Below the pieces are notes generated by a model that did no database searches, was not told the DNA's origin, and saw only the letters and a list, made by a program, of their open reading frames with translations. The position numbers and the translations under genes were made by a program. A stretch of 64,000 bases of DNA, from positions 434,001 to 498,000 of the forward strand of contig NZ_JAMGSI010000001.1 in assembly GCF_023516715.1 (NCBI RefSeq), read 5' to 3'. Shown piece by piece: positions 1 through 64,000 of the stretch. This DNA comes from Akkermansia massiliensis (GTDB taxonomy: Bacteria > Verrucomicrobiota > Verrucomicrobiia > Verrucomicrobiales > Akkermansiaceae). Numbering within the stretch: the first letter of the stretch is position 1; every line of letters starts with the position of its first letter.

Positions 1-145
1 AGGCAAGGTATTCCCTCAATTGCCTGCCGGATTCCCGTGTGGGGACCAGCACCAGATTCCGGTGGAAGTCGTTTCCCAGGGAAAGCAGCCGCTCCGCTAC
101 AGCCCGGCAGGCCGGTTTGTCCCAGGATAGAAAGAGTCGGTTCAT
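1..145 (-). CDS. AddB-like / PD-(D/E)XK nuclease family protein, N-terminus only
   Basis: Only the first 48 codons are in the window; the gene continues off the left edge. Translation from the ATG at 143-145 begins MNRLFLSWDKPACRAVAERL and runs on to LVLVPTRESGRQLREYLA. The early hydrophobic strand followed by a V-P-T-x-x-(S/A)-x-R-x-L motif is typical of the inactivated Walker-A region of AddB/RexB-type subunits of the AddAB double-strand-break repair helicase-nuclease. Members are cytoplasmic and carry a C-terminal iron-sulfur nuclease domain, which lies outside the window and cannot be checked. The family assignment is inference from this short stretch. Confidence 0.6.
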   Translation of the reverse strand, partial: MNRLFLSWDKPACRAVAERLLSLGNDFHRNLVLVPTRESGRQLREYLA

Positions 146-563
146 GGCAGGGAAGCAGGACTCCCCGGAAAGGGGAAAAGGCGGAGACTACGGGCGTATT
201 ATACCTTGCCGGGGCGTATTTTCCCATCTATTTTTTCAGGGCTGCCGGGAGGGGGATGGGAGATCACGGAGTGTCAGGGGCTTTAGTGGCGTTTTAGCTT
301 TGAGGGAGGGATGCCTTTTTTTGTATCCGCGGATTTTTGCCTGGGAAGGAAGGCTTCCGGTTTTTGGACGGGAGCTTTTCCGCCCCTTCGTGGAGGGGAA
401 TTTTCTCTTGCTGTGTTCCGCCCGGCGTCCGTAGGGACCGGGAGGACCTTCTTCCCAGAAGGGAGTTCACCAAGTGGCTTTTTCGGGAATGCCCCGCCTC
501 CCTAAACAAGTGTGTTCATTCCTGCGTGGCTGTAGAAGGCCGTTTTCTGAAGTTCCCGATTAT
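146..563. other. Intergenic stretch, no gene seen
   Basis: About 420 bases between two genes transcribed to the left. Short open frames exist on both strands, but none has a convincing composition, start or family signature. No strong hairpin with a T-run was seen. Confidence 0.5.
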
Positions 564-1481
564 TTACGGCTCCTGAACGGCGGTCTTTTTTCCGGTTCTG
601 GTGACCAGAAGCACGCCCGTGAAAACCAGCAGGACGGAAAGGGTTTTCATCCAGCCGAAGTGGTCCATCCCCCACAGCACCGCTACGGAAGAGGCAATCA
701 CCGGCTGGCAGTAGTTGTACATGCTGACCGCGGTGGGTTTCAGCCGCTGCTGTGCGAAGGACAGGCAGATGTAGCTTACAAAGGTAGCGAATGCCACCAC
801 GTAGGCAATGCCCAGCCACGTTTGCATGGGAAGTGCGGAATAACGGATGGAAACCACGTCCCGGAAGGTGAAGGGCAGGCAGGCGATGGCGGCGTAGGTG
901 AACATCCATTTCATCAGGGTGACGGGCGAGTATCTGCCGATCAGGTTTTTAAAGAAGACGAAGTAAACGGCTACGCTGCACTGGGAGGCCAGGCAAAGGA
1001 TGTCCCCCAGCAGGTTGTTGTCTCCCGGCAGGGCCGCCGCACGCCCTCCGCTGCCGGAAACCAGCAGAATGGCTCCGATGGCGCTGGCGCAGACCCCGAT
1101 GATTTTTTTTCCCGTGATCATTTCCCGGAGGACGAAGGCCGCCAGAATCATGGTCAGTACCGGCGTAATGGTGGTGATGATGGCCGCATCCGCCGGAGAG
1201 GTGAATCCCACGCCCACCGTGAAGGCCATCTGGTTGAAAATGATGCCGAACAGGGAGGCGTAAAACAGGGTCAGCCGGTCCTTCCTTGCAATGGTTTCCC
1301 CGGGCACGAAGGCGGAGGCCAGCCAGAACAGGATGGCCGCTCCCAGCAGGCGGAAGGTAGCCAGGGAAGCGGAGCTGACTTCCCCCGGCTGCATGACCAG
1401 TTTGCTGACCGGAGACATGAGGCCCCAGATAATGGCCGCCGCTCCCATCGCGATATGTCCCTTCAGGGTTCCGGATTCCAT
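564..1481 (-). CDS. EamA/DMT superfamily transporter
   Basis: A 305-residue integral membrane protein made of two EamA (DUF6) repeats, each of about five membrane segments. The first starts near AAAIIWGLMSPVSKLVM; the second has the typical IIGVCASAIGAILLVSGS and SYICLSFAQQRLKPTAVSMY stretches. DMT proteins of this type are inner-membrane metabolite or drug exporters, and the substrate cannot be read from sequence. The frame stays open for 19 codons upstream. I chose the ATG at 1479-1481 because the sequence from MESGTLKGH onward fits the family, whereas the extension is arginine- and cysteine-rich and does not look like a membrane-protein N-terminus. No co-transcribed neighbour is evident. 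Confidence 0.85.
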   Translation of the reverse strand: MESGTLKGHIAMGAAAIIWGLMSPVSKLVMQPGEVSSASLATFRLLGAAILFWLASAFVPGETIARKDRLTLFYASLFGIIFNQMAFTVGVGFTSPADAAIITTITPVLTMILAAFVLREMITGKKIIGVCASAIGAILLVSGSGGRAAALPGDNNLLGDILCLASQCSVAVYFVFFKNLIGRYSPVTLMKWMFTYAAIACLPFTFRDVVSIRYSALPMQTWLGIAYVVAFATFVSYICLSFAQQRLKPTAVSMYNYCQPVIASSVAVLWGMDHFGWMKTLSVLLVFTGVLLVTRTGKKTAVQEP

Positions 1482-1891
1482 GGTACGGCCCGCTGCGCAG
1501 CGGGCAACGCATTCTCCGCTTCCGCGGACGGATTGCAAGAGTTTTTAGCGCGGAACCGCAGCCCCGGAGAGAACGGCCAGGCGGGGAGAGGGGCATGCTC
1601 ATCCGGGGAATTGGGAAGGTATGGCTCTCCGGTTTTTTCCCCCTGACGCCGGGCAGGTCCGGTTTCCGTCTTCATTTGATTTTAACGGGAAAATGATTGA
1701 CCCGCCGTTCGTCCAAAATTGCATCGGCTCCTATGGGGCGGGAGTGGCGGTATTGCCCGCTTTCCGCCTCAACTCCATGCGGCAGGATTTGAGGCGGAAC
1801 AGGAATAAGAAGACCCTGGCTGAAGTCCTGTTCCTTTACGGGGACGCTGATGCAGGCGTTTTTATCGGGGTCCCTGCGGGTGGCCGGGCTT
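1482..1891. other. Intergenic stretch between EamA transporter and A2M-like gene
   Basis: About 410 bases with no gene I can support. A leftward frame around 1672-2076 reads through part of it, but it overlaps the 3' end of the large gene at 1892 and shows no family signature. It may hold the transporter promoter and the end of the A2M-like transcript; no clear terminator hairpin was found. Confidence 0.4.
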
Positions 1892-4800
1892 CTATTCGGC
1901 AGGCATGGAGATGCCGATTTTGTGTTCCTTGCTGTTGCCGCGGAGTTCCGGCGCGTACATGGCCTCAATGACGGCCGGCAGGGCGCTGAAGCGTCCCGGG
2001 CGTTCCGCGCGCAGGCGGTGGCTGATCTGGTATTGTCCCATGGGCAGGGAGGAAAGGAAGACGCGTATTTCTTCATCCCCTATTTCCTTGTAGCCGGATA
2101 CGGTCCCCATCCAGGCGTAGCCGCTGGTGGTTTCCTGTGATTCGCATCCCGCGGGCTTGGGGTCCAGGAGCATGAGGTATTCCACGTCGTTCTTCGTTTT
2201 CACGGTCATCACCACTTCAATGATGTCGCCGCTGGCGATGACGTCTCCGTCTTTCAACAGCGTGCGGCGGGTCAGGTCCTTGCCCTGGGAGACGAGCTCT
2301 CCGGCATCCGTCTGGGTGTCCTTCACGGAGTCGTCCTTCACCGTTTCCTTCCGGATGCAGTAGTAGGAGCGTTCCACGGTGACGGCATTCCCCGCGGCGG
2401 GAATGGGGTCTTCCAGGGAGAAGTAGCTGAGGGTGGAATTGGCATAAATGTTTCCGCTGCCCTTCTTCCTGCGGATGGTGATGACGTGGCTGCCGTCCGC
2501 CAGGTCTTTCCCGCTCATGCGGAAGGCGTTGTCAAAGGTGAACAGGGTCTCCTTCGTACTGGCGACCGTTTTGACCGGAACGCCGTCGTAAAGGATTTCC
2601 GCTTCCATGTCCTCCATGCCTTCCCTGGTCTGGAGAAGGTAGGCGGACAGGGCTTCCAGACAATCCGCCGTATCCTTGGTGGAGTCCCAGTAGGAACCGT
2701 TGGCGCGGTTGTTGAGCAGCCATTTGGCCAGGCGCGCCGTGACGGGATTGCCGGGGTCGCTCTTGGCCATCAGTTTCAGGTAGGCGGCCTGCGTGGCTAC
2801 GCCGCTGCCGTACCACCGCCACCAGTAGCCTTCATTGGGAAGGCGCAGCCATGCGGTTTGCAGGGAGTCGTCCTGCTGGAGGAACTGGGAAATGATGGGC
2901 ATTACCTTCTTGAAGTCGTCCATGCGGTGGGCGTCCAGCAGGATTTCCGCCAGTTGAACCTGGCTGATGACGGGAAGTTCCAGCCTGTCGCGGAACAGGT
3001 AGCGTTCCATGGGCAGGTTTTTGACGCCGCATTCCGCCAGAACGGAATAAACGAGGGTGTCCGTGGCGGAGACCGTCAGGCGGTAATCCCCCAGCTTGCG
3101 GATGGCTTCCTTCTTCTTCGGGCCGTCCGGCAGTTTTTCCAGTTTCCGGTATTCGTCTCCTTTCTCAAGAAGAGCGGCCTGGCTTTCCTGATAGTTTTTC
3201 AGCCAGCGGACGGCTCCGGAAAGCATCCCATCCGGGACATTGACCGTGTTTGAAGCAATCTTCAAGCCGTGCGCCACATGGGCCGTCATGACGGGGTCTC
3301 CCTCGCTGGCTCCTCCGAACCATCCCCAGGAACCGTTGGAGAGCTGCTTCTCCCGGAGGGAGGAGATTCCCTTGGCGGCCATCTTCTTCAGCGCGGCTTC
3401 ATCATAAACGGGGTTGCGTTCCAGCTTCTTCATGATGCTGTCATGGAAGGCCTTGTTCTTGATGGCCTGGGGATTCAGATTACGGTGGCTTTCCAGCGCC
3501 GCGCCAGGATTCAGACCGAGCTGCTTGAGCGCGTCCGTCACGACGAGAGCGGGCAGGAAGCGGTTGAGCGTCTGTTCCACGCAGCCATAGGGGTATTCCG
3601 CCAGGTAGGGCAGGGCTTCCACCATGCTGAGGGCGATGCTGGGGGAAACCTTGACGACCAGCTCGCTTTCCTCCCTGCGCCGCTGCTGCGGCAGGGAAAT
3701 GGAGAGTTTCTGCTCCTGTTCTCCGGGAAGCACCACGGCGCTCCCCGCATGGAGCTGCTTCATGCCGTGCACCAGCACGGGGAAGTTCATCTGCATGGCG
3801 TCTCCGGTGGAGCCGGACGCCGCCTCCATGGCGACGGCGGCGGTTCCCTCCCTGATGGCGGCGGTCCACCAGTTGACGACTGCCTGCCCCTGGGCGGGAA
3901 CGTCCACTTCCCGCACGGCGGAATTGTCCGTATCTGCGGCGAGCCCCTTTACGGCCGGAGCGTCAGCCGGGAGAAGTTCCAGGCAACCGTCTTTCAGGGA
4001 AATGGAAACGCGGGCGCGGACGGCCTTGTCCGTCCGGTTGCGGACCAGGGCGCTGAGCATCACTACGTCTTTTTCCACAAAGAAGCGCGGGGCCTGCATG
4101 CTGACCATGAAGTCCTTCGTGGTCAGGAATTCCGCGGAAGCCTGCCCTACCTGCAATCCGGGGGTGATGGCCCAGGCGGCGGCTTTCCAGGTGGTCAGGT
4201 TGTCCGGCATCTCCACAGGAACGGTAACGTTCCCTTCCTCATCCGTCCTGAGCGTGCCGCACCACTTGATGCAGTCCGCAAAATTGGTGCGCAGTTGAAT
4301 GTGCGGGGAACTGTTCTCCTGCACGTCTGCGTCTCCCTGTCCGGCTGCAAAGGAATCACTTTCTGCGCTTTCTTCATCCGAAGCCATCTGCTGCATGGCC
4401 GGAACCGGTGCGGCGGCGGGGACTGCCGCTCCTTCAGCCAATACGCGGCTTGCGGCTTTTCCGCTGATAGCATAATTACCGGATCTGACTCCTGCGGTAG
4501 CAAAGCCGTTGACGGCTCCTTTTTCCCTCCGCAACAGATAGCCGTAGTCACTGTAGAGCAGGGATTGGAAGTAGGGCTGGTCCGGGCCGCGGTCCTGTTG
4601 CGTTCCGGCGGCCGTCATTTTTTTCAGGCTGAGAAAGCCGGTTTCGTTCAGGCTCCCCCAGACGGTCTTGGCGATGTCCGTAATATTGGGGCGTGCGATA
4701 TATTCCAGAGCCTTGTCATAGACGGCCAGGGTAACGATGCCGTTCCTGACGGGTTTGCCGTCCGGCCCTTTGACCTGAACCGTTACTCGCCCTTCTTCAC

Positions 4801-7800
4801 CGGGCTGGTATTGGGATTTGCCCGGTGTTACGGAAGGAGCCAGAATCTGGCTGGCTGGCGGAATCAGCAGTTCGGCGGAAGCCGTGTGAAGTTCCCCGTT
4901 TCTGACGGTGAAGGCGTTCACGCCCATGTTGGGCATGTCTTCCCGGGTCAGGGGGCATTCCACCAGGGCGGTTTGCCGGTCCAGAGGGACCAGGCTGCGG
5001 GACTCGTCTTTCCAGGAATTGCGCAGGAAGGTCCAGACGCGGGCGTCCGGATAATCAGAGGCGAGGAGCAGTTTGGCCGTATCTCCCGGTGCGTATTCCT
5101 TCTTGTCCGGAGTGATGGAAAGGGGATTGATTTTAAAAGGATTCTGTTTGCCCTTGCCGTAGGAAAGGAACTGGAAAGACTCTTCCACCCTGTTGCCGTG
5201 TTCGTCCTTCAGGGTAGAGGAAAGGGCATACAGGCCGGATTCCCTGGTCTGGAAGGACAGGGTGGCTTCCCCTTCCTTTCCGGTGGTGATATTCCAGGTT
5301 TCCAGAGCCTCCCGGCTGCCGTCCGCGCGGATATGCTGCAAAACGGAGGTTCCCTTGGCGTGAGCAATCTTGGCGCCGTCCGCCGTGGCCGCGGTGATGG
5401 AGGCCTGCACCGGCGTTCCGGTGGGGGCGTAGCCGCGGTTCAGGGCGGTGAAGATGTTGAACGGGCGGAAGGTGGCGATGACCTGCCCGGAAGCGGAAAC
5501 TTCCCGCAGGGAGGCATCCGTCACGCTGGCGGAGACGCGGTAGGTGATATTCTGGGATGCGAAATCCCGGGCGTCCTGCGCCGTGGAAAGCTCCACGGAC
5601 GCTTTTCCGTCCTTATCCAGCGGCACCGTCTTTTCCAGGACGGTCAGGGGTGCATCCGGAGAAAAGGGAATGTAGTACGGGCTGAAAGACCTGTCGTACA
5701 GCCAGCTCCATTTCCAGTAGGGCGTCCAGACATCCGCTCCCAGTGTCCGGGTGATCGTAATGGTGGCCTTCCCCTCGCTTACGGGACCGCCCGCGTAATA
5801 GTCCGCCTGAATGGAGACGGGAATGGGCCGGCCCAGGCGGATGGGTCTGGAGGGGGCGTCCATCCTGACGGAGAATTCCGGCTTCTTGTACTCTTCCATA
5901 CGGAAGAGAGGGGCATACAGCCGGAAATCCGGGTCCGCGGAATCATGCAGCTTCAGCTTGGCTCCATACTGGCCCAGCGGAGCTTCCGCAGGAATGAGCA
6001 GTTCCAGTTCAAAACAGCCGGTAGAATCCGTCGTGACGGTTTTTGGCGGAAAAACGCTCTCATCCCCGGTTGGGGAAGTAATGGTCAGCGTCAGCTTTTT
6101 TCCGGCGCAGTCCTTCGTTCCGGGATTTGCGATGTCCGGACGGAAGAGGACGCCCTTGAACCGCGCCGTCTGTCCGGGGCGGTATACGGGCTGGCTTTCC
6201 AGGAAGAAGCAGGAATAGGGGTCGGAGGCCTTGTTTGCCGTATCCATGAGATAATTGCCGGATTCCCAGCCGTAATCCGATACTCCCGCCAGCACATAGC
6301 TGTCCCCTTTGGAAGCGATGCCCAGGAACATGTTGTAAGAAGGAGTGCGGGAACCGCGGGGAGGGATTGTTTCTATCATGGCTCCGTCCTTGTCCGTGGT
6401 TCCCTTCACCTGGTGTTTTTGGAGCGTTTTATCCTCCTGGTAGCGAAGGAGGCGCAGGCTGCCCCCTTCCACGGGCATTCCCGTTCCGGCATCCGCCAGG
6501 AACCATAGGTTGCCTTCCGGCACGGAACGGCGCACCAATACCATGTCTGACAGAGTGAGGAAGCGGTGGAACCGGTAGCCGTTATCCAGCGTGACGGTAA
6601 GCAGGTACCAGCCGGGCTTGCGGGTGGGCACGGGAATCTGGGCGATGCGGTTCAGGTGCCGTTCCCCGGGAGCCAGAGCTACCTTTTCCCCTTTGATTTC
6701 TTCACCCAGATAGCGGGCGTAGGACGGCTCATGCAGCAGATTGAAAAGGAGGGTCCCCAGGCTGGAATACTTTTTCCTGTACGCGTTGCCCAGCGTGCTG
6801 GAGGTCTGCACCTTGTCCATGCGTTCCTCCTGCCACCGCTTCATATCCACGGAGCGGGCCGTCACGCTGGCCTGGGCGGCGTTGCGGTAGGAGAAGGCGA
6901 CCGTCACCGGTTCCCCCGCCAGCAGCGTTCTTTTATCCGCATCAAACATTCCGTTGGGTTCCGTGATGGAGGCAATGCGCTTCTTCAGGTTGTCCGCAAC
7001 GTGCAGGAAATCCTCCTTGTCCGTTTGATTCCAGGATTGTGCGTTCCAGGTCTGAAGGATTTTGCCTAAAAGCTCCGCGGCAGCGGGCCTCTGGTTGCGG
7101 GCCAGGAACTCATTGGCTGCCAGATTGCCGGCGTTAACGTAATAATCCGGCTCCGGAGTTACTCGGACCGCAGCGGCGATCCGGATGAAATCGTAATCCG
7201 GAGGAAGGGTGGTGAGCAGGAATTTTCCGTTGCCCGTCCGGTCGGTTTTAACGACGGTCTGGTTCGTTTTCAATTCCTCCGGGTTGATGCCCGCCACCAT
7301 GCCCGCGTTGCCGGGGCCGTACACGAACTCCTGGTCCGGAGCCGTATTGGAATAGGAGAACAGCCGGTGGCACCAGGAGGCGGTGAAATAGTTGACCTGG
7401 TTGGCTAGTTCCGGGTTCGCCTGAATGGCGGCGTCCAGCAGCCAGCGCATGCGTTCCCCGTCGTTTTTAGCCGTCTCCCAGGAGGAAGAGGCATGGTAAA
7501 AGACGACTTCCGGCTTCCCCGTTTTGGCATTGACCGTGACGGGCACGGTGGCGACGTTCCGGAACGGGGGGGCTTCCTCCCTGGCGACGTACCCCGGCAG
7601 TTCCTTCAGGCTGGTGAGGTTCCCCAGGGCGGCGTAAGCCTGGAAGGGGGAAAGGGAACTGTAGCGGCTGCCTTTCACCAGCAACGCCTGAGCCGTCATG
7701 AAGCGCAGTTGTCCCAGAAGCTTCATGTTCTTTTCCTTCTCCGCCAGTTGCATGGCCTTGGAAAGGCACCGCAGGGCTTCCACCCGGTCCCTCGCTTCCC

Positions 7801-8338
7801 CGGAATATTCCCCGTCCCATGGCTCGGCGCTGCGGATGTAGGCGCCGTCCACCAGTTTGAACGTATGGCTGGCGTTCTGGTACAGATGGGCAGCGTCCAT
7901 CAGGAAATAGGGATTGCCGCCGTGGCGTTTCATCTGCTCTTGCAGGATGGTATCCAGATTCGTGGAATCGTCCAGGGCATTGAGACGGGTCAAAGCCTGG
8001 TAATAAAGAAGAAGGTCCGCTCCGCTGTACTGGTCGTCGTATTCGTCAAGCTGTTTTAAAGCCTGTTTGGCCGCATTCTTGAACAACCTCTTTTCCAAAA
8101 GCTTTTCAATAGCCTCAACGGACTGCTTCCTCTGCTGGGAGATGGAAGTTGCCTTGTCCGCATCCTTGGCGCCTTTTTGGGATGAAGAAGTGGAATCTTC
8201 CGGAAGTCCTCCCTTGTCATCGGCATGGGCGGACGGGCCGTCCTGACGCTGTGGTGGAGTGGAAGCGGCTGCCGGGCACGGCATTCCGGAAGCCAGCAAG
8301 CCTCCCGCCAGAAAAAGCAGGGAAAAGATTCTGTTCAT
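1892..8338 (-). CDS. Alpha-2-macroglobulin family protein with intact thioester motif
   Basis: A 2148-residue secreted protein. It opens with a signal peptide, MNRIFSLLFLAGGLLASG, ending in an Ala-rich cleavage region near residue 26. An alpha-helical N-terminal third comes first. Macroglobulin domains follow, with the MG2 signature QPVYRPGQTARFKG near residue 720, then the A2M core NFADCIKWCG near 1355 and MPDNLTTWKAAAW just after. The thioester motif CVEQ, in PYGCVEQTLNRFLPAL, is near residue 1585, followed by an all-helical complement-like domain. Bacterial A2Ms act as periplasmic protease traps that protect the envelope. The length exceeds the usual ~1650 residues of E. coli YfhM-type proteins because of the N-terminal helical extension. 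No penicillin-binding-protein 1C gene, the common partner, lies next to it. It is transcribed alone. Confidence 0.9.
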   Translation of the reverse strand: MNRIFSLLFLAGGLLASGMPCPAAASTPPQRQDGPSAHADDKGGLPEDSTSSSQKGAKDADKATSISQQRKQSVEAIEKLLEKRLFKNAAKQALKQLDEYDDQYSGADLLLYYQALTRLNALDDSTNLDTILQEQMKRHGGNPYFLMDAAHLYQNASHTFKLVDGAYIRSAEPWDGEYSGEARDRVEALRCLSKAMQLAEKEKNMKLLGQLRFMTAQALLVKGSRYSSLSPFQAYAALGNLTSLKELPGYVAREEAPPFRNVATVPVTVNAKTGKPEVVFYHASSSWETAKNDGERMRWLLDAAIQANPELANQVNYFTASWCHRLFSYSNTAPDQEFVYGPGNAGMVAGINPEELKTNQTVVKTDRTGNGKFLLTTLPPDYDFIRIAAAVRVTPEPDYYVNAGNLAANEFLARNQRPAAAELLGKILQTWNAQSWNQTDKEDFLHVADNLKKRIASITEPNGMFDADKRTLLAGEPVTVAFSYRNAAQASVTARSVDMKRWQEERMDKVQTSSTLGNAYRKKYSSLGTLLFNLLHEPSYARYLGEEIKGEKVALAPGERHLNRIAQIPVPTRKPGWYLLTVTLDNGYRFHRFLTLSDMVLVRRSVPEGNLWFLADAGTGMPVEGGSLRLLRYQEDKTLQKHQVKGTTDKDGAMIETIPPRGSRTPSYNMFLGIASKGDSYVLAGVSDYGWESGNYLMDTANKASDPYSCFFLESQPVYRPGQTARFKGVLFRPDIANPGTKDCAGKKLTLTITSPTGDESVFPPKTVTTDSTGCFELELLIPAEAPLGQYGAKLKLHDSADPDFRLYAPLFRMEEYKKPEFSVRMDAPSRPIRLGRPIPVSIQADYYAGGPVSEGKATITITRTLGADVWTPYWKWSWLYDRSFSPYYIPFSPDAPLTVLEKTVPLDKDGKASVELSTAQDARDFASQNITYRVSASVTDASLREVSASGQVIATFRPFNIFTALNRGYAPTGTPVQASITAATADGAKIAHAKGTSVLQHIRADGSREALETWNITTGKEGEATLSFQTRESGLYALSSTLKDEHGNRVEESFQFLSYGKGKQNPFKINPLSITPDKKEYAPGDTAKLLLASDYPDARVWTFLRNSWKDESRSLVPLDRQTALVECPLTREDMPNMGVNAFTVRNGELHTASAELLIPPASQILAPSVTPGKSQYQPGEEGRVTVQVKGPDGKPVRNGIVTLAVYDKALEYIARPNITDIAKTVWGSLNETGFLSLKKMTAAGTQQDRGPDQPYFQSLLYSDYGYLLRREKGAVNGFATAGVRSGNYAISGKAASRVLAEGAAVPAAAPVPAMQQMASDEESAESDSFAAGQGDADVQENSSPHIQLRTNFADCIKWCGTLRTDEEGNVTVPVEMPDNLTTWKAAAWAITPGLQVGQASAEFLTTKDFMVSMQAPRFFVEKDVVMLSALVRNRTDKAVRARVSISLKDGCLELLPADAPAVKGLAADTDNSAVREVDVPAQGQAVVNWWTAAIREGTAAVAMEAASGSTGDAMQMNFPVLVHGMKQLHAGSAVVLPGEQEQKLSISLPQQRRREESELVVKVSPSIALSMVEALPYLAEYPYGCVEQTLNRFLPALVVTDALKQLGLNPGAALESHRNLNPQAIKNKAFHDSIMKKLERNPVYDEAALKKMAAKGISSLREKQLSNGSWGWFGGASEGDPVMTAHVAHGLKIASNTVNVPDGMLSGAVRWLKNYQESQAALLEKGDEYRKLEKLPDGPKKKEAIRKLGDYRLTVSATDTLVYSVLAECGVKNLPMERYLFRDRLELPVISQVQLAEILLDAHRMDDFKKVMPIISQFLQQDDSLQTAWLRLPNEGYWWRWYGSGVATQAAYLKLMAKSDPGNPVTARLAKWLLNNRANGSYWDSTKDTADCLEALSAYLLQTREGMEDMEAEILYDGVPVKTVASTKETLFTFDNAFRMSGKDLADGSHVITIRRKKGSGNIYANSTLSYFSLEDPIPAAGNAVTVERSYYCIRKETVKDDSVKDTQTDAGELVSQGKDLTRRTLLKDGDVIASGDIIEVVMTVKTKNDVEYLMLLDPKPAGCESQETTSGYAWMGTVSGYKEIGDEEIRVFLSSLPMGQYQISHRLRAERPGRFSALPAVIEAMYAPELRGNSKEHKIGISMPAE

Positions 8339-8362
8339 TCAACCAGACTACTTCCATGTAAA

Positions 8363-8391
8363 ATATTTGGCAAGTTACAAGTAGGTTACAA
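8363..8391 (-). promoter_or_regulatory. Candidate promoter for the A2M-like gene
   Basis: On the minus strand, TTGTAA (8386-8391) and AAATAT (8363-8368) are 17 bases apart in an AT-rich stretch, about 25 bases before the start codon. Both hexamers are imperfect sigma-70 matches. This is inference from spacing and composition. Confidence 0.3.
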
Positions 8392-8768
8392 CATGCGGGA
8401 GATTGTCTTAATGCCGTTCAATGGCCAGAAGCGTTGGAAGGATTGACTTTCAACGAGCAAACCGGACTTCTTTTACGTTCCGGCCTGTATTCCGGTGCGG
8501 ATCGTCTGCCGCGGCGTCCTTTTTGAGCTTTCAGGGCGGCTTCCTCAGGTTCCCCTCCGGAGGATATGCAACCGCCGTCTTCTCTTCTTCCCAGGGAAAG
8601 GGACTGCCTGGGTATATTTATATTCCACTGCCGTCCCCTCGTCCCGAATCAGCTCTGCCGGATGAGGGAGCCGAACCGCATGCATGTTCATGTCTCTGCG
8701 GGAGGGAAAGACGGCCTGCATGGCTGGCCGTCCCGGAATGCAGGATGAAGGAAGAAACGGGGATGCCG
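8392..8768. other. Intergenic stretch, no gene seen
   Basis: About 375 bases upstream of the A2M-like gene and downstream of the alcohol dehydrogenase. Short overlapping open frames are present, but none has a recognisable start or family signature. Confidence 0.4.
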
Positions 8769-9956
8769 TCAATCGGGCAGCGGGCCTTCGCATGCCAGGC
8801 GGTAAATGGCCTGGACGTCCCGGGCGTCCAGTTTTTCCAGCCCCCCGATGGGGCCGCGCACGCTGATGGCCTGTTCCGCCATCAGTGGAAAATCCCCGGA
8901 CTTGATGTTCAACTCTTCCATGGTCGTCGGAAGCCCCAATTCCCGGTAAAAACGTTCCAGACGGGAAATGCCTTCCCGGATGAGGGCATCCGGCTCCCGG
9001 AAGGAACCCTCCACACCCATCACCTTCACGGCGAACTGCGCGAACATTCCTTGGTGTTTGGGGGAAACATACTTCATCCATGCCGGGGTGACGACGGCCA
9101 GGCCCGCGCCGTGGTCCACGTGATACAGGGCGCTCAGTTCGTGCTCCATGGCGTGGCAGCCCCAGTCCTGTTCACGGCCCACGCCCAGCAGGTTGTTATG
9201 GGCGAGGTTGCCGGAAAACGCAATCTCCGCCCAGGCGTCGTAATCGTGCAGGTTCCCGTTCAGGATGCGGGCGTTTCTCATGATGGTGCGCAGGGTGGTT
9301 TCGCAAAGGCCGTCGGAAAGGTCCGTATGCAGGGTTCTGGTGAAATAGCGCTCAAAAATGTGGCTCATCATGTCGCTGACGCCGTTGGCCATCTGGTGGT
9401 GCGGGAGCGTGAAAAACAATTCCGGGTTGATGATGCTGAACACGGGGCGCAATTTGGGAGAACCGTACCTCAGCTTCCGCCTGGTTTCTTCATTGGTGAT
9501 GACCGTGTTCGGGCTGCTCTCGCTGCCTGCGGCGGGAATGGTCAGCACGGTGGCGACGGGCAGCGGGTCCGCCTGCGGCTGTTGTTTGGAAAGATACAGG
9601 TCCCATACGTCCCCTTCATGGGGAACGCCCAGCGCAATCGCCTTGGCGGAATCAATCACGCTGCCGCCTCCCACAGCCAGCACGAGGCCCAGGCCGTGTT
9701 CCCGGCAGAGGCGGATGCCTTCATATACCAGGGGAAGCGTGGGGTTCGGCTGGACGCCGCCCAATTCCTCATACTCCACGCCGGCGGCTTTCAGGGAAGC
9801 CGTGACGGCGTCGTAAAGGCCGGAACGCCTGATGCTGCCGCCTCCGTAGTGGAGGAGGACTTTTTTGCCGAACGGCTTGAGAAGGGCGCCCGCTTCATGC
9901 TGGGTTCCTTTTCCGAAAATGAGCGTGGTCTTGTTATCGTAAACGAAATTGAGCAT
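8769..9956 (-). CDS. Iron-containing alcohol dehydrogenase, YqhD/BDH type
   Basis: A 395-residue group III alcohol dehydrogenase. The N-terminal nucleotide-binding domain has LIFGKGTQ and the dinucleotide loop VGGGSVIDSAKAIALG near residues 93-108. The C-terminal metal domain carries the expected ligands: Asp and His in VSDMMSHIFERYF, His in CHAMEHELSALYH and His in VDHGAGLAVVTP. YqhD-type enzymes are cytoplasmic NADPH-dependent aldehyde reductases that detoxify short-chain aldehydes or make alcohols as a redox sink. The sequence MLNFVYDNKTTLIFGKG at the start is typical of this subgroup, so the start is well supported. The neighbours give no pathway context. Confidence 0.92.
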   Translation of the reverse strand: MLNFVYDNKTTLIFGKGTQHEAGALLKPFGKKVLLHYGGGSIRRSGLYDAVTASLKAAGVEYEELGGVQPNPTLPLVYEGIRLCREHGLGLVLAVGGGSVIDSAKAIALGVPHEGDVWDLYLSKQQPQADPLPVATVLTIPAAGSESSPNTVITNEETRRKLRYGSPKLRPVFSIINPELFFTLPHHQMANGVSDMMSHIFERYFTRTLHTDLSDGLCETTLRTIMRNARILNGNLHDYDAWAEIAFSGNLAHNNLLGVGREQDWGCHAMEHELSALYHVDHGAGLAVVTPAWMKYVSPKHQGMFAQFAVKVMGVEGSFREPDALIREGISRLERFYRELGLPTTMEELNIKSGDFPLMAEQAISVRGPIGGLEKLDARDVQAIYRLACEGPLPD

Positions 9957-10051
9957 GGCGGGGATGCGGTGACGGTACCTTTAACGCTACGGCTCTTCCA
10001 TCCCCGGCTCAAGGCTTTTGTGCGCCCCGTTCCGCTTCCGGAAGGGCGGAT

Positions 10052-11704
10052 TTATTGTTCCGGAGGATGTTTTTTCATATACCGTTCCAATTCCTCCCTG
10101 TTTTTCCGGAGCTGATTCAATTGGCCGGAGCCTTCCTGAAGATAATTGACGTCTCCCGAAGTCCAGAACGAATAAACGTGGTCCAGCACGGATGACTGAA
10201 TAGGGGGGCAGGAATCCTCATCTTCCATGAATTCTTCTTTCAGAGCTTGCAGAATCAGGTCTTTGCAGCCCAGGTCCGTACTGAACAGCATGCCAGAGAA
10301 GGCTCCGTGATGATTCTTGCCGCCCCGGAAGCGGGAAAGCAAATGGAGATAGGTCTTCAATTCCTGTTCCGCAGCAGGTTCCAGTTTCAAAAAGGAACGC
10401 CGGACTCTCATTTCTTCCCCGTTCCACCACAAATCATAGGGCGTCATGGCGGGCGGATGGTCCATCCGGCTGAAATCGTACAGAAAGCGGGAATGCCGTC
10501 CCAGATACGTGGTGGCTGTGTGGAGAAATCCCTGGTGGATATAGGCGCCCCCGCACTGGCCGTCCGAATAAATTTTCATCCAGGCCGTGGCGTGTTCCGG
10601 AGCATTGGGGAACAGATCCTTCCAGACCGGATTTGTTGAAAGAGGCAGCGTCATACACTCTTTCCGAAGGAATGCTTCAGCAGACTTGCCCTGGCGCAAA
10701 GAGGGCTTTTTCCCTTCCCAAAAGTTATTTGCCGAGTCAGGACAGGAAGAATAAAATTTTGCGTCCAACTCTCGCCAGTAAAAACCGCGCGGGGGAACTT
10801 TCTTCATTTCCCCGGCAATTCTGCGGGTGTCGGCGCATAACTCATGAATCATGAGCTGGGTCTCAGGCGTAAAATTATCCATGCTCGCCGCGTCAACAAG
10901 AAGATGGAAAATGTGGAACATCTGGCGTTTCAGGGGTAAACGGCCGCGGTAAGAATGCAGTTCCGTGGCAATCAGTCCGGGAGCCGCGGAGTAAAAGGAA
11001 TATCCTTGGTCACAGCACCCGAACATCTCCGCAGGAATGTCCAGCACGGCGGTTTCCATGCACTTCTTCCAGGTGGTTTTGAGTTCCTGCGCCAGAGCAT
11101 GCGGCAGGATGGCAACGCCGCGGCGAACGTAATTCCTGCTGTACTCCTGCCAATGCAGACGGCGGATTTTTTGATCCTTCCATGCATTCAGCAGAGCGGC
11201 AGAGGGGTGTAGCCATGCAGGGAATGTTTCTTCCGGAAAATAATCCGGAAGATATTTTTCAAGAAGGGAGGCCCACCAGCTCTTCCACAGGGGAGCGCTG
11301 TTGATAAAATAATCTGTTTTGTTGCCTTCTGCCGCTACCGCCCAGTGGAGTTCGTTTCCTATGAGGGCGACTGCGCGTTCCGGCTCCCAGGAGGGACAAT
11401 CCACAGCGGCCATTTCATAATTCCGGGCCGCTTCCGGCAAAAGCAGAGACAGGACCCGGGGAGTATACCGTTCCCATTCCCAGTAAAGGCGGAGAGGGTA
11501 ATACTTTACCTCCTCCGGGCCCAATCCTGTTTGATCCGGGGTTGGGGCGGGCCGGTACATGGCGCGTATGGCCGGCCTTGCGTCCGGCAGGCTGTCATGA
11601 CAATGGCCGTATCCGGTCAGGGAAACGCAGAGAACAGAGAGAAAACAAGCAGTTGGGAAAAAACTCACGAAAACGGTTCTAGGAAAAAAATGCTTCAAAA
11701 TCAA
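10052..11704 (-). CDS. Secreted protein of unknown function
   Basis: A 550-residue protein that I do not recognise. The first ~36 residues form a hydrophobic signal-like segment (FVSFFPTACFLSVLCVSLTG), so export is likely. The rest is rich in Trp, Tyr, Leu and Lys/Glu and is probably mostly helical, with no obvious repeats or catalytic motif. There is a short acidic run (EEFMEDEDS) near residue 490 and a charged C-terminus. It lies alone between the alcohol dehydrogenase and tRNA-Arg, which is on the opposite strand about 80 bases from its start. The coding composition is normal for the window, so it is probably a real gene specific to this lineage. Confidence 0.75.
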   Translation of the reverse strand: MILKHFFPRTVFVSFFPTACFLSVLCVSLTGYGHCHDSLPDARPAIRAMYRPAPTPDQTGLGPEEVKYYPLRLYWEWERYTPRVLSLLLPEAARNYEMAAVDCPSWEPERAVALIGNELHWAVAAEGNKTDYFINSAPLWKSWWASLLEKYLPDYFPEETFPAWLHPSAALLNAWKDQKIRRLHWQEYSRNYVRRGVAILPHALAQELKTTWKKCMETAVLDIPAEMFGCCDQGYSFYSAAPGLIATELHSYRGRLPLKRQMFHIFHLLVDAASMDNFTPETQLMIHELCADTRRIAGEMKKVPPRGFYWRELDAKFYSSCPDSANNFWEGKKPSLRQGKSAEAFLRKECMTLPLSTNPVWKDLFPNAPEHATAWMKIYSDGQCGGAYIHQGFLHTATTYLGRHSRFLYDFSRMDHPPAMTPYDLWWNGEEMRVRRSFLKLEPAAEQELKTYLHLLSRFRGGKNHHGAFSGMLFSTDLGCKDLILQALKEEFMEDEDSCPPIQSSVLDHVYSFWTSGDVNYLQEGSGQLNQLRKNREELERYMKKHPPEQ

Positions 11705-11782
11705 GGTTCATGGAGTAATTGCCCTGCTTTTTGCTTGAGCGGGGAAACCTTCCCGTTTATTGTCCTGCACGGACAATGTCCG

Positions 11783-11857
11783 GTCCCCGTAGTTCAATGG
11801 ATAGAACGGGTCTCTCCTAAAGACTAGATGCAGGTTCGATTCCTGCCGGGGACGCCA
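11783..11857 (+). tRNA. tRNA-Arg (anticodon CCT)
   Basis: A full cloverleaf can be drawn. The acceptor strands GTCCCCG and CGGGGAC pair over seven bases. The D arm is GTTC/GAAC. The anticodon arm GGTCT/AGACT, with one G-U pair, closes the loop CTCCTAA and puts CCT at the anticodon. The T arm is GCAGG-TTCGATT-CCTGC. The discriminator is G, and CCA is encoded at 11855-11857. The gene reads the rare arginine codon AGG. Its 3' end abuts an AT-rich block of unknown genes, a usual place for integration of mobile DNA. Confidence 0.96.
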
Positions 11858-12230
11858 CCTAAATCCTTCTAATACCTTGCGTAAGTATTGAAAATGCAAG
11901 GATTTTTATTTATTGCATTCCCCTAATGCATCTCTGATCTTCTGGGTCGAGCTACATTCAAGGGTACATTTTGTACTTTTCACAAGACATGCCCGCAATT
12001 TCTCCATCATGATGGCTGAGTGGAAGAAGAGAAACCATGCTTGGCTTGTTGCGTTGTGCGTTGCAGGGAACAGCAGGTAAAAACGGAGAGAATACCCGCC
12101 ATTCTCAATGGTGGCCCATCCGAAAAAACGAAAGCTTTTGTAATGAATTGATTAAGGCAAGTAATTTGACACTAACTCCGGATTGATTTTAGTTTCGAGT
12201 GCCAAGTGTTCTATCAAGCAATTTGGCCTT
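11858..12230. other. AT-rich stretch after tRNA-Arg, possible decayed mobile DNA
   Basis: About 370 bases with no confident gene. A 34-codon frame on the minus strand (11906-12010) starts with two ATGs and ends in TAA, but it has no recognisable family. A good TTGACA at 12166-12171 with a weak TTAGTT 17 bases later points right, yet no rightward gene follows. No integrase gene was found, so any integrated element has lost it or uses one elsewhere. Confidence 0.4.
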
Positions 12231-12473
12231 TCAATCTTTTTTCAAGGTGCGATCGATAAATTGATGAATCTCTTGGTCGGAATATCCTGCCATCTTGATA
12301 TATTTACGAATCTCTGTTTTTTTGCCGGGAAATAAATTAGTAAGAAGAATCATGAAATTCTTCTCCGAGCGTTCAATAATGTTCTTTAGCAGAAGGTTTC
12401 GGGAAGTTTGCGTGTTGCTTACAACGGTGTAATCCTTGAATTGCTGGTCGTTGTCATGAATCCGTTTGTTCAT
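12231..12473 (-). CDS. Small unknown protein (80 aa)
   Basis: An 80-residue charged, probably helical and cytoplasmic protein beginning MNKRIHDNDQQFKDYTVV, with no signal peptide and no family I recognise. It is the last of three leftward genes in an AT-rich block beside tRNA-Arg and starts 17 bases after the preceding gene, so co-transcription is likely. Its base composition is much more AT-rich than the rest of the window, which fits horizontal acquisition. Confidence 0.6.
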   Translation of the reverse strand: MNKRIHDNDQQFKDYTVVSNTQTSRNLLLKNIIERSEKNFMILLTNLFPGKKTEIRKYIKMAGYSDQEIHQFIDRTLKKD

Positions 12474-12490
12474 GTCTTTAGAGACGTCAT

Positions 12491-13138
12491 TTATCTTTTT
12501 TTCTGTTTCCGGTCCTGTTCCTTTTTTTGGATTTGAGCAATTTTAGAAAATGCGTTTTCCATGATTTCAATGTTTTTCTTCAGCGTGGCTTTTGCTTCTT
12601 TATCAGAAACGAATACCGGTTCGTCCGAGTAGGATTTTGATTTAGTGCCGTTGAGGAAGTCACGCATAATGGCAGCCCCGTAGGATGCCATCGATTCTCT
12701 TGATGCTTTATCATCGGGAAAAAGGTCGCGATAAGTGGAAATGGCGAGCATTTCCAGGGCTTCCTCCTTAAGATAAAGATCTGCGTCGCGGCTGTTTATA
12801 GTGCGCCTTGCCTGATCGGCTGAATCTATGGTAAGAAGAGGTGTATTGGCGATAAAATAAAGAATCCAAGGGATATTGTTACGAATTTCTTCACTTGGAA
12901 ATTCATTTTCTCCTGTAGACTTCCTGATGCGTTCGAGCTCCATGGCTGCTTCCTTGAAAAATTCTTCTGATTGACCTTTATCAAGAAGTTTTTTTAATGT
13001 TGATGCTGATGTCTGAGCGTTTTTTAAAACCTCAAGAGAATCAGGTTTGACGAGGCTGGCATCAAATAATTGTATTTTTGCCATAGTAGGATAGATGGAA
13101 AAAATGAAAATTCCAATTGATATTAATATATTTATCAT
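12491..13138 (-). CDS. Exported unknown protein (215 aa)
   Basis: A 215-residue protein with an N-terminal signal peptide (MINILISIGIFIFSIYPTMA) and a helical, Lys/Glu-rich mature part ending in a basic tail. I do not recognise a family. It follows the frameshifted Ig-like gene with a gap of 13 bases and precedes the 80-residue gene by 17 bases, so the three probably form one transcript. The DNA is AT-rich, unlike the flanking housekeeping genes. Confidence 0.7.
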   Translation of the reverse strand: MINILISIGIFIFSIYPTMAKIQLFDASLVKPDSLEVLKNAQTSASTLKKLLDKGQSEEFFKEAAMELERIRKSTGENEFPSEEIRNNIPWILYFIANTPLLTIDSADQARRTINSRDADLYLKEEALEMLAISTYRDLFPDDKASRESMASYGAAIMRDFLNGTKSKSYSDEPVFVSDKEAKATLKKNIEIMENAFSKIAQIQKKEQDRKQKKR

Positions 13139-13151
13139 TTTATATAAAAAT

Positions 13152-14026
13152 TTATAATATTTGTTCTATAGCCTTTACCGAAAAAGGGACTTTGAATTTT
13201 GTAATGGTTCCGGAACAGTTTTTCTGTTTCGGGAATTCAGGATCATTTGTCCGTGTGACGGTAAATGTCTGTTGGATTTGTTCAATACGCTTCTTAATTT
13301 GAGTTGCTTCATAATTGGATAACCATGTCCATTTGCACGTTCCGTTTAATTTGGCAATGGTGTTAAATAACATAACCAAAGTTACGTGGTCATCTAATTC
13401 ATTGCGCAAATTAGGAGGATCTCCCTTATTGCCGGGATCATGGTCGTTAAGTTTAAATGGCGGAGGTTCTTTTGGGTCAAGGACGGTACCCCCATCTTTC
13501 TCTATAATACCACAGTTGGAAAAGCTAACGGACGTTGGATGTACAGTAATGATAATGTACCCAGTAATGCCGAACCCAATATTTGATTGATTGCTGTATT
13601 CTTCTCCTTTTTTTCCTGTTAAACGAGTAGGTTTTTTAAGGTTAAAAGTAATTTCTGCCGGAGGAAAATCCTCAGCTTCTGCTTTGACGGTAACATTATT
13701 ATTTTCCATGATCAAGTCAGCCATCAAGGTTGCAGTGGTTCCGCGTCCATTTAACGTTGCTCCTTTTCCCTTCTTAGTCCAGGTAACCTTCGTATTCTTA
13801 TTCAATGGCTTGCCTCCTTTGCGTGTTAGTGTCAGTGTTACAATTTCTCCTATGCCTATTTCTTTTCGCCCCTTATCCTTTTTTTATTCAATTTTTTAAT
13901 GATACAATCAGCTGATGGGTTTTCTGTTTGGGATGTGATTTCCAGCATCCTGTTTTCTGCATGAACGTCTATGACGTTCATAAGGGCACAGGCGAAGGCA
14001 ATCATAAAATATTTCTCTGTTCTCAT
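13152..14026 (-). pseudogene. Exported Ig-like domain protein, split by a frameshift in an A7 run
   Basis: The reading starts at the ATG at 14024-14026 with a signal-like segment (MRTEKYFMIAFACALMNV). It runs into a run of seven A on the coding strand (13879-13885), then stops at 13856-13858. The minus-one frame is open from the same run to 13152, giving KGRKEIGIGEIVTLTLTRKG and then KVTWTKKGKGATLNG. This pattern (VTLT, VTW, repeated T/A, VTVKAEAED) looks like a bacterial Ig-like domain. One extra A (eight in all) would join the two parts into a single protein of about 290 residues. The cause could be a true mutation, a slipped-strand ON/OFF switch or a sequencing error. The downstream part alone could start only at a TTG (13803-13805) and would lack the signal peptide. 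Confidence 0.7.
13879..13885 (-). repeat. Seven-base homopolymer at the frameshift
   Basis: A run of seven T on the plus strand, read as seven A in the gene, sits exactly where the upstream frame (ending KKLNKK) and downstream frame (starting DKGRKE) must be joined. It does not sit in the standard X-XXY-YYZ slippery register for the upstream frame. Confidence 0.8.
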
Positions 14027-14413
14027 GGCGTTGGATTAAAAGATCTTAAAGGTTAGAATGGATAAAATGACTTATAGAGCTGGAACGCGCGAAGTCAACT
14101 TGACAAGGTTGGACTCTATCCGGGATTTACACTCTCTTGAAATGGGGAGGGCTTTCAGCACTTATATGATGTGAATATATAGCAATTCTGGATTTGGCTA
14201 TATTTTTTAAAGTAATTTTATTTCCTTGTTATTTGAGCAGATTTCCATTTTACCATGTTTTTTTATGAATAGTGGATGGAGGAAAGGAAAACCACGGAGA
14301 GCGGCGGGAAAGCAGGAATACTGAGTGGTCGCTATGTCCAGCTTGTTTTCAAAGCGTTCCTTTTTCCTTGCGCAGACGTTAGTGTTTGTTAGATTGCCCC
14401 CGTCGCTACCTCC
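14027..14413. other. AT-rich intergenic stretch between divergent genes
   Basis: About 390 bases separating the leftward unknown block from the rightward secreted paralogs. It must hold both promoters, but no clear hexamer pair could be fixed. No gene, tRNA or repeat was recognised. Confidence 0.4.
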
Positions 14414-15205
14414 ATGAAGTGTTTTTCCGCGTGTCTCTTTCTCGTGTGTTCAGCTATCCATCCCGCTGTTGCTTCAACGAATGTTCCGTTGCTCCGGGAT
14501 GCGGCGCTGCATTTGTCCTTCCTGAGAATTCTGGTGGAAGATCCTGTGACCAAAATTATTCCCCAGTTGCTGCTGGGGATGTCATGCGTTTATGAAGATC
14601 AGCTTGGGGGCCCCGTTTTTTATGAAGAGGCCCCGGAAGAGCTTGTCTGCACGGATTCAACGGGAAGAAGCCTGAAGATTTACAGGGTTTCCGCCGATGC
14701 AACCAAGGCGTCCGGCGTGGGACACGGTGATCCCGTCTGGTTTGCCGTCGCTATCCAGCGCCCTGATCCCGGTGCGGAGTGGGTGCGCCTCCGGGGATTT
14801 CTTTTGTGCGCTTTTGCTGATGACCTGGTGGAGCTGCCCGCTGTAGTCCTGCCTCTGCTGGAGGAAGGAACCAGGGTGGAATTGCCTCTTGAAAAGCCGC
14901 GGAAGGACAAGGTGGCCCTTACGCTGGAAAAAAACTTTAACCGCTGGAATCTGAAGGTGGAGGGAAGGAGTGATTTTTATTTCAATTCCATGAGTGTCAG
15001 GGAGGAAAACGGGCTTCCCCTGAAAGGCCGCGGCGATTTGAACAGCCGGGGCAGGAAGATGCGCATGTGGGGGAAGGATTACCGTGTTTCCGCCCGCTGC
15101 CGCTCCTTGCGCGTGGTGGTTTCCTATTGGAATAAGCGCATGTTCCGCAAGGTGCCCGTAGATATGAAGATCGGCCTGGGAGGGGCTGCCATTCCCGGCT
15201 GTTAG
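14414..15205 (+). CDS. Secreted protein of unknown function, paralog 1
   Basis: A 263-residue protein with a signal peptide (MKCFSACLFLVCSAIHPAVA) and a mature domain that looks mostly beta-stranded. It resembles the next gene. Both have a segment of the form W-(V/I)-x-(L/V)-x-G-(F/T)-L, then E-L-P or V-E-L stretches, a D/K-rich middle, and an ending VPV(D/N)(M/I)KIG(L/I)GG. The function is not recognised. The gap to the paralog is 13 bases, so they form an operon. Export to the periplasm or surface is inferred from the signal peptide only. Confidence 0.75.
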   Translation: MKCFSACLFLVCSAIHPAVASTNVPLLRDAALHLSFLRILVEDPVTKIIPQLLLGMSCVYEDQLGGPVFYEEAPEELVCTDSTGRSLKIYRVSADATKASGVGHGDPVWFAVAIQRPDPGAEWVRLRGFLLCAFADDLVELPAVVLPLLEEGTRVELPLEKPRKDKVALTLEKNFNRWNLKVEGRSDFYFNSMSVREENGLPLKGRGDLNSRGRKMRMWGKDYRVSARCRSLRVVVSYWNKRMFRKVPVDMKIGLGGAAIPGC

Positions 15206-15218
15206 TCCGAATAAGCAG

Positions 15219-16145
15219 ATGAAATGGTTTGTCACAATCGCCTGCTGGTGTGCGGGAACGCTGATGGCGGCGGATGTTCCCATCAAGAGCGCTTCTTATT
15301 CCGGCACCAGCTTGAAGGGCCCCGTCATCGGGCTGTCTTCCATGGGACTGGTGAGGGGGGAGCCTTTTAATTTCACCAAGACAGGCATCGTGCTGTATTG
15401 CGTGTTTCCCGGTTCTGAAATGCTGGCTCCGGAACAGCCGGAACAGGAATTGACGGCTGTCGATTCCAATGGCGTGCGTCTGAGGGTGCGCTCCGTCCGT
15501 CTATGGGAAGGGGTTATTGAGGACAAGAGCTTGAGGCGGGTAAACGTGAGCCTTAATTTAAAGGATGTTCCTTCTCCGGGAGCCCGCTGGATTCAGGTGA
15601 GCGGCACTCTTTTTCTCCCTTTGTGCCAGGGGCTGGAGTCTCTGGATTTCGGGATGGTGGAATTGAAGGAGAGCGGAGTTTCCATTCCGGTGCCGGACCC
15701 TATTGCCGTGCGGAGAGCCCTGGAGAATAACCGGGTGGAGGTAGCCGACATGTCCAAGCTGGAGACGGTGACGCTGAAAGTGACCAGGCAGACGGGGCGC
15801 AGCCGTCATGCGCCGGCGAACGAACCGGGGGAGGAATGGAAGTTCATGGTGTATTCCGAGGTGTATTCGGAGAAGATGTTCCGGGCGGAGGATTTTGTGT
15901 TTCACGATGTGAAAGGCGCAAGATTGAAGCCTGTCCCTACCTGCGACCATTCTTATAATGAATACAGGGGGAAGTCCTTCCTGTTCAGGAAATCGCCCCG
16001 GTTTGTAGAAGTGGCCGCCCTGTACCAGGGGGCCTCCCGCATCAGGCCGGTTCCCGTGAATATCAAAATAGGGATAGGCGGCGTGGTGCCGGAAGTCCTT
16101 CCGGCGCCTGCGGAGGTTCCTCAGGCAGATTCCGGTTCCCGCTGA
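15219..16145 (+). CDS. Secreted protein of unknown function, paralog 2
   Basis: A 308-residue protein starting MKWFVTIACWCAGTLMAADV, a short signal peptide with a likely cut after ALMAA or nearby. The mature part is beta-rich and shares an architecture with the upstream gene: the segment WIQVSGTLFLPLCQGLES aligns with WVRLRGFLLCAFADDLVE, and both end with a VPV-(D/N)-(M/I)-K-I-G motif. It has a longer Ala/Pro-rich tail. It probably arose by tandem duplication followed by divergence. No catalytic motif was recognised. Confidence 0.75.
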   Translation: MKWFVTIACWCAGTLMAADVPIKSASYSGTSLKGPVIGLSSMGLVRGEPFNFTKTGIVLYCVFPGSEMLAPEQPEQELTAVDSNGVRLRVRSVRLWEGVIEDKSLRRVNVSLNLKDVPSPGARWIQVSGTLFLPLCQGLESLDFGMVELKESGVSIPVPDPIAVRRALENNRVEVADMSKLETVTLKVTRQTGRSRHAPANEPGEEWKFMVYSEVYSEKMFRAEDFVFHDVKGARLKPVPTCDHSYNEYRGKSFLFRKSPRFVEVAALYQGASRIRPVPVNIKIGIGGVVPEVLPAPAEVPQADSGSR

Positions 16146-16171
16146 TTGGTCTCCAGCTATCGCCGATTGCC

Positions 16172-16651
16172 TCACCATTTGAGAAGGGCGTTGCCTCCCT
16201 GGGCGAATCCGGAGAGCAGGGTGCCTGCCGCGGCGGTTTTCTGGGCTCTTGCATTGGCGCGGCCCATGTACTGTTCCATGTTCGCCCGGTTGTACAGGGA
16301 CTGGGCATTCCTCATGGCTGCCGCCGCTTCATCCTGAATCCGGGTTTGCAGGCGCGTCGCCAGGGCCTGTTCCCTGACCGGCACGGAACCATCCCGGAGC
16401 AGGGAGGACTGGGCGGCGTCCAGGCGGGCGTCGCCCATTTGCCGTGTGGCGTCCTGCTGCATGCGTTTGGCATTTTCCACGCCCGTCTGTTTCTGGAGGT
16501 CCGCCTCGTTCCTGAGGGTGGCGGCGTTTGCATCCGCCGCCTGCCTGGTGGCTTCTGCACTTTTTTTCTGGGCGGACGCGGAGGCCGCGCCCGCTGCCGC
16601 CGAAGTGGCGGCCAGTGTTATCATTCCCAAAGATGCTGGATCAAATCCCAT
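16172..16651 (-). CDS. Small Ala-rich protein resembling phage internal virion proteins
   Basis: A 159-residue protein beginning MGFDPASLGMITLAATSAAA. A small hydrophobic Ala/Ser/Gly-rich patch is followed by a long Ala/Gln/Arg coiled-coil-like helix (QKKSAEATRQAADANAATLR and beyond) and a Gly-rich end. This build is typical of small DNA-injection or internal virion proteins of tailed phages, but no other phage gene is near. The frame is open for 19 more codons upstream. That part lies over a strong terminator hairpin (16671-16703), so I start at the ATG at 16649-16651. The family call is inference from composition. Confidence 0.6.
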   Translation of the reverse strand: MGFDPASLGMITLAATSAAAGAASASAQKKSAEATRQAADANAATLRNEADLQKQTGVENAKRMQQDATRQMGDARLDAAQSSLLRDGSVPVREQALATRLQTRIQDEAAAAMRNAQSLYNRANMEQYMGRANARAQKTAAAGTLLSGFAQGGNALLKW

Positions 16652-16670
16652 GCGCGCATCCTGATACGAA

Positions 16671-16703
16671 AAACGGTTCAGGCGCAAGACGCCCGAACCG
16701 TTT
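16671..16703 (-). terminator. Rho-independent terminator after the lipoprotein gene
   Basis: Read leftward, AACGGTTCGGGCG and CGCCTGAACCG form a stem with one mismatch around a five-base loop, followed by TTTTT. It lies 33 bases after the stop of the lipoprotein gene at 16736. Confidence 0.85.
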
Positions 16704-16735
16704 GACATGAATCAGGGTTTGGCACAGAAGGGTTG

Positions 16736-17257
16736 CTATTCAATCACGATGCTTTCAATGTTCAGCACCGGATTTTCAGGAGTGGAATGAGGATCAATGG
16801 TTCCGGTAATGATGACGGCGTCACGTTCCTTCAGCCCGTTCACACCTTTGGCGGAGTGTTTGATGGGCTGGCCCTGGTCATCCACAAATTGAACGGTCAT
16901 CGTGTTGTTTTTCCGTATTTCCACCGGCACCGTTCCGGTGGACCACACTCCGCGCTCCTTCATGTTGGCCAGGAGCTGGGCCGGATCCCCGATGGTGAAG
17001 GAGGCAATATTTTTTGAGAAAACGGGTTCATCCCCCAGTACGGCTCCCTTGACGGTGACTTTATCGCCTGGCGCCGCTTTTCTGGCATCCGAGACGACGA
17101 GTGCCCGCGGGAGGCCTACCATGTTTTCCGCGAATCTCACGGCCATCTGCTGGGTGACGTTTTGATCGGAGGTGAGGGCATTCACGGTTTCCTTGGGGTT
17201 GCAGCCCATCAGGGAAACGGCGGCCATGGTCAGGGTAATGAAGTGTGTGGCTTGCAT
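16736..17257 (-). CDS. Lipoprotein of unknown function, possibly with an OB-fold
   Basis: A 173-residue protein with a lipoprotein signal: MQATHFITLTMAAVSLMGC, with Cys as residue 19, so it should be lipid-anchored in the envelope. The mature part has KVTVKGAVLGDEPV and DAVIITGTIDPH stretches, which suggest beta strands of a small OB-like (tOB_t/BOF-like) fold, but no function is recognised. The start is fixed by AAGGAG six bases before the ATG (17255-17257). A strong terminator follows. Confidence 0.8.
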   Translation of the reverse strand: MQATHFITLTMAAVSLMGCNPKETVNALTSDQNVTQQMAVRFAENMVGLPRALVVSDARKAAPGDKVTVKGAVLGDEPVFSKNIASFTIGDPAQLLANMKERGVWSTGTVPVEIRKNNTMTVQFVDDQGQPIKHSAKGVNGLKERDAVIITGTIDPHSTPENPVLNIESIVIE

Positions 17258-17337
17258 GGAATCTCCTTTTTGCTGAAAGGTTGGATTCCTTTTCACCTTC
17301 TGCCGTTCATCCTTGCCGGTAAGGAAAAGAATATTTT

Positions 17338-18246
17338 TCACAGGAACAAGCCGGCCGCCAGCATGAGGAGGTCCCTGAGGGCGTCCCACAGCCTTTCCGC
17401 ATTGTGGACGCAGTCCGTCAAAAAGCGGTGCAGGCTTACGGCGTTGAACAGGCGCAGCAGCACCAGGAAGAGAAGCAGGTTGGCAAAGTAAACAAGGATT
17501 AGGGAGAAGAAGGTTCCGTTGTCCGCCAGGTCCGGCTGGTCCTTGGGGATGATCCATGCCGTCCAGAACAGGTGGAAGCACCACCAGAAGCCCAGGCCGG
17601 AGTAAAGAAGGGCCTGGCAGGTGACCGTGGGCCAGAAGAGGTACGCCATCCCCCAGACCAGCCCCCACAGCATGGCCCAAAGAGGCAGAAAATAGGGAGA
17701 AAGGGAGATGAAGAGGTTGTTTTTATCCGTCTGGATGTATCCCCCGTCCAGATCCGCCTTGAAGGCATGGATGGAGCCGCGGCTGCAAAAGACCGCCAGC
17801 ACGTGAGTCAGTTCATGGCCCAGCACGTACAGGTACAGCAGGGATGAGGTGAACAGCCTGCTGCTGCCCAGCACCACCCACACGGCCGCCCCCATCAGGG
17901 CGTACCATACGGGGATGGAGAAGAGGATGTTGAGACTGCCGGAAGCGTGGGCGAGCTGGTCGCACAGGGACATGGCCGTAATCAGGGCCAGCGGGAGCAG
18001 AAGAAGGGTGGCTACGGCGTGCCTGACGAACCGGGTTTTGCGCGGAAGGTCCATGAAGGTGAATTCCTGGCATTCGTCCTCCCAGCATTCGGAGGTGACC
18101 TGGGCGCGGTAGGTCTTGTCCCAGGCGTCACGGTTGCATTGCCTCATCATGTCGCCAAGGCTTGCCGTGGAGCGCGGCTTCCGGGCGGTTTCTGCATACC
18201 GGCGCCAGTCCTGGCGCGGCGGTGTGTGTCTGGGTGCCTTGGGCAT
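17338..18246 (-). CDS. Multi-pass membrane protein with HELTH zinc motif (M50-like metallopeptidase?)
   Basis: A 302-residue protein with a basic, hydrophilic N-terminal ~85 residues and then about seven membrane segments. Inside the third, VLGHELTHVLAVF contains HELTH, the HExxH zinc-ligand motif seen in site-2 (M50) and related intramembrane metalloproteases. A later D-P-D-like third ligand could not be clearly placed, so activity is uncertain. The substrate is unknown. An alternative start 14 codons upstream (18288) is possible, and no ribosome binding site decides between them. It is divergent from tsaB. Confidence 0.65.
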   Translation of the reverse strand: MPKAPRHTPPRQDWRRYAETARKPRSTASLGDMMRQCNRDAWDKTYRAQVTSECWEDECQEFTFMDLPRKTRFVRHAVATLLLLPLALITAMSLCDQLAHASGSLNILFSIPVWYALMGAAVWVVLGSSRLFTSSLLYLYVLGHELTHVLAVFCSRGSIHAFKADLDGGYIQTDKNNLFISLSPYFLPLWAMLWGLVWGMAYLFWPTVTCQALLYSGLGFWWCFHLFWTAWIIPKDQPDLADNGTFFSLILVYFANLLLFLVLLRLFNAVSLHRFLTDCVHNAERLWDALRDLLMLAAGLFL

Positions 18247-18371
18247 GCGGTGGTGAAGTGCAAGGCCAGCATAAGGGGACTTCCGCATAAATGCGAACCA
18301 AATTTGCTGCTTCCGGAAAGCGGGGGAAAAAATGTTTTATGCGCGCCGGAACTTCCTGTATAATCCACCGC

Positions 18372-19040
18372 ATGCAAGATGCTCTGCTGGTTCTGGAAAC
18401 TTCCTGCGCGCAGTCTTCCGCCGCGGCATGGGGCGGAAAGGAACTGCTGTGCCGGGTGGAATGGAGAGCTGAACGCAACCATTCCTCCGCCATCTTTGAG
18501 GCGGTGCGCCAGGCGCTGGATGCCCTGGAAGGACGGTGTTTAAAGGAAATTGTGGTCGGTTCCGGGCCCGGCGCCTACGGGGGAATCCGCGTGGCTCTTG
18601 CCGTGGCGGACGGCCTTTCCCTGGTGCACGGTTCCCGCGTGGCGGCGTTTTCCTCCTGGAACGGACTGGGCATTCACGACGGGAAGGCCTGCGTGATGTC
18701 CGACGCCCGGCGCGGCGGCTGGACCTGGGGAAGGCTGGAAAACGGCATTCTGGCGGCCGCTCCGGAAGTGCTGCCCGCAGAGCAGGCCCGCGCCCGCATG
18801 GCGGAATGCCTGGAAAATGGCGTGCCCGTTTATTCCACGGAAACGGCGGAAACTCTGGCAGCCCGGGAAATGACGGGGGGCGTTCCCGTGTACCCGCATG
18901 CAGAGGCTCTGGGAGTCGCATGGCAGTCCCTGGCCGCGGGCCGCAGGGAGGAACTTTTGGAAGGTCCGGCGGAACCGCTGTATGTAAGGGCGCCCCACAT
19001 CACCTGCGCCAAACGCCCCGCGTGGGCCGTGAAGGCGTAA
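18372..19040 (+). CDS. tsaB: TsaB: partner protein for tRNA threonylcarbamoyladenosine synthesis
   Basis: A 222-residue ASKHA-fold protein. The N-terminus MQDALLVLETSCAQSSAAAW and the segment VVGSGPGAYGGIRVALAVAD are the TsaB hallmarks (family form: G-P-G-S-(F/Y)-T-G-x-R-x-G). TsaB is a pseudo-enzyme that binds TsaD and TsaE in the cytoplasm to make t6A37 in ANN-reading tRNAs. The start at 18372 gives the expected N-terminus and drops a 27-codon upstream extension. Its C-terminal half is slightly short, which is common in the family. It precedes gltA by about 75 bases. Confidence 0.9.
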   Translation: MQDALLVLETSCAQSSAAAWGGKELLCRVEWRAERNHSSAIFEAVRQALDALEGRCLKEIVVGSGPGAYGGIRVALAVADGLSLVHGSRVAAFSSWNGLGIHDGKACVMSDARRGGWTWGRLENGILAAAPEVLPAEQARARMAECLENGVPVYSTETAETLAAREMTGGVPVYPHAEALGVAWQSLAAGRREELLEGPAEPLYVRAPHITCAKRPAWAVKA

Positions 19041-19047
19041 TTAAGGT

Positions 19048-19077
19048 TTGACTTTCTGGAAGATTGTTAGACTTTTA
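19048..19077 (+). promoter_or_regulatory. Candidate promoter for gltA
   Basis: TTGACT at 19048-19053 is followed after 18 bases by CTTTTA (19072-19077), about 40 bases before the start codon. The -35 is good and the -10 is weak. Confidence 0.35.
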
Positions 19078-19114
19078 ATCGGTAATCTTCATCACTAGTA
19101 GCATTTTTTAAAAC

Positions 19115-20257
19115 ATGAGCAATGACACTTTTTCCGCACGACACACATATCCCAAAGGTTTAAAAGGAATCATAGCTAATGAATCTGCCTTGAGTGATGT
19201 GCGCGGTGAGGAAGGGCGTCTGCTGTATCTGGGCTACGATATTGATGACCTGGTGGAGATGTGCTGTTTTGAAGAAGTGATTTACCTGCTTCTCAACAAG
19301 CGGCTGCCCAACCGGGATGAGCTGGAGGGCATCAAGAAGCGCCTCCGTTCCGACCGCGACCTTCCCCAGCCCATTCTGGATTTCTTTAAAACGGCCACCA
19401 AGTCCGCCCGGCCCATGTCCGCCCTCCGGACAGCGGTTTCCATGCTCGGCATGTATGACGACCGGACGAAGGATTCCGGCCAGTTGAAAGAGATAGGCCT
19501 CAGCCTCATCGCCAAGGTGCCCGTGATGGTGGCGTACTATTACCGTCTGTGCCAGGGGCTGGATCTTCCCCCCGTGCGGGAGGATCTGAATGAGGCGGAA
19601 CATTTCCTGTGGCTGCTGAAAGGGGAGGAGCCGAACCGGGATGAAGCCCACATTCTGGACGTGGCCTACATCCTGCATGCCGACCACGGCATGAATGCCT
19701 CCACCTTTGCGGCGCGCGTCTGCATCGCCACTCTTTCAGACATGTATTCCGCCATCACGGCGGCCATCGGCACGTTGAAAGGGCCGCTTCACGGGGGCGC
19801 CAATGAAGGCGTGATTGAAATGCTCAAGGAAATAGGTACGGAGGACAAGGTGGATTCCTACATTGAGGACAAACTGGCGCGGAAGGAAAAGATCATGGGC
19901 ATGGGCCACCGCGTGTACCGTGTGCTGGATCCCCGCGCTCCGCATCTGCGCCGCATGGCCATCCGCCTTTCCTCCCGGATCGGGGAACCCAAGTGGATCC
20001 GCATGTCGGAACGCATCGCCAAACTTGTCCGGGAACGCAAGGGGCTGAATGCCAATGTGGATTTTTATTCCGCCACGGTTTATTACAGCATCGGCATTCC
20101 CACTAGGCTGTTCACCGCCATTTTCTCCATTGCCCGCTGCTGCGGCTGGGTGGCCCAGGTGCTGGAACAGATGGAGGACAATACGCTGTACAGGCCCCTG
20201 ACCCTTTATACGGGCCCCAAGGACCGCATTCCGGTGCCTACCATTGACATGCGGTAA
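19115..20257 (+). CDS. gltA: Citrate synthase
   Basis: A 380-residue citrate/2-methylcitrate synthase of the short, non-NADH-regulated type. It condenses oxaloacetate and acetyl-CoA, the entry step of the TCA cycle. The N-terminus has KGLKGIIANESALSDV. The catalytic residues are visible: His in GPLHGGANE near residue 226, His in MGMGHRVYR near 263, and Asp in NVDFYSATVYY near 315. The length matches Gram-positive or archaeal-type enzymes, not the ~427-residue hexameric enterobacterial form. It has its own candidate promoter and a strong terminator. 2-methylcitrate synthase activity cannot be excluded from sequence. Confidence 0.95.
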   Translation: MSNDTFSARHTYPKGLKGIIANESALSDVRGEEGRLLYLGYDIDDLVEMCCFEEVIYLLLNKRLPNRDELEGIKKRLRSDRDLPQPILDFFKTATKSARPMSALRTAVSMLGMYDDRTKDSGQLKEIGLSLIAKVPVMVAYYYRLCQGLDLPPVREDLNEAEHFLWLLKGEEPNRDEAHILDVAYILHADHGMNASTFAARVCIATLSDMYSAITAAIGTLKGPLHGGANEGVIEMLKEIGTEDKVDSYIEDKLARKEKIMGMGHRVYRVLDPRAPHLRRMAIRLSSRIGEPKWIRMSERIAKLVRERKGLNANVDFYSATVYYSIGIPTRLFTAIFSIARCCGWVAQVLEQMEDNTLYRPLTLYTGPKDRIPVPTIDMR

Positions 20258-20275
20258 AAGTTTTTTAACGGAAAA

Positions 20276-20304
20276 GGCGCCGGAGATTATCTCCGGCGCC
20301 TTTC
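20276..20304 (+). terminator. Terminator after gltA
   Basis: A perfect ten-pair stem, GGCGCCGGAG and CTCCGGCGCC, around ATTAT, followed by TTTCC; AAAA precedes it. It lies 18 bases after the gltA stop. Confidence 0.85.
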
Positions 20305-20346
20305 CTGTGTCGGCTCCCGCGCTTTTCTGCTTCTCCTTTCTCCCTC

Positions 20347-20961
20347 ATGAAAAATTATCCCTTCTACCTGCTGGCGGTATTCGCCGTGCTGTTCATTGCC
20401 CTTGGCATTTCCCCTTCTTCCCGTTCCGTCTGGGTGGCGGAGGTGATTCCCGTGGCGCTGGCGGTCGTCCTCCTGGCGACCGGGTTCCGGAGATTCCGTT
20501 TCAGCAACTGGTCCTACACGCTGATGTTTTTCTGGCTGGCCTGCCATACGGTGGGGGCGCATTACACGTTTGCGGAAGTGCCTTTCGAGTGGTTCCGGGA
20601 GCTGGTGGGAGCCCACCGGAACCCGTTTGACCGGGTGGCCCATTTTACGGTGGGGTTTTATGCGTTTCCCGTAGCGGAGTATCTGGTGCGCAAGCAATAT
20701 GCGGGGAAAGTGCTGGCGGGGATTTTCGGCCTCTTTTTCGTGATGGCTGTAGCCGCGGCGTATGAAATCATTGAATGGCAGTATGCGGTCATTGTGGGCG
20801 GGAATGACGCGAATGATTTTCTCGGCTCCCAGGGCGATATATGGGACGCCCAGAAAGACATGTTCTGCGATACCTGCGGCGCTGTCGCCTCCCTGATTCT
20901 CTTTTATCTGGTGCGCCCCTGGCGGCGGAAGGGCGCGGAGACCGCTTCTTCTCCTGGCTAG
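20347..20961 (+). CDS. YjdF/DUF2238-family membrane protein
   Basis: A 204-residue protein with about six membrane segments starting MKNYPFYLLAVFAVLF. The pattern HTVGAHYTFAEVPFEW, then NPFDRVAHFTVGFYAFPVAE and AAAYEIIEWQYAV, then GSQGDIWDAQKDMFCDT, is characteristic of DUF2238 (YjdF) proteins. Conserved His, Asp and Glu residues within membrane segments are typical, but the biochemical role is unknown. It stands alone between gltA and trmL. Confidence 0.88.
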   Translation: MKNYPFYLLAVFAVLFIALGISPSSRSVWVAEVIPVALAVVLLATGFRRFRFSNWSYTLMFFWLACHTVGAHYTFAEVPFEWFRELVGAHRNPFDRVAHFTVGFYAFPVAEYLVRKQYAGKVLAGIFGLFFVMAVAAAYEIIEWQYAVIVGGNDANDFLGSQGDIWDAQKDMFCDTCGAVASLILFYLVRPWRRKGAETASSPG

Positions 20962-21068
20962 GGAGCGCCTTCCATTTCTGATTGGACCGCTGCCGTTGCC
21001 GGGAAGTCCATTCATGCCCGTGGCCTGTCGTGACCGGGGCGGCAAGAAGGATTGCTCCGGTCTCCGTG

Positions 21069-21533
21069 TCAGATGCCGAGCTGGCGCAATCCTTCATAGA
21101 GGACAATCGCCACGGCGGTGGAGAGGTTCAGGCTGCGGGAGCCTTCTCCGGGCATGGGAATGGTCAGGGCGGTGCCCGCGTGTTCCTTCAGCATGCTTTC
21201 CGGCAGTCCGCGGGATTCCGGGCCGAAGACCAGGTAATCCCCCTCCCGGAAATCCGCCTCCCAGTGGGAGCGGTGCGCCTTGGTGCTCAGGTACCAGAAC
21301 CGCGCGGAGGGATCTGCCGCCTGTTTTAACTCCTCCAGGCTGTCCCAGACATGCAGGTCCACTTTGGCCCAGTAGTCCAGTCCCGTGCGCCGCACGTGCT
21401 TTTCATCCAGGCTGAACCCCAGTGGCCGGCTCAGGTGGAGCCTGGATCCCGTTGCCAGAGCCAGCCGCCCCGCAGCCCCCGTGTTATGCGGAATTTCCGG
21501 ATGGAACATGACGATGTGGAAACGGGGCTGCAT
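21069..21533 (-). CDS. trmL: tRNA (cytidine(34)-2'-O)-methyltransferase TrmL
   Basis: A 154-residue minimal SPOUT methyltransferase. It begins MQPRFHIVMFHPEIPHNTGA and has the three knot motifs: FHPEIPHNTGAAGRL, YLVFGPESRGLPE and IPMPGEGSRSLNLSTAVAI. TrmL methylates the wobble ribose of tRNA-Leu isoacceptors using SAM. The frame is open 30 codons upstream, but the family N-terminus starts at the ATG at 21531-21533. It is divergent from the next gene. Confidence 0.92.
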   Translation of the reverse strand: MQPRFHIVMFHPEIPHNTGAAGRLALATGSRLHLSRPLGFSLDEKHVRRTGLDYWAKVDLHVWDSLEELKQAADPSARFWYLSTKAHRSHWEADFREGDYLVFGPESRGLPESMLKEHAGTALTIPMPGEGSRSLNLSTAVAIVLYEGLRQLGI

Positions 21534-21612
21534 GAGCCTATTTTCACCACAAACGCGCCTTCCGTTCAAGTGGGACTTGTCCAAAAGTGGCAAATAATGT
21601 ACGTTTCCTCCG

Positions 21613-22176
21613 ATGAGAGACATCGTGTATTTTGACTTGGAAACCCGTCATTCCGCAGCGGAGGTGGGCGGCTGGCACAATACGGCCGACATGCGCGTTT
21701 CCGTGGGCGTGACTTATTCCACAGCTTCCGGCAAATACACGATTTATTCCGAGGAGATGGTGGACGACCTTATCCTGCAGCTTCGCCAGGCCGACCTGGT
21801 GGTAGGGTACAACCACGAGCATTTCGACTACGGCGTGCTCCAGCGCTATACGATGTGGAATATGATCGACATCACGAACAACCTCGATTTGTGCAAGGAC
21901 ATCGAACAGCGCGGCGGCGTGCGCGTCAAGCTGGATTCCGTGGCCGCCGCTTCCATCGGCTCTTCAAAAACGGCCGTGGGCACCCAGGCCCTCAAGTGGT
22001 GGGCGGAATACGTGCAGACGGGAAATACGGACCTGCTGATGGATATTGCCCGCTATTGCTGTTTTGACGTGAAGGTGACGCGGGATGTCCACTGGTACGG
22101 GGCGGAGCACGGTTTCATCCGTTATGACGACAAGAAGGGCGGCCAGGTGGAGTTGCCCGTGGATTGGAAGTTATAG
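21613..22176 (+). CDS. RNase H-like (DEDDy, YprB-type) nuclease
   Basis: A 187-residue stand-alone 3'-5' exonuclease-like domain. Motif I is YFDLETR (DxE) at residues 6-12, motif II is VVGYNHEHFDYGVLQ near 65, and motif III is ARYCCFDVKVTRDV near 147. This is the YC-x-x-DV-x-x-T form of the DEDDy group. Such domains are often linked to helicases (YprB, DUF2726 and similar) and probably trim single-stranded DNA or RNA in the cytoplasm. The substrate is unknown. No helicase gene is adjacent. Confidence 0.85.
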   Translation: MRDIVYFDLETRHSAAEVGGWHNTADMRVSVGVTYSTASGKYTIYSEEMVDDLILQLRQADLVVGYNHEHFDYGVLQRYTMWNMIDITNNLDLCKDIEQRGGVRVKLDSVAAASIGSSKTAVGTQALKWWAEYVQTGNTDLLMDIARYCCFDVKVTRDVHWYGAEHGFIRYDDKKGGQVELPVDWKL

Positions 22177-22291
22177 TCCCTTTCCCGCGGCGGCTTTTCT
22201 ATAGGGCGTTCCCGCTCACTCCGGCAGAATATAGAGCGGAGAGCAGGGAAACGGGAACGGCCTCCGGAAAGGAAGAAGCGGACGGCGTTGA

Positions 22292-22750
22292 TTAACGGCG
22301 GTTGATGCGGGCCACTTCCCGCTGGGCTTCCCGCATTTCCACGCGGGCCTTCAGGTCATAGCGCTGGTCGCGGTGGGTCTTGCCTTTGCCAAGGCCCAGC
22401 GCCAGTTTTACCTTGCCGTTTTTCCAGTACAGCTTGAGGGCGACCAGGGAACAGCCTTTTTGGGAGGTCTGCTGTTCCAGTTTGAAAATTTCCCGTTTGT
22501 GGAGCAGCAGGCGGCGCGGGCGGCGCGACTGGTGCTGAAAGAACTCTCCGGCAGTTTCCCACGGCTGGATGTCGCAGCCGTACAGGAGCATCTGGCCGTT
22601 TTCCACCCTGGCGAAGGAATCGGCGATGTTCACCTTGCCGGCGCGGATGGATTTGACCTCCGTTCCCTTGAGTTCCATGCCGCATTCGTAGGTGTCCAGG
22701 ATTTCGTAATCCCGGCGGGCTTTCTTGTTGGTGGAGATGTCGGAGCTCAT
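22292..22750 (-). CDS. smpB: SsrA-binding protein SmpB
   Basis: A 152-residue protein with the complete SmpB fold: KKARRDYEILDTYECGMEL, then GTEVKSIRAGKVNIADSFAR and LLLHKREIFKL. The C-terminal basic tail GKGKTHRDQRYDLKARVEMR inserts in the ribosome decoding site. SmpB works with tmRNA in trans-translation to rescue stalled ribosomes and tag truncated proteins. No tmRNA gene was seen in the window. rpoZ lies upstream, separated by a terminator, so the two are probably separate transcripts. Confidence 0.96.
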   Translation of the reverse strand: MSSDISTNKKARRDYEILDTYECGMELKGTEVKSIRAGKVNIADSFARVENGQMLLYGCDIQPWETAGEFFQHQSRRPRRLLLHKREIFKLEQQTSQKGCSLVALKLYWKNGKVKLALGLGKGKTHRDQRYDLKARVEMREAQREVARINRR

Positions 22751-22768
22751 GACTGGAGGGGAGGGATG

Positions 22769-22799
22769 AAAAGGCCCCGGGCTGGAAGAGCCGGGGGCC
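22769..22799 (-). terminator. Terminator between rpoZ and smpB
   Basis: Read leftward, GGCCCCCGGCT and AGCCCGGGGCC form a strong stem (22773-22799) followed by TTTT. It ends about 20 bases before the smpB start. Confidence 0.8.
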
Positions 22800-22864
22800 T
22801 GGTTGAAGAGGGGATGTTCCGTGCGGAAATCCGGGCCGGAACGGCAATAAGGGGGACGTGCTTT

Positions 22865-23086
22865 TTACTGGCTGTCTTCCTGGAGACTGTCGGATTCCGC
22901 ATGATAGACGAGCTTGCCTTCAACAATCTCCGTCAGGGCAATGTTCGCGTTGCCCATGTGGGGGGTGGTGGGGACCAAGGGAGCGCGGCCATTGTTGAGC
23001 TGGGCAACGCGGCGGGAAACCACGTTGATCAGCATCTGGGGCTCGGGAATGATTTTGGCGGCTTGTTCGACGAGTTCGGCTTTCAT
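22865..23086 (-). CDS. rpoZ: RNA polymerase omega subunit
   Basis: A 73-residue protein with the omega core MLINVVSRRVAQLNNGRAPL near residues 18-37 and a second conserved segment NIALTEIVEGKLVY near 48-61. Omega helps fold and assemble the beta' subunit. The length and architecture fit the short form of the family. The start codon is followed by KAELVEQAAK, as in relatives. A leftward terminator follows, before smpB. Confidence 0.85.
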   Translation of the reverse strand: MKAELVEQAAKIIPEPQMLINVVSRRVAQLNNGRAPLVPTTPHMGNANIALTEIVEGKLVYHAESDSLQEDSQ

Positions 23087-23161
23087 GTAAAAAGGTCTAG
23101 GTAGGATCTCCTGATGCGGAAAGACATATACAGGCTGTGCCTCCCCCTAATCAAGCCTATA

Positions 23162-23728
23162 TTACGGCATGAGCTCCCTTCGTTCACGGGAGTCCAGCTC
23201 CTTCCACGCGCCGGGTTCCAGGCCGGACAGGGTGAACCTCCCGATCCGGACGCGCAGGAGCCGGAGCGTGGGAAACCCGATGGCGGCGGTCATGCGCCGC
23301 ACCTGGCGGTTTTTTCCTTCCACGAGCGTCAATTCCAGCCATGAGGTGGGAATGGCTGCGCGGTAGCGGACAGGAGGATTGCGGGGCGGTACGTCCGGCT
23401 CTCCGTGCATGGGGCGCACCCGGCAGGGCAGCGTGCGGTACCCCTGGATGGAGAGGCCGCCGCGTTCCAGAGGAAGCAGGTCCGTGGCGGACGGAACGCC
23501 TTCCACCTGGCTCCAGTAGGTTCTGGGATGCCGGTTGGAGGGGTTCAGGAGGCGGTCCACCAGGGCTTTCTCATCGGATAAAAGCAGCAGCCCTTCCGAA
23601 TCCGCGTCCAGCCTGCCGACGGGATACACGCCGGCAGGAAAGCCGAATTCGGCCAGTGTCCGGTGGTGGGGAGCCTCCTGCGTGAATTGGGAAAGGACCC
23701 CGTAAGGTTTGTTAAACGCCAGAATCAT
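23162..23728 (-). CDS. RluE/RsuA-family rRNA pseudouridine synthase
   Basis: A 188-residue RsuA-family enzyme that lacks the N-terminal S4 domain. MILAFNKPYGVLSQFTQE opens the catalytic domain. The active-site Asp is in YPVGRLDADSEGLLLLS near residue 40. Later motifs are TYWSQVEGVP and LTLVEGKNRQVRRMTAAIGF. Members such as RluE modify a single uridine of 23S rRNA. The exact target is inference from the S4-less size. A much longer open frame runs upstream, but it has no homologous content and overlaps the divergent neighbour, so the start is set at 23726-23728. Confidence 0.9.
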   Translation of the reverse strand: MILAFNKPYGVLSQFTQEAPHHRTLAEFGFPAGVYPVGRLDADSEGLLLLSDEKALVDRLLNPSNRHPRTYWSQVEGVPSATDLLPLERGGLSIQGYRTLPCRVRPMHGEPDVPPRNPPVRYRAAIPTSWLELTLVEGKNRQVRRMTAAIGFPTLRLLRVRIGRFTLSGLEPGAWKELDSRERRELMP

Positions 23729-23821
23729 GCCGTGCGCGGCAAGCGTAGCATGGGGCGCCGTCTTTGGCACGAGAAATTGAAGCGGCTTGACTTGCCCGCG
23801 CCGGGGAAGGAAAGTAACCCC

Positions 23822-24610
23822 ATGCATGGAAAAATGGCAGGTTTTATCCTGATGCTGGCGTGCGGCGCGCCCGGCTGGGTTCAGGCGGCTCCGGATGCAG
23901 GAGAAGTGAAGGCGAAGATCGCGCGGAAAATCTGGCAGAATGAATGCGCCGGAACAGTAAAGGGGCTGGTTTCCTGGAACCGGGGGGAGGCGTTCCCCTC
24001 CCTGGGCATTGGGCATTTCATCTGGTTCCCCGCCGGGATTACGGAAATGTTTGAGGAAAGCTTTCCCTCCTTTGTCCAGTTTTGCCGTAAGAGGGGAGCA
24101 CGCGTTCCGGAATGGTTTTCCGGCGCGGCCCCGTGGCGCACCAGGGCGGAATTTGAAGCGGCGGACGTACGGGGCGGCCTTCCTGAACGGATGCGCCAGT
24201 GGCTGTCCAGCCCGGCGGCTCTGCAAATGCAGGCGGATTTCATTATTGCCAGGTCCGTGGCTGCCCTGGGGCGCATCAAGAGCCAGTCCCGCCGTCCGGC
24301 GGAAATGGCTGCCCGCTACAATGCCGTGGCGACGGCGCCCAACGGCATGTATGCCCTGATTGACTACGTGAATTTCAAGGGGGAGGGAACCAACCCCGCG
24401 GAACAATACCGGGGGCAGGGTTGGGGGCTCAGGCAGGTGCTGGAGGAGATGCGCCCGGCCTCTCCCGGACAGCCTGCGGCGGTTGAGTTTGCGGAGGCGG
24501 CCAAAAGGGTGCTCCAGCGTCGCGTGGACAACAGCCCGCCGGCCCGCGGAGAGGCGCGCTGGCTTGCCGGATGGCGGAACCGGTGTGATTCCTATAAGAG
24601 AAGCCTGTGA
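23822..24610 (+). CDS. Exported protein of unknown function
   Basis: A 262-residue protein with a signal peptide, MHGKMAGFILMLACGAPGWV, ending near residue 22 (QA-AP). The mature part is rich in Arg, Ala and aromatic residues. Motif-like stretches such as SLGIGHFIWFPAGITE and RYNAVATAPNGMYALIDYVN recall lysozyme-like or secreted hydrolase folds, but no catalytic set could be assigned. A longer open frame begins at 23663; I prefer the downstream start because the signal peptide begins there. It is divergent from the pseudouridine synthase. Confidence 0.75.
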   Translation: MHGKMAGFILMLACGAPGWVQAAPDAGEVKAKIARKIWQNECAGTVKGLVSWNRGEAFPSLGIGHFIWFPAGITEMFEESFPSFVQFCRKRGARVPEWFSGAAPWRTRAEFEAADVRGGLPERMRQWLSSPAALQMQADFIIARSVAALGRIKSQSRRPAEMAARYNAVATAPNGMYALIDYVNFKGEGTNPAEQYRGQGWGLRQVLEEMRPASPGQPAAVEFAEAAKRVLQRRVDNSPPARGEARWLAGWRNRCDSYKRSL

Positions 24611-24653
24611 CGAATTCCTTTCCCGGCGGAAAAGACCAGTTGCGCAATTATCC

Positions 24654-24680
24654 TTGACCTGCCGGGGATTAGGGTGTAAT
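24654..24680 (+). promoter_or_regulatory. Candidate promoter for ndk
   Basis: TTGACC (24654-24659) is followed 15 bases later by TGTAAT (24675-24680), 33 bases before the start codon. The hexamers are good and the spacing is slightly short. Confidence 0.4.
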
Positions 24681-24713
24681 TCCCTCACTTCATCCTGAAA
24701 CTTCGCTAATTTT

Positions 24714-25169
24714 ATGCCAAACACTCAAGAAGAAACAACGCTGATTTTGCTGAAACCCGATTGCGTGCGGAAAAACCTTTCCGGCACCATTTTGAAACGT
24801 TTTTTGTCCGAAGGGTTTCGCCTGCGCGGCATAAAGATGATTCAGCTTGACGAGCCGGTGCTCCGGGAACATTACGCCCATATTCTGGACCTTGTCGTCA
24901 ATGGGGAACCGCTTTTCCCGAAACTGCTTGATTTCATGACCAGCTCTCCGGTCATCGCCATCGCCCTGAAGGGGCCCGGCGTCATTGTACGCGTGCGCGA
25001 ACTGCTGGGGCCCACCAATTCCCAGAAGGCGCAGAAAGGCACCATCCGCGGCGATTACGGAACGGACAGCATGATGAACATCTGCCATGCTTCCGACAGC
25101 CGGGAATCCGCCGCCGTGGAACTGGTGAGATTCTTCCGGGAAGAAGAGCTGTTTGACAGCCTTAACTAA
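24714..25169 (+). CDS. ndk: Nucleoside diphosphate kinase
   Basis: A 151-residue NDK that balances nucleoside triphosphate pools. It begins MPNTQEETTLILLKPDCVRK and has the conserved fold elements VSSP-like TSSPVIAIALKGPGVI, the LLGPTN loop and TIRGDYG. The phosphate-accepting His is in NICHASDSRESA near residue 123; Ala follows the His where Gly is commoner, a variant found in many active NDKs. The enzyme is cytoplasmic. It has its own candidate promoter and hairpin terminator. Confidence 0.96.
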   Translation: MPNTQEETTLILLKPDCVRKNLSGTILKRFLSEGFRLRGIKMIQLDEPVLREHYAHILDLVVNGEPLFPKLLDFMTSSPVIAIALKGPGVIVRVRELLGPTNSQKAQKGTIRGDYGTDSMMNICHASDSRESAAVELVRFFREEELFDSLN

Positions 25170-25201
25170 GGTTTTATCCTTTTTCCATCCGGTTTGTGAC
25201 G

Positions 25202-25232
25202 GGCCGCGGCTGTAAAACGGCTGCGGCCTTTG
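25202..25232 (+). terminator. Hairpin after ndk
   Basis: GGCCGCGGCTG, loop TAAAA and CGGCTGCGGCC pair with two weak positions, then TTTGCC. It lies about 32 bases after the ndk stop. Confidence 0.5.
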
Positions 25233-25331
25233 CCGTACCGGGAAGCGCCTTTGTGGAAAGGAAGGGAGTGCCGGAGATTGGGAGGACGGGCCGGAGGCTC
25301 CGGGGAGGAGGGAAGGAGAGGGAGCAGCGGA

Positions 25332-26153
25332 TTACTTTTCCCAGGGAGTGGTCAGGTAAAGGAAGGCCTTTTTCATGCGGTAGGCCTCCCGCATGAAGCC
25401 GTCCAGGATGTTGTTGCAGCTCTGCTTGGAAAAGGAATAGCCGTAAACGCGCTTGATGGCGGCGTCTTCGCTGTGCTGTTTCTGGCGTTTTAATTCGGCG
25501 TCCATGTCCCGGCGTTCCACATTGGGGGCGCTCAGGTTGTCGCCGTGCCAGCGGAAATCCGCCAGCAGCCTGTTGTAATGGACAAACTTTTTTCCGGCAC
25601 GGCCCAGGCGTGCGTAATATTCCCCGTCCATATCGTAGCGGAACCGTTCGTCCAGCAGAAACCCTTCTTCAATCGTGGTGCTCCGGCGCAGGAACAGTGC
25701 GGTGGAGGCCAGGTAAGTTCCGTACCAGATGTGCATGTTCAGGCTGTAGGGAAGGGCTTTCATGGGCCGCTGGAGGGCTCCGTCCGGGCCGATGAAGTTC
25801 CAGGCGCCGTGCACGATGTCCGCATCCGGCCGGGAATCCGCAAAAGCCTTGACCGCAGCCAGAGCGCCCGGCAGCAGCCGGTCGTCCGTATTCAGCCACA
25901 TGACCCACTTGCCGCGTGCCTTGCGGAATCCGCGGTTGATGCCTTCCGACATGCCGGAATCCTTTTCCACATGGAGTTTCAGGTGCGGATAGGAATTCAG
26001 GATGTCCAGCGTTCCGTCCGTGGAGCCCGCATCCTGGATGATGTGTTCAAAGGTGGCTCCTTCCTGATTCTTGACGCTTTCAATGCACTCCCGCACGTAC
26101 CTGGCGTAGTTATAGCTGGGCGTGACGATGCTGAAATCCGGTTCGGTATCCAT
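25332..26153 (-). CDS. GT2-family glycosyltransferase
   Basis: A 273-residue GT-A fold enzyme with the nucleotide-sugar binding entry FSIVTPSYNYARYVRECI, then QDAGSTDGTLDIL, and the metal-binding D-x-D equivalent WLNTDDRLLPGA. It probably adds a sugar to a cell-surface glycan on the cytoplasmic side. Acceptor and donor are not predictable. It follows the next glycosyltransferase with an eight-base gap, so the two form an operon, presumably for one glycan. Confidence 0.9.
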   Translation of the reverse strand: MDTEPDFSIVTPSYNYARYVRECIESVKNQEGATFEHIIQDAGSTDGTLDILNSYPHLKLHVEKDSGMSEGINRGFRKARGKWVMWLNTDDRLLPGALAAVKAFADSRPDADIVHGAWNFIGPDGALQRPMKALPYSLNMHIWYGTYLASTALFLRRSTTIEEGFLLDERFRYDMDGEYYARLGRAGKKFVHYNRLLADFRWHGDNLSAPNVERRDMDAELKRQKQHSEDAAIKRVYGYSFSKQSCNNILDGFMREAYRMKKAFLYLTTPWEK

Positions 26154-26161
26154 GGGGAGGG

Positions 26162-27106
26162 CTAGTTGGAAGGAGCGATGGAGCGTTCCCTGGCAATGTA
26201 AATGGGGCGCTTTTTAACTTCCGTATAGGTCTTGGCCAGGTACTGGCCCAGGATGCCCAGGCACAGCAGAACGATGCCTCCCATCAGGCAGAAGACGCAC
26301 ACCATGGAAGTCCAGCCGTAGGCGGAATGGGGCCAGATCAATTCACGGATCGTCAGGACAATGATGGAAAGGAAGGAAATGAAGGAGAGGAGCACCCCCA
26401 TGATGGAAGCCAGCGCCAGGGGAGCGGTGGAAAAGGCCACGATGCCTTCAATGGAATACAGGAACAGTTTGAAGAAAGACCACTTGGTTTCTCCGGCTAC
26501 CCGTTCCACGTTCTCGTATTCAAACCATTTGGTGCGGAAGCCCACCCATTCGTACAGCCCCTTGGAAAAGCGGTTGTATTCCTTCAGGGAAAGCAGGGCT
26601 TCCAGCACGGGGCGCGTCATCAGCTTGTAATCCCGGGCCCCGTCCACGATGTGCGTGTCCGATATCCGGTGAATCGTCTTGTAAAAGGCGCGCGCGAAGA
26701 AGGACCGCAGCGGCGGTTCCCCCTGCCTGGTGACGCGGCGCGTGCCTGCGCAGTCGTATCCTTCCTTCTCGATGGCTTTCACCATCTCCGGAAGCAGGGA
26801 GGGAGGATCCTGAAGGTCCACGTCCATGACGGCCGCGTAATCTCCCGTAGCAGCTTCCAGCCCCGCATAGATGGCAGCTTCCTTCCCGAAGTTGCGGGAA
26901 AAGGAGATGAATTTCACCTCCGGGGAATGCTCTGCCAGTTTCTTGACCATTTCCAAGGTATGGTCCGTGGAACCGTCATCCACGAAGATGAGTTCCAGGG
27001 CATAGGCCGCCAGGTGTTCCTTGAAAACCCGGTCTACTTCTTGCTTGAACGCCGGAATGGCCTGTTCTTCATTCAGGCAGGGAACAATCAGGGAAATGCG
27101 TTTCAT
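26162..27106 (-). CDS. Polyprenyl-phosphate glycosyltransferase (GtrB/ArnC-like)
   Basis: A 314-residue membrane-anchored GT2. The catalytic domain has ISLIVPCLNEEQAIPAF, LIFVDDGSTDHT and AVMDVDLQDPPS; FISFSRNFGKEAAIYAGLEA is the DPM1/GtrB signature. Two C-terminal membrane segments (near residues 230-255 and 268-290) anchor it. Relatives load a sugar onto undecaprenyl phosphate for flipping and later transfer outside the membrane by GT-C enzymes, such as the one at 35017. The start at 27104-27106 is the family N-terminus, MKRISLIVP. It heads the two-gene operon. Confidence 0.92.
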   Translation of the reverse strand: MKRISLIVPCLNEEQAIPAFKQEVDRVFKEHLAAYALELIFVDDGSTDHTLEMVKKLAEHSPEVKFISFSRNFGKEAAIYAGLEAATGDYAAVMDVDLQDPPSLLPEMVKAIEKEGYDCAGTRRVTRQGEPPLRSFFARAFYKTIHRISDTHIVDGARDYKLMTRPVLEALLSLKEYNRFSKGLYEWVGFRTKWFEYENVERVAGETKWSFFKLFLYSIEGIVAFSTAPLALASIMGVLLSFISFLSIIVLTIRELIWPHSAYGWTSMVCVFCLMGGIVLLCLGILGQYLAKTYTEVKKRPIYIARERSIAPSN

Positions 27107-27170
27107 GGCAATGCCCGGATCATACGCCAGAACCTGTCCGGATGCCAGCAAATAGTGCCCTGTACGCAGA

Positions 27171-27205
27171 GCAGCCTTCCTCCGCCGGAGAGGGAGGAAG
27201 GCTGC
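27171..27205. terminator. Strong hairpin between gspG-like and glycosyltransferase genes
   Basis: GCAGCCTTCCTCC and GGGAGGAAGGCTGC form a 13-pair stem around about eight bases. A T-run is missing on either side, so it may be a weak or Rho-assisted terminator. Confidence 0.5.
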
Positions 27206-27241
27206 CGGAAAAAAGGGCCGTTCGCGGAGAAAAAGGAAGGA

Positions 27242-27910
27242 TCAGAACTTCGGCAGGTTGCCGATGTCGTCCTCGTTTTCAGGGGCATGCGGGTCTTTGA
27301 GATCGCTGTCCCCGTCCTTGCCGAAGGACCAGAAATCATAATCCGGATTCAGGCCGTTGCCCATTTTCAGGTTCTTGGCATTGGCGGATTTGGTGGGGAT
27401 GGCCTGCTCGCTGCCTAGGCGGTAGCGGTAGGGGGAGCCCCACGGGTCCGCCAGAATGTAGAGGGTGACCGGCCTCCCGTCCTTGCTTTTCACGTGGACT
27501 TCCCGGACGGTCGGGTTGCTCTTGGGCTGGGTGGCGGGGTTCAGTTCGTCATTGTAAATGGTGGTATCCCTGCCGGGCACGCCTTCATTCTTGTGGTCCC
27601 CGAACAGGGCCATGTAAACGACGTTGGAGCTGTATTCCTCACCGTTTGCCACGGCCACGCCGTGATTGTTGAAAGGGGCTTCCGTACCGTAGGGGTAGCG
27701 GTCATGGTCGCTGTGGTAGCTTTCCAGCCCCATTTCAATCTTGCGGACGATGGATTCCGTGGCCTGCTCGTTCTTTCTGGTTTCAAGCCAGGTGTAGATG
27801 GAGATGGTCAGCGTGGCCAGCACCACGATGATGACCATCACCACCAGGATTTCCATGAGGGTGAAGCCCTTTGCCGCCCGGAGGCGGCTGTATGCGGATC
27901 GAATCTTCAT
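27242..27910 (-). CDS. Type II secretion/type IV pilus pseudopilin (GspG-like)
   Basis: A 222-residue prepilin. A short basic leader of about 15 residues ends at Gly, followed by FTLMEILVVMVIIVVLATLT, the prepilin peptidase site and membrane helix. The C-terminal globular part has the GspG pattern DPWGSPYRYRLG and YDFWSFGKDGDSD, typical of the major pseudopilin fold that can hold calcium. GspG builds the periplasmic pseudopilus of type II secretion. The start at 27908-27910 (MKIRSAYSRLRAAKG) gives a normal leader; an upstream ATG gives an unusually long one. It is last in the four-gene cluster. Confidence 0.9.
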   Translation of the reverse strand: MKIRSAYSRLRAAKGFTLMEILVVMVIIVVLATLTISIYTWLETRKNEQATESIVRKIEMGLESYHSDHDRYPYGTEAPFNNHGVAVANGEEYSSNVVYMALFGDHKNEGVPGRDTTIYNDELNPATQPKSNPTVREVHVKSKDGRPVTLYILADPWGSPYRYRLGSEQAIPTKSANAKNLKMGNGLNPDYDFWSFGKDGDSDLKDPHAPENEDDIGNLPKF

Positions 27911-27929
27911 CTGGTTCTGCGTAGGGAGG

Positions 27930-29198
27930 TTAACCCATTTTTTCAATGACCTGCAGTAGGGGCAGGAACATGGCGAACACGATGCCGCCCACGACCACGG
28001 CCAGGAATACGATCATGATGGGTTCCAGCATGGAGGTCATGGCTCCCACGGCATTGTCCACTTCATCATCGTACACGTCCGCGATCTTGAGGAGCATGTC
28101 CGGAAGCTGGCCGGTTTCTTCACCCACGTCCACCATGGAGATCACCATGGGCGGGAAGAGCTTGGAGGAAGACATGGGCGTTACCACGGATTCACCTTCC
28201 TTCACGGAATCATGGATGAGGCCGATGGCGTCTCCCACGATCATGTTGCCGGCGGTATCCTTGGTGATGGTAAGCGCCTGGAGGATGGGAACGCCGGAGG
28301 TCACCAGCGTGCCGAAGGTACGGGCGAAGCGGGCGATGGCGCTCTTGCTCTGCACGTTGCCGATGACCGGCATGGTCAGCAGGGCGGAGTCAATCTTGCG
28401 GCGGCCGTTGGGCGTCTTGCTCATGGCCGTGAAGATAGCATACAGGATGGCGACGACGGCGGCCAGAATGACGGCGTTGGGCACGAATAAGGGCGCGGCC
28501 ATGAACCAGTCACTGATGCCGAACACGAATTCGGAAATGGCGGGAAGCTCCTGGTTCTGTTCCGCGAACATCGCCTTGAATTTGGGGACGATGACCAGCA
28601 TCAGGAAGATCACGATGCCCACCGCAATGAACAGCACGATGGAGGGGTACACCATGGCGGAGATCACCTTGCTCTTCAGTTTCTGCGCCTTTTCCTGGTA
28701 TTCCGCCAGGCGGTTCAGCACGACTTCCAGCACACCGCCGAGTTCACCGGCCTTCACCATGTTCACGAACAGGCGGTCAAAGATTTTGGGATGCTGGGCC
28801 AGGGCTTCGGAGAAGGTGGAGCCGCCCTGCACGGAATCGCCCAGGGCTTCAATGGTCACGCGCAGGTTGGGGTTCGCCTCCTGCTTGGCCAGCACGTTCA
28901 AGCTCTGGAGCAGGGGAAGCCCTGCGTCAATCAGGGTGGCGAGCTGGCGGGTGAAAATCATCAGGGCCTTGGCCTTGATTCTGCCGCCCAGCCTGCCTTT
29001 TTGCTTCTTGCCTCCCTTGGCCTTCTTCTTGGCGGCGGGCGTTTGCTGAATCTTGCCTTTTCCCGCTTCTACGATCTGGGTGGGGTACAGGCCATGCGCC
29101 CGGATGGATTCCATGGCCTCCGCTTCGGAATTGGCCTCCAGGGTACCCGTTTTCTGGTCGCCTTTATGGTCAAGTGCTGTATATTGATATTTAGGCAT
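27930..29198 (-). CDS. Type II secretion/pilus inner-membrane platform protein (GspF/PilC)
   Basis: A 422-residue platform protein with two repeated GspF domains (about residues 75-200 and 285-410) and three membrane segments. It begins MPKYQYTALDHKGDQKTGTL, as in PilC. Motifs include FTRQLATLIDAGLPLLQSL and the second-repeat copy FARTFGTLVTSGVPILQAL, plus MVDVGEETGQLPDML. It links the pseudopilus and the ATPase. A Lys/Gly-rich linker, AKKKAKGGKKQKGRLGG, lies near residue 60. It is in line with the upstream ATPases and the pseudopilin. Confidence 0.95.
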   Translation of the reverse strand: MPKYQYTALDHKGDQKTGTLEANSEAEAMESIRAHGLYPTQIVEAGKGKIQQTPAAKKKAKGGKKQKGRLGGRIKAKALMIFTRQLATLIDAGLPLLQSLNVLAKQEANPNLRVTIEALGDSVQGGSTFSEALAQHPKIFDRLFVNMVKAGELGGVLEVVLNRLAEYQEKAQKLKSKVISAMVYPSIVLFIAVGIVIFLMLVIVPKFKAMFAEQNQELPAISEFVFGISDWFMAAPLFVPNAVILAAVVAILYAIFTAMSKTPNGRRKIDSALLTMPVIGNVQSKSAIARFARTFGTLVTSGVPILQALTITKDTAGNMIVGDAIGLIHDSVKEGESVVTPMSSSKLFPPMVISMVDVGEETGQLPDMLLKIADVYDDEVDNAVGAMTSMLEPIMIVFLAVVVGGIVFAMFLPLLQVIEKMG

Positions 29199-29264
29199 AT
29201 ATGTGGTGTTTTAAGTGTTTTCTGCTTGGTGGTTGAAATGGTGGGTGCGGTATCCGGCTGTCCA

Positions 29265-30923
29265 TTAAGTATACTTCAGCACTTCTTCAATGGTGGTATT
29301 GCCGTCGTAAATATTTCTCAGACCGTCTTCACGCAGGGTGGACATGCCCATTTCAATGGCCTTCTGCTTCAGCACCACGGAGGGCGCGCGGTCCGTAATC
29401 ATGTCCCGCAGGGTATCGTTGATATCCAGAAGCTCGTAGATCCCCTTGCGGCCCTTGTAGCCGGAGTTGGAGCATTTGTCGCAACCGCGGCCCGTGAAGA
29501 AATGCTTGTCTCCCAGTTCATAGGGAGACACGCCAAGCTGGGAGAGGATGGTGGAGGAGGGTTCATACGGCGTGCGGCAGTCCGGGCAGATGGTGCGCAC
29601 CAGGCGCTGGGCCAGCACCCCTTCCAGGGAGGCTGCCACCAGGAAAGGTTCGCAGCCCATGTCCACCAGTCGCGTAATGGCGCCGGCGGAGTCGTTCGTG
29701 TGCAGGGTGGAGAGCACCAGGTGGCCCGTCAGGGATGCCTGGATGGCGATCTGGGCGGTCGCCATGTCTCGCATTTCCCCCACCAGAATGCGGTCCGGGT
29801 CCTGTCGCAGGAAGGCGCGGAGCACCATCGGGAAATCCAGGCCAATAGCTTCATTGATCGGGATCTGGATAATGCCGTCGATGTCGTATTCCACGGGGTC
29901 CTCCGCCGTCAGCACCTTGGAATCAATGGTATTGATTTCCCGCAGGGCGGCATACAGCGTGGTGGTCTTGCCGGCGCCGGTGGGACCGGTGACGATGAAA
30001 ATGCCGTTGGGTTTGTGGACCGTATCCAGAATATATTCATGAATATGCGGGGGGAGCCCCAGGTTGTCCAGGTTCAGGTTGACGGAAGAGCGGTCCAGCA
30101 CGCGGAGCACCACGGATTCACCGTACTGGGTGGGCAGGGAGGAAACACGCATGTCCACCGCCCGGTTCCCTATCTGCTTGACGATTCGGCCGTCCTGCGG
30201 AACGCGGCGTTCCGCGATGTTCATGTTCGCCATGACCTTGACGCGGGAAATAACCGGGACGGACAGGTGAACGGGCGGCGGCTGCATTTCATAAAGGGAG
30301 CCGTCCACGCGGTAGCGGATTTTGAATTCCTTTTCAAAGGGTTCAAAGTGAATGTCGGATGCTTTTTCCTTAATGGCCTGCGTGATGACCAGGTCCACAA
30401 AGCGAATGACGGGCGCGGCGGCGGAATCTTCCGTTTCATTGTTGACCTGCATGTTGTTGAGCTCCTGCATCAGGTCCGTCATGGCGGCGGATTCCCCGCC
30501 GTACAGTTCGTTGATGCGTTCGGAAATCTGGTAATCCGGAGCGATGAGGACGTGGATGTCTTGGCCGAGGGCGAAGCGCAGGTCCTCCACCGTCTGCGGA
30601 TTCAGGGGGTCCACCAGGCAGACGTACAGGCCTTCCGGGCCGTGCCGCACGGGCAGGGCGCCGTGCAGGCGCACGAGCGTGGCCGGCATCATGTTCTGCA
30701 CGTTCGGGTCCGGCTGGAAGTTGTCCAGCGTAATGAATTCCGTCCCCAGGTCGCTGGCGATCATCTGCCAGATATCGTCCTTGCTGCCGATGATGCCGAA
30801 GTCTGCCAGCACTTCCGGCAGCTCCTTGCCGGAGACGGTCATTTCCTCCTTGATGTCCTTCGCCAGGGATTTGTCGATCATTCCCCGGCCGATAAAAAGT
30901 TCCAGTGTAAGATTGGTGTCCAT
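29265..30923 (-). CDS. GspE/PilB-family secretion ATPase, second copy
   Basis: A 552-residue AAA-type hexameric ATPase. The N-terminal T2SSE_N domain (first ~150 residues) is followed by the ATPase core: Walker A GPTGAGKTTTLY near residue 310, ITAEDPVEY-like KVLTAEDPVEYDIDG, Asp box DPDRILVGEMRD, and His box TGHLVLSTLHTND. A tetra-cysteine zinc site, CPDC then CDKC, is near residue 460-500. It powers pseudopilus or pilus assembly. A second, upstream ATPase is 28 bases away, so the cluster has two engines. Confidence 0.95.
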   Translation of the reverse strand: MDTNLTLELFIGRGMIDKSLAKDIKEEMTVSGKELPEVLADFGIIGSKDDIWQMIASDLGTEFITLDNFQPDPNVQNMMPATLVRLHGALPVRHGPEGLYVCLVDPLNPQTVEDLRFALGQDIHVLIAPDYQISERINELYGGESAAMTDLMQELNNMQVNNETEDSAAAPVIRFVDLVITQAIKEKASDIHFEPFEKEFKIRYRVDGSLYEMQPPPVHLSVPVISRVKVMANMNIAERRVPQDGRIVKQIGNRAVDMRVSSLPTQYGESVVLRVLDRSSVNLNLDNLGLPPHIHEYILDTVHKPNGIFIVTGPTGAGKTTTLYAALREINTIDSKVLTAEDPVEYDIDGIIQIPINEAIGLDFPMVLRAFLRQDPDRILVGEMRDMATAQIAIQASLTGHLVLSTLHTNDSAGAITRLVDMGCEPFLVAASLEGVLAQRLVRTICPDCRTPYEPSSTILSQLGVSPYELGDKHFFTGRGCDKCSNSGYKGRKGIYELLDINDTLRDMITDRAPSVVLKQKAIEMGMSTLREDGLRNIYDGNTTIEEVLKYT

Positions 30924-30951
30924 AATAATCAGAATGAATTGCGGGGGAAAA

Positions 30952-32598
30952 TCAGTTGGCGTCTCCCATGGTGACGTTCAGCACTTCTTCCGGAGAGGTG
31001 AGGCCGGCCAGCACCTTGCGCACGCCGTCCTCTCTCAGGGTTCTCATGCCCAGTTCCCGGGCGCGCTGGCGCAGCTGGGGGGAGGTCAGGTTCTCGTTGA
31101 TCATGCGTCGCACTTCGTCGTCGATCTCGAAAATTTCAAACAGGCCCATCCGTCCCTTGAACCCGCCGCCGCGGCAGAAGTCGCAGCCGTGGGGGGCCTT
31201 GATCTGGCCCGGAGTGAGACGGGACATGTCAATGTTCAGCGTATGCGCCTGCTTTTCCGTCAGCACGCCGTCCACCTTGCAGCGGTCACACAGCTTGCGG
31301 ACAAGACGCTGGGCCATGATGGCCCGGACAGAAGAGGCGATCAGGAAGCGTTTGATGCCGATGTCCGCCAGACGGGCCACGGCGCTGGGGGCGTCATTGG
31401 TGTGGAGGGTGGAAAATACCAGGTGACCCGTCAGGGAGGCGTTGATGGCGATGCTGGCCGTCTCCATGTCTCGAATTTCCCCGATCATGATGATGTTGGG
31501 GGCCTGGCGGAGCATGGCGCGCAGGGCGGCGGCAAAGGTCATGCCGATGTCCGCCTTTACCATCACCTGGTTGATGCCGGAAAGTTCGTATTCCACGGGG
31601 TCTTCCACCGTGATGATCTTTTTATCCGGGCGGTTGATGTGGTTCAAGCACGCGTAAAGGGTAGTGGTCTTACCGGAACCGGTGGGGCCCGTTACCAGGA
31701 TGATGCCGTCCGGAAGAGTGATGAGGCGGTCGAACACGGCTTCATCATCCGAGAAGAACCCGAGCTGGGGGAGACCCAGCACCAGGGCTGACTTGTCCAG
31801 AATACGCATGACGATGCTTTCCCCATGGTTGCTGGGCACGGAAGACACGCGGAGGTCAATCTGCTTGCCGCCGATGTTCATCTGGATTCGGCCGTCCTGG
31901 GGCATGCGCTTTTCCGCGATGCTCATGGTGGTGCTCATCACTTTGAGGCGCGCGATGATGGGGCTGAGCAGCTTCTTGGGATGAGTGGCCACCTCCACCA
32001 GCTTGCCGTCCACGCGGTAGCGGATGCGGAGCCGGTTTTCCATGGGCTCAATGTGAATGTCGGACGCCCGCATCTTGAAGGCGTCCGTCAGCATCTGCTG
32101 CACCAGGCGGATGATGGGCGCGTCTCCGTCGTCCCCATCCAGGCCGGCGGCGTCTGCCGGAACGGTCAGGTCACGGTAAAATTCTTTCAGGCGGCTTTCC
32201 ACCGCGCTGTGGGTGGCGACGCTGAAAATCACGTCGCGCCCCATCAGTTGGGGCAGGCTGTCCATGGTTTCCAGATTCAGCGGGTCGTCAATGGCGATGT
32301 TGACGGAAAAGCCGTCGTCGGAAATGGGGATGGCCCGGAAGCGCCTGGCGAGCTCCGGCGTGATGAGTTCGCGCACCTCCTGGGGAATGTGCATGGAGCC
32401 CAGGTCCACGACGGGCAGCAGGGATGTGGAAGCCGCCACCTGCGCGATGACGTCTTCTGTAAGATAATTGGCCTGGATCAGGAAATCGACCAGGTCCTGG
32501 GTGGGAGATTTTTGACTGCGCGCGTATTGAAGAATCTCTTCATTCAGATAGCCGGCCTGCGTAAGAAGTTCGATGAGATATGATTCGTTGGAGTACAC
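30952..32598 (-). CDS. GspE/PilB-family secretion ATPase, first copy
   Basis: A 548-residue ATPase paralogous to the next gene. Walker A is GPTGSGKTTTLY near residue 298. The Walker B region is NIIMIGEIRDMET, the His box TGHLVFSTLHTND, and the four-cysteine site CDRC and CDFC is in the last ~110 residues. The N-terminal domain starts MYSNESYLIELLTQAGYLNE. It is first in the cluster and ends 28 bases before the second copy. Two GspE/PilB copies in tandem suggest two modes, for example pilus and secretion, or one hetero-oligomeric motor. A retraction ATPase (PilT) would be shorter than either. Confidence 0.95.
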   Translation of the reverse strand: MYSNESYLIELLTQAGYLNEEILQYARSQKSPTQDLVDFLIQANYLTEDVIAQVAASTSLLPVVDLGSMHIPQEVRELITPELARRFRAIPISDDGFSVNIAIDDPLNLETMDSLPQLMGRDVIFSVATHSAVESRLKEFYRDLTVPADAAGLDGDDGDAPIIRLVQQMLTDAFKMRASDIHIEPMENRLRIRYRVDGKLVEVATHPKKLLSPIIARLKVMSTTMSIAEKRMPQDGRIQMNIGGKQIDLRVSSVPSNHGESIVMRILDKSALVLGLPQLGFFSDDEAVFDRLITLPDGIILVTGPTGSGKTTTLYACLNHINRPDKKIITVEDPVEYELSGINQVMVKADIGMTFAAALRAMLRQAPNIIMIGEIRDMETASIAINASLTGHLVFSTLHTNDAPSAVARLADIGIKRFLIASSVRAIMAQRLVRKLCDRCKVDGVLTEKQAHTLNIDMSRLTPGQIKAPHGCDFCRGGGFKGRMGLFEIFEIDDEVRRMINENLTSPQLRQRARELGMRTLREDGVRKVLAGLTSPEEVLNVTMGDAN

Positions 32599-32809
32599 GT
32601 CGATCTCTGGAGTCTATGGTTGGAAGTCTGCCGAAACGGGACGGCAGGATACTCCCCTATTTCTGACAGGTTCGAGGCGTAAAGTCAACTTAGCTTCCCT
32701 CAAAAGGGCATTTTTTTTCAGGTGCGGAGGGGGAAGGGGAAGACGGCCTTCCTCCCATGCCGCTTGCCGGGCCTGCGGAATCTCCCGGAGGGCGGGATTT
32801 TTCCCGCTC

Positions 32810-33820
32810 TCAGGAGCGCCGGCGGGGAAGGGTGGAAAGCAGGTCTTCCAGCTCCGCCATGCTGGAGACGCGAGCCAGGCGGGAGCGCATTTCCTTGGCT
32901 CCCGGAAACCCCTTCGTGTAAGCCAGAATGCGGGACCTCATGTGGCGCATGGTGTGGAGTTCGTCCCCGTAATGGCGGGACTCCAGGGCCATCCGGGCAT
33001 GACGCAGGATCAGGTCCGTCTTTTCCTGCGGATCCCTGGCCGGAGGCATGGCGCCGTGCAGCAGATAATATTTGGCGTCTCCGAAAATCCATGGATTCTC
33101 CATGGCCGCCCGGCCAATCATGACGCCGCTGACGGCTGTGTTTTCCTTCACGTACGCTACCGCCTGCGGGGTGGAAATATCCCCGTTCCCGATGACCGGC
33201 ACGGACATGGCCCGTGCGCATTCGTCAATGATGTCCCAGTTGGCCGTGCCGGAATACTGCTGGGAACGGGTGCGCCCGTGAATGGTAATCATGGAAATTC
33301 CTTCATCCTCCAGCAGGCGGCACGCGTCCATGGCGCACAGGCTCTGGAAATCCCAGCCAATGCGTATTTTGGCCGTGACGGGGATGCGGTCGCCCACGGC
33401 TTTCACCACGCCTCCGGCCACGGAGGCCAGCAGGGGAAGGTCTTTCAGCAGGGAGGACCCTCCATTTTTGCCCACCACTTTGGGGACCGGACAGCCGAAG
33501 TTGATATCGATGAAATCCGGTTTCTCATGGTCCAGGATTATTCTGGCGGCCTCTCCCATGTGGTTCCCGTCCGCGCCGAAAAGCTGAATGCCTATGGGGC
33601 GGTGCGCGTCTTCTATCTTCGTGTACCTCCGGTTTCTCTCCCATGCCTGGAGAATGCCTTCCGCAGAGACGAACTCCGTCACCATGACGTCAACCCCCAG
33701 TTCCTTGCAGATGGTGCGGAAAATGGGGTCCGTTACTCCGGCCATCGGAGCCAGGAACAACGGGAAATCCGTTTTGATAAACGGCAGGGAAGCGGAAGCT
33801 GGGCGGTTGGAAAAAGTCAT
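32810..33820 (-). CDS. dusB: tRNA-dihydrouridine synthase (DusB-like)
   Basis: A 336-residue TIM-barrel flavoenzyme. FLAPMAGVTDPIFRTICKEL near residue 23 binds FMN. The catalytic Cys is in DINFGCPVPKVVGKNGGSS near residue 111. Later are KIRIGWD, ITIHGRTRSQQYSGTANWD and the phosphate site VIGNGDISTP with VMIGRAAMENPWIF. It reduces a uridine in the D loop of tRNAs using NADPH. The protein matches the DusB size and motifs, though DusA or DusC cannot be ruled out. It lies between the secretion cluster and the YlbF-like gene. Confidence 0.92.
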   Translation of the reverse strand: MTFSNRPASASLPFIKTDFPLFLAPMAGVTDPIFRTICKELGVDVMVTEFVSAEGILQAWERNRRYTKIEDAHRPIGIQLFGADGNHMGEAARIILDHEKPDFIDINFGCPVPKVVGKNGGSSLLKDLPLLASVAGGVVKAVGDRIPVTAKIRIGWDFQSLCAMDACRLLEDEGISMITIHGRTRSQQYSGTANWDIIDECARAMSVPVIGNGDISTPQAVAYVKENTAVSGVMIGRAAMENPWIFGDAKYYLLHGAMPPARDPQEKTDLILRHARMALESRHYGDELHTMRHMRSRILAYTKGFPGAKEMRSRLARVSSMAELEDLLSTLPRRRS

Positions 33821-34203
33821 GATTCCTTAGAATGAGGCTAACATGGGCCCATCTCCCGTTCAAGCGTCTTGCCCGTCCTGATGAAGAAAGCGGGGTGGGG
33901 AAAATGCAGGCGGCGTGCAAATGCGGCCCTCTTTTGAAAAAGCCTTTATGGAACGCCGCAGGCTTCTGCGGCATCTGAGAGAATATGCGGTCATGGGCCG
34001 CAATTTTTGATATTGGTTCGCTGGCGCTCAGTTTTTCCGGTTGCCGCAAAGGCTTGTGAAGCCCCTGACGGTTTTCAGGCCAGGGCGTGTGCCGGACTGG
34101 ATACGTACATGTCCTGGAAGGGCGGCGTTGACGCATGCCGTCAATGAAAAACGGCTTCACCTGGGAGTGAAGCCGTTTGACGAAAGGTTGAAAGATCGCT
34201 TTT
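33821..34203. other. Intergenic region with a terminator for the YlbF-like gene
   Basis: About 380 bases with no confident gene; it holds the terminator described next. One 17-base stretch, ending at 34035, recurs exactly in another intergenic region near 61978. Confidence 0.5.
34143..34180 (-). terminator. Terminator after the YlbF-like gene
   Basis: Read leftward, AAACGGCTTCAC and GTGAAGCCGTTT form a perfect 12-pair stem around six bases (34149-34178), then TTTTTCATTG. It lies about 25 bases past the gene stop. Confidence 0.85.
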
Positions 34204-34719
34204 TTAGTGGTTGCCGCAGCCGCAGCCCCCGTCCTTGTGATCGTGGTCGTGGTCGCAATTGCCGTCGCAATCGCAGCTTTCCTTGTCGCAGCTGCCGCCA
34301 CAGGAGCAGGAAGTCTGGGCGCTCATGGCGCGCTGCCGGGCTTCCTCGATTTCTTCCGGAGTGGGCGCACGGCCAAGGTCGATGGACATGCCCAGATAAT
34401 GATTGATGGTGTTCAGGAGTTCATCGATGGTCTGGCGGGCTTCCAGGAAGCCGCGGGCGGCATCGTTCTTGACAACGTTTTCACGCAGGGTATCGAACTT
34501 GGAGATTTCCTCTTCCGTGGGGGGCATGCCGGCCAAGTGCTTGTTGCGCAGTTCTTCTCCGTAGGCGTTTACTTCTTCAAAAAGCTTGGTTGCCTCCGGA
34601 TTCTGGAAAAAGAGGCCGATTTTTGCCTTGGAGGCCACAACCTGGTCTTCCTTGGCAAGCAGGTTGCAAAGGGCTTCCGTGGCGGCGCGCAGGTTGTCAT
34701 TGAGAACGGGGGTATTCAT
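34204..34719 (-). CDS. YlbF/YmcA-family protein with a Cys/His-rich C-terminal tail
   Basis: A 171-residue protein. Residues 1-135 form the helical YlbF/YmcA (DUF964) domain, beginning MNTPVLNDNLRAATEALCNL and containing AKIGLFFQNPEATKLFEEVN, which in Bacillus helps control RNase Y and development. The last ~35 residues are unusual: about ten Cys in Cys-x-Cys-type pairs and several His and Asp (SCSCGGSCDKESC, CDHDHDHK, CGCGNH). This tail could bind iron-sulfur, zinc or other metals. Bacillus Y-complex proteins carry an [4Fe-4S] cluster, so a redox or metal sensor role is plausible but is inference. A strong terminator follows. Confidence 0.85.
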   Translation of the reverse strand: MNTPVLNDNLRAATEALCNLLAKEDQVVASKAKIGLFFQNPEATKLFEEVNAYGEELRNKHLAGMPPTEEEISKFDTLRENVVKNDAARGFLEARQTIDELLNTINHYLGMSIDLGRAPTPEEIEEARQRAMSAQTSCSCGGSCDKESCDCDGNCDHDHDHKDGGCGCGNH

Positions 34720-34800
34720 ATAAGATTCATTTAATCATGCCTTTCCGGACAGGGCAACCCGGTTGCGAGGCATGGCGTACATTTCCGTGTCACGGCCTGT

Positions 34801-34819
34801 TGCGGATTACAAATCCGAA
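34801..34819 (+). repeat. Left arm of a 19-bp inverted repeat (locus 1)
   Basis: TGCGGATTACAAATCCGAA. It is the exact reverse complement of 34972-34990 and is itself a near palindrome (CGGATT-ACA-AATCCG). Confidence 0.9.
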
Positions 34820-34910
34820 GTCAATACTACTTTTTCATATCAAATGCATTTCTCCAACTCTACCCATTATTTCCCCGGATATTCTTAACAAGAAGAATAT
34901 TTGTTAGAAA

Positions 34911-34939
34911 TTGTCATATATGCTTGAATATGATGAATA
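34911..34939 (+). promoter_or_regulatory. Candidate promoter inside inverted-repeat locus 1
   Basis: TTGTCA (34911-34916) and TGAATA (34934-34939) are 17 bases apart in an AT-rich stretch, pointing at the glycosyltransferase gene at 35017. The -10 is weak. Confidence 0.35.
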
Positions 34940-34971
34940 TTCTTCTTACATTCGCATTGTTGCCTATCTAG

Positions 34972-34990
34972 TTCGGATTTGTAATCCGCA
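34972..34990 (-). repeat. Right arm of a 19-bp inverted repeat (locus 1)
   Basis: TTCGGATTTGTAATCCGCA, the exact reverse complement of 34801-34819. The 152 bases between the arms are AT-rich and hold a candidate promoter and an internal hairpin (ATATTCTT/AAGAATAT). It lies 26 bases before the next gene. Confidence 0.9.
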
Positions 34991-35016
34991 CAATCCCACT
35001 TGTTGCTACCCAACCT

Positions 35017-36519
35017 ATGACAGGGAAAAATGATTCCATGGCTATGCTGGGGTGGAAAATCCCGCTGACGCTTCTTATCTGGTCCGTTATCGTGATTGGA
35101 GCGTGTTCGGATACCTCTCCCTTGTACTCCTTTTATCCATCTCCGGACCCTTCCATTTTTTTCATGTTCGGGCGGGGGCTGCTTCACGGGCTTCTCCCCT
35201 ATGTGGAAATGGCGGACAGCAAGGGGCCCCTGCTGGTTTGGATTTATTATGCCGCCGCGTGGATTGACGGGCATTCATTTGCCGGAATATTCCTCATTCA
35301 GTGCGTAACCCTTTTTACGACGCTTCTGCTGGCTTGCGGGACGGCGCGTTTTTATCTGTCACAACGCGGCAGCCTGCTGGCTTCCATGCTGTTGTGCCTG
35401 TTTCTGTTTGATTCGTTTCCCTTCCAGCGCGGGGGAGGGGTGGAGGAATTGTGCTGGCCGGGGATGGCGGCCGTGGTTTACGGGCTGGTCCGGTATTTCC
35501 GGATGCGGGACAGGCGCAGCCTGCTGTTTCTGTTCGGCACGGCCGGGGTATTTGCCGGGGCAGCCTCCATGATGAAGTTCTCCATAGCCTTTCCCGTGTG
35601 CGCTTTAGGCGGGGTTCTGTGCCTGTGGCTGTGGTGGAACGGGCGGAGAAAAGAAGCGGCGGTGGCTTTAGGGGTGGCGCTAGCCGGCTTCCTGGCCGTG
35701 GTTGTCCCCTGTTCGGCCTGGCTGGTATCCAACGGTGTTTGGAAAGAAGCGATGAATGAGTACCTGTTGTGCTCCGTGCGTTATGGAACGGTGTCCCAGG
35801 ATACCACATGGTGGGCCAGGCTGCTCAGGCCGGCTCCGGTCCGCTGCCTGTCCGACGTACTGATGTGGGTGGCCGTCATCTGGGCTCTGGCGATAGCGGG
35901 CTGGCGTCAATTAAAAACGCAAAAGGCGCTCCTCTTTACGGCCCTGCTGTATATCTTCTTCAAGGTGGAGATGTTCAGCGTGTACAACTACTATTACAAT
36001 TCCATCCTTTCACCCATGATGATCTGGGTGACTATCTTCTTTGTGGCCCGGGCGGAACGGCGCTTTTCCCTGTGCATGCCGCGGATGGCGGCCGCAACGC
36101 TGGCAATCGCCTGCCTCACGGGGACCGGAGTGGCTGCCGGGCTGACGGGCGCCGTCCGGAAAGGAGACTTTGTCTGGAATGGCAGGGAGTTTTATTCCCC
36201 CGCCGTCCGGGAACGGCTGGCCTCTTTTTCCGAAGCCTCCGTCCTGTATCTGGGCTGGCTGGACAGGGGCTTCGGCATTACCTGGGACTGGAAGCCGTGC
36301 GGAAGATACTGGTTCCTTCAAAACTTCCCGTCGGAGGAAATGGTCAGGGAGCAGTATGATTACATTGAGCAGGGTATACCGGACATCATCCACACCAGTT
36401 CACGGGATGATGATTCTTTTCTGCGGCAGCACGGCTATAAGCCTTTGATGCCGGAGCTGGACGGGGGATTCTGGTGCCGGGTGTCACAGGGGGACGGCGA
36501 GCCTTCCCCCGAAGAATAA
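35017..36519 (+). CDS. GT-C membrane glycosyltransferase (GT39/ArnT-like)
   Basis: A 500-residue protein with roughly ten to twelve membrane segments. The motif PYVEMADSKGPLLVWIYYAA near residues 66-85 is the first-loop D-x-K-(G/P)-P-L motif of GT39-type enzymes. SMMKFSIAFPVCALG and the Trp/Tyr-rich loops fit this superfamily. The C-terminal ~120 residues form a hydrophilic periplasmic domain. GT-C enzymes move a sugar from a polyprenyl-phosphate carrier onto a lipid, protein or polysaccharide on the outer face. The upstream GtrB-like enzyme at 26162 could make the donor. Its start is 26 bases after inverted-repeat locus 1, so expression may depend on that element. The N-terminus MTGKNDSMAMLGWKIPL could start at Met8 instead. 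Confidence 0.85.
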   Translation: MTGKNDSMAMLGWKIPLTLLIWSVIVIGACSDTSPLYSFYPSPDPSIFFMFGRGLLHGLLPYVEMADSKGPLLVWIYYAAAWIDGHSFAGIFLIQCVTLFTTLLLACGTARFYLSQRGSLLASMLLCLFLFDSFPFQRGGGVEELCWPGMAAVVYGLVRYFRMRDRRSLLFLFGTAGVFAGAASMMKFSIAFPVCALGGVLCLWLWWNGRRKEAAVALGVALAGFLAVVVPCSAWLVSNGVWKEAMNEYLLCSVRYGTVSQDTTWWARLLRPAPVRCLSDVLMWVAVIWALAIAGWRQLKTQKALLFTALLYIFFKVEMFSVYNYYYNSILSPMMIWVTIFFVARAERRFSLCMPRMAAATLAIACLTGTGVAAGLTGAVRKGDFVWNGREFYSPAVRERLASFSEASVLYLGWLDRGFGITWDWKPCGRYWFLQNFPSEEMVREQYDYIEQGIPDIIHTSSRDDDSFLRQHGYKPLMPELDGGFWCRVSQGDGEPSPEE

Positions 36520-36550
36520 AAGGACCGCTCCATGAATGAGGCGGTCCCTG
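36520..36550 (-). terminator. Hairpin like the aspC terminator, duplicate copy
   Basis: GGACCGC and GCGGTCC pair around a 12-base interior that resembles the aspC terminator at 42048 (CATGAATGA shared). Read leftward it ends in TTTTATT. It appears to be the terminator that came with the aspC 3' duplicate next to it. Confidence 0.7.
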
Positions 36551-36577
36551 GAAAGTGGGAAGTAGCTGAGTCGGCGA

Positions 36578-36640
36578 TTAGTGCGCCTTGCAGAATTCTT
36601 CGAAGCGGTCCAGCGCTTCCTTCAGCACGTCCGGCTTCTT
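36578..36640 (-). pseudogene. Remnant of the aspC 3' end
   Basis: The last 17 codons, translating to DVLKEALDRFEEFCKAH, match the C-terminus of the intact aspC at 42102 (DILKEALDRFEEFCKAH), and 53 of 58 bases are identical over 36578-36635. Upstream of this point the similarity ends, so only the gene tail was kept. Together with the hairpin at 36520 it shows that the 3' end and terminator of aspC were duplicated, in the same orientation, on both sides of the autotransporter region. Confidence 0.85.
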
Positions 36641-36780
36641 TCCGTATCTTGTCTGCATTCTGGTAGAACGGGATAATTTGTCCTTCAATCCATCAGTTTT
36701 TTGAGCCGGGGAAGCTCCGGTTCTGCAAAGAACGGTCTGTCTGAATAGGCTGAATGGGGAATGACTTTTCTTCCCCTGCT

Positions 36781-36930
36781 TCAAAAGAAGTTCACATTGA
36801 GCAGCCGGATTCCAATGTTGCGAACCTTTCGGAGCTCCATAACCAGTTTGATGAGTTCTTCGTTGATTTTACGCTTAGGGCTATGGCGCGGCCGCCGGGT
36901 TTGCGCTGTAAGTCCTTCTTTCCCTTTTGC
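36781..36930 (-). pseudogene. Fragment of an IS481-like transposase
   Basis: A short leftward frame reads KGKEGLTAQTRRPRHSPKRK and then INEELIKLVMELRKVRNIGI. This matches the usual linker between the helix-turn-helix and the DDE domain of IS481-family transposases (family form: E-G-L-x-(D/T)-x-(S/T)-R-R-P-x-x-S-P, then E-L-R-x-x-x-x-x-G-x-R). The rest of the transposase is missing, so it is a relic. Family call by eye. Confidence 0.5.
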
Positions 36931-37009
36931 TTTCATTTTCATTGTTTCTTTCTGCCTCAGTGTTGAAGCGATTTCTATGAATCTCACAATCAATTATTTG
37001 TATCAAAAT

Positions 37010-37030
37010 CGGATTTCCAATCCGGAGACA
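37010..37030 (+). repeat. Left arm of a 21-bp inverted repeat (locus 2)
   Basis: Starts with CGGATTTCCAATCCG and ends with GAGACA (21 bases). It is the exact reverse complement of 37275-37295. Confidence 0.92.
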
Positions 37031-37033
37031 AGC

Positions 37034-37063
37034 TATAAATTTGAAAAAAAGCATTTAATACAA
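37034..37063 (-). promoter_or_regulatory. Candidate promoter inside inverted-repeat locus 2, pointing left
   Basis: On the minus strand TTGTAT (37058-37063) and TTTATA (37034-37039) are 18 bases apart. In the given orientation it points away from the autotransporter; inversion between the repeats would turn it toward that gene. Confidence 0.4.
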
Positions 37064-37274
37064 AATTATTTGGACCATAGACAGAAAATTTGAATGGACG
37101 GAAGACGTGCATTCGGGAAAGAAACAGATGGGAATTTTTCTATTCTTCCTGTTGCCATCAGGATTTTTCAAGGAACCAAAAAGCTTGTCGTCAAAATGTT
37201 ATAGGTTAGTTGCATTGATATTATTTCCCGTTCCAGGGATGGAGCCTTCTTTCAAGCCGTTGGCGCATGGGCCC

Positions 37275-37295
37275 TGTCTCCGGATTGGAAATCCG
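37275..37295 (-). repeat. Right arm of a 21-bp inverted repeat (locus 2)
   Basis: Starts TGTCTC and ends CGGATTGGAAATCCG, the exact reverse complement of 37010-37030. The segment between the arms is 244 bases and AT-rich. It lies 209 bases before the autotransporter start. Confidence 0.92.
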
Positions 37296-37504
37296 CTAAT
37301 TTGCATTCATTCCCTACTGGAAAACATGACATTTATATCCATGAACCATTCAGCGTCACGATTTTATCTCCTGCTAAACTTATCCTGTTTTGCTGCGCGC
37401 GCAGCTGCCGATTCCCCAGTCATAGCCTAATATAGCCTTTCAAGCGTATAACTTCTGAAAATTGCTCAAAATCGACTAATCCGTTTCCAAATCCATTCAA
37501 TACC
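37296..37504. other. Leader region of the autotransporter gene
   Basis: About 209 AT-rich bases between the right repeat arm and the start codon. A fixed promoter could lie here, but no clear hexamer pair was found. No small gene was seen. Confidence 0.4.
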
Positions 37505-40500
37505 ATGAGACTACATCTTCCTTCCTCTTTGCTCCGCTACGTGCTTGCGAGCCTGTTCATCTGCACCTTCCCGGCCGCATCCGGTGCGGACTACACGGTG
37601 AACAACACCCAGTCCGCCATGCCGGGCAGCAACCTGTACGGCACATTGGAAGAATTGAGGGCGTCCGGTTTGCTGCGTGCCAACGACACGGTTGTCCTGC
37701 ATAACGACGACTCCACGCTGACAGGAGGCCTGAATCTTCTCATTAACGTTCAGTCCGACAACACGGCGGCAGCGCGCACGCTGGATCTGGCTGGGCTGGG
37801 AACAACTCCCATGTTTTTCCTGAAGAAAGGAGACCATGGCGCTGACATGAATTCCATCATCTGGGAGAATGCGGGCAACCGGGTTCTGCGTGTGGAGGGA
37901 TTTGGCAGCAATGCCACTCTGAATCTTACCGGAGCGGTCACGTTCCGCAACAATACGGGAATCTATGATGATTCCACCGCTCCGGGCGGCGGCGCGATTG
38001 CCATTCAGGGTCAAGGTCTCGCTTCAGTCTCGCTGGATGACAATGCCGTTTTCACCGGAAATTACGCATCTTCCGCAAGCGGAGAGGTTAGAGGAGGCGC
38101 AGTTCTGGCGTTCTCCAACGACGCCCGGATCACTCTGGGCAACGGCGCCGTTTTCCATGCCAACCATGTTTTGGCGTCAGACAAAGCAGGCGGCGGGGGC
38201 GGCGCAATGTTTACCAAGGGCGGTTCCTCCTCCATTGAAATAGGTGATGACGCCACATTCACGGACAACTATGTCCAGGCTGGCAAGTCCAGCTACGGAG
38301 GAGCGATAGGCGCCGATAGAAACGCCACCTCCATTACCCTGGGAGACCGCGCGACTTTCAGCGGCAACCATATTTCCACCTCGGCAGACGGAGCAGCCAG
38401 TGAAGGGGGGGCGATCAGCACCTACATCACGATTAGAGACGCCTCCGTCACACTGGGAGACAGAGCCGTCTTCACCGGGAATTACATCTTGGCCGCCGGA
38501 ACGGGAAAAGGGGCCGGCGGGGCGGTTGCGGTGCGGGCAAATGGAGGCCCTGCATCCCTCACCGTTGGGGCGGGTGCAAGCTTCACGGGCAACTATATCT
38601 CCGCGTCATCCGGTGACGGAGGTGCCATCTGGATGTCTTCAGGGGGGGCCTGCACTCTGGGAGCCAACGTTTCCTTCACCGGAAATTACATTCAGGCGTC
38701 TTCCGGAAGTGGCGGAGCGATTTACCTGAAGAATCAGCAGCTGACCATTCGGGACGGGGCGAATTTCACGAACAATTACGCGCCCACGGCAGGGGGAGCC
38801 ATCCTGATCAACAATTTCGGCACCAACGCCGCCCAGCAATTCCTGGCGCAGACCCACGACGTTCTTTTCAGCGGCAATATGACAGGGGGAACCTTCACGC
38901 GCAACGATAACGGAACGTTTACCGTAGACGGGGGAACAGCCAACGCCATCCATGTTGAAAGGTTAGGCTCTTTGCAGTTGGCGGCCGGAGAAGGACGGAA
39001 CATCCAGTTTGACGACCCGATCACCTCAGGAACGGACTACGCAATAACGCTCGCGATCAACCGGTATACGGATGACAATGGGACTGATCACGACACCTCC
39101 GGCACGGTCGTCTTCAGCGGAACACGCTATCAGGGTACGGACGCCCATCTGGTTGCCAGCCGTTACAACAATTTCCGGGGAAAAACCACTGTATACGGAG
39201 GTACGCTGGAACTCAGGGACGGGGTCGTTTTCGGCCGCACGGGGAGCATGACGGACACGGGAACCTCCTTTACGCTTAATGCCGGAGCCACTCTTCGAAG
39301 CAAAGGCGCCGTCAGCGAGATCAATGCCGCCTCGATCGTTCTCAACGGCACGGTAGACACCGAAGGCACGCTCCTGCTGAACGGAAACGTCACAGCTTCC
39401 GACGCAATGCTCAAAACCGGACAGGGAGTCCTTGACCTGAGGAATACCGGAACCAATCTGTTCACGAACGGAGTTGCGCTCAACGAAGGCAGCATCCTGA
39501 TTAACGACATGGAACAGATTCGGACCGGCTCAGGCGCGTACATCACAGGTTCCGGCACACTGGACATCCGGTCCGCAGGCACCGTAACCCTCCCGGATTC
39601 GCTGGCCGGATTTGGCGGAACCATTGCCCTGACTGATACCCGGCTCCGTCCGGACGCCACAGGACAAACCGTGCTCGGCACCGCAACCCTGCGGCTCGGA
39701 AGCGGCTCCGAACTCTCCGTCGCGGAAAATTTTTCCATCAGCAAGCTGCATCTGGCCGGAGGAACGCTTACCGTCCAGGTGGATGGTGACGCTTCCCGGC
39801 TGGAACACCAGCTCTCCGTCTCCGGCAGTCTTGACATCACGTCGGCATCCACGCTGGCCGTCTCCGGTCTGAAAGACAGTCTGGACCACATAGCTCCCCA
39901 GCCGGGCTTCCTGGACCGCGATCTTCAGGAACTGGCTCTGGACGGCACCATCAACGCGGACGCCCTGCTGGTGGTACAAGCCGGGAACGTCGCGAATACA
40001 ACTCTTCTGGACTTGGTGGATGCCGATACGGGCGAAGCCATCACCGGCGGCGAGGAACGCGAAGTTACCTATCAGGATACCGTTACCGCGACCTACAGCT
40101 ACATTGCCGTAGCCGGCACCAATGAGCACAGCGGCCAGACGGGGATCCATCTCACCTACGGACTCAAGGAATTGAACATCCATGATGGGAAAACCTGGGT
40201 TCTGGACGCTCCGGCCGATCCGGACAGCGACCGGACGCTCATCGCCCGGATTACAGGCGGCGGCGCGCTGCAGCTGAATAGTGACGCGGCCGGCATCACC
40301 ATCACCTCCGCCACGAGCCACACGGGGGGAACCCTCATCAATTCCGGCCTGGTCACTGCCGGAGCGGACAACCTCTTCAGCGCCGGAATCCTGGAGGTCA
40401 AGGAAGGTACAACATTTGACACGGCCGCCACCGCACAAACCAACAGTAAAGGGTTTATTCTGCAAGGCTTGCTCAAGGGCGGCCAGGCATTCTCCAACAC

Positions 40501-41941
40501 GGACGCCATGTATGTCTTCACCAGCGCGCAGGTGGAATCGGCGCTTGCCAACACCGGAACGCTCCTATTGGCCAATACATCGGGCACAGGGCAGGACTTC
40601 CAGCTTTCGGGAGGCCTGAAGGGCGACGGAGGGCATGTAGCCTTTGAAGGAAGCGGCCGTGACACATTGAAGCTCGGCTCCCTCTCCGGATCGCAGGCCT
40701 TTACCATGAACATCAACCTGGCCGCCGGAACAAGCGACCGCATCGCCATCGCCGGGGAGGCTTCCGGCACGCACACGGTTCATTTCATCCTGCAAGGCGG
40801 CATTCCCTCCTCCCCGTCCTTCATACACGACATGATCACATGGGACAGTCTGGCGGAAGACAGTAATGCGGCAACGCTCTTTACCGGAACGCTTGATGCG
40901 GGTTTTTACTCCTACGGCCTTAAACTCAACGCAGCAGGCAATGGATACGACCTGTCGCCGGAGGGCTACAACAACCTGGGCGGCGTACTGCTCAATGTGC
41001 TTGGCTGCATGAGTACGGGATGGTTTGAACAGCTTGACACCCTCTCCAAACGCATGGGAGAGCTGCGCATGGGAGCGGACTTTTACAGGCAGCAGGACCA
41101 ACAGGCCAGGAACGCCGGAGAGGCGCCCAGGGGGCACTACTGGGCGCGCACGGCTTCCGGACGCACGGACACGGACCTGGGCATCGCCGGAGTATGCGGC
41201 TTTACGGAATACCAGTATGGGGCGGACAGCGGCGCGGACTGGATTGTTGCATCCGGGAGAAACAGCATGCTGGCTGCCGGTCTCTTCGGAGGATATCGCC
41301 GGAGTGACCGCCGCTTCCATGACGGCTGGGGAAGCAAGGGCAGCACGGACAGCGGTTACGGAGGCCTTTACGCCTCATGGCTGCACAGCAGGGGGTGGTT
41401 TGCGGACGCGGTTCTCAAGGGAATGAGCTACAATGCCGCATGGAGCGCGGTCCAGCCCGGGGGCACGGAACGTGGCGGCTATGACAACTGGGGATTGGGA
41501 ATGAGCATGGAAGCCGGGCGGCAGTGGAGCAGCGCCGGAGGATGGTTCCTGGAACCCTCCGTGCAAATCGCATGGCTCCATTCCGGTTCCACGCATATCG
41601 TCACGAACCAGGGCCTGGAGGTGGCGGGAAGCGCAGCCGACGTCTGGCAATTTGCCGGACGCCTGCGAGCCGGACGCACATGGAGCGTCAACGGAGGCAG
41701 GCAGCTGGTGCAGGGCTACGTGAAAACTGGTGTTACGCAGCAGGCAAGCAATGGCGGTGAAGTAAAGGCCGCCGGCAATCAGTGGCGTCCGAATACGGAT
41801 GGAACCCGCGGCATGGTTGGCTGCGGCGTAGCATGGCAGCTCAGCGCCCGCGATCAGGTGCACCTGGACTACGAATATGTCTACGGAGACAAATATGATC
41901 GTCCCTGGACGATCAATTTGGGATATACGCGGAGCTTTTAG
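37505..41941 (+). CDS. Pmp-like autotransporter (type V secretion) surface protein
   Basis: A 1478-residue outer-membrane autotransporter. A signal peptide covers residues 1-27 (LRYVLASLFICTFPAASG). The passenger, about residues 28-1170, is a right-handed beta-helix. Between residues 160 and 460 it has about nine alternating units of GGA(I/V/M) and F(T/S/H)xN, such as GGAIAIQG with FTGNYASS and GGAIGADR with FSGNHIST, the hallmark of chlamydial Pmp proteins. The C-terminal ~290 residues form the beta-barrel (starting near MGELRMGADFYRQQDQQARN), ending INLGYTRSF with the usual terminal Phe. It is probably surface exposed and involved in adhesion or shielding. The gene follows inverted-repeat locus 2, so expression may vary. 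A clear terminator follows. The flanks hold aspC and IS remnants, which suggests acquisition or rearrangement. Confidence 0.95.
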   Translation: MRLHLPSSLLRYVLASLFICTFPAASGADYTVNNTQSAMPGSNLYGTLEELRASGLLRANDTVVLHNDDSTLTGGLNLLINVQSDNTAAARTLDLAGLGTTPMFFLKKGDHGADMNSIIWENAGNRVLRVEGFGSNATLNLTGAVTFRNNTGIYDDSTAPGGGAIAIQGQGLASVSLDDNAVFTGNYASSASGEVRGGAVLAFSNDARITLGNGAVFHANHVLASDKAGGGGGAMFTKGGSSSIEIGDDATFTDNYVQAGKSSYGGAIGADRNATSITLGDRATFSGNHISTSADGAASEGGAISTYITIRDASVTLGDRAVFTGNYILAAGTGKGAGGAVAVRANGGPASLTVGAGASFTGNYISASSGDGGAIWMSSGGACTLGANVSFTGNYIQASSGSGGAIYLKNQQLTIRDGANFTNNYAPTAGGAILINNFGTNAAQQFLAQTHDVLFSGNMTGGTFTRNDNGTFTVDGGTANAIHVERLGSLQLAAGEGRNIQFDDPITSGTDYAITLAINRYTDDNGTDHDTSGTVVFSGTRYQGTDAHLVASRYNNFRGKTTVYGGTLELRDGVVFGRTGSMTDTGTSFTLNAGATLRSKGAVSEINAASIVLNGTVDTEGTLLLNGNVTASDAMLKTGQGVLDLRNTGTNLFTNGVALNEGSILINDMEQIRTGSGAYITGSGTLDIRSAGTVTLPDSLAGFGGTIALTDTRLRPDATGQTVLGTATLRLGSGSELSVAENFSISKLHLAGGTLTVQVDGDASRLEHQLSVSGSLDITSASTLAVSGLKDSLDHIAPQPGFLDRDLQELALDGTINADALLVVQAGNVANTTLLDLVDADTGEAITGGEEREVTYQDTVTATYSYIAVAGTNEHSGQTGIHLTYGLKELNIHDGKTWVLDAPADPDSDRTLIARITGGGALQLNSDAAGITITSATSHTGGTLINSGLVTAGADNLFSAGILEVKEGTTFDTAATAQTNSKGFILQGLLKGGQAFSNTDAMYVFTSAQVESALANTGTLLLANTSGTGQDFQLSGGLKGDGGHVAFEGSGRDTLKLGSLSGSQAFTMNINLAAGTSDRIAIAGEASGTHTVHFILQGGIPSSPSFIHDMITWDSLAEDSNAATLFTGTLDAGFYSYGLKLNAAGNGYDLSPEGYNNLGGVLLNVLGCMSTGWFEQLDTLSKRMGELRMGADFYRQQDQQARNAGEAPRGHYWARTASGRTDTDLGIAGVCGFTEYQYGADSGADWIVASGRNSMLAAGLFGGYRRSDRRFHDGWGSKGSTDSGYGGLYASWLHSRGWFADAVLKGMSYNAAWSAVQPGGTERGGYDNWGLGMSMEAGRQWSSAGGWFLEPSVQIAWLHSGSTHIVTNQGLEVAGSAADVWQFAGRLRAGRTWSVNGGRQLVQGYVKTGVTQQASNGGEVKAAGNQWRPNTDGTRGMVGCGVAWQLSARDQVHLDYEYVYGDKYDRPWTINLGYTRSF

Positions 41942-41968
41942 GCACAAAGGAATTCATATCTCTTCCTC

Positions 41969-42004
41969 CACCCGGCAAGTTCACTCTTGCCGGGTGTTTT
42001 GTTT
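41969..42004 (+). terminator. Terminator after the autotransporter
   Basis: CACCCGGCAAG and CTTGCCGGGTG form an 11-pair stem around TTCACT, then TTTTGTTT. Confidence 0.9.
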
Positions 42005-42040
42005 CTGCCGGTCCTGCCGGAAAGTCTTCTCATGAGGAAT

Positions 42041-42071
42041 AAAAAAAGACCGCTTCATGAATGAAGCGGTC
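42041..42071 (-). terminator. Terminator after aspC
   Basis: Read leftward, GACCGCTTCAT and ATGAAGCGGTC form an 11-pair stem (42048-42071), followed by TTTTTTT. It lies about 31 bases after the aspC stop and has a decayed relative at 36520. Confidence 0.9.
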
Positions 42072-42101
42072 CTGAAGATTGGAAAAATCAGTATTTGACG
42101 C

Positions 42102-43268
42102 TTAGTGCGCCTTGCAGAATTCTTCAAAGCGGTCCAGCGCTTCTTTCAGAATGTCCAGCGTGGTGCAGTAGCTGATGCGGATGGCCTTGTCATTGCCGAA
42201 GGCGATGCCGGGGACGGCTGCCACCTTGTAGCGTTCCAGAAGCTTGTCGCACAGGTTCAGGGAGGTGAGCCCCAGCTTGCTGGTGTCCACAAAGAAGTAG
42301 AAGGCTCCCTGCGGTTCCACGACGCTGACGTTCGGGATGGCGTTGAGGCGGGAGAGGACGTACTGGCGGCGCATGTCGTATTCGTCACGCATGTCGCTGA
42401 TGAAGCTCTGGTCTCCCGTGAGGGCCTCAATGCCGCCGTACTGCGCGAAGGTGCAGACGTTGGAGGTGGTGTGGTCCTGAATCATCTGGATGGCCTTGGC
42501 AATGGGGGCCGGAGCGGCGGAGTAGCCCATGCGCCAGCCGGTCATGGCGTAGCCCTTGGAGAAGCCGTTGATGGTGATGGTCAGGTCGTACAGTTCCGGG
42601 CTCAGGGAGGCGATGCTGACGTGCCTGGTGTCTCCGTACACGAGGTGTTCGTAGATTTCGTCAGCCAGGATGAGGATGTCTTCGCTCAGGGCCACTTCTC
42701 CCAGGGCGCGCAGTTCTTCTTCTGAATAAACGGCTCCGGTCGGGTTGTTCGGCGTGGTGAGGATGACCATCTTGGTGCGGGGGGTCATGGCTTCCTCAAA
42801 CTGTTCCGCAGTGAGCTTCCAGCCGTTTTCCGGCGTGGTTTCCACGATGACGGGAATGCCGCCGCACATGCGGACCATTTCCGGATAGCTGACCCAGTAC
42901 GGGGAGGGGATGATGACTTCGTCTCCCTCGGAGACGGTCGCCATGATGGCGTTGAAGCAGGCGTGCTTGGCGCCGGCGCCCACGGTGATCTGGCTGGGAT
43001 CATATTCCAGATTGTTTTCCCTCTTGAGCTTGTCGGCAATGGCCTGGCGGAGTGCGGGCAGACCGGCGGAAGGGGTGTACTTGGTAGCTCCGTTATTCAG
43101 GGCCGTGATGGCTGCCTGCTTGATGTTGTCAGGAGTGTCCATTTCCGGCTCACCGCCTGCCAAACCGTAAACTTCTTCACCGGCGGCCTTCATAGCCTTG
43201 GCCCGGTTGGTCACCTTGAGGGTCAGGGAAGGGGTCAATGCAGCAATGCTGGGGGAAATCATGTCCAT
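42102..43268 (-). CDS. aspC: Aspartate/aromatic aminotransferase (class I PLP)
   Basis: A 388-residue fold-type I aminotransferase of the gamma subgroup. The start MDMISPSIAALTPSLTLKV is typical. YGLAGGEPEMDTPDNIKQAA, then TVGAGAKHACFNAIMATV, and ILTTPNNPTGAVYSEEEL with the Asn that contacts PLP are seen. LILADEIYEHLVYGD follows, and the PLP lysine is in GFSKGYAMTGWRMGYS near residue 236. A final Arg that binds the substrate carboxylate is in AIRISYCTT near 365. It interconverts aspartate and oxaloacetate with glutamate. A tail copy is found at 36578. It is a single gene with a strong terminator. Confidence 0.95.
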   Translation of the reverse strand: MDMISPSIAALTPSLTLKVTNRAKAMKAAGEEVYGLAGGEPEMDTPDNIKQAAITALNNGATKYTPSAGLPALRQAIADKLKRENNLEYDPSQITVGAGAKHACFNAIMATVSEGDEVIIPSPYWVSYPEMVRMCGGIPVIVETTPENGWKLTAEQFEEAMTPRTKMVILTTPNNPTGAVYSEEELRALGEVALSEDILILADEIYEHLVYGDTRHVSIASLSPELYDLTITINGFSKGYAMTGWRMGYSAAPAPIAKAIQMIQDHTTSNVCTFAQYGGIEALTGDQSFISDMRDEYDMRRQYVLSRLNAIPNVSVVEPQGAFYFFVDTSKLGLTSLNLCDKLLERYKVAAVPGIAFGNDKAIRISYCTTLDILKEALDRFEEFCKAH

Positions 43269-43439
43269 TGTTGTGGTGCGATCGTAGAATTTTGATGCCC
43301 TGGCGGAAAACAGGCTATTCCCCGCACAGGCGGAAAAACTTTACTCACTGAGCGCACCCCTGGCAAGGAGAATGCTTGTGAAGACCATTCTTTTTCTTGC
43401 GGAGAGCGCGCCTCCCCTCGCGGAAGGGAAGTTTCAATG

Positions 43440-45005
43440 TCAGCGTTTCATGAATTTGGCCCGTACCGCGTCCAGTTCCGGCGTCTTGAACAGGAAGGCC
43501 GCCGCCAGGTAAACGATCCCGGCGCAGCCGCAGACCAGGGAGATGCCCAGGAGCCTGGCCGGGAAGGACCAGTCCAGAAAGCCCTGGAGGAACCACGTTT
43601 TACCCGCCCAGCACACGGCTCCCAGCAGGACTCCCGCCGCCAGAATGCGGCCCAGGCCAGAGAACAGCGTCCGTCCGTCCACGCCGCCCAGCTGGCGGCG
43701 CAGGTAAAGGAAGTAGAAGAGGAAGTTGAAGGTGGTGACCACGGAGGTGGTCAGCGCCAGCCACGCCGCATTTTTATGCAGGCCGTAGACAAAGTAGTAG
43801 TTGAGGCCAATGCTGATGGCCAGCGCCACGGCGGCGGCGATCAGGGGAACCCAGCGTTTTTCCAGGGCCAGGAAGACGGGCTGCACCACCTTGGTCCCGG
43901 CGTAGCCCAGCAGGCCCAGGGAGTAGGCGCCCAGCACCTCCCCGGTATAGCGCACCGCCTCCTGGTTGAAGCGGCCCCACTGGTACACGGAGGAGACGAA
44001 TTCCGTTCCCAGGATGAAAAGGATCAGGAACGCGGGCACCGCAAAAAACGCCACCAGCCGCAGCCCTTTGGCGATGTGGGCAGCCACTTCCTTCCTGCCG
44101 TCTCCCACCATCATGCGGGAAACCGCGGGGAGGACCACCATGCCCGTCGCCACGCCGAAGAGACCCACGGGAAGCTGCCAGAGGCGGAACGCCGTGGTCA
44201 GGGCGGTGACGGAGCCTTTCTGGAGGTCCAGGGCGAAACCCGTATTGATGAAGATGGTGAACTGCGTGACGCCGGAAGCCAGCACGGAGGGAAGCATCAG
44301 CCCCCAGATTTTGCGCACGCGGGGATCGTCCCAATGGAAGTTGGGCTTCCACCGGAAGCCGGTTTTGCGCAGCTTGGGGAGCTGCACGGCAATCTGGGCC
44401 GCCCCTCCGATCGTGACGCCGCAGGCAAAGCCGTACAAAGCCCTGGGGCCGAAAGTGGGGTCAATGAAGTATCCGATCAGCAGGCCGAACAGGATGGAGG
44501 TGACGTTGAAGGCGGCGGAGGCCAGCATGGGCAGCCCGAAGATCCCCACCATGTTCAGGGCCCCCATGACGAGGGCGGACAGGGAGGCGAAGCCGATGAA
44601 TGGCCACATGATGCGGCTCAGGTCCGTGGCGAACAACTGGTCCGTCAGGGAATGGTCCCCGCTGTAAAGGGCCTCCATGACGGGGCCGGCAAACAGGATG
44701 CCCAGCGTCACGATGGCGACCATCAGCGTGGAAAGCTGGGTGGCTACCTTGTTGGTCAGCTCCCAGGCGGCCGCGTCGCCTTCCGCCTCCCGTGTTTTGG
44801 AGGCTACGCTGGTGTAGGACTGGGAGAGAGCCCCTTCCGCAAACAGGTCCCTCAACAGGTTGGGGATTCGGAAGGCCGTATAAAAGGCATCCAGCACCCC
44901 CGTAGCGCCGAACAGGGAAGTGTACACGATTTCCCTGGCCATGCCTGTCAGGCGGCAGGCAAAGATGGCGCCGGAGGCTACCAGGCTGTTCCGCATCAGG
45001 GACAT
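43440..45005 (-). CDS. murJ: Lipid II flippase MurJ
   Basis: A 521-residue MVF-family membrane protein with about 14 membrane segments. It begins MSLMRNSLVASGAIFACRLT. Typical MurJ stretches include GMAREIVYTSLFGATGVLDAF near residue 22, DLFAEGALSQSYTSV near 53, NPTG-free but conserved GALNMVGIFGLPMLA, and YALG-like GAYSLGLLGYAGTKVVQPVF in the second half. MurJ moves lipid II across the inner membrane for peptidoglycan synthesis. It starts 13 bases after the fusion gene upstream, so both are probably on one transcript. Confidence 0.93.
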   Translation of the reverse strand: MSLMRNSLVASGAIFACRLTGMAREIVYTSLFGATGVLDAFYTAFRIPNLLRDLFAEGALSQSYTSVASKTREAEGDAAAWELTNKVATQLSTLMVAIVTLGILFAGPVMEALYSGDHSLTDQLFATDLSRIMWPFIGFASLSALVMGALNMVGIFGLPMLASAAFNVTSILFGLLIGYFIDPTFGPRALYGFACGVTIGGAAQIAVQLPKLRKTGFRWKPNFHWDDPRVRKIWGLMLPSVLASGVTQFTIFINTGFALDLQKGSVTALTTAFRLWQLPVGLFGVATGMVVLPAVSRMMVGDGRKEVAAHIAKGLRLVAFFAVPAFLILFILGTEFVSSVYQWGRFNQEAVRYTGEVLGAYSLGLLGYAGTKVVQPVFLALEKRWVPLIAAAVALAISIGLNYYFVYGLHKNAAWLALTTSVVTTFNFLFYFLYLRRQLGGVDGRTLFSGLGRILAAGVLLGAVCWAGKTWFLQGFLDWSFPARLLGISLVCGCAGIVYLAAAFLFKTPELDAVRAKFMKR

Positions 45006-45018
45006 GAAAGAGAAGGGC

Positions 45019-46110
45019 TTACTTGAACAGTTGGCGGCAGTACGGTTCCACGCGCTTCATGGCCGGATTGTCCTTGACGGCCTGGTCGCGGTCATCCCGG
45101 CAGGGGAAGAGATACAGGGCGTACCCTCCGTAGCCGCCGCCCAGGTATTTTTTGGCAAGGGCGTTCGGGATGTCCGGCAGGGGCTGCATTCCTTCGTCAA
45201 GCTGAACGCTGTAGTACAGGGCCACGCCTGCGGCCAGGGTGTTGATGTTGCGTTCCAGCACTCCGGTGCGGGCAATGAGGGAGGATTGGGAGATGCGCAC
45301 GTAATCGCGCTGTTCGTCCGCCATTCTGGGAGTGTCGTGTTCCTCCCCCGTGTACAGAATGGCCATTCTTCCTTCCAGGAAGTCGCCCGTGCCCTTGACG
45401 TCCAGCACGGGGGAACTGCCGGAACGCCAGACGCACAGCCCCGTTTCCGCAATGACGGCGGGGTCCTGCCAGCCGACGCCCAGAGCGAGTTCGGAAGCGA
45501 CCGGGTCGCGTCCTTCCAGCATGGCCCACGCGCCGCTGCCGCCCAGTCCGGACCGCTTTTCATACGGCCATTCGCAGAGGGACACCATGGGGGTGATGGC
45601 GCAGTTGACCACATAGGAGCCTTTTCTGGCGTAGCGGGGAACGTCCAGCCATCCTCCGGCAAAGTCCACGCGGAGCGGCACGGTGGACGGGGCCTTGATC
45701 CGGTTCACCAGCATGGTGGTGGAAACGGGGGCGAATTTGGGAGGCGTCTTGGGAAGCACCACATAACTCGCGCCCACACGGGAGCACAGCTCCTTCTTGA
45801 TGCCGCTGTAAAGGTCGTCCTCCGTCACGGCCAGGACGTCGGGCCTTTCCTGAAGAAATTCCTCTTCAAAGTCCAGGCCCTTCTTCATGCCGGTGCCCAG
45901 AATGACCTTGTCCACCATGCGCAGGCTTTCCAGCAGCACTTTCTTGTGTTCGTCCGGAATGGACGGTTTGCGCTGCTTGTGGTGCCACAGCACGGGTTCC
46001 GAGGCAAAGGAGACGATCAGATAGTCGCCCAGGGCCCGGGCTTCTTCAAAAAACTGGATGTGACCGGCGTGAACGATGTCATAGCAGCCTGAAACGAAAA
46101 CTTTTTTCAT
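45019..46110 (-). CDS. Nucleotidyltransferase-GHMP kinase-like fusion protein
   Basis: A 363-residue fusion. Residues 1-140 are a cytidylyltransferase-like (RfaE2/TagD-type) domain with FVSGCYDIVHAGHIQFFEEA; the HxGH motif is at 14-17. Residues ~145-363 look like a short GHMP kinase domain: PLRVDFAGGWLDVPRYA at 145-161, the ATP loop RSGLGGSGAWAML at 186-198, and the C-terminal glycine motif LGGGYGGYALYLF at 323-335. The kinase part is ~215 residues, much shorter than the usual ~330, so parts of the fold may be lost. The order mimics a functional analogue of HldE (kinase plus nucleotidyltransferase) with a different kinase type. It may activate a sugar for envelope glycans. It shares a transcript with murJ. 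Confidence 0.8.
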   Translation of the reverse strand: MKKVFVSGCYDIVHAGHIQFFEEARALGDYLIVSFASEPVLWHHKQRKPSIPDEHKKVLLESLRMVDKVILGTGMKKGLDFEEEFLQERPDVLAVTEDDLYSGIKKELCSRVGASYVVLPKTPPKFAPVSTTMLVNRIKAPSTVPLRVDFAGGWLDVPRYARKGSYVVNCAITPMVSLCEWPYEKRSGLGGSGAWAMLEGRDPVASELALGVGWQDPAVIAETGLCVWRSGSSPVLDVKGTGDFLEGRMAILYTGEEHDTPRMADEQRDYVRISQSSLIARTGVLERNINTLAAGVALYYSVQLDEGMQPLPDIPNALAKKYLGGGYGGYALYLFPCRDDRDQAVKDNPAMKRVEPYCRQLFK

Positions 46111-46185
46111 GCGCGTGGTGATAGATAATTAGTCCACGGCAGTATGCCCTATTGCTCCGCCGGATGCAAGAGCCGGGTGGAAGTA

Positions 46186-46226
46186 CGCCAAAAAACGGCA
46201 CGGACCTTAGAAGGCCCGTGCCGTTG
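46186..46226 (-). terminator. Terminator after the superoxide dismutase gene
   Basis: Read leftward, AACGGCACGGGCCTTC and AAGGTCCGTGCCGTT form a long stem around TA, then TTTTTTGG. Confidence 0.85.
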
Positions 46227-46260
46227 AAGAAAAAGAAAAATCAATGTCTGCCGGAACCGG

Positions 46261-47004
46261 TCAGGACGCCATGGCTTCCTGGTAGCGGCGTTCCACGTCG
46301 TCCCAGTTGATGAGGCGGCAGAAATCTTCAATATAATCCGCCCGGAGGTTCTGGTGCTTCAGGTAATAGGCGTGTTCCCAGACGTCGCAGACGAGGATGG
46401 GGACGAGACCGGGAATTTCCAGGTTCTGGTGCTTTTCCGCGCCGCAGATCACTAGCGTCTTGCTCATGGGGTCCACTCCCAGAATGCCCCAGCCGGAACC
46501 TTCCACGCCCTGGGAGGCGGCCTTGAATTCCTTCATCATGGCTTCCAGGGAACCGAATTTTTCCTTGATGGCGTCCACCAGGGGGCCCTGCGGTTCCTTC
46601 TTGGGATCGGGCGTCATGTTGGTCCAGTAAATGGTGTGGAGGACGTGGCCGGAAACATTGAAGGACAGGTTGCGCACCCAGTTGGTAGTGGCGGAGGCGT
46701 CCAGCTTGCCGTCCGCGATTTCACGGAGCTTTTCAGCCGCGGCGTTCGCGCCGGCGACGTAGGCCGCATGGTGCTTGTCATGGTGGATGCGCACGGTTTT
46801 TTCATCCAGCATGGGTTCCAGTGCGTCGTAGGCGTACGGAAGGGGCGGTAACACGTACTTGCCGTCGGCATAGCCGACCGTGGAGGGATCTTGCTTTTTA
46901 GTCATCTTGTGCTGTGGTTGTATAGACGGCCCTGTTGCCCGGGCCTGGCTGATTGTTCCCAGCGCCGCCAATGAGGAAAGGGCGATGAAACGCCTTCTGT
47001 TCAT
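46261..47004 (-). CDS. Fe/Mn superoxide dismutase with a Tat-like signal peptide
   Basis: A 247-residue SOD. The N-terminus MNRRRFIALSSLAALGTIS is a twin-arginine signal (R-R-x-F) ending near QARA, so this enzyme is exported folded and metal-loaded. The SOD domain follows from KYVLPPLPYAYDALEPML. Metal ligands are visible: His in TVRIHHDKHHAAYVAG, His in NVSGHVLHTIYW, Asp and His in VCDVWEHAYYLKHQN. It disproportionates superoxide. The frame is open for 26 codons upstream; the ATG at 47002-47004 is chosen because the Tat signal starts there. Iron versus manganese cannot be decided by sequence alone. Confidence 0.93.
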   Translation of the reverse strand: MNRRRFIALSSLAALGTISQARATGPSIQPQHKMTKKQDPSTVGYADGKYVLPPLPYAYDALEPMLDEKTVRIHHDKHHAAYVAGANAAAEKLREIADGKLDASATTNWVRNLSFNVSGHVLHTIYWTNMTPDPKKEPQGPLVDAIKEKFGSLEAMMKEFKAASQGVEGSGWGILGVDPMSKTLVICGAEKHQNLEIPGLVPILVCDVWEHAYYLKHQNLRADYIEDFCRLINWDDVERRYQEAMAS

Positions 47005-47121
47005 GTCCGCGCCACGGGAATTCATGGAAGTTTGGACATGGATGGATTTGGAGTTGTTCAAAAAACTTAGAACATCGGGCATTTTTTTCCTTTCCCGCCG
47101 GAGGCTGCCGGAAAAAGCTTC

Positions 47122-48582
47122 CTACCTTCTGGCCGCCGCGGCGGGGCCCTGGGCTCCGTAGGCGCTGACGCCCCTGACGGCGACGGACCCGGCATCCCCC
47201 AGGAAGGATTTGGGCAGCGTCACGCGGGTCTGGCTGCCCGGCAGAAGGATGCGCGTGGCCCACTGGCTGCCGTAGCGCGCCTGGACGGCCCATTTCCGGG
47301 AGGGATTGCCGGACGGCTGCCAGGAAAGGGTTACGGTGGAACCGTTGTCCGCCACGTAAAAATTCTGCGGCTGGCCTGGCGTTCCGGTTCCGCACCAGGG
47401 CATGGCGGGAGGGACGGCCATGGAGGGATACAGCCTGTTCAGGTATTTCTGGATGCCTCCGGCATTCCGCATGATGGATTTGACGCTCCAGAAGCACTGC
47501 CCGGGGGCGCTTCTGGCCAGGGAGCGGGAATAGTTGACCTGCGCGGCTATTTCAGAGGCGGGGCGCCCCGGGTCTTCGCTGCTCATGATGCGCGCGGTGG
47601 CGATGCCGGGCCACACCGGGCGGCTCGTGTTCTGGGCGGCCCACCACTGCATCAGGACCGGAAAGCTCTGCTTGGCCGGGCTGCAGCGCCAGTAAAGCTG
47701 CGGGGCCAGGTAATCCACCCATCCGCGGGAAAGCCACTTGCGGGCGTCGCAGGCCAGGTGCTCGTAAGCGTCCACTCCCGCTTCAATGCCGCCGGGAACG
47801 CCCGGACGCCAGATGCCGAACGGGCTGATGCCCACGCGTACCCAGGGTTTGGAGGATTTGACGGACTTGTACATGTCATGCACGAAGTCGTCAATGCAGG
47901 CCCGGCGCTGGGAGGGAGACTTTCCGTCGCTGAAGCTGGCGGGGGACCAGGTGCGGCCGGGCGTGGGGTAGGGGTAGAAATAGTCGTCCAGGTGCACGCC
48001 GTCAATATCGTAGCGGCGCACGACGTCCAGGATAACCCTCATCGCGTGGTCACGGGAGGCGGAGGCGCTGGGGTTCATCAGCAGAACGGAGCCGTTGCGT
48101 TTCATCAGGTCCGGACGGGTGAGGGAAATGTGGTTGCGCCCCACGGCGTGCTTCACATTGGCCTTTGCCCGGAAGGGGTTGAACCAGGCGTGCAGTTCAA
48201 TGCCGCGGCGGTGGGCCTCCTGAATGGCGAAGGCCAGGGGGTCATACCCCGGATTGACGCCGGGCCCGGAGAGCCACTGGCTCCACGGCTCCAGGGAGGA
48301 CTGGTACAGGGCGTCCGCGTTCGGGCGCACCTGGAGAAAGACGGCATTCAGCTTCAACTGAGCGCAGGTATTCAGGATCGTCAGCAGCTCCGCACGCTGG
48401 GCAGCGCCGGAAAGGCCGGAACGGGAGGGCCAGTCAATGTTATGGACGGTGGAAATCCACGCCGCGCGGAATTCCTGCGGGGCGGCGGGGACGGATTCTC
48501 CGGAGGGCTGCCACCCCAGCGCCTGGGAGGCCAGGGCCAGCAGGGAGCAGGAAAGGGCATGGAAAAAGGGAAATCTGGTCAT
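47122..48582 (-). CDS. GH10-like (GHL10/DUF187) secreted glycoside hydrolase
   Basis: A 486-residue exported protein with signal peptide MTRFPFFHALSCSLLALASQ. The TIM-barrel domain has FRAAWISTVHNIDWPS near residue 37, AVFLQVRPNADALY, ELHAWFNPFRAK, DIDGVHLDDYFYPYP (with Asp pairs often catalytic in this family) and VDYLAPQLYWRCSPAK. The last ~100 residues form an Ig/FN3-like domain (TVTLSWQPSGNPSRKWAVQA). GHL10 proteins act on glycans in the periplasm or outside, some on peptidoglycan; the substrate is unknown. The start at 48580-48582 puts the signal peptide at the N-terminus. It follows the lar operon in the same direction but probably has its own promoter. Confidence 0.9.
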   Translation of the reverse strand: MTRFPFFHALSCSLLALASQALGWQPSGESVPAAPQEFRAAWISTVHNIDWPSRSGLSGAAQRAELLTILNTCAQLKLNAVFLQVRPNADALYQSSLEPWSQWLSGPGVNPGYDPLAFAIQEAHRRGIELHAWFNPFRAKANVKHAVGRNHISLTRPDLMKRNGSVLLMNPSASASRDHAMRVILDVVRRYDIDGVHLDDYFYPYPTPGRTWSPASFSDGKSPSQRRACIDDFVHDMYKSVKSSKPWVRVGISPFGIWRPGVPGGIEAGVDAYEHLACDARKWLSRGWVDYLAPQLYWRCSPAKQSFPVLMQWWAAQNTSRPVWPGIATARIMSSEDPGRPASEIAAQVNYSRSLARSAPGQCFWSVKSIMRNAGGIQKYLNRLYPSMAVPPAMPWCGTGTPGQPQNFYVADNGSTVTLSWQPSGNPSRKWAVQARYGSQWATRILLPGSQTRVTLPKSFLGDAGSVAVRGVSAYGAQGPAAAARR

Positions 48583-48687
48583 GATGGGATGGTGAGGAAT
48601 GCTTCCGGGACATTTAACGCCCATTCGGTGAATCTGTCCATGGCGGATGCCGGCGGTTCCGTCATGGAAGGGCGGCGGCCGCGGCAT

Positions 48688-49443
48688 TCAGCGGGGCCGG
48701 GACGCCAGGCTGTTGACCAGATGAGCGTTGAATCCGGCCCCGAAACCGTTGTCTATATTGACGACGGACACGCCGTTGGCGCAGGAGTTCATCATGGCGA
48801 GCAGCGTGGTTACTCCGCGGAAATTGGCTCCGTAGCCCACGCTGGTGGGTACGGCGATCACGGGGGCTTTTACCAGCCCGGCCAGCACGCTGGGAAGCGC
48901 TCCTTCCATGCCTGCCACAGCCACCAGCACGGTGGCCCGGCGGATGGAATCCAGATGGGAAACCAGGCGGTGCAGGCCCGCCACGCCGCAATCCCGGTAC
49001 CGGAGCACCCGGCTGCCCAGGAATTCCGCCGTCAGGGCGGCTTCCTCCGCTACGGACTGGTCCGAGGTGCCCGCGCTGACGATGCCGACGAAGCCCTCCG
49101 TCTGCGGAACGGGGTTCGCCATGATGCGCATGAGGCGCGCTTCCGGGTGCATGTCCGCCTCCGGAAAGGCGCGGTTCAGGTAGTCCAGCGCCTCCACGTT
49201 CAGGCGCGTGGCCAGCACGTTCTGTCCGGCGGCAAGCAGGCCGCGGGCTATCTCTTCAATCTGGTCCGGGGTTTTTCCTGCGCCGTAAATCACTTCCGGG
49301 CATCCGGTGCGCTCCAGGCGGCCGTAATCAATATCCGTATGGGAAGATGCGGGCGCAGTGGCGGCCCGGATTTTTTCCGCCGCTTCCTCCGTGGAAAGGC
49401 GGCCTTCCTCAAGCTGATGCAGGATGGCGGTAATGTCATTCAT
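48688..49443 (-). CDS. larB: Nickel-pincer cofactor biosynthesis protein LarB
   Basis: A 251-residue LarB. The N-terminal helical half has DIDYGRLERTGCPEVIYGAG. The C-terminal PurE-like half has GIVSAGTSDQSVAEEAALTA and VAVAGMEGALPSVLAGLVKA, where the Cys that binds nicotinate adenine dinucleotide is expected nearby. LarB carboxylates and hydrolyses NaAD to pyridinium-3,5-bisdicarboxylate mononucleotide, the first step of the cofactor. It overlaps larE by four bases (ATGA). Confidence 0.94.
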   Translation of the reverse strand: MNDITAILHQLEEGRLSTEEAAEKIRAATAPASSHTDIDYGRLERTGCPEVIYGAGKTPDQIEEIARGLLAAGQNVLATRLNVEALDYLNRAFPEADMHPEARLMRIMANPVPQTEGFVGIVSAGTSDQSVAEEAALTAEFLGSRVLRYRDCGVAGLHRLVSHLDSIRRATVLVAVAGMEGALPSVLAGLVKAPVIAVPTSVGYGANFRGVTTLLAMMNSCANGVSVVNIDNGFGAGFNAHLVNSLASRPR

Positions 49444-50255
49444 GATGGTTCGTTCATGCTGCCTCTGGAATATCCTTCCAGGTCCAGGGTGATGTAGCGG
49501 AAGCCCAGCTCCCGCAGGCGGTGCGCTACGGGAGCGGCAAGCTCCCCGCTCCGGAACAGTCCGCGTTCCTCCTCCGGCAGTTCAATGCGGGCCAGGTCGT
49601 CCCCGTGAACCCGGACGCGGCAGCCTTTCAGCCCCAGGGAGCGCAGGAAGGCCTCCGCCGCATCCACGCGCCGCAGCAGGGATTCCGTCACGGGGCGGTT
49701 GTGCTCCAGCCGGGTCAGCAGGCAGGCATAGGCCGGCTTGCCGCTGACGGACTCCGGCAGGCCAAGTCCGCGGGCCACGCTGCGGATGTCCGCCTTGTCC
49801 ATGGCGGCTTCCAGAAAGGGGCTCAGAATGCCGAGTTCCTGCAAGGCTTTGCGCCCGGGGCGGTAGTCGCCCAGGTCATCCGTGTTGGAGCCGTCTGCCA
49901 GCAGGGGAAAGCCCGCTTCCGCGGCTCTGGCAGCCAGGGCGGAAAACAGGGCATGCTTGCACAGGTAGCAGCGCAGTGGCGGATTATCCGCAAGGGAAGG
50001 CAGGATGGGGAACGCCAGTGTCTCCTGGCGAATGCCCAGGCGGCGGCACAGCTCCGCGCTGTCCCGCACTTCCTCCTCCATTACATAGGGAGTTTGCGCG
50101 GTCAGGGCCAGGCAGTGTTCCGGCCCCAGAACCTTGGCGGCAGCAGCCAGCAGCACGCTGCTGTCCAGCCCGCCGGACAGGGCGACGGCGATGCGCTCCC
50201 TGGGGAGCAGGACGGCGCGCAGCCGTTCAAACGGAGTCTGTGGAGGAGGAGTCAT
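49440..50255 (-). CDS. larE: Sulfur transferase LarE for the nickel-pincer cofactor
   Basis: A 271-residue PP-loop ATPase. VALSGGLDSSVLLAAA near residue 23 is the adenylation loop. LRCYLCKHALFSALA near residue 92 has a CxxC pair, and KPAYACLLTRLEHNRP near residue 172 holds the Cys that in Lactiplantibacillus LarE is the sacrificial sulfur donor. The three cysteines together resemble the [4Fe-4S]-type LarE, which supplies sulfur without losing its own residue; this is inference. It acts between LarB and LarC and overlaps both. Confidence 0.93.
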   Translation of the reverse strand: MTPPPQTPFERLRAVLLPRERIAVALSGGLDSSVLLAAAAKVLGPEHCLALTAQTPYVMEEEVRDSAELCRRLGIRQETLAFPILPSLADNPPLRCYLCKHALFSALAARAAEAGFPLLADGSNTDDLGDYRPGRKALQELGILSPFLEAAMDKADIRSVARGLGLPESVSGKPAYACLLTRLEHNRPVTESLLRRVDAAEAFLRSLGLKGCRVRVHGDDLARIELPEEERGLFRSGELAAPVAHRLRELGFRYITLDLEGYSRGSMNEPS

Positions 50256-51447
50256 GGGAGGGGGTGGGGAAAAGCCCCATCAACTGGCACTGTTCCAGCG
50301 GCAGTCCGGTGTTTTCCGCCAGGGTTCTGCAATCTTCAAATTCCGCCTTCCGGTGATGGGGGCGTCCGTTCATGAAAGAGGTTTTTACATGCACCGTTCC
50401 GTGGGGAGTGCATACGGAGGCGCTCTCCCGGCGCAGGATGTGGCGGCACGTATCATGCTGGCGTATCCCCGGCGTGCTGCTGTGCAGGAAAAACGCTTCC
50501 CTCACGCGGTCCGCCTGTTCCGGCAGGCACAGGGCGCAGACTTTGACCGCCAGGCGCCCCTTCTTCATGCAGATGGACTCCTGCCAGGCGTCCAGCGCGC
50601 CGGCCTCCATCAGCTTTTCCGCCAGGTAGGCGGTCTGTTCCGGCGTCATGTCGTCTATATTGGCGCACAGCTCCGTCAGCAATTCCGGGGAACTCTCCTG
50701 TTCCTCCGTTTCCACCAGCATCACCCGGAGGATATTAGGCAGGGGGAGCCCCTGGCGGTGGCCGATGCCGTAGCCGGTTCCGGTGATGCGGCCCGCCAGC
50801 GGGGCCGGGACAGGCCGCGCCAGGGCGGCAATATAAGCTGCTCCGGTGGGAGTGGTGGCCTCATGGGTGGTTCCGTTCAGGGTGGACTGGAAGCGGCTCG
50901 CCAGCAGGGCTGTGGCCGGGGCCGGAACGGGCATCGTTCCGTGCTGGCAGGTCACGGTGCCTGAGCCCAGTTCCACCGGTCCAGTGAAGACGGCGTCCGC
51001 CCGGAGCAGCTCCAGGCAGATGGCGGCCCCCGTGATGTCAATGATGGAGTCCACCGCTCCCACTTCATGGAAATGGACTTCCTCCGGCGTGGTGCCGTGC
51101 ACCTGGGCCTCCGCCTCCGCCAGCAGGGAGAAAATGGAAAGGGCCGTCCGCTTTACGGCGTCTGAAAGGCCGCTTGCCCCAATAAGCCTGCGGATATCCG
51201 CCATGGTCCGGTGATGGTGTGCATGGCCGTGGCCGGAATGGCCTTCTTCCACCGTCAGTACGTCAATCCGCGTTCCCTGGATGCCGGACTGCTGCGCACG
51301 GCGGCATTCCAGTTTCCATTCCCCGTGCACGTGCAATTTGGACAGCTCCCGTTCCAGGCTTTCCCTGTCCACGCCCAAATCAATCAGGGCGGCCAGATTC
51401 ATGTCTCCGCTGATGCCCGCGCTGCAATCATAGACCAAGGCTCTCAT
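50227..51447 (-). CDS. larC: Nickel-pincer cofactor cyclometallase LarC
   Basis: A 406-residue LarC that inserts nickel into the pincer nucleotide with CTP. The N-terminal domain starts MRALVYDCSAGISGDMNLAA. A His-rich nickel region, GHSGHGHAHHHR, lies near residue 82. HFHEVGAVDSIIDITGAAI follows, and the C-terminal domain has CANIDDMTPEQTAYLAEKLM. It is one uninterrupted frame, whereas some LarC genes need a ribosomal frameshift. The start at 51445-51447 is the family N-terminus. It is first in larC-larE-larB. No larA racemase is in the window. Confidence 0.94.
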   Translation of the reverse strand: MRALVYDCSAGISGDMNLAALIDLGVDRESLERELSKLHVHGEWKLECRRAQQSGIQGTRIDVLTVEEGHSGHGHAHHHRTMADIRRLIGASGLSDAVKRTALSIFSLLAEAEAQVHGTTPEEVHFHEVGAVDSIIDITGAAICLELLRADAVFTGPVELGSGTVTCQHGTMPVPAPATALLASRFQSTLNGTTHEATTPTGAAYIAALARPVPAPLAGRITGTGYGIGHRQGLPLPNILRVMLVETEEQESSPELLTELCANIDDMTPEQTAYLAEKLMEAGALDAWQESICMKKGRLAVKVCALCLPEQADRVREAFFLHSSTPGIRQHDTCRHILRRESASVCTPHGTVHVKTSFMNGRPHHRKAEFEDCRTLAENTGLPLEQCQLMGLFPTPSHDSSSTDSV

Positions 51448-51648
51448 GATAGGCCAGTGTAGAAGGAAAACATCCCGGCTCAAGGTCAAAGTGAGCCTTA
51501 TCTCCGCAGGGTTCCCGGCGTCCGGCAGCGCGGGTTTGGCTCATTGCCGCCCGGCCATGCAAAGATGGCCTGTGAAATACATTGCTAGAGAACTTCAAAT
51601 ATGCCACAATTCCTGCGGCGCTGACCAGCGCCGGCCCTCGTCCATATC

Positions 51649-52659
51649 ATGTCCATCCCGTTCTTTTCGAAATTACGATCCCAGAAGCACTATCTTCAAC
51701 TGGTCAAGCCGGAATTGAAGCAAGTTTCTGAGTTTGTGGAAGCCCAGGCATCCTGTTTTGACCCGGAAGTCACCGACTACATGGAAACAGTGTGCCAGTC
51801 CAAGGGGAAAATGCTCCGGCCGGCCCTGGTTCTGCTGGTAGCCGGCGCCACGGGCGGCATCAAGGAAGCCCACATCCGGCTGGGAGCCCTGCTGGAAATG
51901 GTGCATCTGGCCTCCCTCGTGCATGATGACGTGATTGACGAGGCCGACAAGCGCCGTGACGAGGCCACCGCGAACGCCCTGTGGGGCAACAGCCTGGCCG
52001 TACTGCTGGGGGATGTTCTCTTTTCCCATGCCATGGTGCTTGGTACCGAGTTCGGCAGCACGGAATTCTGCCGCAGGCTGGCGAACACCGTCAGGGACGT
52101 ATGCCAGGGGGAAGTGGCCCAGTCCAGCCGCCTGTATGACCTGAGCATGACCCGCGAGGAATACTTTGAAATCATCCGGAAAAAAACCGCCTCCCTGTTC
52201 TCCGCCGCTACGGGCGGCGCGGCGTGGATCTCCGGAGTGGCCCCGGAAGTGGAGGAATCCCTTTACCAGCTGGGAGACCTGCTGGGGGTGGCCTACCAGA
52301 TTTACGACGACTGCCTGGACATGGTGGGCGATGAAGACGATGCCGGCAAAACGCTCCACACGGACGCCACCAAGGGCAAGCTGACCCTCCCCATCTTCAA
52401 CCTGCTGGAATGCGGGGACAGGAACGTGGAAGCCACGCTCAGAGACGCCATTGAAAACCGTGAAGTGGTGGATTACTCCGCCTTTCAGGATAACCCCGTT
52501 TTTGCGGAGGCCCTGGACAAGTCGATCCAGGTGGCTCTGGAGAAAAACGAGGCTGCCCGTGAAATCCTGTGGCTCCTTCCCCAGACGGAATACCGTGAGG
52601 CCCTGGCGGAAATGACCTTCTACATGGACGAGTTGCTCAACGACTGCCGTATCTCCTGA
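51649..52659 (+). CDS. Polyprenyl diphosphate synthase
   Basis: A 336-residue trans-isoprenyl diphosphate synthase. The first Asp-rich motif is VHDDVIDEADKRRDEAT near residue 88; the second is YQIYDDCLDMVGDEDD near residue 217, both typical of long-chain (quinone side chain) synthases such as IspB/HepT. It builds the polyprenyl tail of menaquinone by adding isopentenyl units to farnesyl diphosphate. GKMLRPALVLL near residue 49 is also conserved. It is divergent from the lar operon. The exact chain length cannot be read. Confidence 0.92.
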   Translation: MSIPFFSKLRSQKHYLQLVKPELKQVSEFVEAQASCFDPEVTDYMETVCQSKGKMLRPALVLLVAGATGGIKEAHIRLGALLEMVHLASLVHDDVIDEADKRRDEATANALWGNSLAVLLGDVLFSHAMVLGTEFGSTEFCRRLANTVRDVCQGEVAQSSRLYDLSMTREEYFEIIRKKTASLFSAATGGAAWISGVAPEVEESLYQLGDLLGVAYQIYDDCLDMVGDEDDAGKTLHTDATKGKLTLPIFNLLECGDRNVEATLRDAIENREVVDYSAFQDNPVFAEALDKSIQVALEKNEAAREILWLLPQTEYREALAEMTFYMDELLNDCRIS

Positions 52660-52914
52660 GCTTCATTCACATCCTTAAAAAAGGGAGGACGGTTTCCGGA
52701 AATGGACTTCGGCAACTTGTCTGGAATCCAGAACGCTGTTCACGAAGGCAGGCTCCGTGGCATTTTTTTAAACCGGGACCGTTTCCCAGGGCTCCTTCCT
52801 CATGAAACGGTCCCTCTATCCGGGCCTGCGTGCCTCCCTGCTTCACTGGACGGAAAATCCGTTTCCATGGGCTGGCTTTTTTAGAGCGGGAGACCGATGA
52901 AGATGCCTTGCAGG
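52660..52914. other. Intergenic region with an inverted repeat
   Basis: About 255 bases between convergent genes. CGGGACCGTTTC (52774-52785) and GAAACGGTCCC (52804-52814) form a stem with an 18-base loop. It may act as a terminator for either neighbour, though the T-run is poor. No gene seen. Confidence 0.5.
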
Positions 52915-53628
52915 TCAGCAGGCGCAGCCTCTCCGGCGGCCTGGCGAAGCTTGTGCGGGCAGGATGGTGATGATTTGGTTCTGCAGCAACTGCACTTTGG
53001 AGGCGCGCTGTGCTGTGATGTTATTGGTTTGCTGGAGGGGATAACACCCTTGATTGCTGTTACCGAGCTCATCTATATCAAATAACCGGTTTTCTCCCCA
53101 GTGCTTGGCGAGCAGTTTGGAGTTATCCGTTGTTGCATATCCGGCAATAACGCACCAATGTGCATGCGGAAGGTCCGTCCACTGGACGCCAGTCCGGGGG
53201 AAACCGTGTTTTTCGTTTTGCTTATCATTGATAACTTGAAAAGGAACGAGGGCATACCCTCCCTGATCAATGGTGTCCCGGATGGTTTGTTCATGAAATA
53301 ACTGGCAGGCGGCGGAGCAGCTTCCGTTGGCTCTCGCATGGATGAAACGGGCAAAATCGTGGGGATGGAAAACTTCCCCTACCTCGCTTAAACAGCCCTC
53401 TGCACGATTGGTGAGGGGATATTGAACGGCCAATTTTAAAAGCTCCATATTCGTCCATGCGGCATCAGGATTGAAGCAATTGAGGACATAGGAGGCTGCG
53501 TAAAAGCCGCAGGAGGGGTGGGACGTCTGCCGGTCCATCTCCTCCCGATAGGTATTGGGAACGGTACACATGACGTAGCCTGCGTAATGGGCTGAGGAGA
53601 AGGCGAGTATATTTTGGTTCCGTGTCAT
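52915..53628 (-). CDS. Putative papain-like/C39-type cysteine peptidase
   Basis: A 237-residue protein without a signal peptide or membrane segment. The pattern HPSCGFYAASYVLNCF (residues ~37-52) places a Cys at the start of a helix. HAHWCVIAGYATTD (residues ~155-168) gives a His at the start of a strand, and HWGENRLFDIDEL (residues ~175) could give the Asn/Asp. This is the Cys-His-Asn/Asp order of papain-like and C39 peptidases. No target is known. The C-terminus is Cys- and Arg-rich (SPGRRRGCAC). Function as a peptidase or amidase is inference; an effector role is also possible. The base composition is somewhat lower in G+C than the neighbours. Confidence 0.65.
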   Translation of the reverse strand: MTRNQNILAFSSAHYAGYVMCTVPNTYREEMDRQTSHPSCGFYAASYVLNCFNPDAAWTNMELLKLAVQYPLTNRAEGCLSEVGEVFHPHDFARFIHARANGSCSAACQLFHEQTIRDTIDQGGYALVPFQVINDKQNEKHGFPRTGVQWTDLPHAHWCVIAGYATTDNSKLLAKHWGENRLFDIDELGNSNQGCYPLQQTNNITAQRASKVQLLQNQIITILPAQASPGRRRGCAC

Positions 53629-54094
53629 CTTGATTACCGGGGTTCATGGAGCCGGTGAATGAAGATATACGGCTGGAGGAAAATTCCGGAAAGGCTGGCT
53701 TGGCGGGAGGAGGCATCCGGTTTTTAAAAGGCGCCTAAACCATGTTGAAAAAGGGCGCCGTATTCAGGATTCGGGGTGTAGCGTTGGCTCGTTTGGAACT
53801 ATACGGATGGGAACAGGTAGATAGCAAATGGAGAGGGGCAACGCGTTTTTTGGCGGCGGCAGGGAGCATCCGGAATGGTTTTATCTTTTTCCTCAGGCGT
53901 CAGCCGGGCCTGCGAGCATGCGCGGAGGCGGGACGGCTTGCAGACAGCCAGCTTCCATGCTAAAAGGCAGGGAAGGAAAGTAGAATAATTCGGCGGGTAT
54001 GGAAGGAAAGTTTTCTCCTGCGTTCTGCTTCCCGGAAAACGGTGATTCCGGAACATTGAAGCAAACACGGAGCGGCAACTCCCATCAACATGAT
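53629..54094. other. Intergenic region without a supported gene
   Basis: About 465 bases between divergent genes. Short open frames occur but carry no recognisable signature. It presumably holds promoters in both directions, which could not be fixed. Confidence 0.4.
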
Positions 54095-54652
54095 ATGACT
54101 GAAAACGAGACCTTTGAGAAAGTGGATTTCCATGAAATGGAGCTGGATGATGAATACTATGATTGCGTATTCGTCGCGTGTGATTTTTCAAAGCTGGTCA
54201 TCCGGAATACCGATTTTGAGAAGTGCGAGTTCAGGGCGTGCAATTTCACGCTGGCCAGCTTCAAGGGAGCCCTCCGGGATGTTGCCTTTGCCGACTGCAA
54301 GATGACTGGCGCAGACTTTACGGACATCGACAGGTTTTCGGACGGCCTGGTCTTTGAAAACTCGCATCTTGATTATGCCAGCTTTGTAGAAGCCAGGTTG
54401 CGGAAAACCGTTTTTCGCGGCTGCAAGATGTATGAGGGGTACTTCAATGACGCCGACATGGCGGAATCCGTTTTTGACCGCTGTGACCTGGAACGGGTTT
54501 CTTTCGTCGGAACCAATTTGGAGAAAGCCGATTTTTCAACCTCTTTCAACTTTTCGATCAATCCCGCCATGTGCAAGCTGAAAAAGGCGGTCTTTTCCCG
54601 GCATGGGCTGGAAGGGCTGCTCGCCCATCTGGACATTGACATCAGGGGATAG
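54095..54652 (+). CDS. Pentapeptide-repeat protein (Qnr/McbG-like)
   Basis: A 185-residue right-handed beta-helix protein. Repeats of the form A/C-(D/N)-(L/F)-x-x run from VDFHEMEL to about residue 160, for example CEFRACNFTLASFKG and ADMAESVFDRCDLERVSF. The C-terminus GLLAHLDIDIRG resembles the dimer end of Qnr (LLxxLGI-x-I-x-G). Qnr proteins mimic DNA and protect DNA gyrase from quinolones or toxins. The size and C-terminus fit this group better than general pentapeptide proteins. The role of a chromosomal copy is unknown. An upstream in-frame ATG at 53999 is possible, but the sequence before MTENETFEKVD is not repeat-like. Confidence 0.8.
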   Translation: MTENETFEKVDFHEMELDDEYYDCVFVACDFSKLVIRNTDFEKCEFRACNFTLASFKGALRDVAFADCKMTGADFTDIDRFSDGLVFENSHLDYASFVEARLRKTVFRGCKMYEGYFNDADMAESVFDRCDLERVSFVGTNLEKADFSTSFNFSINPAMCKLKKAVFSRHGLEGLLAHLDIDIRG

Positions 54653-54704
54653 GAGCGCGGCCACGGTTTAACTGGAATACGGAATAGGCCGTTATAGCGG
54701 GTAA

Positions 54705-54743
54705 AACAAGAATGCGGGCATTCCCGTTTCAGGAATGCCCGCA
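54705..54743 (-). terminator. Terminator after rsgA
   Basis: TGCGGGCATTCC and GGAATGCCCGCA form a perfect 12-pair stem (54713-54743) around seven bases. Read leftward it is followed by TTCTTGTTTT. Confidence 0.7.
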
Positions 54744-54758
54744 CCGTTTCAACGCAGG

Positions 54759-55814
54759 TTAGAATTTGGAATTCCGCTTCTTCACTTCCTCTACGAGTTT
54801 GGAAAGGGATTTTCCCTTTTTGCGCTTATCATGTTCCGAAGCGGAAAAGTATTCCGCTTCCCGCCGGAGCTTCAGATAGCTTTCATAAACCTCGCGGTCC
54901 AGCAGGCCGGTGTTCACTGCTTCCAGGACGGCGCATCCGGGCTCATGGATATGCCCGCAATTCTTGAAACGGCATGCCGCCGCGAAGTCGGAAATATCCA
55001 GCGCTTCTGCAAGGGAACCGGGCTGGCCGATCGCCAGGCCGAATTCCCGGACGCCCGGAGTGTCTATTAAAACGCCCGAACCGTCCATCAATACCATTTC
55101 CCGGCGGGTGGACGTGTGCCGTCCTTTGCCCGTGGAGGAGCTTATATGGGAGGTGGACAGGACCGGTTTTCCGCACAGCGCATTCACCAGGGAACTTTTC
55201 CCGACGCCTGAGGAACCGACAAACACCACTGTTTCCCCTTCCGGAATGGACTCCCGTAGCCGTAGAATCGACTGGGGTTCATGAATGCTTGTAAAAAATA
55301 CAGGCATCCGGCGCTCCAGGTGTTTGACCTGTTCTTCAATGCCCTGCCTGTCAAACCCTAGATCGGCCTTGTTCAGCACCAGTACGGGTTTGATTCCCTC
55401 TTCCAATATCTGAACCATGAAACGCTCGGCTCTGCGGATATTGAAATTATCATCCAGGCTCTGGACAATGAATGCCTTGTCCACGTAAGAGGCGATGGCC
55501 TGCCTGTCGGAAACCGTTCCGCTTTTCTTGCGGTACAGGGTCCGTTCATGGGGCAGCACATCGACGATGATTCCTTTCGTTTCATCAAAGGGCTGGAAAA
55601 TCACCCAGTCGCCCGTGCAGGGCAGTTCAAAGGCTGGTTTTTCATACATCATGTTTCCCCTTAATTCGCACTGGAACACTCCGTTCTCCGCCACGATCTC
55701 ATAACACGTCCTGTGCACGATGGCGATGCGGCCATGGGGCAGGGCGCTGTACGTAGATTCCCGTTTGAGCCGGCTTAACTTCTCATTCCAGCCGTAAGCA
55801 TTTAAATGAATCAT
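54759..55814 (-). CDS. rsgA: Ribosome small subunit GTPase RsgA
   Basis: A 351-residue circularly permuted GTPase. An OB domain comes first (ending near GDWVIFQP). The GTPase motifs are in the permuted order: [10 protein letters not shown] (G4) near residue 145, then [14 protein letters not shown] (G1) near 200, and [11 protein letters not shown] (G3) near 255. A zinc finger with [20 protein letters not shown] binds near residue 290. It helps mature the 30S subunit and checks the decoding site. It overlaps the methyltransferase gene by four bases, so they are co-transcribed. Confidence 0.95.
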
Positions 55815-56590
55815 TGTTCCATCTTTTTTGCGATGTAAAACACGTAGCCGTAGAATTCCTTGTACCTGCGGTATAATTCCTCTTCATGGCGCAGGGATGC
55901 GACTAATTCCGCGGCGGCTTCATTTCCCGGATATTGATGAAGGAACATTTCCTGCACGGGAACCTGCGGAGCGTAATAATGCTCCGTCCAGCAGCTTTCC
56001 GGCAGAATGAAGGAAGCGACAGGCACGTACCCGGCCCTCTGTATCTGGGCTATCTTATTGGGTATGGTGTCTATCTCCGGATACATGTCCATCCAGAAGC
56101 GGTGAATCTCTTCCGGACGTTCCGCGGTAAACCACGAGCTTTCGGAAATGGCCAGGTAGCCTCCCGGTTTCAGGAACTTGCGCCATTCGTTCAGCCCCCG
56201 TTCAAAGCCGATGTTGTAAATGGCCCCTTCCGACCAGATCAGGTCCAGTTCTTCTTCTGCAAAAGGGAGCTTGTCCATGGAACCGACGATGCCTTCTACC
56301 CTGTCCTGCAAGCCTGACTGCGTTGCCTGGCGGTTGAAGATGCGGATGAAATCCGGGAACAGGTCAAGCCCCGTAACGCTTCCCTGAACATGTGCGGCAA
56401 GCGTCCTGGTCTGTCCGCCCGTGCCGCAGCCGAGGTCGGCGATGCAGGATTGTCCGGTCAGATTGTCAATGAAGCCGAGGGCCTTGAGGGTAGCCTCCGG
56501 GCTGCCGGGGCCCTGCCGTTCCAGGCGCGAGAAATATTCGCAGATGAAATTGAAATCGAATTCGTGAATTGTTTTGTTTTTATTACTCAT
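55811..56590 (-). CDS. Class I SAM-dependent methyltransferase
   Basis: A 259-residue Rossmann methyltransferase. The SAM loop is [17 protein letters not shown] near residue 48. [34 protein letters not shown] and [14 protein letters not shown] give the other motifs. The N-terminus has a helical lid ([20 protein letters not shown]). The substrate is unknown; small-molecule acceptors are typical of this type. The ATG at 56588-56590 ([11 protein letters not shown]) fits better than one 11 codons upstream. The overlap with rsgA suggests a shared transcript. Confidence 0.88.
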
Positions 56591-57077
56591 TAATTTAGTA
56601 AATGTTGTATGCCATGAGGGCACGGCACAGCGGCGCCGTCATCGTGGCAGATAGATTAACGTTGAAATTCCAATAATACGGAACTTCCTCCCGGAAGGGA
56701 TCATCCGGGAGCAAACAAAAGGGGACAACCGCTACGGAAAGTACCGGTTGTTTACAAGGCCGAGGCCGATTTAAATGAAGTATTAAACATGAAGCAAAGA
56801 TATATCGTCTTGTGCCGGACTGGAAATGCGCTGCCGATAAGATTGTTTCAGAAGCAACTTTTCCGGTGCGGCGGGGAACAGGGGTAAATCCCCGTTCGCC
56901 TCATATCTTCTCTGTAATTTGTATTTCCAATACTTTCCCGAAAGTATGCCCGCGTACAGGATGTGCGGGCCGTGCCGGAATTTCGCACGGTCCGGCTGTC
57001 TTTTTCAAGACATTATTATGTCTGCTGTTCTCCGGAGCCGGAAAAAACGTCATTCCCGCGCGTCGGGGATGCTTCCT
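56591..57077. other. Intergenic region with a hairpin, no gene seen
   Basis: About 490 bases upstream of the methyltransferase gene and downstream of the peptide transporter. GGGCCGTGC (56968-56976 region) and GCACGGTCC pair around a nine-base loop and are followed by GGCTGTCTTTTTC on the plus strand, a terminator-like feature without a plus-strand gene before it. Confidence 0.4.
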
Positions 57078-58436
57078 CTACTCCGTCTTTCCGTACCTGC
57101 GCGCCCGGAAGGAATAGGCCACCGCCACCACGGCGGCGAGTATGGCGTACAGGATGAAGCGGTCCGTGGAGATGGCGTTGGCGGATTCTCCGTTGGACAG
57201 GAAAAAGGTGATGGCGGCCACCAGCATGTTGCCTGCAAAGATGGTGAGGTTCCAGAAGCTGGTGATGACGCTTTTCAAATGCAGCGGAGCCTGCGTGTAG
57301 GCGAATTCGAGGCCGGTGGTGCTGAGCAGGATCTCGGAAATGGTGAGTACGCAGTAGGGGATCAATTGCCACGCGATGGACATGGAGGCTCCTCCCTCCA
57401 GCCTGTATTGCAGGAAAGCGACAATCAGGAACGTCACGGAGCTCAGGGCCAGCCCCGTTCCAAGGCGCACCAGGGGCCGCGCCAGCGTCACCACCTTCGG
57501 ATAGACGAATACGGTGATCAGTGGAATGAACACCATCACGAAAATGGGATTGGCCGCCTGGATTTGCGCCGGCCCGATGGACCAGTCTCCGCCGCCCGGG
57601 AGCGGGATGGAAAGGGGAATCATCCTGCTGCCCTGGGCCACCCAGGAGGAGGCCGTCTGTTCAAAGATGGACCAGAAGGGAATGATGAAGACAAAGATGG
57701 AGAGGATTTTCAGGATGTGCCGGGCGTCCTCCACGGCGGAAGCTCCGCAGCGTTGCTCCGCATTCTTCCAGCCCCCGTGGAACAGGACGATGAAGAGCAC
57801 TTTCCAGAAGCCGGCGCGGCCGTTGTTGCGTTCAGGCGGCGTTCTGTGGTACTTCTTGCGGCCCAGCCAGAAGACGAAGGTGGCGATGCCCATGAAAATG
57901 CCCGGAACGGCAAACGCCCAACTGTACCCGTAATGCTGTTCCATGGCCGGAATGACCAGGAAGGAGAAGAAGGAGCCCAGGTTGATAGCCCAGTAAAAGG
58001 CATTGAAGGCCTTGGTCATCAACTGCGGGGATTTATTCGGAATCTGGTCCCCCATGAAGGCGGAGACGCAGGGCTTGATGCCTCCCGCGCCCAGCGCGAT
58101 GATGAACAGGCCCGTCATCAGGATGTAACGGCGCGCTTCAATGGTATGGAAGAGGTCCGCCGTGGCCAGGACTCCGTGCCCTACGCAGTAAAGCAGGGAA
58201 ATGTAAAGAATGGTCTTGTACCGGCCCCATACCTTGTCCGCCAGCCATGCGCCCGCCAGGGGAAGCAGGTAAACCATTCCCGCGAAGACGTGGAGGGTGG
58301 CGGTGGCCCAGTTTTCGCTCATCAGCAGGTGGCCCGTCATGTACAGCATGAGGATGGACTTCATGCCGTAGAAGCTGAAGCGTTCGCAGGCTTCCGTTCC
58401 GATGATGTACCTGGACTGGGCAGGGAGGGCGCTCAT
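57078..58436 (-). CDS. Proton-coupled oligopeptide transporter (POT/PTR family)
   Basis: A 452-residue MFS transporter with about twelve to fourteen membrane segments. The family signature YIIGTEACERFSFYGMKSIL near residue 10 (E-x-x-E-R-F) and the cytoplasmic loop LPLAGAWLADKVWGRYKTIL are clear. GLFIIALGAGGIKPCVSAFM (residues ~108-127) and FYWAINLGSFFSF follow. It takes up di- and tripeptides with protons. A peptide diet fits a host-mucin lifestyle, which is inference. It is one gene. The hairpin at 58487 lies upstream and belongs to the next gene over. Confidence 0.94.
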   Translation of the reverse strand: MSALPAQSRYIIGTEACERFSFYGMKSILMLYMTGHLLMSENWATATLHVFAGMVYLLPLAGAWLADKVWGRYKTILYISLLYCVGHGVLATADLFHTIEARRYILMTGLFIIALGAGGIKPCVSAFMGDQIPNKSPQLMTKAFNAFYWAINLGSFFSFLVIPAMEQHYGYSWAFAVPGIFMGIATFVFWLGRKKYHRTPPERNNGRAGFWKVLFIVLFHGGWKNAEQRCGASAVEDARHILKILSIFVFIIPFWSIFEQTASSWVAQGSRMIPLSIPLPGGGDWSIGPAQIQAANPIFVMVFIPLITVFVYPKVVTLARPLVRLGTGLALSSVTFLIVAFLQYRLEGGASMSIAWQLIPYCVLTISEILLSTTGLEFAYTQAPLHLKSVITSFWNLTIFAGNMLVAAITFFLSNGESANAISTDRFILYAILAAVVAVAYSFRARRYGKTE

Positions 58437-58481
58437 GGATGATGAGGGGGGAGGGGGTCAGGGATGGCGGAACAAGGGCAA

Positions 58482-58513
58482 TAAAAATGATGGCCCCGGT
58501 GCGGGGGCCATCA
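58482..58513 (-). terminator. Terminator after the PpiD-like gene
   Basis: Read leftward, ATGATGGCCCC and GGGGCCATCAT form an 11-pair stem (58488-58513), followed by TTTTTATTG. Confidence 0.9.
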
Positions 58514-58593
58514 TAGGAAGGCATTTTGGCGGCATTCCGCCCCTGTGCGGCGGGACACGGGGGTAATGACGGCTGCCATGGAAAGGAAGGGTG

Positions 58594-60369
58594 TTAGCGT
58601 TCCTGGTTCAGGATGGGGGCGATCTCCACCTTGTACTGGGCGATGCACGCTTTCAGCCAGTCCAGCATGATCATGGATTTGGCCTGGGCGGTCAGGGCCG
58701 GGGCAATCTGCTGGGTGGCCTTGATCTGGAACTCCGGCGTATCCTCCAGTTCGCGCTTGACGAGCTGGGTCAGCAGGATGCCGTCCCCCGTGTTGATGGG
58801 CTGGGCCATCCGGCCGGGGTTAATGACGGAAACCGCCTGGAATACTTCTTCAGGGACCGGGAGTTCCTTGGGCGGAGCCAGGCGGGAATTCATGGCGCGG
58901 TCCAGAAGGGCCTGGAGTTCTTCCTGGCTTCTGGCGTTTTGGAGGTTGACGCTGCTCAGGAGGGCGTTCGGATTGATGAAGGGACCGTAGGCGGCGGTCT
59001 TGGCTCCGGCCTTCCCGGCGATGGCGTTGAACTGTTCCACGGGCTTTTCAGCCTTCTGCAATTCCGTGTTGAGTTCGGCGGCGGCTTTGTTCATGGATTC
59101 CACGGTCATGCTTTCCAGCAGGTCAGCGCGGGCGCTGTTGCGGGCGGTTTCATAAGGCAGCGCCTTTACCGGGGTAACGCCTTCCAGGCGGACCAGGACG
59201 ACCTGTCCGTTTTCCAGCACCTGCATGGTGCTGATCTGTTCGGCTCCGGTCTTGGCGCGCGCTTCTTCAATGGCCTTGGCGTCCGCATCCGCATTCAGGG
59301 CGGGGGCTCCCGTCAGGGAGAAGGCCACGTCCAGCAGGGTGGCGCTGCGTCCGTCGGAGGCGGACTGGTTGATCGGCTGGTTGATTTCCTGGGGCGCATT
59401 CTTGCGCGTCACGGCCGTGTAGGACTTCTTCTCCATCTTGCAGACGTCGGGAGTCTTGGCCAGGGCTTCACTGATGGCCTGGTCCATGTTCCTGCCGTTG
59501 GTGGCGTTCAGCGGTTCCCAGATGTCATTTTCCACCAGGTTCATGGTTTCCATGGTGGCGTTGGAAATATCGCCGGGCTTGGGAGCCTGGGCATCGCCCG
59601 CGGGGGTGAAGGTGTACACGGTGAAGAAGCGGGCTTCCTCGTTCTTGTAATTTTCCTTGTGCTTGTCCCAGAAGGTTTTGATTTCCTCTTCTCCCGGGTC
59701 CGTCTTGGGACGGAAGGCGCTCTTTTCCAGGAAGGCGGTGTTGACCGTGATCTGCTGGCTGTTGGACTCCGCCACGGCTTCGGCAAAGCCGGATTCCACG
59801 GAAATGCCGCCGGTCAGCACATCCTTGATGCGCACCAGGCTGATGGTGTCTTCCATCAGGCCGCGCAGCAGTTCCTCCTGAAGCTTCTTGCCCATGTTGC
59901 CGCGCATGGAAATGAAATTGTCGTACTTCCGGGGGTCGAAGACGCCCTTCTCATCCTGGAATTCGGGAATGTTGCAGATGGCGTCGTCAATCTCCGTAGT
60001 ATTGGGCGTCAGGCCCAGCCGGCTCGCCTCCCTGCGGATGATGCCGCGGTAGGCCAGGAAAGCGGCGTTGGGATTATTCGTTTTCAGCAGGTGGCAGAGT
60101 TCCCGCAGGCTTTCTTCCGAGCTGAAATTGTCCTGGAGCAGCGGGCCGAAGGTGGAAGGGAAGGAGAAAGCCACGGACAGGCCGGTTCTGCCCATGCTGT
60201 TGTAATCCTTTTCTCCGTAAGACTTGCCGTCCACGGAAACGAAGGTTTGCTTGAACATGCCGGTCAGGGAGCCGCCGCTTACGTCCCCGCCGATGAACAT
60301 GAGGCCCACAAACACCAGGGCCATGGCTGCCATGATGACGATTGTATGTTTACGTAAGTAATCTAACAT
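58594..60369 (-). CDS. PpiD/SurA-like membrane-anchored foldase
   Basis: A 591-residue protein. One membrane anchor (HTIVIMAAMALVFVGLMFIG) near residues 8-27 is followed by a SurA_N_3/PpiD-type helical chaperone domain with residues such as VFDPRKYDNFISMRGNMGKK near 157. A central region with parvulin (rotamase) features comes next, then a C-terminal helical part closing the chaperone cradle. PpiD/SurA proteins help outer-membrane and periplasmic proteins fold after Sec export. The parvulin active-site residues are not obvious, so isomerase activity is uncertain. It is transcribed alone, with a terminator. Confidence 0.85.
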   Translation of the reverse strand: MLDYLRKHTIVIMAAMALVFVGLMFIGGDVSGGSLTGMFKQTFVSVDGKSYGEKDYNSMGRTGLSVAFSFPSTFGPLLQDNFSSEESLRELCHLLKTNNPNAAFLAYRGIIRREASRLGLTPNTTEIDDAICNIPEFQDEKGVFDPRKYDNFISMRGNMGKKLQEELLRGLMEDTISLVRIKDVLTGGISVESGFAEAVAESNSQQITVNTAFLEKSAFRPKTDPGEEEIKTFWDKHKENYKNEEARFFTVYTFTPAGDAQAPKPGDISNATMETMNLVENDIWEPLNATNGRNMDQAISEALAKTPDVCKMEKKSYTAVTRKNAPQEINQPINQSASDGRSATLLDVAFSLTGAPALNADADAKAIEEARAKTGAEQISTMQVLENGQVVLVRLEGVTPVKALPYETARNSARADLLESMTVESMNKAAAELNTELQKAEKPVEQFNAIAGKAGAKTAAYGPFINPNALLSSVNLQNARSQEELQALLDRAMNSRLAPPKELPVPEEVFQAVSVINPGRMAQPINTGDGILLTQLVKRELEDTPEFQIKATQQIAPALTAQAKSMIMLDWLKACIAQYKVEIAPILNQER

Positions 60370-60699
60370 GGAATGTTAAGTTGAAGATGCGCGTGTGGCC
60401 GGTCCCGGACTGACGGCAGCCTGGACAGCCCGGACCTTTTACACCTTTTCCCGCCGCTAGGCAAGAACGAAGCTTTCCGCTTCCGGCGGCTTTTCCAAAA
60501 CATTGCGGCATGCGCTTTCCTGTCATGAAGGGCGTTTCCGGTCACGGCAGAACAGTTTTTGACCTCGACGGTGATGCAAATACCCCTTATGTTGCTCCTG
60601 CGCGGAAGGTTCCGGATGCCGCAGGGCGGTCCGGCCTCGTGGGGCCTGTTCCCTCCCGCGCATGTCCGTAGCCGGATGTTCCTTTAATCGCAAGGATTT
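60370..60699. other. Intergenic region between divergent genes
   Basis: About 330 bases upstream of both the PpiD-like and sufT genes. It should hold their promoters, but no convincing hexamers were found. No gene seen. Confidence 0.4.
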
Positions 60700-61245
60700 A
60701 TGCTGAACCAGGTAGTAGAACTCAAAAGAGAAGTGACGGCGGTCCAGATCCCCAGCGGGGATGTGCTCACGCTGCCGGAGGGGGAACGCGTGTATATCAC
60801 CCAGATACTGGGCGGCTCCTATACCGTGGCTACGGACCATGGCCTGGCCCGCATCTCCAGGGAAAATGCGGACGCCCTGGGAGCGGAAGCGGCGGAAGCC
60901 TCCCCGGAGGCGGCTGAACTGGATGAAAACGCCACGCTTGAAGAACGGGTATGGGATACGCTGAAATGCGTGTACGATCCGGAAATCCCCGTGGACATCG
61001 TCAACCTGGGCCTGATTTACGACGTGACCGTCATCGAGCTGGAAAACGGCCTGCATCACGTGGCGGTCAAAATGACTCTTACGGCGCCCGGCTGCGGCAT
61101 GGGACCCCATCTGGTGATGGAGGCCAAGGACCGCATTGAAGCGCTGGAAGGCGTGGAGGCCGCGGATGTGGAAATGGTGTGGGACCCCCCCTGGAACCAG
61201 GACATGGTCAGTGAGGAAGGCAGGATGAAACTCGGATTGATCTGA
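60700..61245 (+). CDS. sufT: Iron-sulfur cluster maturation protein SufT
   Basis: A 181-residue SufT. The N-terminal ~75 residues form the DUF59-independent part with VTAVQIPSGDVLTLPEGERV. The C-terminal MIP18/DUF59 domain has VYDPEIPVDIVNLGLIYDV near residue 91 and MTLTAPGCGMGPHLVMEAKD near 125 with its Cys, then VWDPPWNQDMVSEEGRMKLG. SufT helps mature Fe-S proteins in the cytoplasm. Other suf genes are not in the window. The next gene begins four bases after its stop. Confidence 0.92.
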   Translation: MLNQVVELKREVTAVQIPSGDVLTLPEGERVYITQILGGSYTVATDHGLARISRENADALGAEAAEASPEAAELDENATLEERVWDTLKCVYDPEIPVDIVNLGLIYDVTVIELENGLHHVAVKMTLTAPGCGMGPHLVMEAKDRIEALEGVEAADVEMVWDPPWNQDMVSEEGRMKLGLI

Positions 61246-61249
61246 CTCC

Positions 61250-61723
61250 ATGCCGGTGACATTGAAATTATCCGACGACGAGGCGCGCGATCTGGCGGAA
61301 ATGCTTTCCACCGCCGCCACGGTGGCCGCCTCCAACCAGCAGGATGGGGCGGAAGGACGCCTGGTGGCGTGGGGAAAGCTGGTCTCCCGGCTGATGGAGG
61401 AACTATCCGCCACGCCCAAACTGAAGGGCCGCATTGCCTACGCGGACGATCTGGGCGGTTACGCCTTCACCCGGGAATATGAGGAAAACGCCTTTTTCCA
61501 GGACTGCCTGGACGAGTACCGGGACAACATTTTCTGGGCGGACCTGGTGACGCGCATGGCGGACAAGGCCATCAGCGAACACCTGGGGCCGGAGTACTTT
61601 GAAAGCATGCCGGAGGAGGAACGCCGCCGGACGGCGGAAGCCCTGGAAAAATCCCTGTGGCAGGAATGCGCCAGGTACGGCATTGACCGGCTGGGTTTCA
61701 TCCTTCCCCCGTCGGACGGTTAA
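61250..61723 (+). CDS. Unknown cytoplasmic protein
   Basis: A 157-residue acidic, helical protein, MPVTLKLSDDEARDLAEMLS at the start, with no signal peptide, membrane segment or recognised family. It contains several DE- and W/Y-rich stretches (EYEENAFFQDCLDEYRDNIF). It starts four bases after the sufT stop, so it is almost surely co-translated with it; a role in Fe-S maturation is only a guess from position. Confidence 0.75.
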   Translation: MPVTLKLSDDEARDLAEMLSTAATVAASNQQDGAEGRLVAWGKLVSRLMEELSATPKLKGRIAYADDLGGYAFTREYEENAFFQDCLDEYRDNIFWADLVTRMADKAISEHLGPEYFESMPEEERRRTAEALEKSLWQECARYGIDRLGFILPPSDG

Positions 61724-62094
61724 AAGGGAAAATTGTTCAAGGAATATCCGTGAACCGGATACTGCCTGAATGGCGGACGGCCCGGACTGCATGCGTGGAT
61801 GCGCTGGGGATGGCTGGCGCGTGCGTCGTGCGTTTGCGTGGCTATTGAGCAGATGGACGGCGTATTTATCCTGTTCCAGGTTTTTGGCTGGCACGCGTTG
61901 CGGAAGCGCCGCAAGCCCTGCGTCAGCTGAAATGAAAAACGTCCGGCAGGGGGTACTGGTTTTCAGGATAAAAAGTCCGCTGGCGCTCAGTTTTACCTTG
62001 AGGGCCGCGGGGGGCTGCGGCAATCCCCGGATGGGCAGGACAAATCCGGGCAGTTTCCGCGGACCGGGAATTGTTCATGCGCCGGGCCGGAGCC
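61724..62094. other. Intergenic region, no gene seen
   Basis: About 370 bases between convergent genes. It contains the same 17 bases (61978-61994) found at 34019-34035, but no gene signature. Confidence 0.4.
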
Positions 62095-62247
62095 TTATTC
62101 CTCCGGGTCCTCCGGCATGGGAGGGGTGGGGCTGCCCAGGTGTTCCGTCTCCTTGGGAGTGGAGAGCACCTTGTAATACGCCCATGCGGCGGCGGTCAAT
62201 ACGCCGCCGATGGAAACGATCATGGTTAGCCAGCCGGTAAGGGACAT
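62095..62247 (-). CDS. 50-residue single-pass membrane microprotein
   Basis: A short gene reading MSLTGWLTMIVSIGGVLTAA at the start, a single membrane segment with an N-terminus of about three residues, then a Lys/Glu- and Pro-rich tail ending PPMPEDPEE. It starts three bases after the stop of the upstream DUF3472-like gene, so translation is coupled. Small proteins like this often partner transporters (for example MetS-type subunits of NSS symporters), but no transporter is adjacent. It is too short for standard gene lists. Confidence 0.75.
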   Translation of the reverse strand: MSLTGWLTMIVSIGGVLTAAAWAYYKVLSTPKETEHLGSPTPPMPEDPEE

Positions 62248-62249
62248 GA

Positions 62250-63140
62250 TTATTTGATGTTCTCCTGAACGAGCCTGGTGACGACTTCATCAGGCTGGAC
62301 AGGATTGGCATCCTGGGGCAGGGGACGGTTCTGGAACAGTTTGAAATCCGTCATTTTTGTTTCTCCGCCCGTCTGGAGCAGAACGGAACCGTTGGGCTGG
62401 ATGTCTGCCATGACGTTGGTGGAGGGGGTGGGATCGCCGGTGAACGTCACGCTGGTGTTGGGGTGCCATTTGCCGTCCTTGTATGCGAAGCTGGGGCCGA
62501 AGAAGGCGCCGCGGGCTTTCTTGGCGGATTCAAAGTTGCGCATGAAGTCTTCCACGAATCCGACGGAGAAGGAAAGTTCCTTTTCCGAGGAATGCGTTTT
62601 CCATTTGGAAATGAGGTCCCAGGACTTGTCCTTGTTGTTGAAGTAGTAGCCGCTGATTTCCTTGAATTTCCCCATCTTTTTGACGCAGACGAGGAAACGC
62701 ATGTTTTCCCCGACGGTCCAGGGATAGTCCACGAAGCTCTGGCCGCCCGTTCCTTCGCCGCCGAAGCGGCCGGAGCGCGCGTTTTCACCCAGCTTTACCA
62801 GTTTGGTGCGCTCTTCTTCCGGCACGCTGTTGGGGTTGTCCCCATGGGCCACCGGGTCCCAGATGGAAAAGATGATGACTTTTTTACCGTTGGACTGTTC
62901 CTGAAAGCCGATGTAGCCGTCGTCAAAATTCATGGCGCAGAAGTAGGTGCCCGGAACGGATGTCTTGGCTTTCACTTCATTGTACAGGGCGCTCGCCTGG
63001 GCCGGGTGGCCCTGCTGCATGACATGGACGGAACGGCACTGGCGTTTTGCCAGCAGTTCCGGGTCTTCCTGGGCATGCAGGAGAGTGGTTCCGGAGAACA
63101 GGGCGGCGCAAACGACGGCTGTGGCGGAGAAAAGACGCAT
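62250..63140 (-). CDS. DUF3472-like secreted protein
   Basis: A 296-residue protein with a signal peptide (MRLFSATAVVCAALFSGTTL, cut near LHAQ). The mature part has the DUF3472 pattern: SVHVMQQGHPAQASALYNEV, then PGTYFCAMNFDDGYIGFQEQ and VIIFSIWDPVAHG. DUF3472 proteins are secreted and lectin-like in build, with unknown function. The start at 63138-63140 begins the signal peptide; an upstream in-frame ATG gives a non-signal extension. It is followed by the 50-residue membrane protein. Confidence 0.88.
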   Translation of the reverse strand: MRLFSATAVVCAALFSGTTLLHAQEDPELLAKRQCRSVHVMQQGHPAQASALYNEVKAKTSVPGTYFCAMNFDDGYIGFQEQSNGKKVIIFSIWDPVAHGDNPNSVPEEERTKLVKLGENARSGRFGGEGTGGQSFVDYPWTVGENMRFLVCVKKMGKFKEISGYYFNNKDKSWDLISKWKTHSSEKELSFSVGFVEDFMRNFESAKKARGAFFGPSFAYKDGKWHPNTSVTFTGDPTPSTNVMADIQPNGSVLLQTGGETKMTDFKLFQNRPLPQDANPVQPDEVVTRLVQENIK

Positions 63141-63201
63141 GGTTTTGAATGATTGATTGATGGTTGGCCGCTCTCCGTCCGGAGGGATGGAGGCTAGCAA
63201 A

Positions 63202-63221
63202 TAATTAGTACGGGCTAATTA
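63202..63221. promoter_or_regulatory. Palindromic operator-like site upstream of the DUF3472-like gene
   Basis: TAATTAG, six bases, CTAATTA: a perfect seven-base dyad about 62 bases upstream of the start codon. It could bind a dimeric regulator. No regulator was identified. Confidence 0.45.
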
Positions 63222-63455
63222 CGTTTGCCCTGTGGGAAATCTCGCATGGAAACTGCACTTTTTTCAAGATTTTTTCGGCATGAGCATTCCGGAGAAATTC
63301 ATGAAACTGGGGGAGAACCGCAAGCCTTTACGGCAACCGGAATTGCATATCCGGAAGGACGCCCCCATGATGTGGTCTTCCATTTGTTTGCTTTCGTTCA
63401 ATGCGGCTGATTGATTCCTTTAACTGCCGCAAAGGCCCGCGGCGCTTCCGGAATG

Positions 63456-63494
63456 AAGAAGGCCGTCCCGCGCGGATGCGGGAACGGCCTTCGG
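63456..63494 (-). terminator. Strong hairpin beyond the nuoN end
   Basis: GAAGGCCGTCCCGC and GCGGGAACGGCCTTC form a long stem with one mismatch. It lies about 25 bases after the nuoN stop and read leftward ends in TTCATTCC. The T-run is weak. Confidence 0.6.
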
Positions 63495-63517
63495 GATGAT
63501 GAACGGGAAGTGTCGTT

Positions 63518-64000
63518 CTACCGGATGGGGTTCAGGAAGAGGGGCATCAGGCCTCCCAGCACGATGAAGATGGAGAAGGCCGCCAGCATCACTCCGGAAA
63601 TGACGGGAACCTGTACGGGGTCCGCGTCTTCTGCGGGCTTGTCCCAGTACATGGAGCGGATGACCTTGAAGTAGTAATAGAAGCCGGAGGCCGCGCAGAT
63701 GATCATGACGGGGAGCATCCAGCTCAGGTACAGGCCCGTGTTGATGACGTGCACGAAGGAGATCATTTTGGCGAAGAAGCCGGCCGTCAGAGGCACGCCC
63801 GCCAGGGAGGCGAACATGATGGTGATGGCCAGGGCCAGCCGGGGATTGGTCTTGCCCAGGCCGCGGAAGGCGGAGATTTCCTCGCTCCCGCGCTGGATGC
63901 GGATCATGGCGAGGGCGAAGAAGGCGCCGAAGGTCATGACCAGGTACACGGCCAGGTAGAACGGGGCGTTCGGGGCAAGCCGCCCATCCACGGTGCCGAT
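63518..64000 (-). CDS. nuoN: NADH-quinone oxidoreductase subunit N, C-terminal part
   Basis: The last ~160 residues of an antiporter-like membrane subunit of complex I; the start lies beyond the right edge. NAPFYLAVYLVMTFGAFFAL, then FRGLGKTNPRLALAITIMFA and SLAGVPLTAGFFAKMISF are clear NuoN/MrpD-family sequences with the membrane helices and conserved Gly and Pro. The protein helps pump protons as NADH is oxidised, supporting respiratory energy conservation. The last membrane segments end with LMPLFLNPIR. The other nuo genes would lie to the right. Confidence 0.93.
   Translation of the reverse strand: MGTVDGRLAPNAPFYLAVYLVMTFGAFFALAMIRIQRGSEEISAFRGLGKTNPRLALAITIMFASLAGVPLTAGFFAKMISFVHVINTGLYLSWMLPVMIICAASGFYYYFKVIRSMYWDKPAEDADPVQVPVISGVMLAAFSIFIVLGGLMPLFLNPIR

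Follow-up and report, generated by a model that had tools for sequence, protein, structure and literature searches.

An Akkermansia inverton upstream of a glycosyltransferase gene is likely to work as a split-promoter switch

The invertible capsule promoters of Bacteroides are turned by Mpi or Tsr-type tyrosine recombinases, and the whole promoter lies inside the inverted segment. Serine invertases of the Hin/Gin type control a gene by inversion between short inverted sites, and the circle junctions of insertion sequences (e.g., IS911 and IS30) carry hybrid promoters, in which a -35 and a -10 element are joined by recombination. The closest described elements are the invertons of Akkermansia, whose repeat, CGGATT..AATCCG, is a published motif that the available text of PMC13343947 credits to Jiang et al. 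2019. PMC13343947 also demonstrates flipping at cps1, a capsule locus, by long reads, restriction (PCR) digests and qPCR, and, according to the accessible part of PMC11892184, ATCC BAA-835 holds the same inverton group (group 138), with changes of orientation over mouse generations near autotransporters.

We analysed a window of 64,000 nucleotides from the genome of Akkermansia massiliensis (G000 below), in which an element with this repeat (the target) precedes a glycosyltransferase gene. It resembles the Akkermansia invertons in repeat, genus, segment length (similar) and closeness to surface-glycan or autotransporter genes. As far as the available portions of PMC13343947 and PMC11892184 describe those elements, it differs from them in its YlbF/PMT_2 locus, its lone edge -35 with an outside -10, and its pair-specific central NNN. 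Like the Bacteroides capsule promoters, it belongs to a pattern of intergenic promoter inversion for surface glycans with many loci per genome, but its promoter appears to be split by the recombination site, and the site sequence is different. We give a probability of roughly 0.78 to the reading that the target is an Akkermansia inverton working as a split-promoter switch. The parts of the locus are as follows.

34803 to 34817, no strand: left recombination site, core CGGATT-ACA-AATCCG
34974 to 34988, no strand: right recombination site, core CGGATT-TGT-AATCCG
34818 to 34973, no strand: invertible segment, 156 bp, in the opposite orientation in G009 and the same in G007
34819 to 34824, minus strand: -35 element TTGACT at the left end of the segment, pointing left, away from the glycosyltransferase in the window orientation
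34989 to 34994, plus strand: CACAAT, a weak -10-like hexamer of the fixed right flank, its role presumed
35017 to 36519, plus strand: GT-C/PMT_2 glycosyltransferase (PF13231), 500 aa, predicted target gene of the switch
34204 to 34719, minus strand: divergent gene of the YlbF/YmcA family (PF06133), 171 aa

The first-pass annotation had drawn attention to 19-bp arms here, and these are indeed exact reverse complements (34801-34819 and 34972-34990) with 152 bases between them, the right arm ending 26 bases before the ATG at 35017; the glycosyltransferase that it had placed downstream is confirmed by the PMT_2 match (PF13231). The true unit within each arm, however, is a 15-bp near-palindrome, CGGATT-NNN-AATCCG, and only this core is usually common to the two members of a pair. 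That the match at the target extends by two bases beyond each end of the core, to 19 bp in all, is probably due to chance, because outside the core the paired arms of 39 pairs agree at about background, with a weak excess at a few inside positions.

These sites form a large family. Within the window, matches to CGGATTTGTAATCCG with up to 2 mismatches number 6 (4 places, 2 of them matched on both strands) against a shuffle mean of 0.13, and 0 of 100 shuffles reach 6. The whole 3.28-Mb genome contains 65 CGGATTNNNAATCCG sites, with 0 hits for the reversed control pattern, and at least 39 site pairs of the target's kind. When neighbouring sites were compared (up to 1 mismatch, 90-800 bp apart, in the stretches fetched from this genome), the central NNN was reverse-complementary in 39 of 41 cases and equal in 0 of 41, and the two exceptions belong to different pairs or to no pair. 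This count was made without demanding matching loops, whereas the pair lists used for the loop and -35 counts required them. The same complementarity is present in G009 (40/42) and G010 (33/34). The loop is not a unique address, as TGT is used by three perfect pairs in the genome of the window. Such pair-specific central identity would fit a recombinase that needs a matched crossover region. Among the 76 genus genomes searched, 14 hold 22-88 sites, three others 5-11, and the rest 0-4.

The annotation had also offered a REPIN-like repeat or MITE, which would be a mobile unit whose terminal repeats are palindromic by accident. The many arm copies across the genome are what one would expect of it, as is G045, where the sites mostly have one loop and one spacing and five fetched copies are alike. 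In the window's genome, however, a check for similar pairs turned up abundant sites and no common inserted unit: the segments differ between loci, and the target segment has a single weak relative (71% identity) elsewhere. Loops vary between pairs and agree within them, and arm loops are inverted and never direct repeats. As regards the direct target-site duplication typical of MITE ends, a comparison confined to the loops gave equal ones in 0 of 41 neighbouring pairs. Orthologous segments, moreover, are inverted in place with their flanks unchanged (see below). We consider a mobile repeat very improbable.

Several unusual arrangements were seen among the sites. The 71% relative, the only other one found in the genome, sits at G000:C1:136974-137552 (L041), where two adjacent invertons have 238 bp between their facing sites. 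At G000:C2:344785-344812 and G009:C1:1359426-1359453, one arm consists of two overlapping site copies in tandem. Most of the 88 sites of G045 (e.g., L268-L272) have the loop CAA/TTG and are paired at 180 bp, and the five alike pairs that were fetched carry TTGACAG against one site; equal loops in this genome could permit recombination between distant copies. In G067, L276 and L278 are similar invertons with alike outer flanks, loops ATA and ACA, and oppositely oriented segments.

Comparison between genomes bears directly on the claim that the segment is invertible. The region orthologous to the target runs collinear to the window in G007. In G009 (C1:2089411-2089597) only its flanks do so: the segment is turned around precisely at the arms, and its identity to that of the window is 80% after inversion and 59% as it stands. 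Both arms in G009 carry AGG/CCT in place of ACA/TGT, so that the two have changed together. Flank-matched ortholog comparisons among G000, G009 and G010 gave 39 same, 12 inverted and 18 unclear out of 69; in 13 of the unclear ones, the loops and mostly also the segments are different, and they look as if whole cassettes had been exchanged. Since the 69 comparisons among three genomes are not independent, the count to be used is the one grouped by locus, according to which 7 of 28 comparable loci, the target and six others, occur in both orientations, these being differences between species-level genomes and not within one culture. The contigs of G008 end at the outer edges of both arms at the target locus, which resembles the behaviour of assemblies at mixed orientations. 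With a published inverton repeat and a segment turned exactly at the arms in G009, the word invertible in the annotation was well chosen; the pair-specific loops together with inversion at the arms at 7 of 28 loci support an invertible element, and do not support a MITE or REPIN.

The same data weigh against a reading without recombination, in which the paired sites act as hairpins in RNA or DNA, either as transcription terminators or as a long-range stem, and the loops simply reflect base pairing. Each site can indeed fold into a hairpin, with complementary loops within a pair, but complementarity stops at the 15-bp core, the segments between the arms are inverted at those 7 of 28 loci, and inversion of the same inverton class has been shown experimentally at cps1, as the available text of PMC13343947 reports. 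Hairpins without recombination are thus hardly credible as the explanation.

The layout around the sites suggests how inversion might act on transcription. A TTGAC motif (at least 4 of 5 bases) lies exactly 2 nt inside an arm, pointing outwards, in 33 of the 39 pairs, and at 23 other offsets it occurs in 0-6 of 39. At the same offset it is present in 64 of 82 pairs of G009, G010 and G002 together, a count in which the 9 pairs of G002 are not all independent because its contigs C1 and C18 seem to represent one region twice (its contamination is 6%), and from which single sites and some contig ends of G010 and G002, as well as two G009 places, were left out. Pairs without a clear TTGAC number 6 of 39 in the genome of the window and 18 of 82 in the other three. 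On the other side of the arm, in the fixed flank, TA is found at outside position 2 (1 nt beyond the arm) in 28 of 78 arms; the counts at 13 other positions are 1-9 of 78, and the background TA frequency is 3.4%. It is present in 27 of the 39 pairs and absent from 12, only one pair has it on both sides, and a -10 of the form TA(nnnT) is common at this place. The spacing TTGACN-N-15-N-TA amounts to 17 bp, which places the arm inside the promoter spacer. The recurrence of TTGAC inside and TA outside thus points to a -35 on the mobile segment and a -10 on the fixed flank.

In comparisons with a callable -35 side, this side was exchanged in 10 of the 10 scored as inverted and unchanged in 38 of the 38 scored as the same. 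TTGAC has a conservation of 0.98 (whole segment 0.86), a figure that is inflated because it was the TTGAC match that identified the -35 side. The layout recurs in more distant genomes (5/5 fetched pairs in G045, 3/3 in G057 and 1/3 in G067), and several ends in G067, G047 and G003 carry TTGCA or TTGCG in place of TTGAC. Sides with the -10 face a gene in 22/28 cases and the others in 31/50, a difference that is not significant (Fisher p 0.21). If TTGAC and TA do serve as a working promoter, the rule predicts that 10 invertons in the genome of the window are ON and 16 are OFF, with 13 not callable.

At the target itself, the edge TTGACT is conserved as attgactt in G007 and G009. After inversion it would stand 16 bp from CACAAT, which agrees with TATAAT at 4 of 6 positions and whose right-flank bases (CACAATCCCG) are the same in G007 and G009. 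TA is at the standard position on neither side of the target, and nothing in its left flank is recognisable as a -10. Because TTGACT faces away from the glycosyltransferase in the window, and CACAAT is in the right flank only, we predict the OFF state for the window orientation and the ON state for G009, in which the -35 points toward the gene.

The annotation had instead proposed a conventional invertible promoter for a surface glycan, with TTGTCA-17-TGAATA between the arms. On this reading a complete promoter, that one or another, lies within the segment and is directed at the gene in one of the two orientations. The segment, rich in AT, does contain these hexamers (TTGTCA at 34911-34916 and TGAATA at 34934-34939, 17 bases between them), and the accessible part of PMC11892184 describes Akkermansia invertons as having a promoter motif. 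But a sigma-70-type consensus scan of the region does not list the pair (1 promoter-like site, compared to 1.2 expected in shuffles), and it is not conserved in the orthologous G009 segment. The pair is therefore probably not the working promoter, and an internal promoter as the driver of the glycosyltransferase was rejected for want of support from the scan. Furthermore, the signal common to 33 of the 39 pairs is the edge TTGAC, which leaves no room for a -10 inside. The available portion of PMC11892184 also has the Akkermansia motif missing its promoter criterion, and a promoter with one half outside the segment would be expected to miss it. What survives of the proposal is an invertible element upstream of a glycosyltransferase, with a lone -35 at its edge where a complete promoter had been supposed; a complete internal promoter we regard as unlikely.

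The element could also be a fossil at this locus, with inversion still possible and the sites kept, but with a switch that no longer drives the glycosyltransferase. This would agree with the lack of a TA -10 on either side, and with a gene order in which the glycosyltransferase adjoins the YlbF gene in only 3 other genomes examined (G007, G009 and G008), G010 having a single site. Yet neither target core has a mismatch, G007 and G009 have both conserved TTGACTT and the right flank, and in G009 the segment lies the other way round, so that we think loss of function rather improbable.

The surroundings of the target vary among genomes. A scan for the glycosyltransferase across genome contigs led to one locus, in A. 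muciniphila CSUN-56 (89% identical, the only named match). In G044, the equivalent place has a site pair but no glycosyltransferase within the stretch read, G010 has its single site (L206, G010:C6:81074) where the window has inverton and glycosyltransferase, and no site occurs within 700 bp of the YlbF start in G001, G004, G005, G006, G012 and G046. From these three kinds of arrangement, the arms seem to mark the edges of variable cassettes. The flank after the single site in G010 resembles the flank beyond the right site in G044.

The window contains a second inverton (37010-37295), composed of the following parts.

37010 to 37024, no strand: left site, core CGGATT-TCC-AATCCG
37281 to 37295, no strand: right site, core CGGATT-GGA-AATCCG, then TAATTT
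37505 to 41941, plus strand: autotransporter (PF03797), 1478 aa, predicted target gene of the second inverton

TAATTT is on the gene side and the better -35 (TTGTC) on the far side, and the window orientation is predicted to be OFF. G009 has the same orientation at this element.

As for the enzyme, the genome of the window has 13 matches to PF00589 (tyrosine recombinase) and 0 to PF00239 (resolvase), the control for the latter giving a signal in 10 of 14. In this it differs from the Hin/Gin systems, and a serine resolvase as invertase was rejected because none was found in this genome. An Xer-like recombinase (G000:C1:366583-367548) was rejected as well, since a close match (at least 88%) is present in only 6 of the 14 site-rich genomes. 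Orthologs of the recombinase at G000:C1:576962-578053 with at least 92% identity are confined to site-rich genomes, being present in 12 of these 14 (with its own included) and in none of the 62 others, a distribution that shared ancestry alone could yield. G002 and G045, the site-rich genomes that lack such an ortholog, have relatives with about 46-47% identity, whose orthology to the candidate is not decided by the recombinase-family tree; this tree, from which L249, L260 and L264 (no usable protein) and 7 of 20 loci of one fetched set were left out, is weakly resolved at the depths that matter. Of the catalytic residues, the candidate protein retains R, K, R, H and Y, with Asp at the position of the first His of HxxR in Xer proteins.

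In the candidate's family, a site (up to 1 mismatch) is present in the fetched flank of 14 of 40 loci from other genomes (reversed control 0/40), and at several of these TTGACT-N-site stands directly upstream of the recombinase gene. For the candidate together with its orthologs and its relatives in the window's genome (L089, L090, L092, L093 and L139-L147), a site within about 1.5 kb was found in 0 of 13 loci, and for other recombinases (L081-L088, L091 and L124-L137, one gene counted twice) in 0 of 23. Since sites accompany 14 of 40 family loci but 0 of 13 in the candidate's group, the family is a good invertase candidate, and the best one in this analysis, while the particular gene is less certain. 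Tyrosine recombinases of one family with CGGATTNNNAATCCG sites (up to 1 mismatch) nearby, mostly just upstream, are encoded at L230, L232, L234, L237-L242, L251, L255, L257, L259 and L265, and at L240, L259 and L265 these sites form an inverted pair. It is possible that recombinases with nearby sites switch themselves.

Taken as a split-promoter switch, the target would operate as follows. A site-specific recombinase, most likely a tyrosine recombinase, would recombine the two 15-bp sites and thereby invert the 156-bp segment between them. The segment would carry its -35 (TTGACT) against one site, the site itself would fill the promoter spacer, and the -10 would be contributed by the fixed flank. 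With the -35 end facing the glycosyltransferase, TTGACT-16 bp-CACAAT would be assembled and the gene transcribed; in the window orientation the -35 would face the other way and the gene would be OFF. Assembly of a promoter from a -35 and a -10 by recombination is also what happens at IS911 and IS30 circle junctions, but theirs arises from closure of a transposon circle, whereas that of the target would arise from reversible inversion in place. The class of element is already known. Neither the split or hybrid promoter layout nor pair-specific loops turned up in the searchable literature on invertible elements, or on Akkermansia or Verrucomicrobia transcription start sites, invertons and recombinases, Jiang et al. 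2019 being beyond that search.

At about even odds, we would extend the mechanism to a genus-wide split-promoter regulon, in which the site serves as the sigma-70 spacer (TTGACN-N-[15-bp site]-N-TAnnnT), the 3-bp loop is a within-pair address, and a tyrosine recombinase family operates the switches and may switch itself. Every inversion would then rejoin one mobile -35 to either of two fixed flanks, and the several recombinases with the same -35 and site layout before their own genes would come under the same rule.

If the promoter is split by the site, ON and OFF states could become readable from sequence alone at many loci of a gut symbiont. Motif searches for whole promoters inside invertons would miss such a layout, which would fit the weak promoter score of the Akkermansia motif in the accessible part of PMC11892184. 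The candidate enzyme, in turn, offers a way into the question of whether a single recombinase governs the surface state of an entire cell.

Follow-up and report, generated by a model that had tools for sequence, protein, structure and literature searches.

Invertible promoters of the CGGATT..AATCCG class in an Akkermansia genome: a predicted 7-bp crossover and a candidate family of tyrosine invertases

Two inverted palindrome pairs upstream of surface-type genes

The window, i.e., the whole 64,000-nucleotide stretch of Akkermansia massiliensis DNA analysed here, contains four exact copies of the palindrome CGGATT-NNN-AATCCG, and a search tolerating up to one mismatch recovered no further site within it (the shuffle mean for this search being 0.32). 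The four copies are arranged as two inverted pairs, which confirms the way in which both were described in the first-pass annotation. The first pair (left site 34803..34817, centre ACA; right site 34974..34988, centre TGT, the reverse complement of the left) forms a 26-nt inverted repeat, 88% complementary, and bounds a 186-bp segment (inverton 1, 34803..34988). This segment lies between a YlbF/YmcA-domain gene on the reverse strand (34204..34719; Pfam PF06133) and a forward-strand gene for a PMT_2-domain, glycosyltransferase-like membrane protein (35017..36519; Pfam PF13231), the putative switched gene, which starts 28 bp from the repeat. The second pair (left site 37010..37024, centre TCC; right site 37281..37295, centre GGA) forms a 21-nt inverted repeat, 100% complementary, and bounds 286 bp (inverton 2, 37010..37295) upstream of its own putative switched gene, a forward-strand autotransporter with a pertactin-like passenger and a beta-domain (37505..41941; Pfam PF03797 and PF03212). 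Hence, a surface-type gene lies downstream of both loci.

The first-pass annotation knew of no description of the motif in this setting, a view overtaken by the literature. According to the accessible portions of two recent papers, CGGATT..AATCCG is used as the Akkermansia inverton repeat in PMC13343947 (mBio 2026), which cites Jiang et al. 2019 and documents experimental flipping of the cps1 inverton of A. muciniphila with capsule ON and OFF states, and it was found again in 32 A. muciniphila invertons, under the designation group 138, in PMC11892184 (Microbiome 2025), which further records dynamic flipping in mice and inversion visible in metagenome reads for BAA-835. As far as these portions describe such invertons, the window loci resemble them in motif, genus and intergenic position upstream of surface genes. 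At both, inverted copies of the repeat surround a short intergenic segment, with a promoter element inside the segment and the gene start outside it. With considerable confidence, both loci can be placed in this known class as phase-variable invertible promoters, flipped by a tyrosine recombinase with a 7-bp stagger and built around a split promoter; both segments very probably flip, thereby switching the surface genes on and off. The switch class itself is already known. What is new here, at the level of sequence, is the footprint of the crossover with its matched and concertedly changing centres, the division of the promoter into separate -35 and -10 parts and the presence of recombinase genes with invertons of their own, none of which is described in the accessible portions of PMC13343947 or PMC11892184. 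A literature search found no named Akkermansia invertase and no account of overlap homogenisation.

Matched centres and the predicted crossover

Genome-wide, 65 exact sites occur in 3.28 Mb, against none for the reversed pattern that served as a control. A single site is unpaired (L056:2966), and the remainder stand in inverted pairs with reverse-complement centres; a seemingly single site in L030 has its matched partner about 1.2 kb away. Such long spacing of matched partners is seen at L030:1830-3026 and L103:1501-2663 and suggests that longer invertons exist. When up to one mismatch per site is allowed, the centres are reverse complements in all 40 real neighbour pairs, five non-matching combinations having been left out, each of which joins sites from two adjacent pairs; inverton 1 shares the architecture of these 40. 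The matching of centres, first read at the two window loci, thus extends across the genome, where the motif does not occur mostly as single copies and where none of the 40 pairs has mixed centres. In G004, the closest complete relative, 56 exact sites were counted and the centres match in 32 of 32 pairs; when this genome was checked for an orthologue of either window locus, the neighbouring genes were found to differ and the site to be absent. Among the loci from GTDB species records, which come mostly from other Akkermansia and partly overlap the other sets, 59 of 60 pairs are matched, the exception lying at a contig end of G087. Two genomes of genus g7, from another family (G030 and G085), carry 16-17 exact sites each, above the other genera of the order.

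It had initially been proposed that the central bases decide which arms pair. That they do so uniquely did not survive inspection of their usage: 41 invertons employ 22 of the 32 centre classes, as compared with 23.1 ± 1.8 expected from random draws, and the ACA/TGT centre of locus 1 is found again at L033 and L059. The same centre may thus serve at more than one locus, and the idea that it provides a unique address was rejected. More plausibly, strand exchange inside a single inverton both requires a matched centre and produces one.

A base-by-base comparison of partner sites helps to delimit the positions involved. It covered 103 candidate pairs, of which three proved to be false pairings between units, leaving about 100. 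In the outer arm positions (1-4 and 12-15 of the 15-mer) partners differ about 60 times across these pairs, i.e., 24, 1, 25 and 10 times at arm positions 1-4 when folded by symmetry, whereas positions 5-11, the variable centre included, show no partner difference once the three false pairings are dropped. Nine deviations from the motif do occur within this zone, at positions 6, 10 and 11 (e.g., CGGATTACCAGTCCG, CGGATCAATAATCCG and CGGATAGGCTATCCG), and they are always present in both partners. Such a constantly matched stretch of 7 bp, bordered by arms in which partners do diverge, corresponds to the footprint expected of a tyrosine recombinase whose overlap measures 7 bp. Applied to the window, the position table predicts crossovers TTACAAA at 34807-34813 in the left site of inverton 1 and TTTCCAA at 37014-37020 in that of inverton 2. 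The overlap of the lambda system is likewise 7 bp.

The proposed course of events is that a tyrosine recombinase, from a family with several members per genome, would bind the short palindromic arms of two inverted sites and make staggered cuts, 7 bp apart, across positions 5-11 (TTNNNAA), after which the segment would flip. Strand exchange yields products in which the two overlaps form a heteroduplex. With inverted sites, one chromosome strand would come to carry overlap X at both sites and the other strand overlap Y at both, and replication would then give each daughter a matched pair. Matched crossovers might hence be explained by strand exchange between inverted sites followed by replication, which would place the same overlap at both ends, and additionally by the poor recombination of mismatched overlaps, tyrosine recombinases needing overlap identity. 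This second factor could be taken further, such that selection for recombination would by itself hold the centres matched, with no homogenisation by strand exchange, as a mismatch would lock a pair in place, and selection might then remove it. We regard this narrower account as rather unlikely: pairs with mutated arms, which are perhaps locked, are never mismatched in the centre, where about 50 mismatches would be expected in the sample had it decayed as the arms have, and orthologues show concerted changes.

The latter are seen in a comparison of G000 with G004, where nine of the 12 orthologous invertons with both flanks aligned have changed centres, all of them matched within each species. 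Hypervariability of the centre was considered and rejected, as nine changes in 12 were judged to be about what neutral divergence would give; only the concert of the change, and not its rate, appears to be the notable point. In the same 12 orthologues one inner segment is inverted (L058 versus L112) and several have kept their orientation. Concerted crossover matching also provides a general route to the strand-exchange positions of uncharacterised invertases from genomes alone.

G087, a distant Akkermansia species, presents a special case. It has more than 80 exact sites (L155, L264-L292), almost all of which have CAA as their centre; the units measure about 195 bp and occur in both inner orientations. 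Two of its copies have flanks identical at 38 of 38 and 193 of 200 positions, and their inner 165 bp are inverted, matching at 164 of 165. The expansion is a clonal MITE-like burst of a single inverton, and the more than 80 copies of the unit indicate that units can multiply. This, along with the size classes with shared ends formed by the inner segments, could be used to argue that all the units are MITE-like mobile elements, their ends palindromic by chance and their inversion incidental. Such an interpretation is quite improbable. The burst in G087 holds one centre, as opposed to the main group, in which centres vary among loci and, at fixed orthologous positions, have changed jointly in both partners; conservation of orthologous positions across species is itself partly seen. 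Further, the invertons adjacent to recombinase genes (see below) have other arms and the same design. No target-site duplications were seen by eye beside the units.

A split promoter and the comparison with dispersed repeats

The inner ends of the invertons are polar. In 57 of 76 invertons, the outward-reading pentamer TTGAC is found no more than 12 nt from one repeat and is missing near the other; in none of the 76 does it occur at both ends. Outside the repeats, TA occupies outer positions 2-3 in 45 of 95 gene-facing flanks as compared with 10 of 57 other flanks (p = 2e-4), although it is missing there in about half of the gene-facing flanks. This pattern points to a promoter with its -35 element inside the segment at one end and its -10 element fixed beyond the repeat, towards the gene; the 15-bp site separates the two within a spacer of about 17 nt. 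With the -35 inside and the -10 outside, inversion would make or break the promoter, the outward-reading -35 being joined to, or parted from, the fixed -10. The arrangement supplies a simple rule by which ON and OFF states could be read from genome sequence.

In inverton 1, the hexamer TTGACT at the left inner end (34819..34824, reverse strand), recognised from the sequence and the TTGAC pattern of the family, reads outward to the left in the assembly. A candidate fixed -10, CACAAT (34989..34994, forward strand), lies outside the right repeat ahead of the gene at 35017, and inversion would give TTGACT-N16-CACAAT before the PMT_2 gene; this -10 is a weak match and its 16-nt spacer is assumed. 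In inverton 2, a -35-like TTGTCT occupies the left inner end (37026..37031, reverse strand), as judged on the same grounds, and the candidate fixed -10, TAATTT (37297..37302, forward strand), stands outside the right repeat, facing the autotransporter. Inversion would bring the former to 17 nt before the latter, giving TTGTCT-N17-TAATTT. From this promoter layout both window loci are predicted to be OFF in the assembly.

More elaborate arrangements occur elsewhere. Two invertons with centres AGG and ATA are about 220 bp apart at L031:2775-3367; at other places several are situated between divergently oriented genes, where each might toggle a pair of genes. At L050:3186-3213, L115 and L205:2502-2559, one recombination site is partly duplicated in tandem with its centre unchanged.

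The polarity of the promoter parts bears on the origin of the repeats. The first-pass annotation had named a RAYT/REP family as the main competing view, i.e., that the RAYT (Y1 transposase) encoded in the genome has spread REP/BIME-type repeats (REPINs), with the pairs representing inverted REPs. Dispersed intergenic palindromes in inverted pairs do resemble REPINs, the genome contains one Y1_Tnp gene, located about 1.5 kb from the pair in L040, and similar 15-mers occur in Segatella copri as hairpin repeats in other arrangements. However, the locus-specific matched centres, the 7-bp zone free of differences and the polar -35 boxes are at odds with it, as is the flipping published in PMC13343947, so far as its accessible portion goes. 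Additionally, tyrosine recombinase genes carry the same inverton unit as their own upstream region. The flanks show the -10-like TA in place of an invariant GTAG tag, and the lone Y1_Tnp gene is not flanked by the motif. Accordingly, an origin by RAYT activity was rejected and is scarcely credible as an explanation of the pairs. The single Y1_Tnp (RAYT-like) gene of the genome, at L016:859-1869 on the reverse strand, is probably unrelated to the invertons. In Segatella copri (L342, L370, L373, L390 and L392) the identical 15-mer stands in hairpin-like repeats, some copies being direct and 49 bp apart; as it occurs there in other arrangements, the motif alone is not diagnostic.

A tyrosine recombinase family with invertons of its own

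A search of the genome for a serine recombinase gave no PF00239 match, and the matched zone of 7 bp differs from the 2-bp crossover of serine invertases of the Mpi/Hin type. With no serine recombinase detected in the genome, an enzyme of this type was rejected. The genome has 13 tyrosine recombinases, four of which (L025, L026, L028 and L029, all with Pfam PF00589 matches) belong to one family, here family A. The initial suggestion of a single recombinase or a single repeat family is retained as regards one repeat family, which is tied to one tyrosine recombinase family with several members per genome. Throughout the genus, genomes carry several family A genes, even where the dispersed motif is nearly lacking. 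The catalytic R, K, R and Y are invariant in 38 members and the H nearly so, and the box II histidine is replaced by aspartate in the aligned members. A PDB sequence search with L028 gave no match; its predicted fold (pLDDT 89) matches XerA and the integrases of lambda and Tn1549. Family A thus resembles the latter two in predicted fold and catalytic residues, and departs from them in its sequence identity of about 15-18% and in the box II aspartate of its aligned members. No obvious mobile element was seen around the family A genes.

Family A is linked to the switches through its gene neighborhoods. An inverton lies directly upstream of the gene in 19 of 45 family A members, as opposed to none of 46 other tyrosine recombinases (p = 1e-7). 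These invertons measure about 160-210 bp and their repeats consist of short palindromes around a matched centre of variable sequence, with arms that vary by subfamily (e.g., CGGAT, ACAGGAT, ATGAT, GCAT and CGAAT); L028 in the window genome has CGGAT-AGGCT-ATCCG upstream. On account of this association, family A is likely the invertase family of the Akkermansia invertons. The 2025 survey (PMC11892184), in its accessible portion, reports that an inverton cannot, in general, regulate the invertase encoded near it.

As to which member acts on the dispersed sites, the sequences suggest that L025, L028 or both could do so. In five genomes L025 is flanked by speA on one side and a beta-galactosidase-like gene on the other, and its conservation is 93-95%. 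Apart from Xer, no other tyrosine recombinase is shared by all five of the close site-rich genomes that were compared; L025 has no upstream inverton. Its orthologue is absent from G087 despite the more than 80 sites there, nearly all of one centre, and its correlation with site number follows phylogeny. L025 as the sole invertase is no more than a possibility, given the missing upstream inverton and its absence from G087. L028 has an upstream inverton, but its orthologue is broken in G040.

The Akkermansia invertons may be compared to other promoter switches. The invertible promoters of Bacteroides (Mpi or Tsr-type) are likewise numerous and dispersed, share a common repeat and switch surface structures; Mpi belongs to the serine recombinases, and the promoter is contained entirely within the segment. 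Unlike these, the Akkermansia genome has no detected serine recombinase and only the -35 appears to flip. The fimS/FimB-FimE and HbiF systems similarly combine a tyrosine recombinase and short inverted repeats with promoter switching. These and similar enterobacterial switches are single-locus, with the full promoter inside, whereas in Akkermansia about 40 loci form one family and the recombinase family would itself be controlled by its own invertons.

Taken further, these observations slightly favor a wider scheme, in which a diversifying family of tyrosine invertases in Akkermansia, many of them phase-variable via their own inverton, shifts its arm specificity by subfamily, its inversions driving the concerted 7-bp crossovers and the whole forming a hierarchical switch network. 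The sequences point to an enzyme family that can be tested, with switches of its own and a predicted 7-bp crossover. G071 and G129 each have one exact CGGATT site in all, and in both genomes it lies upstream of a family A gene.
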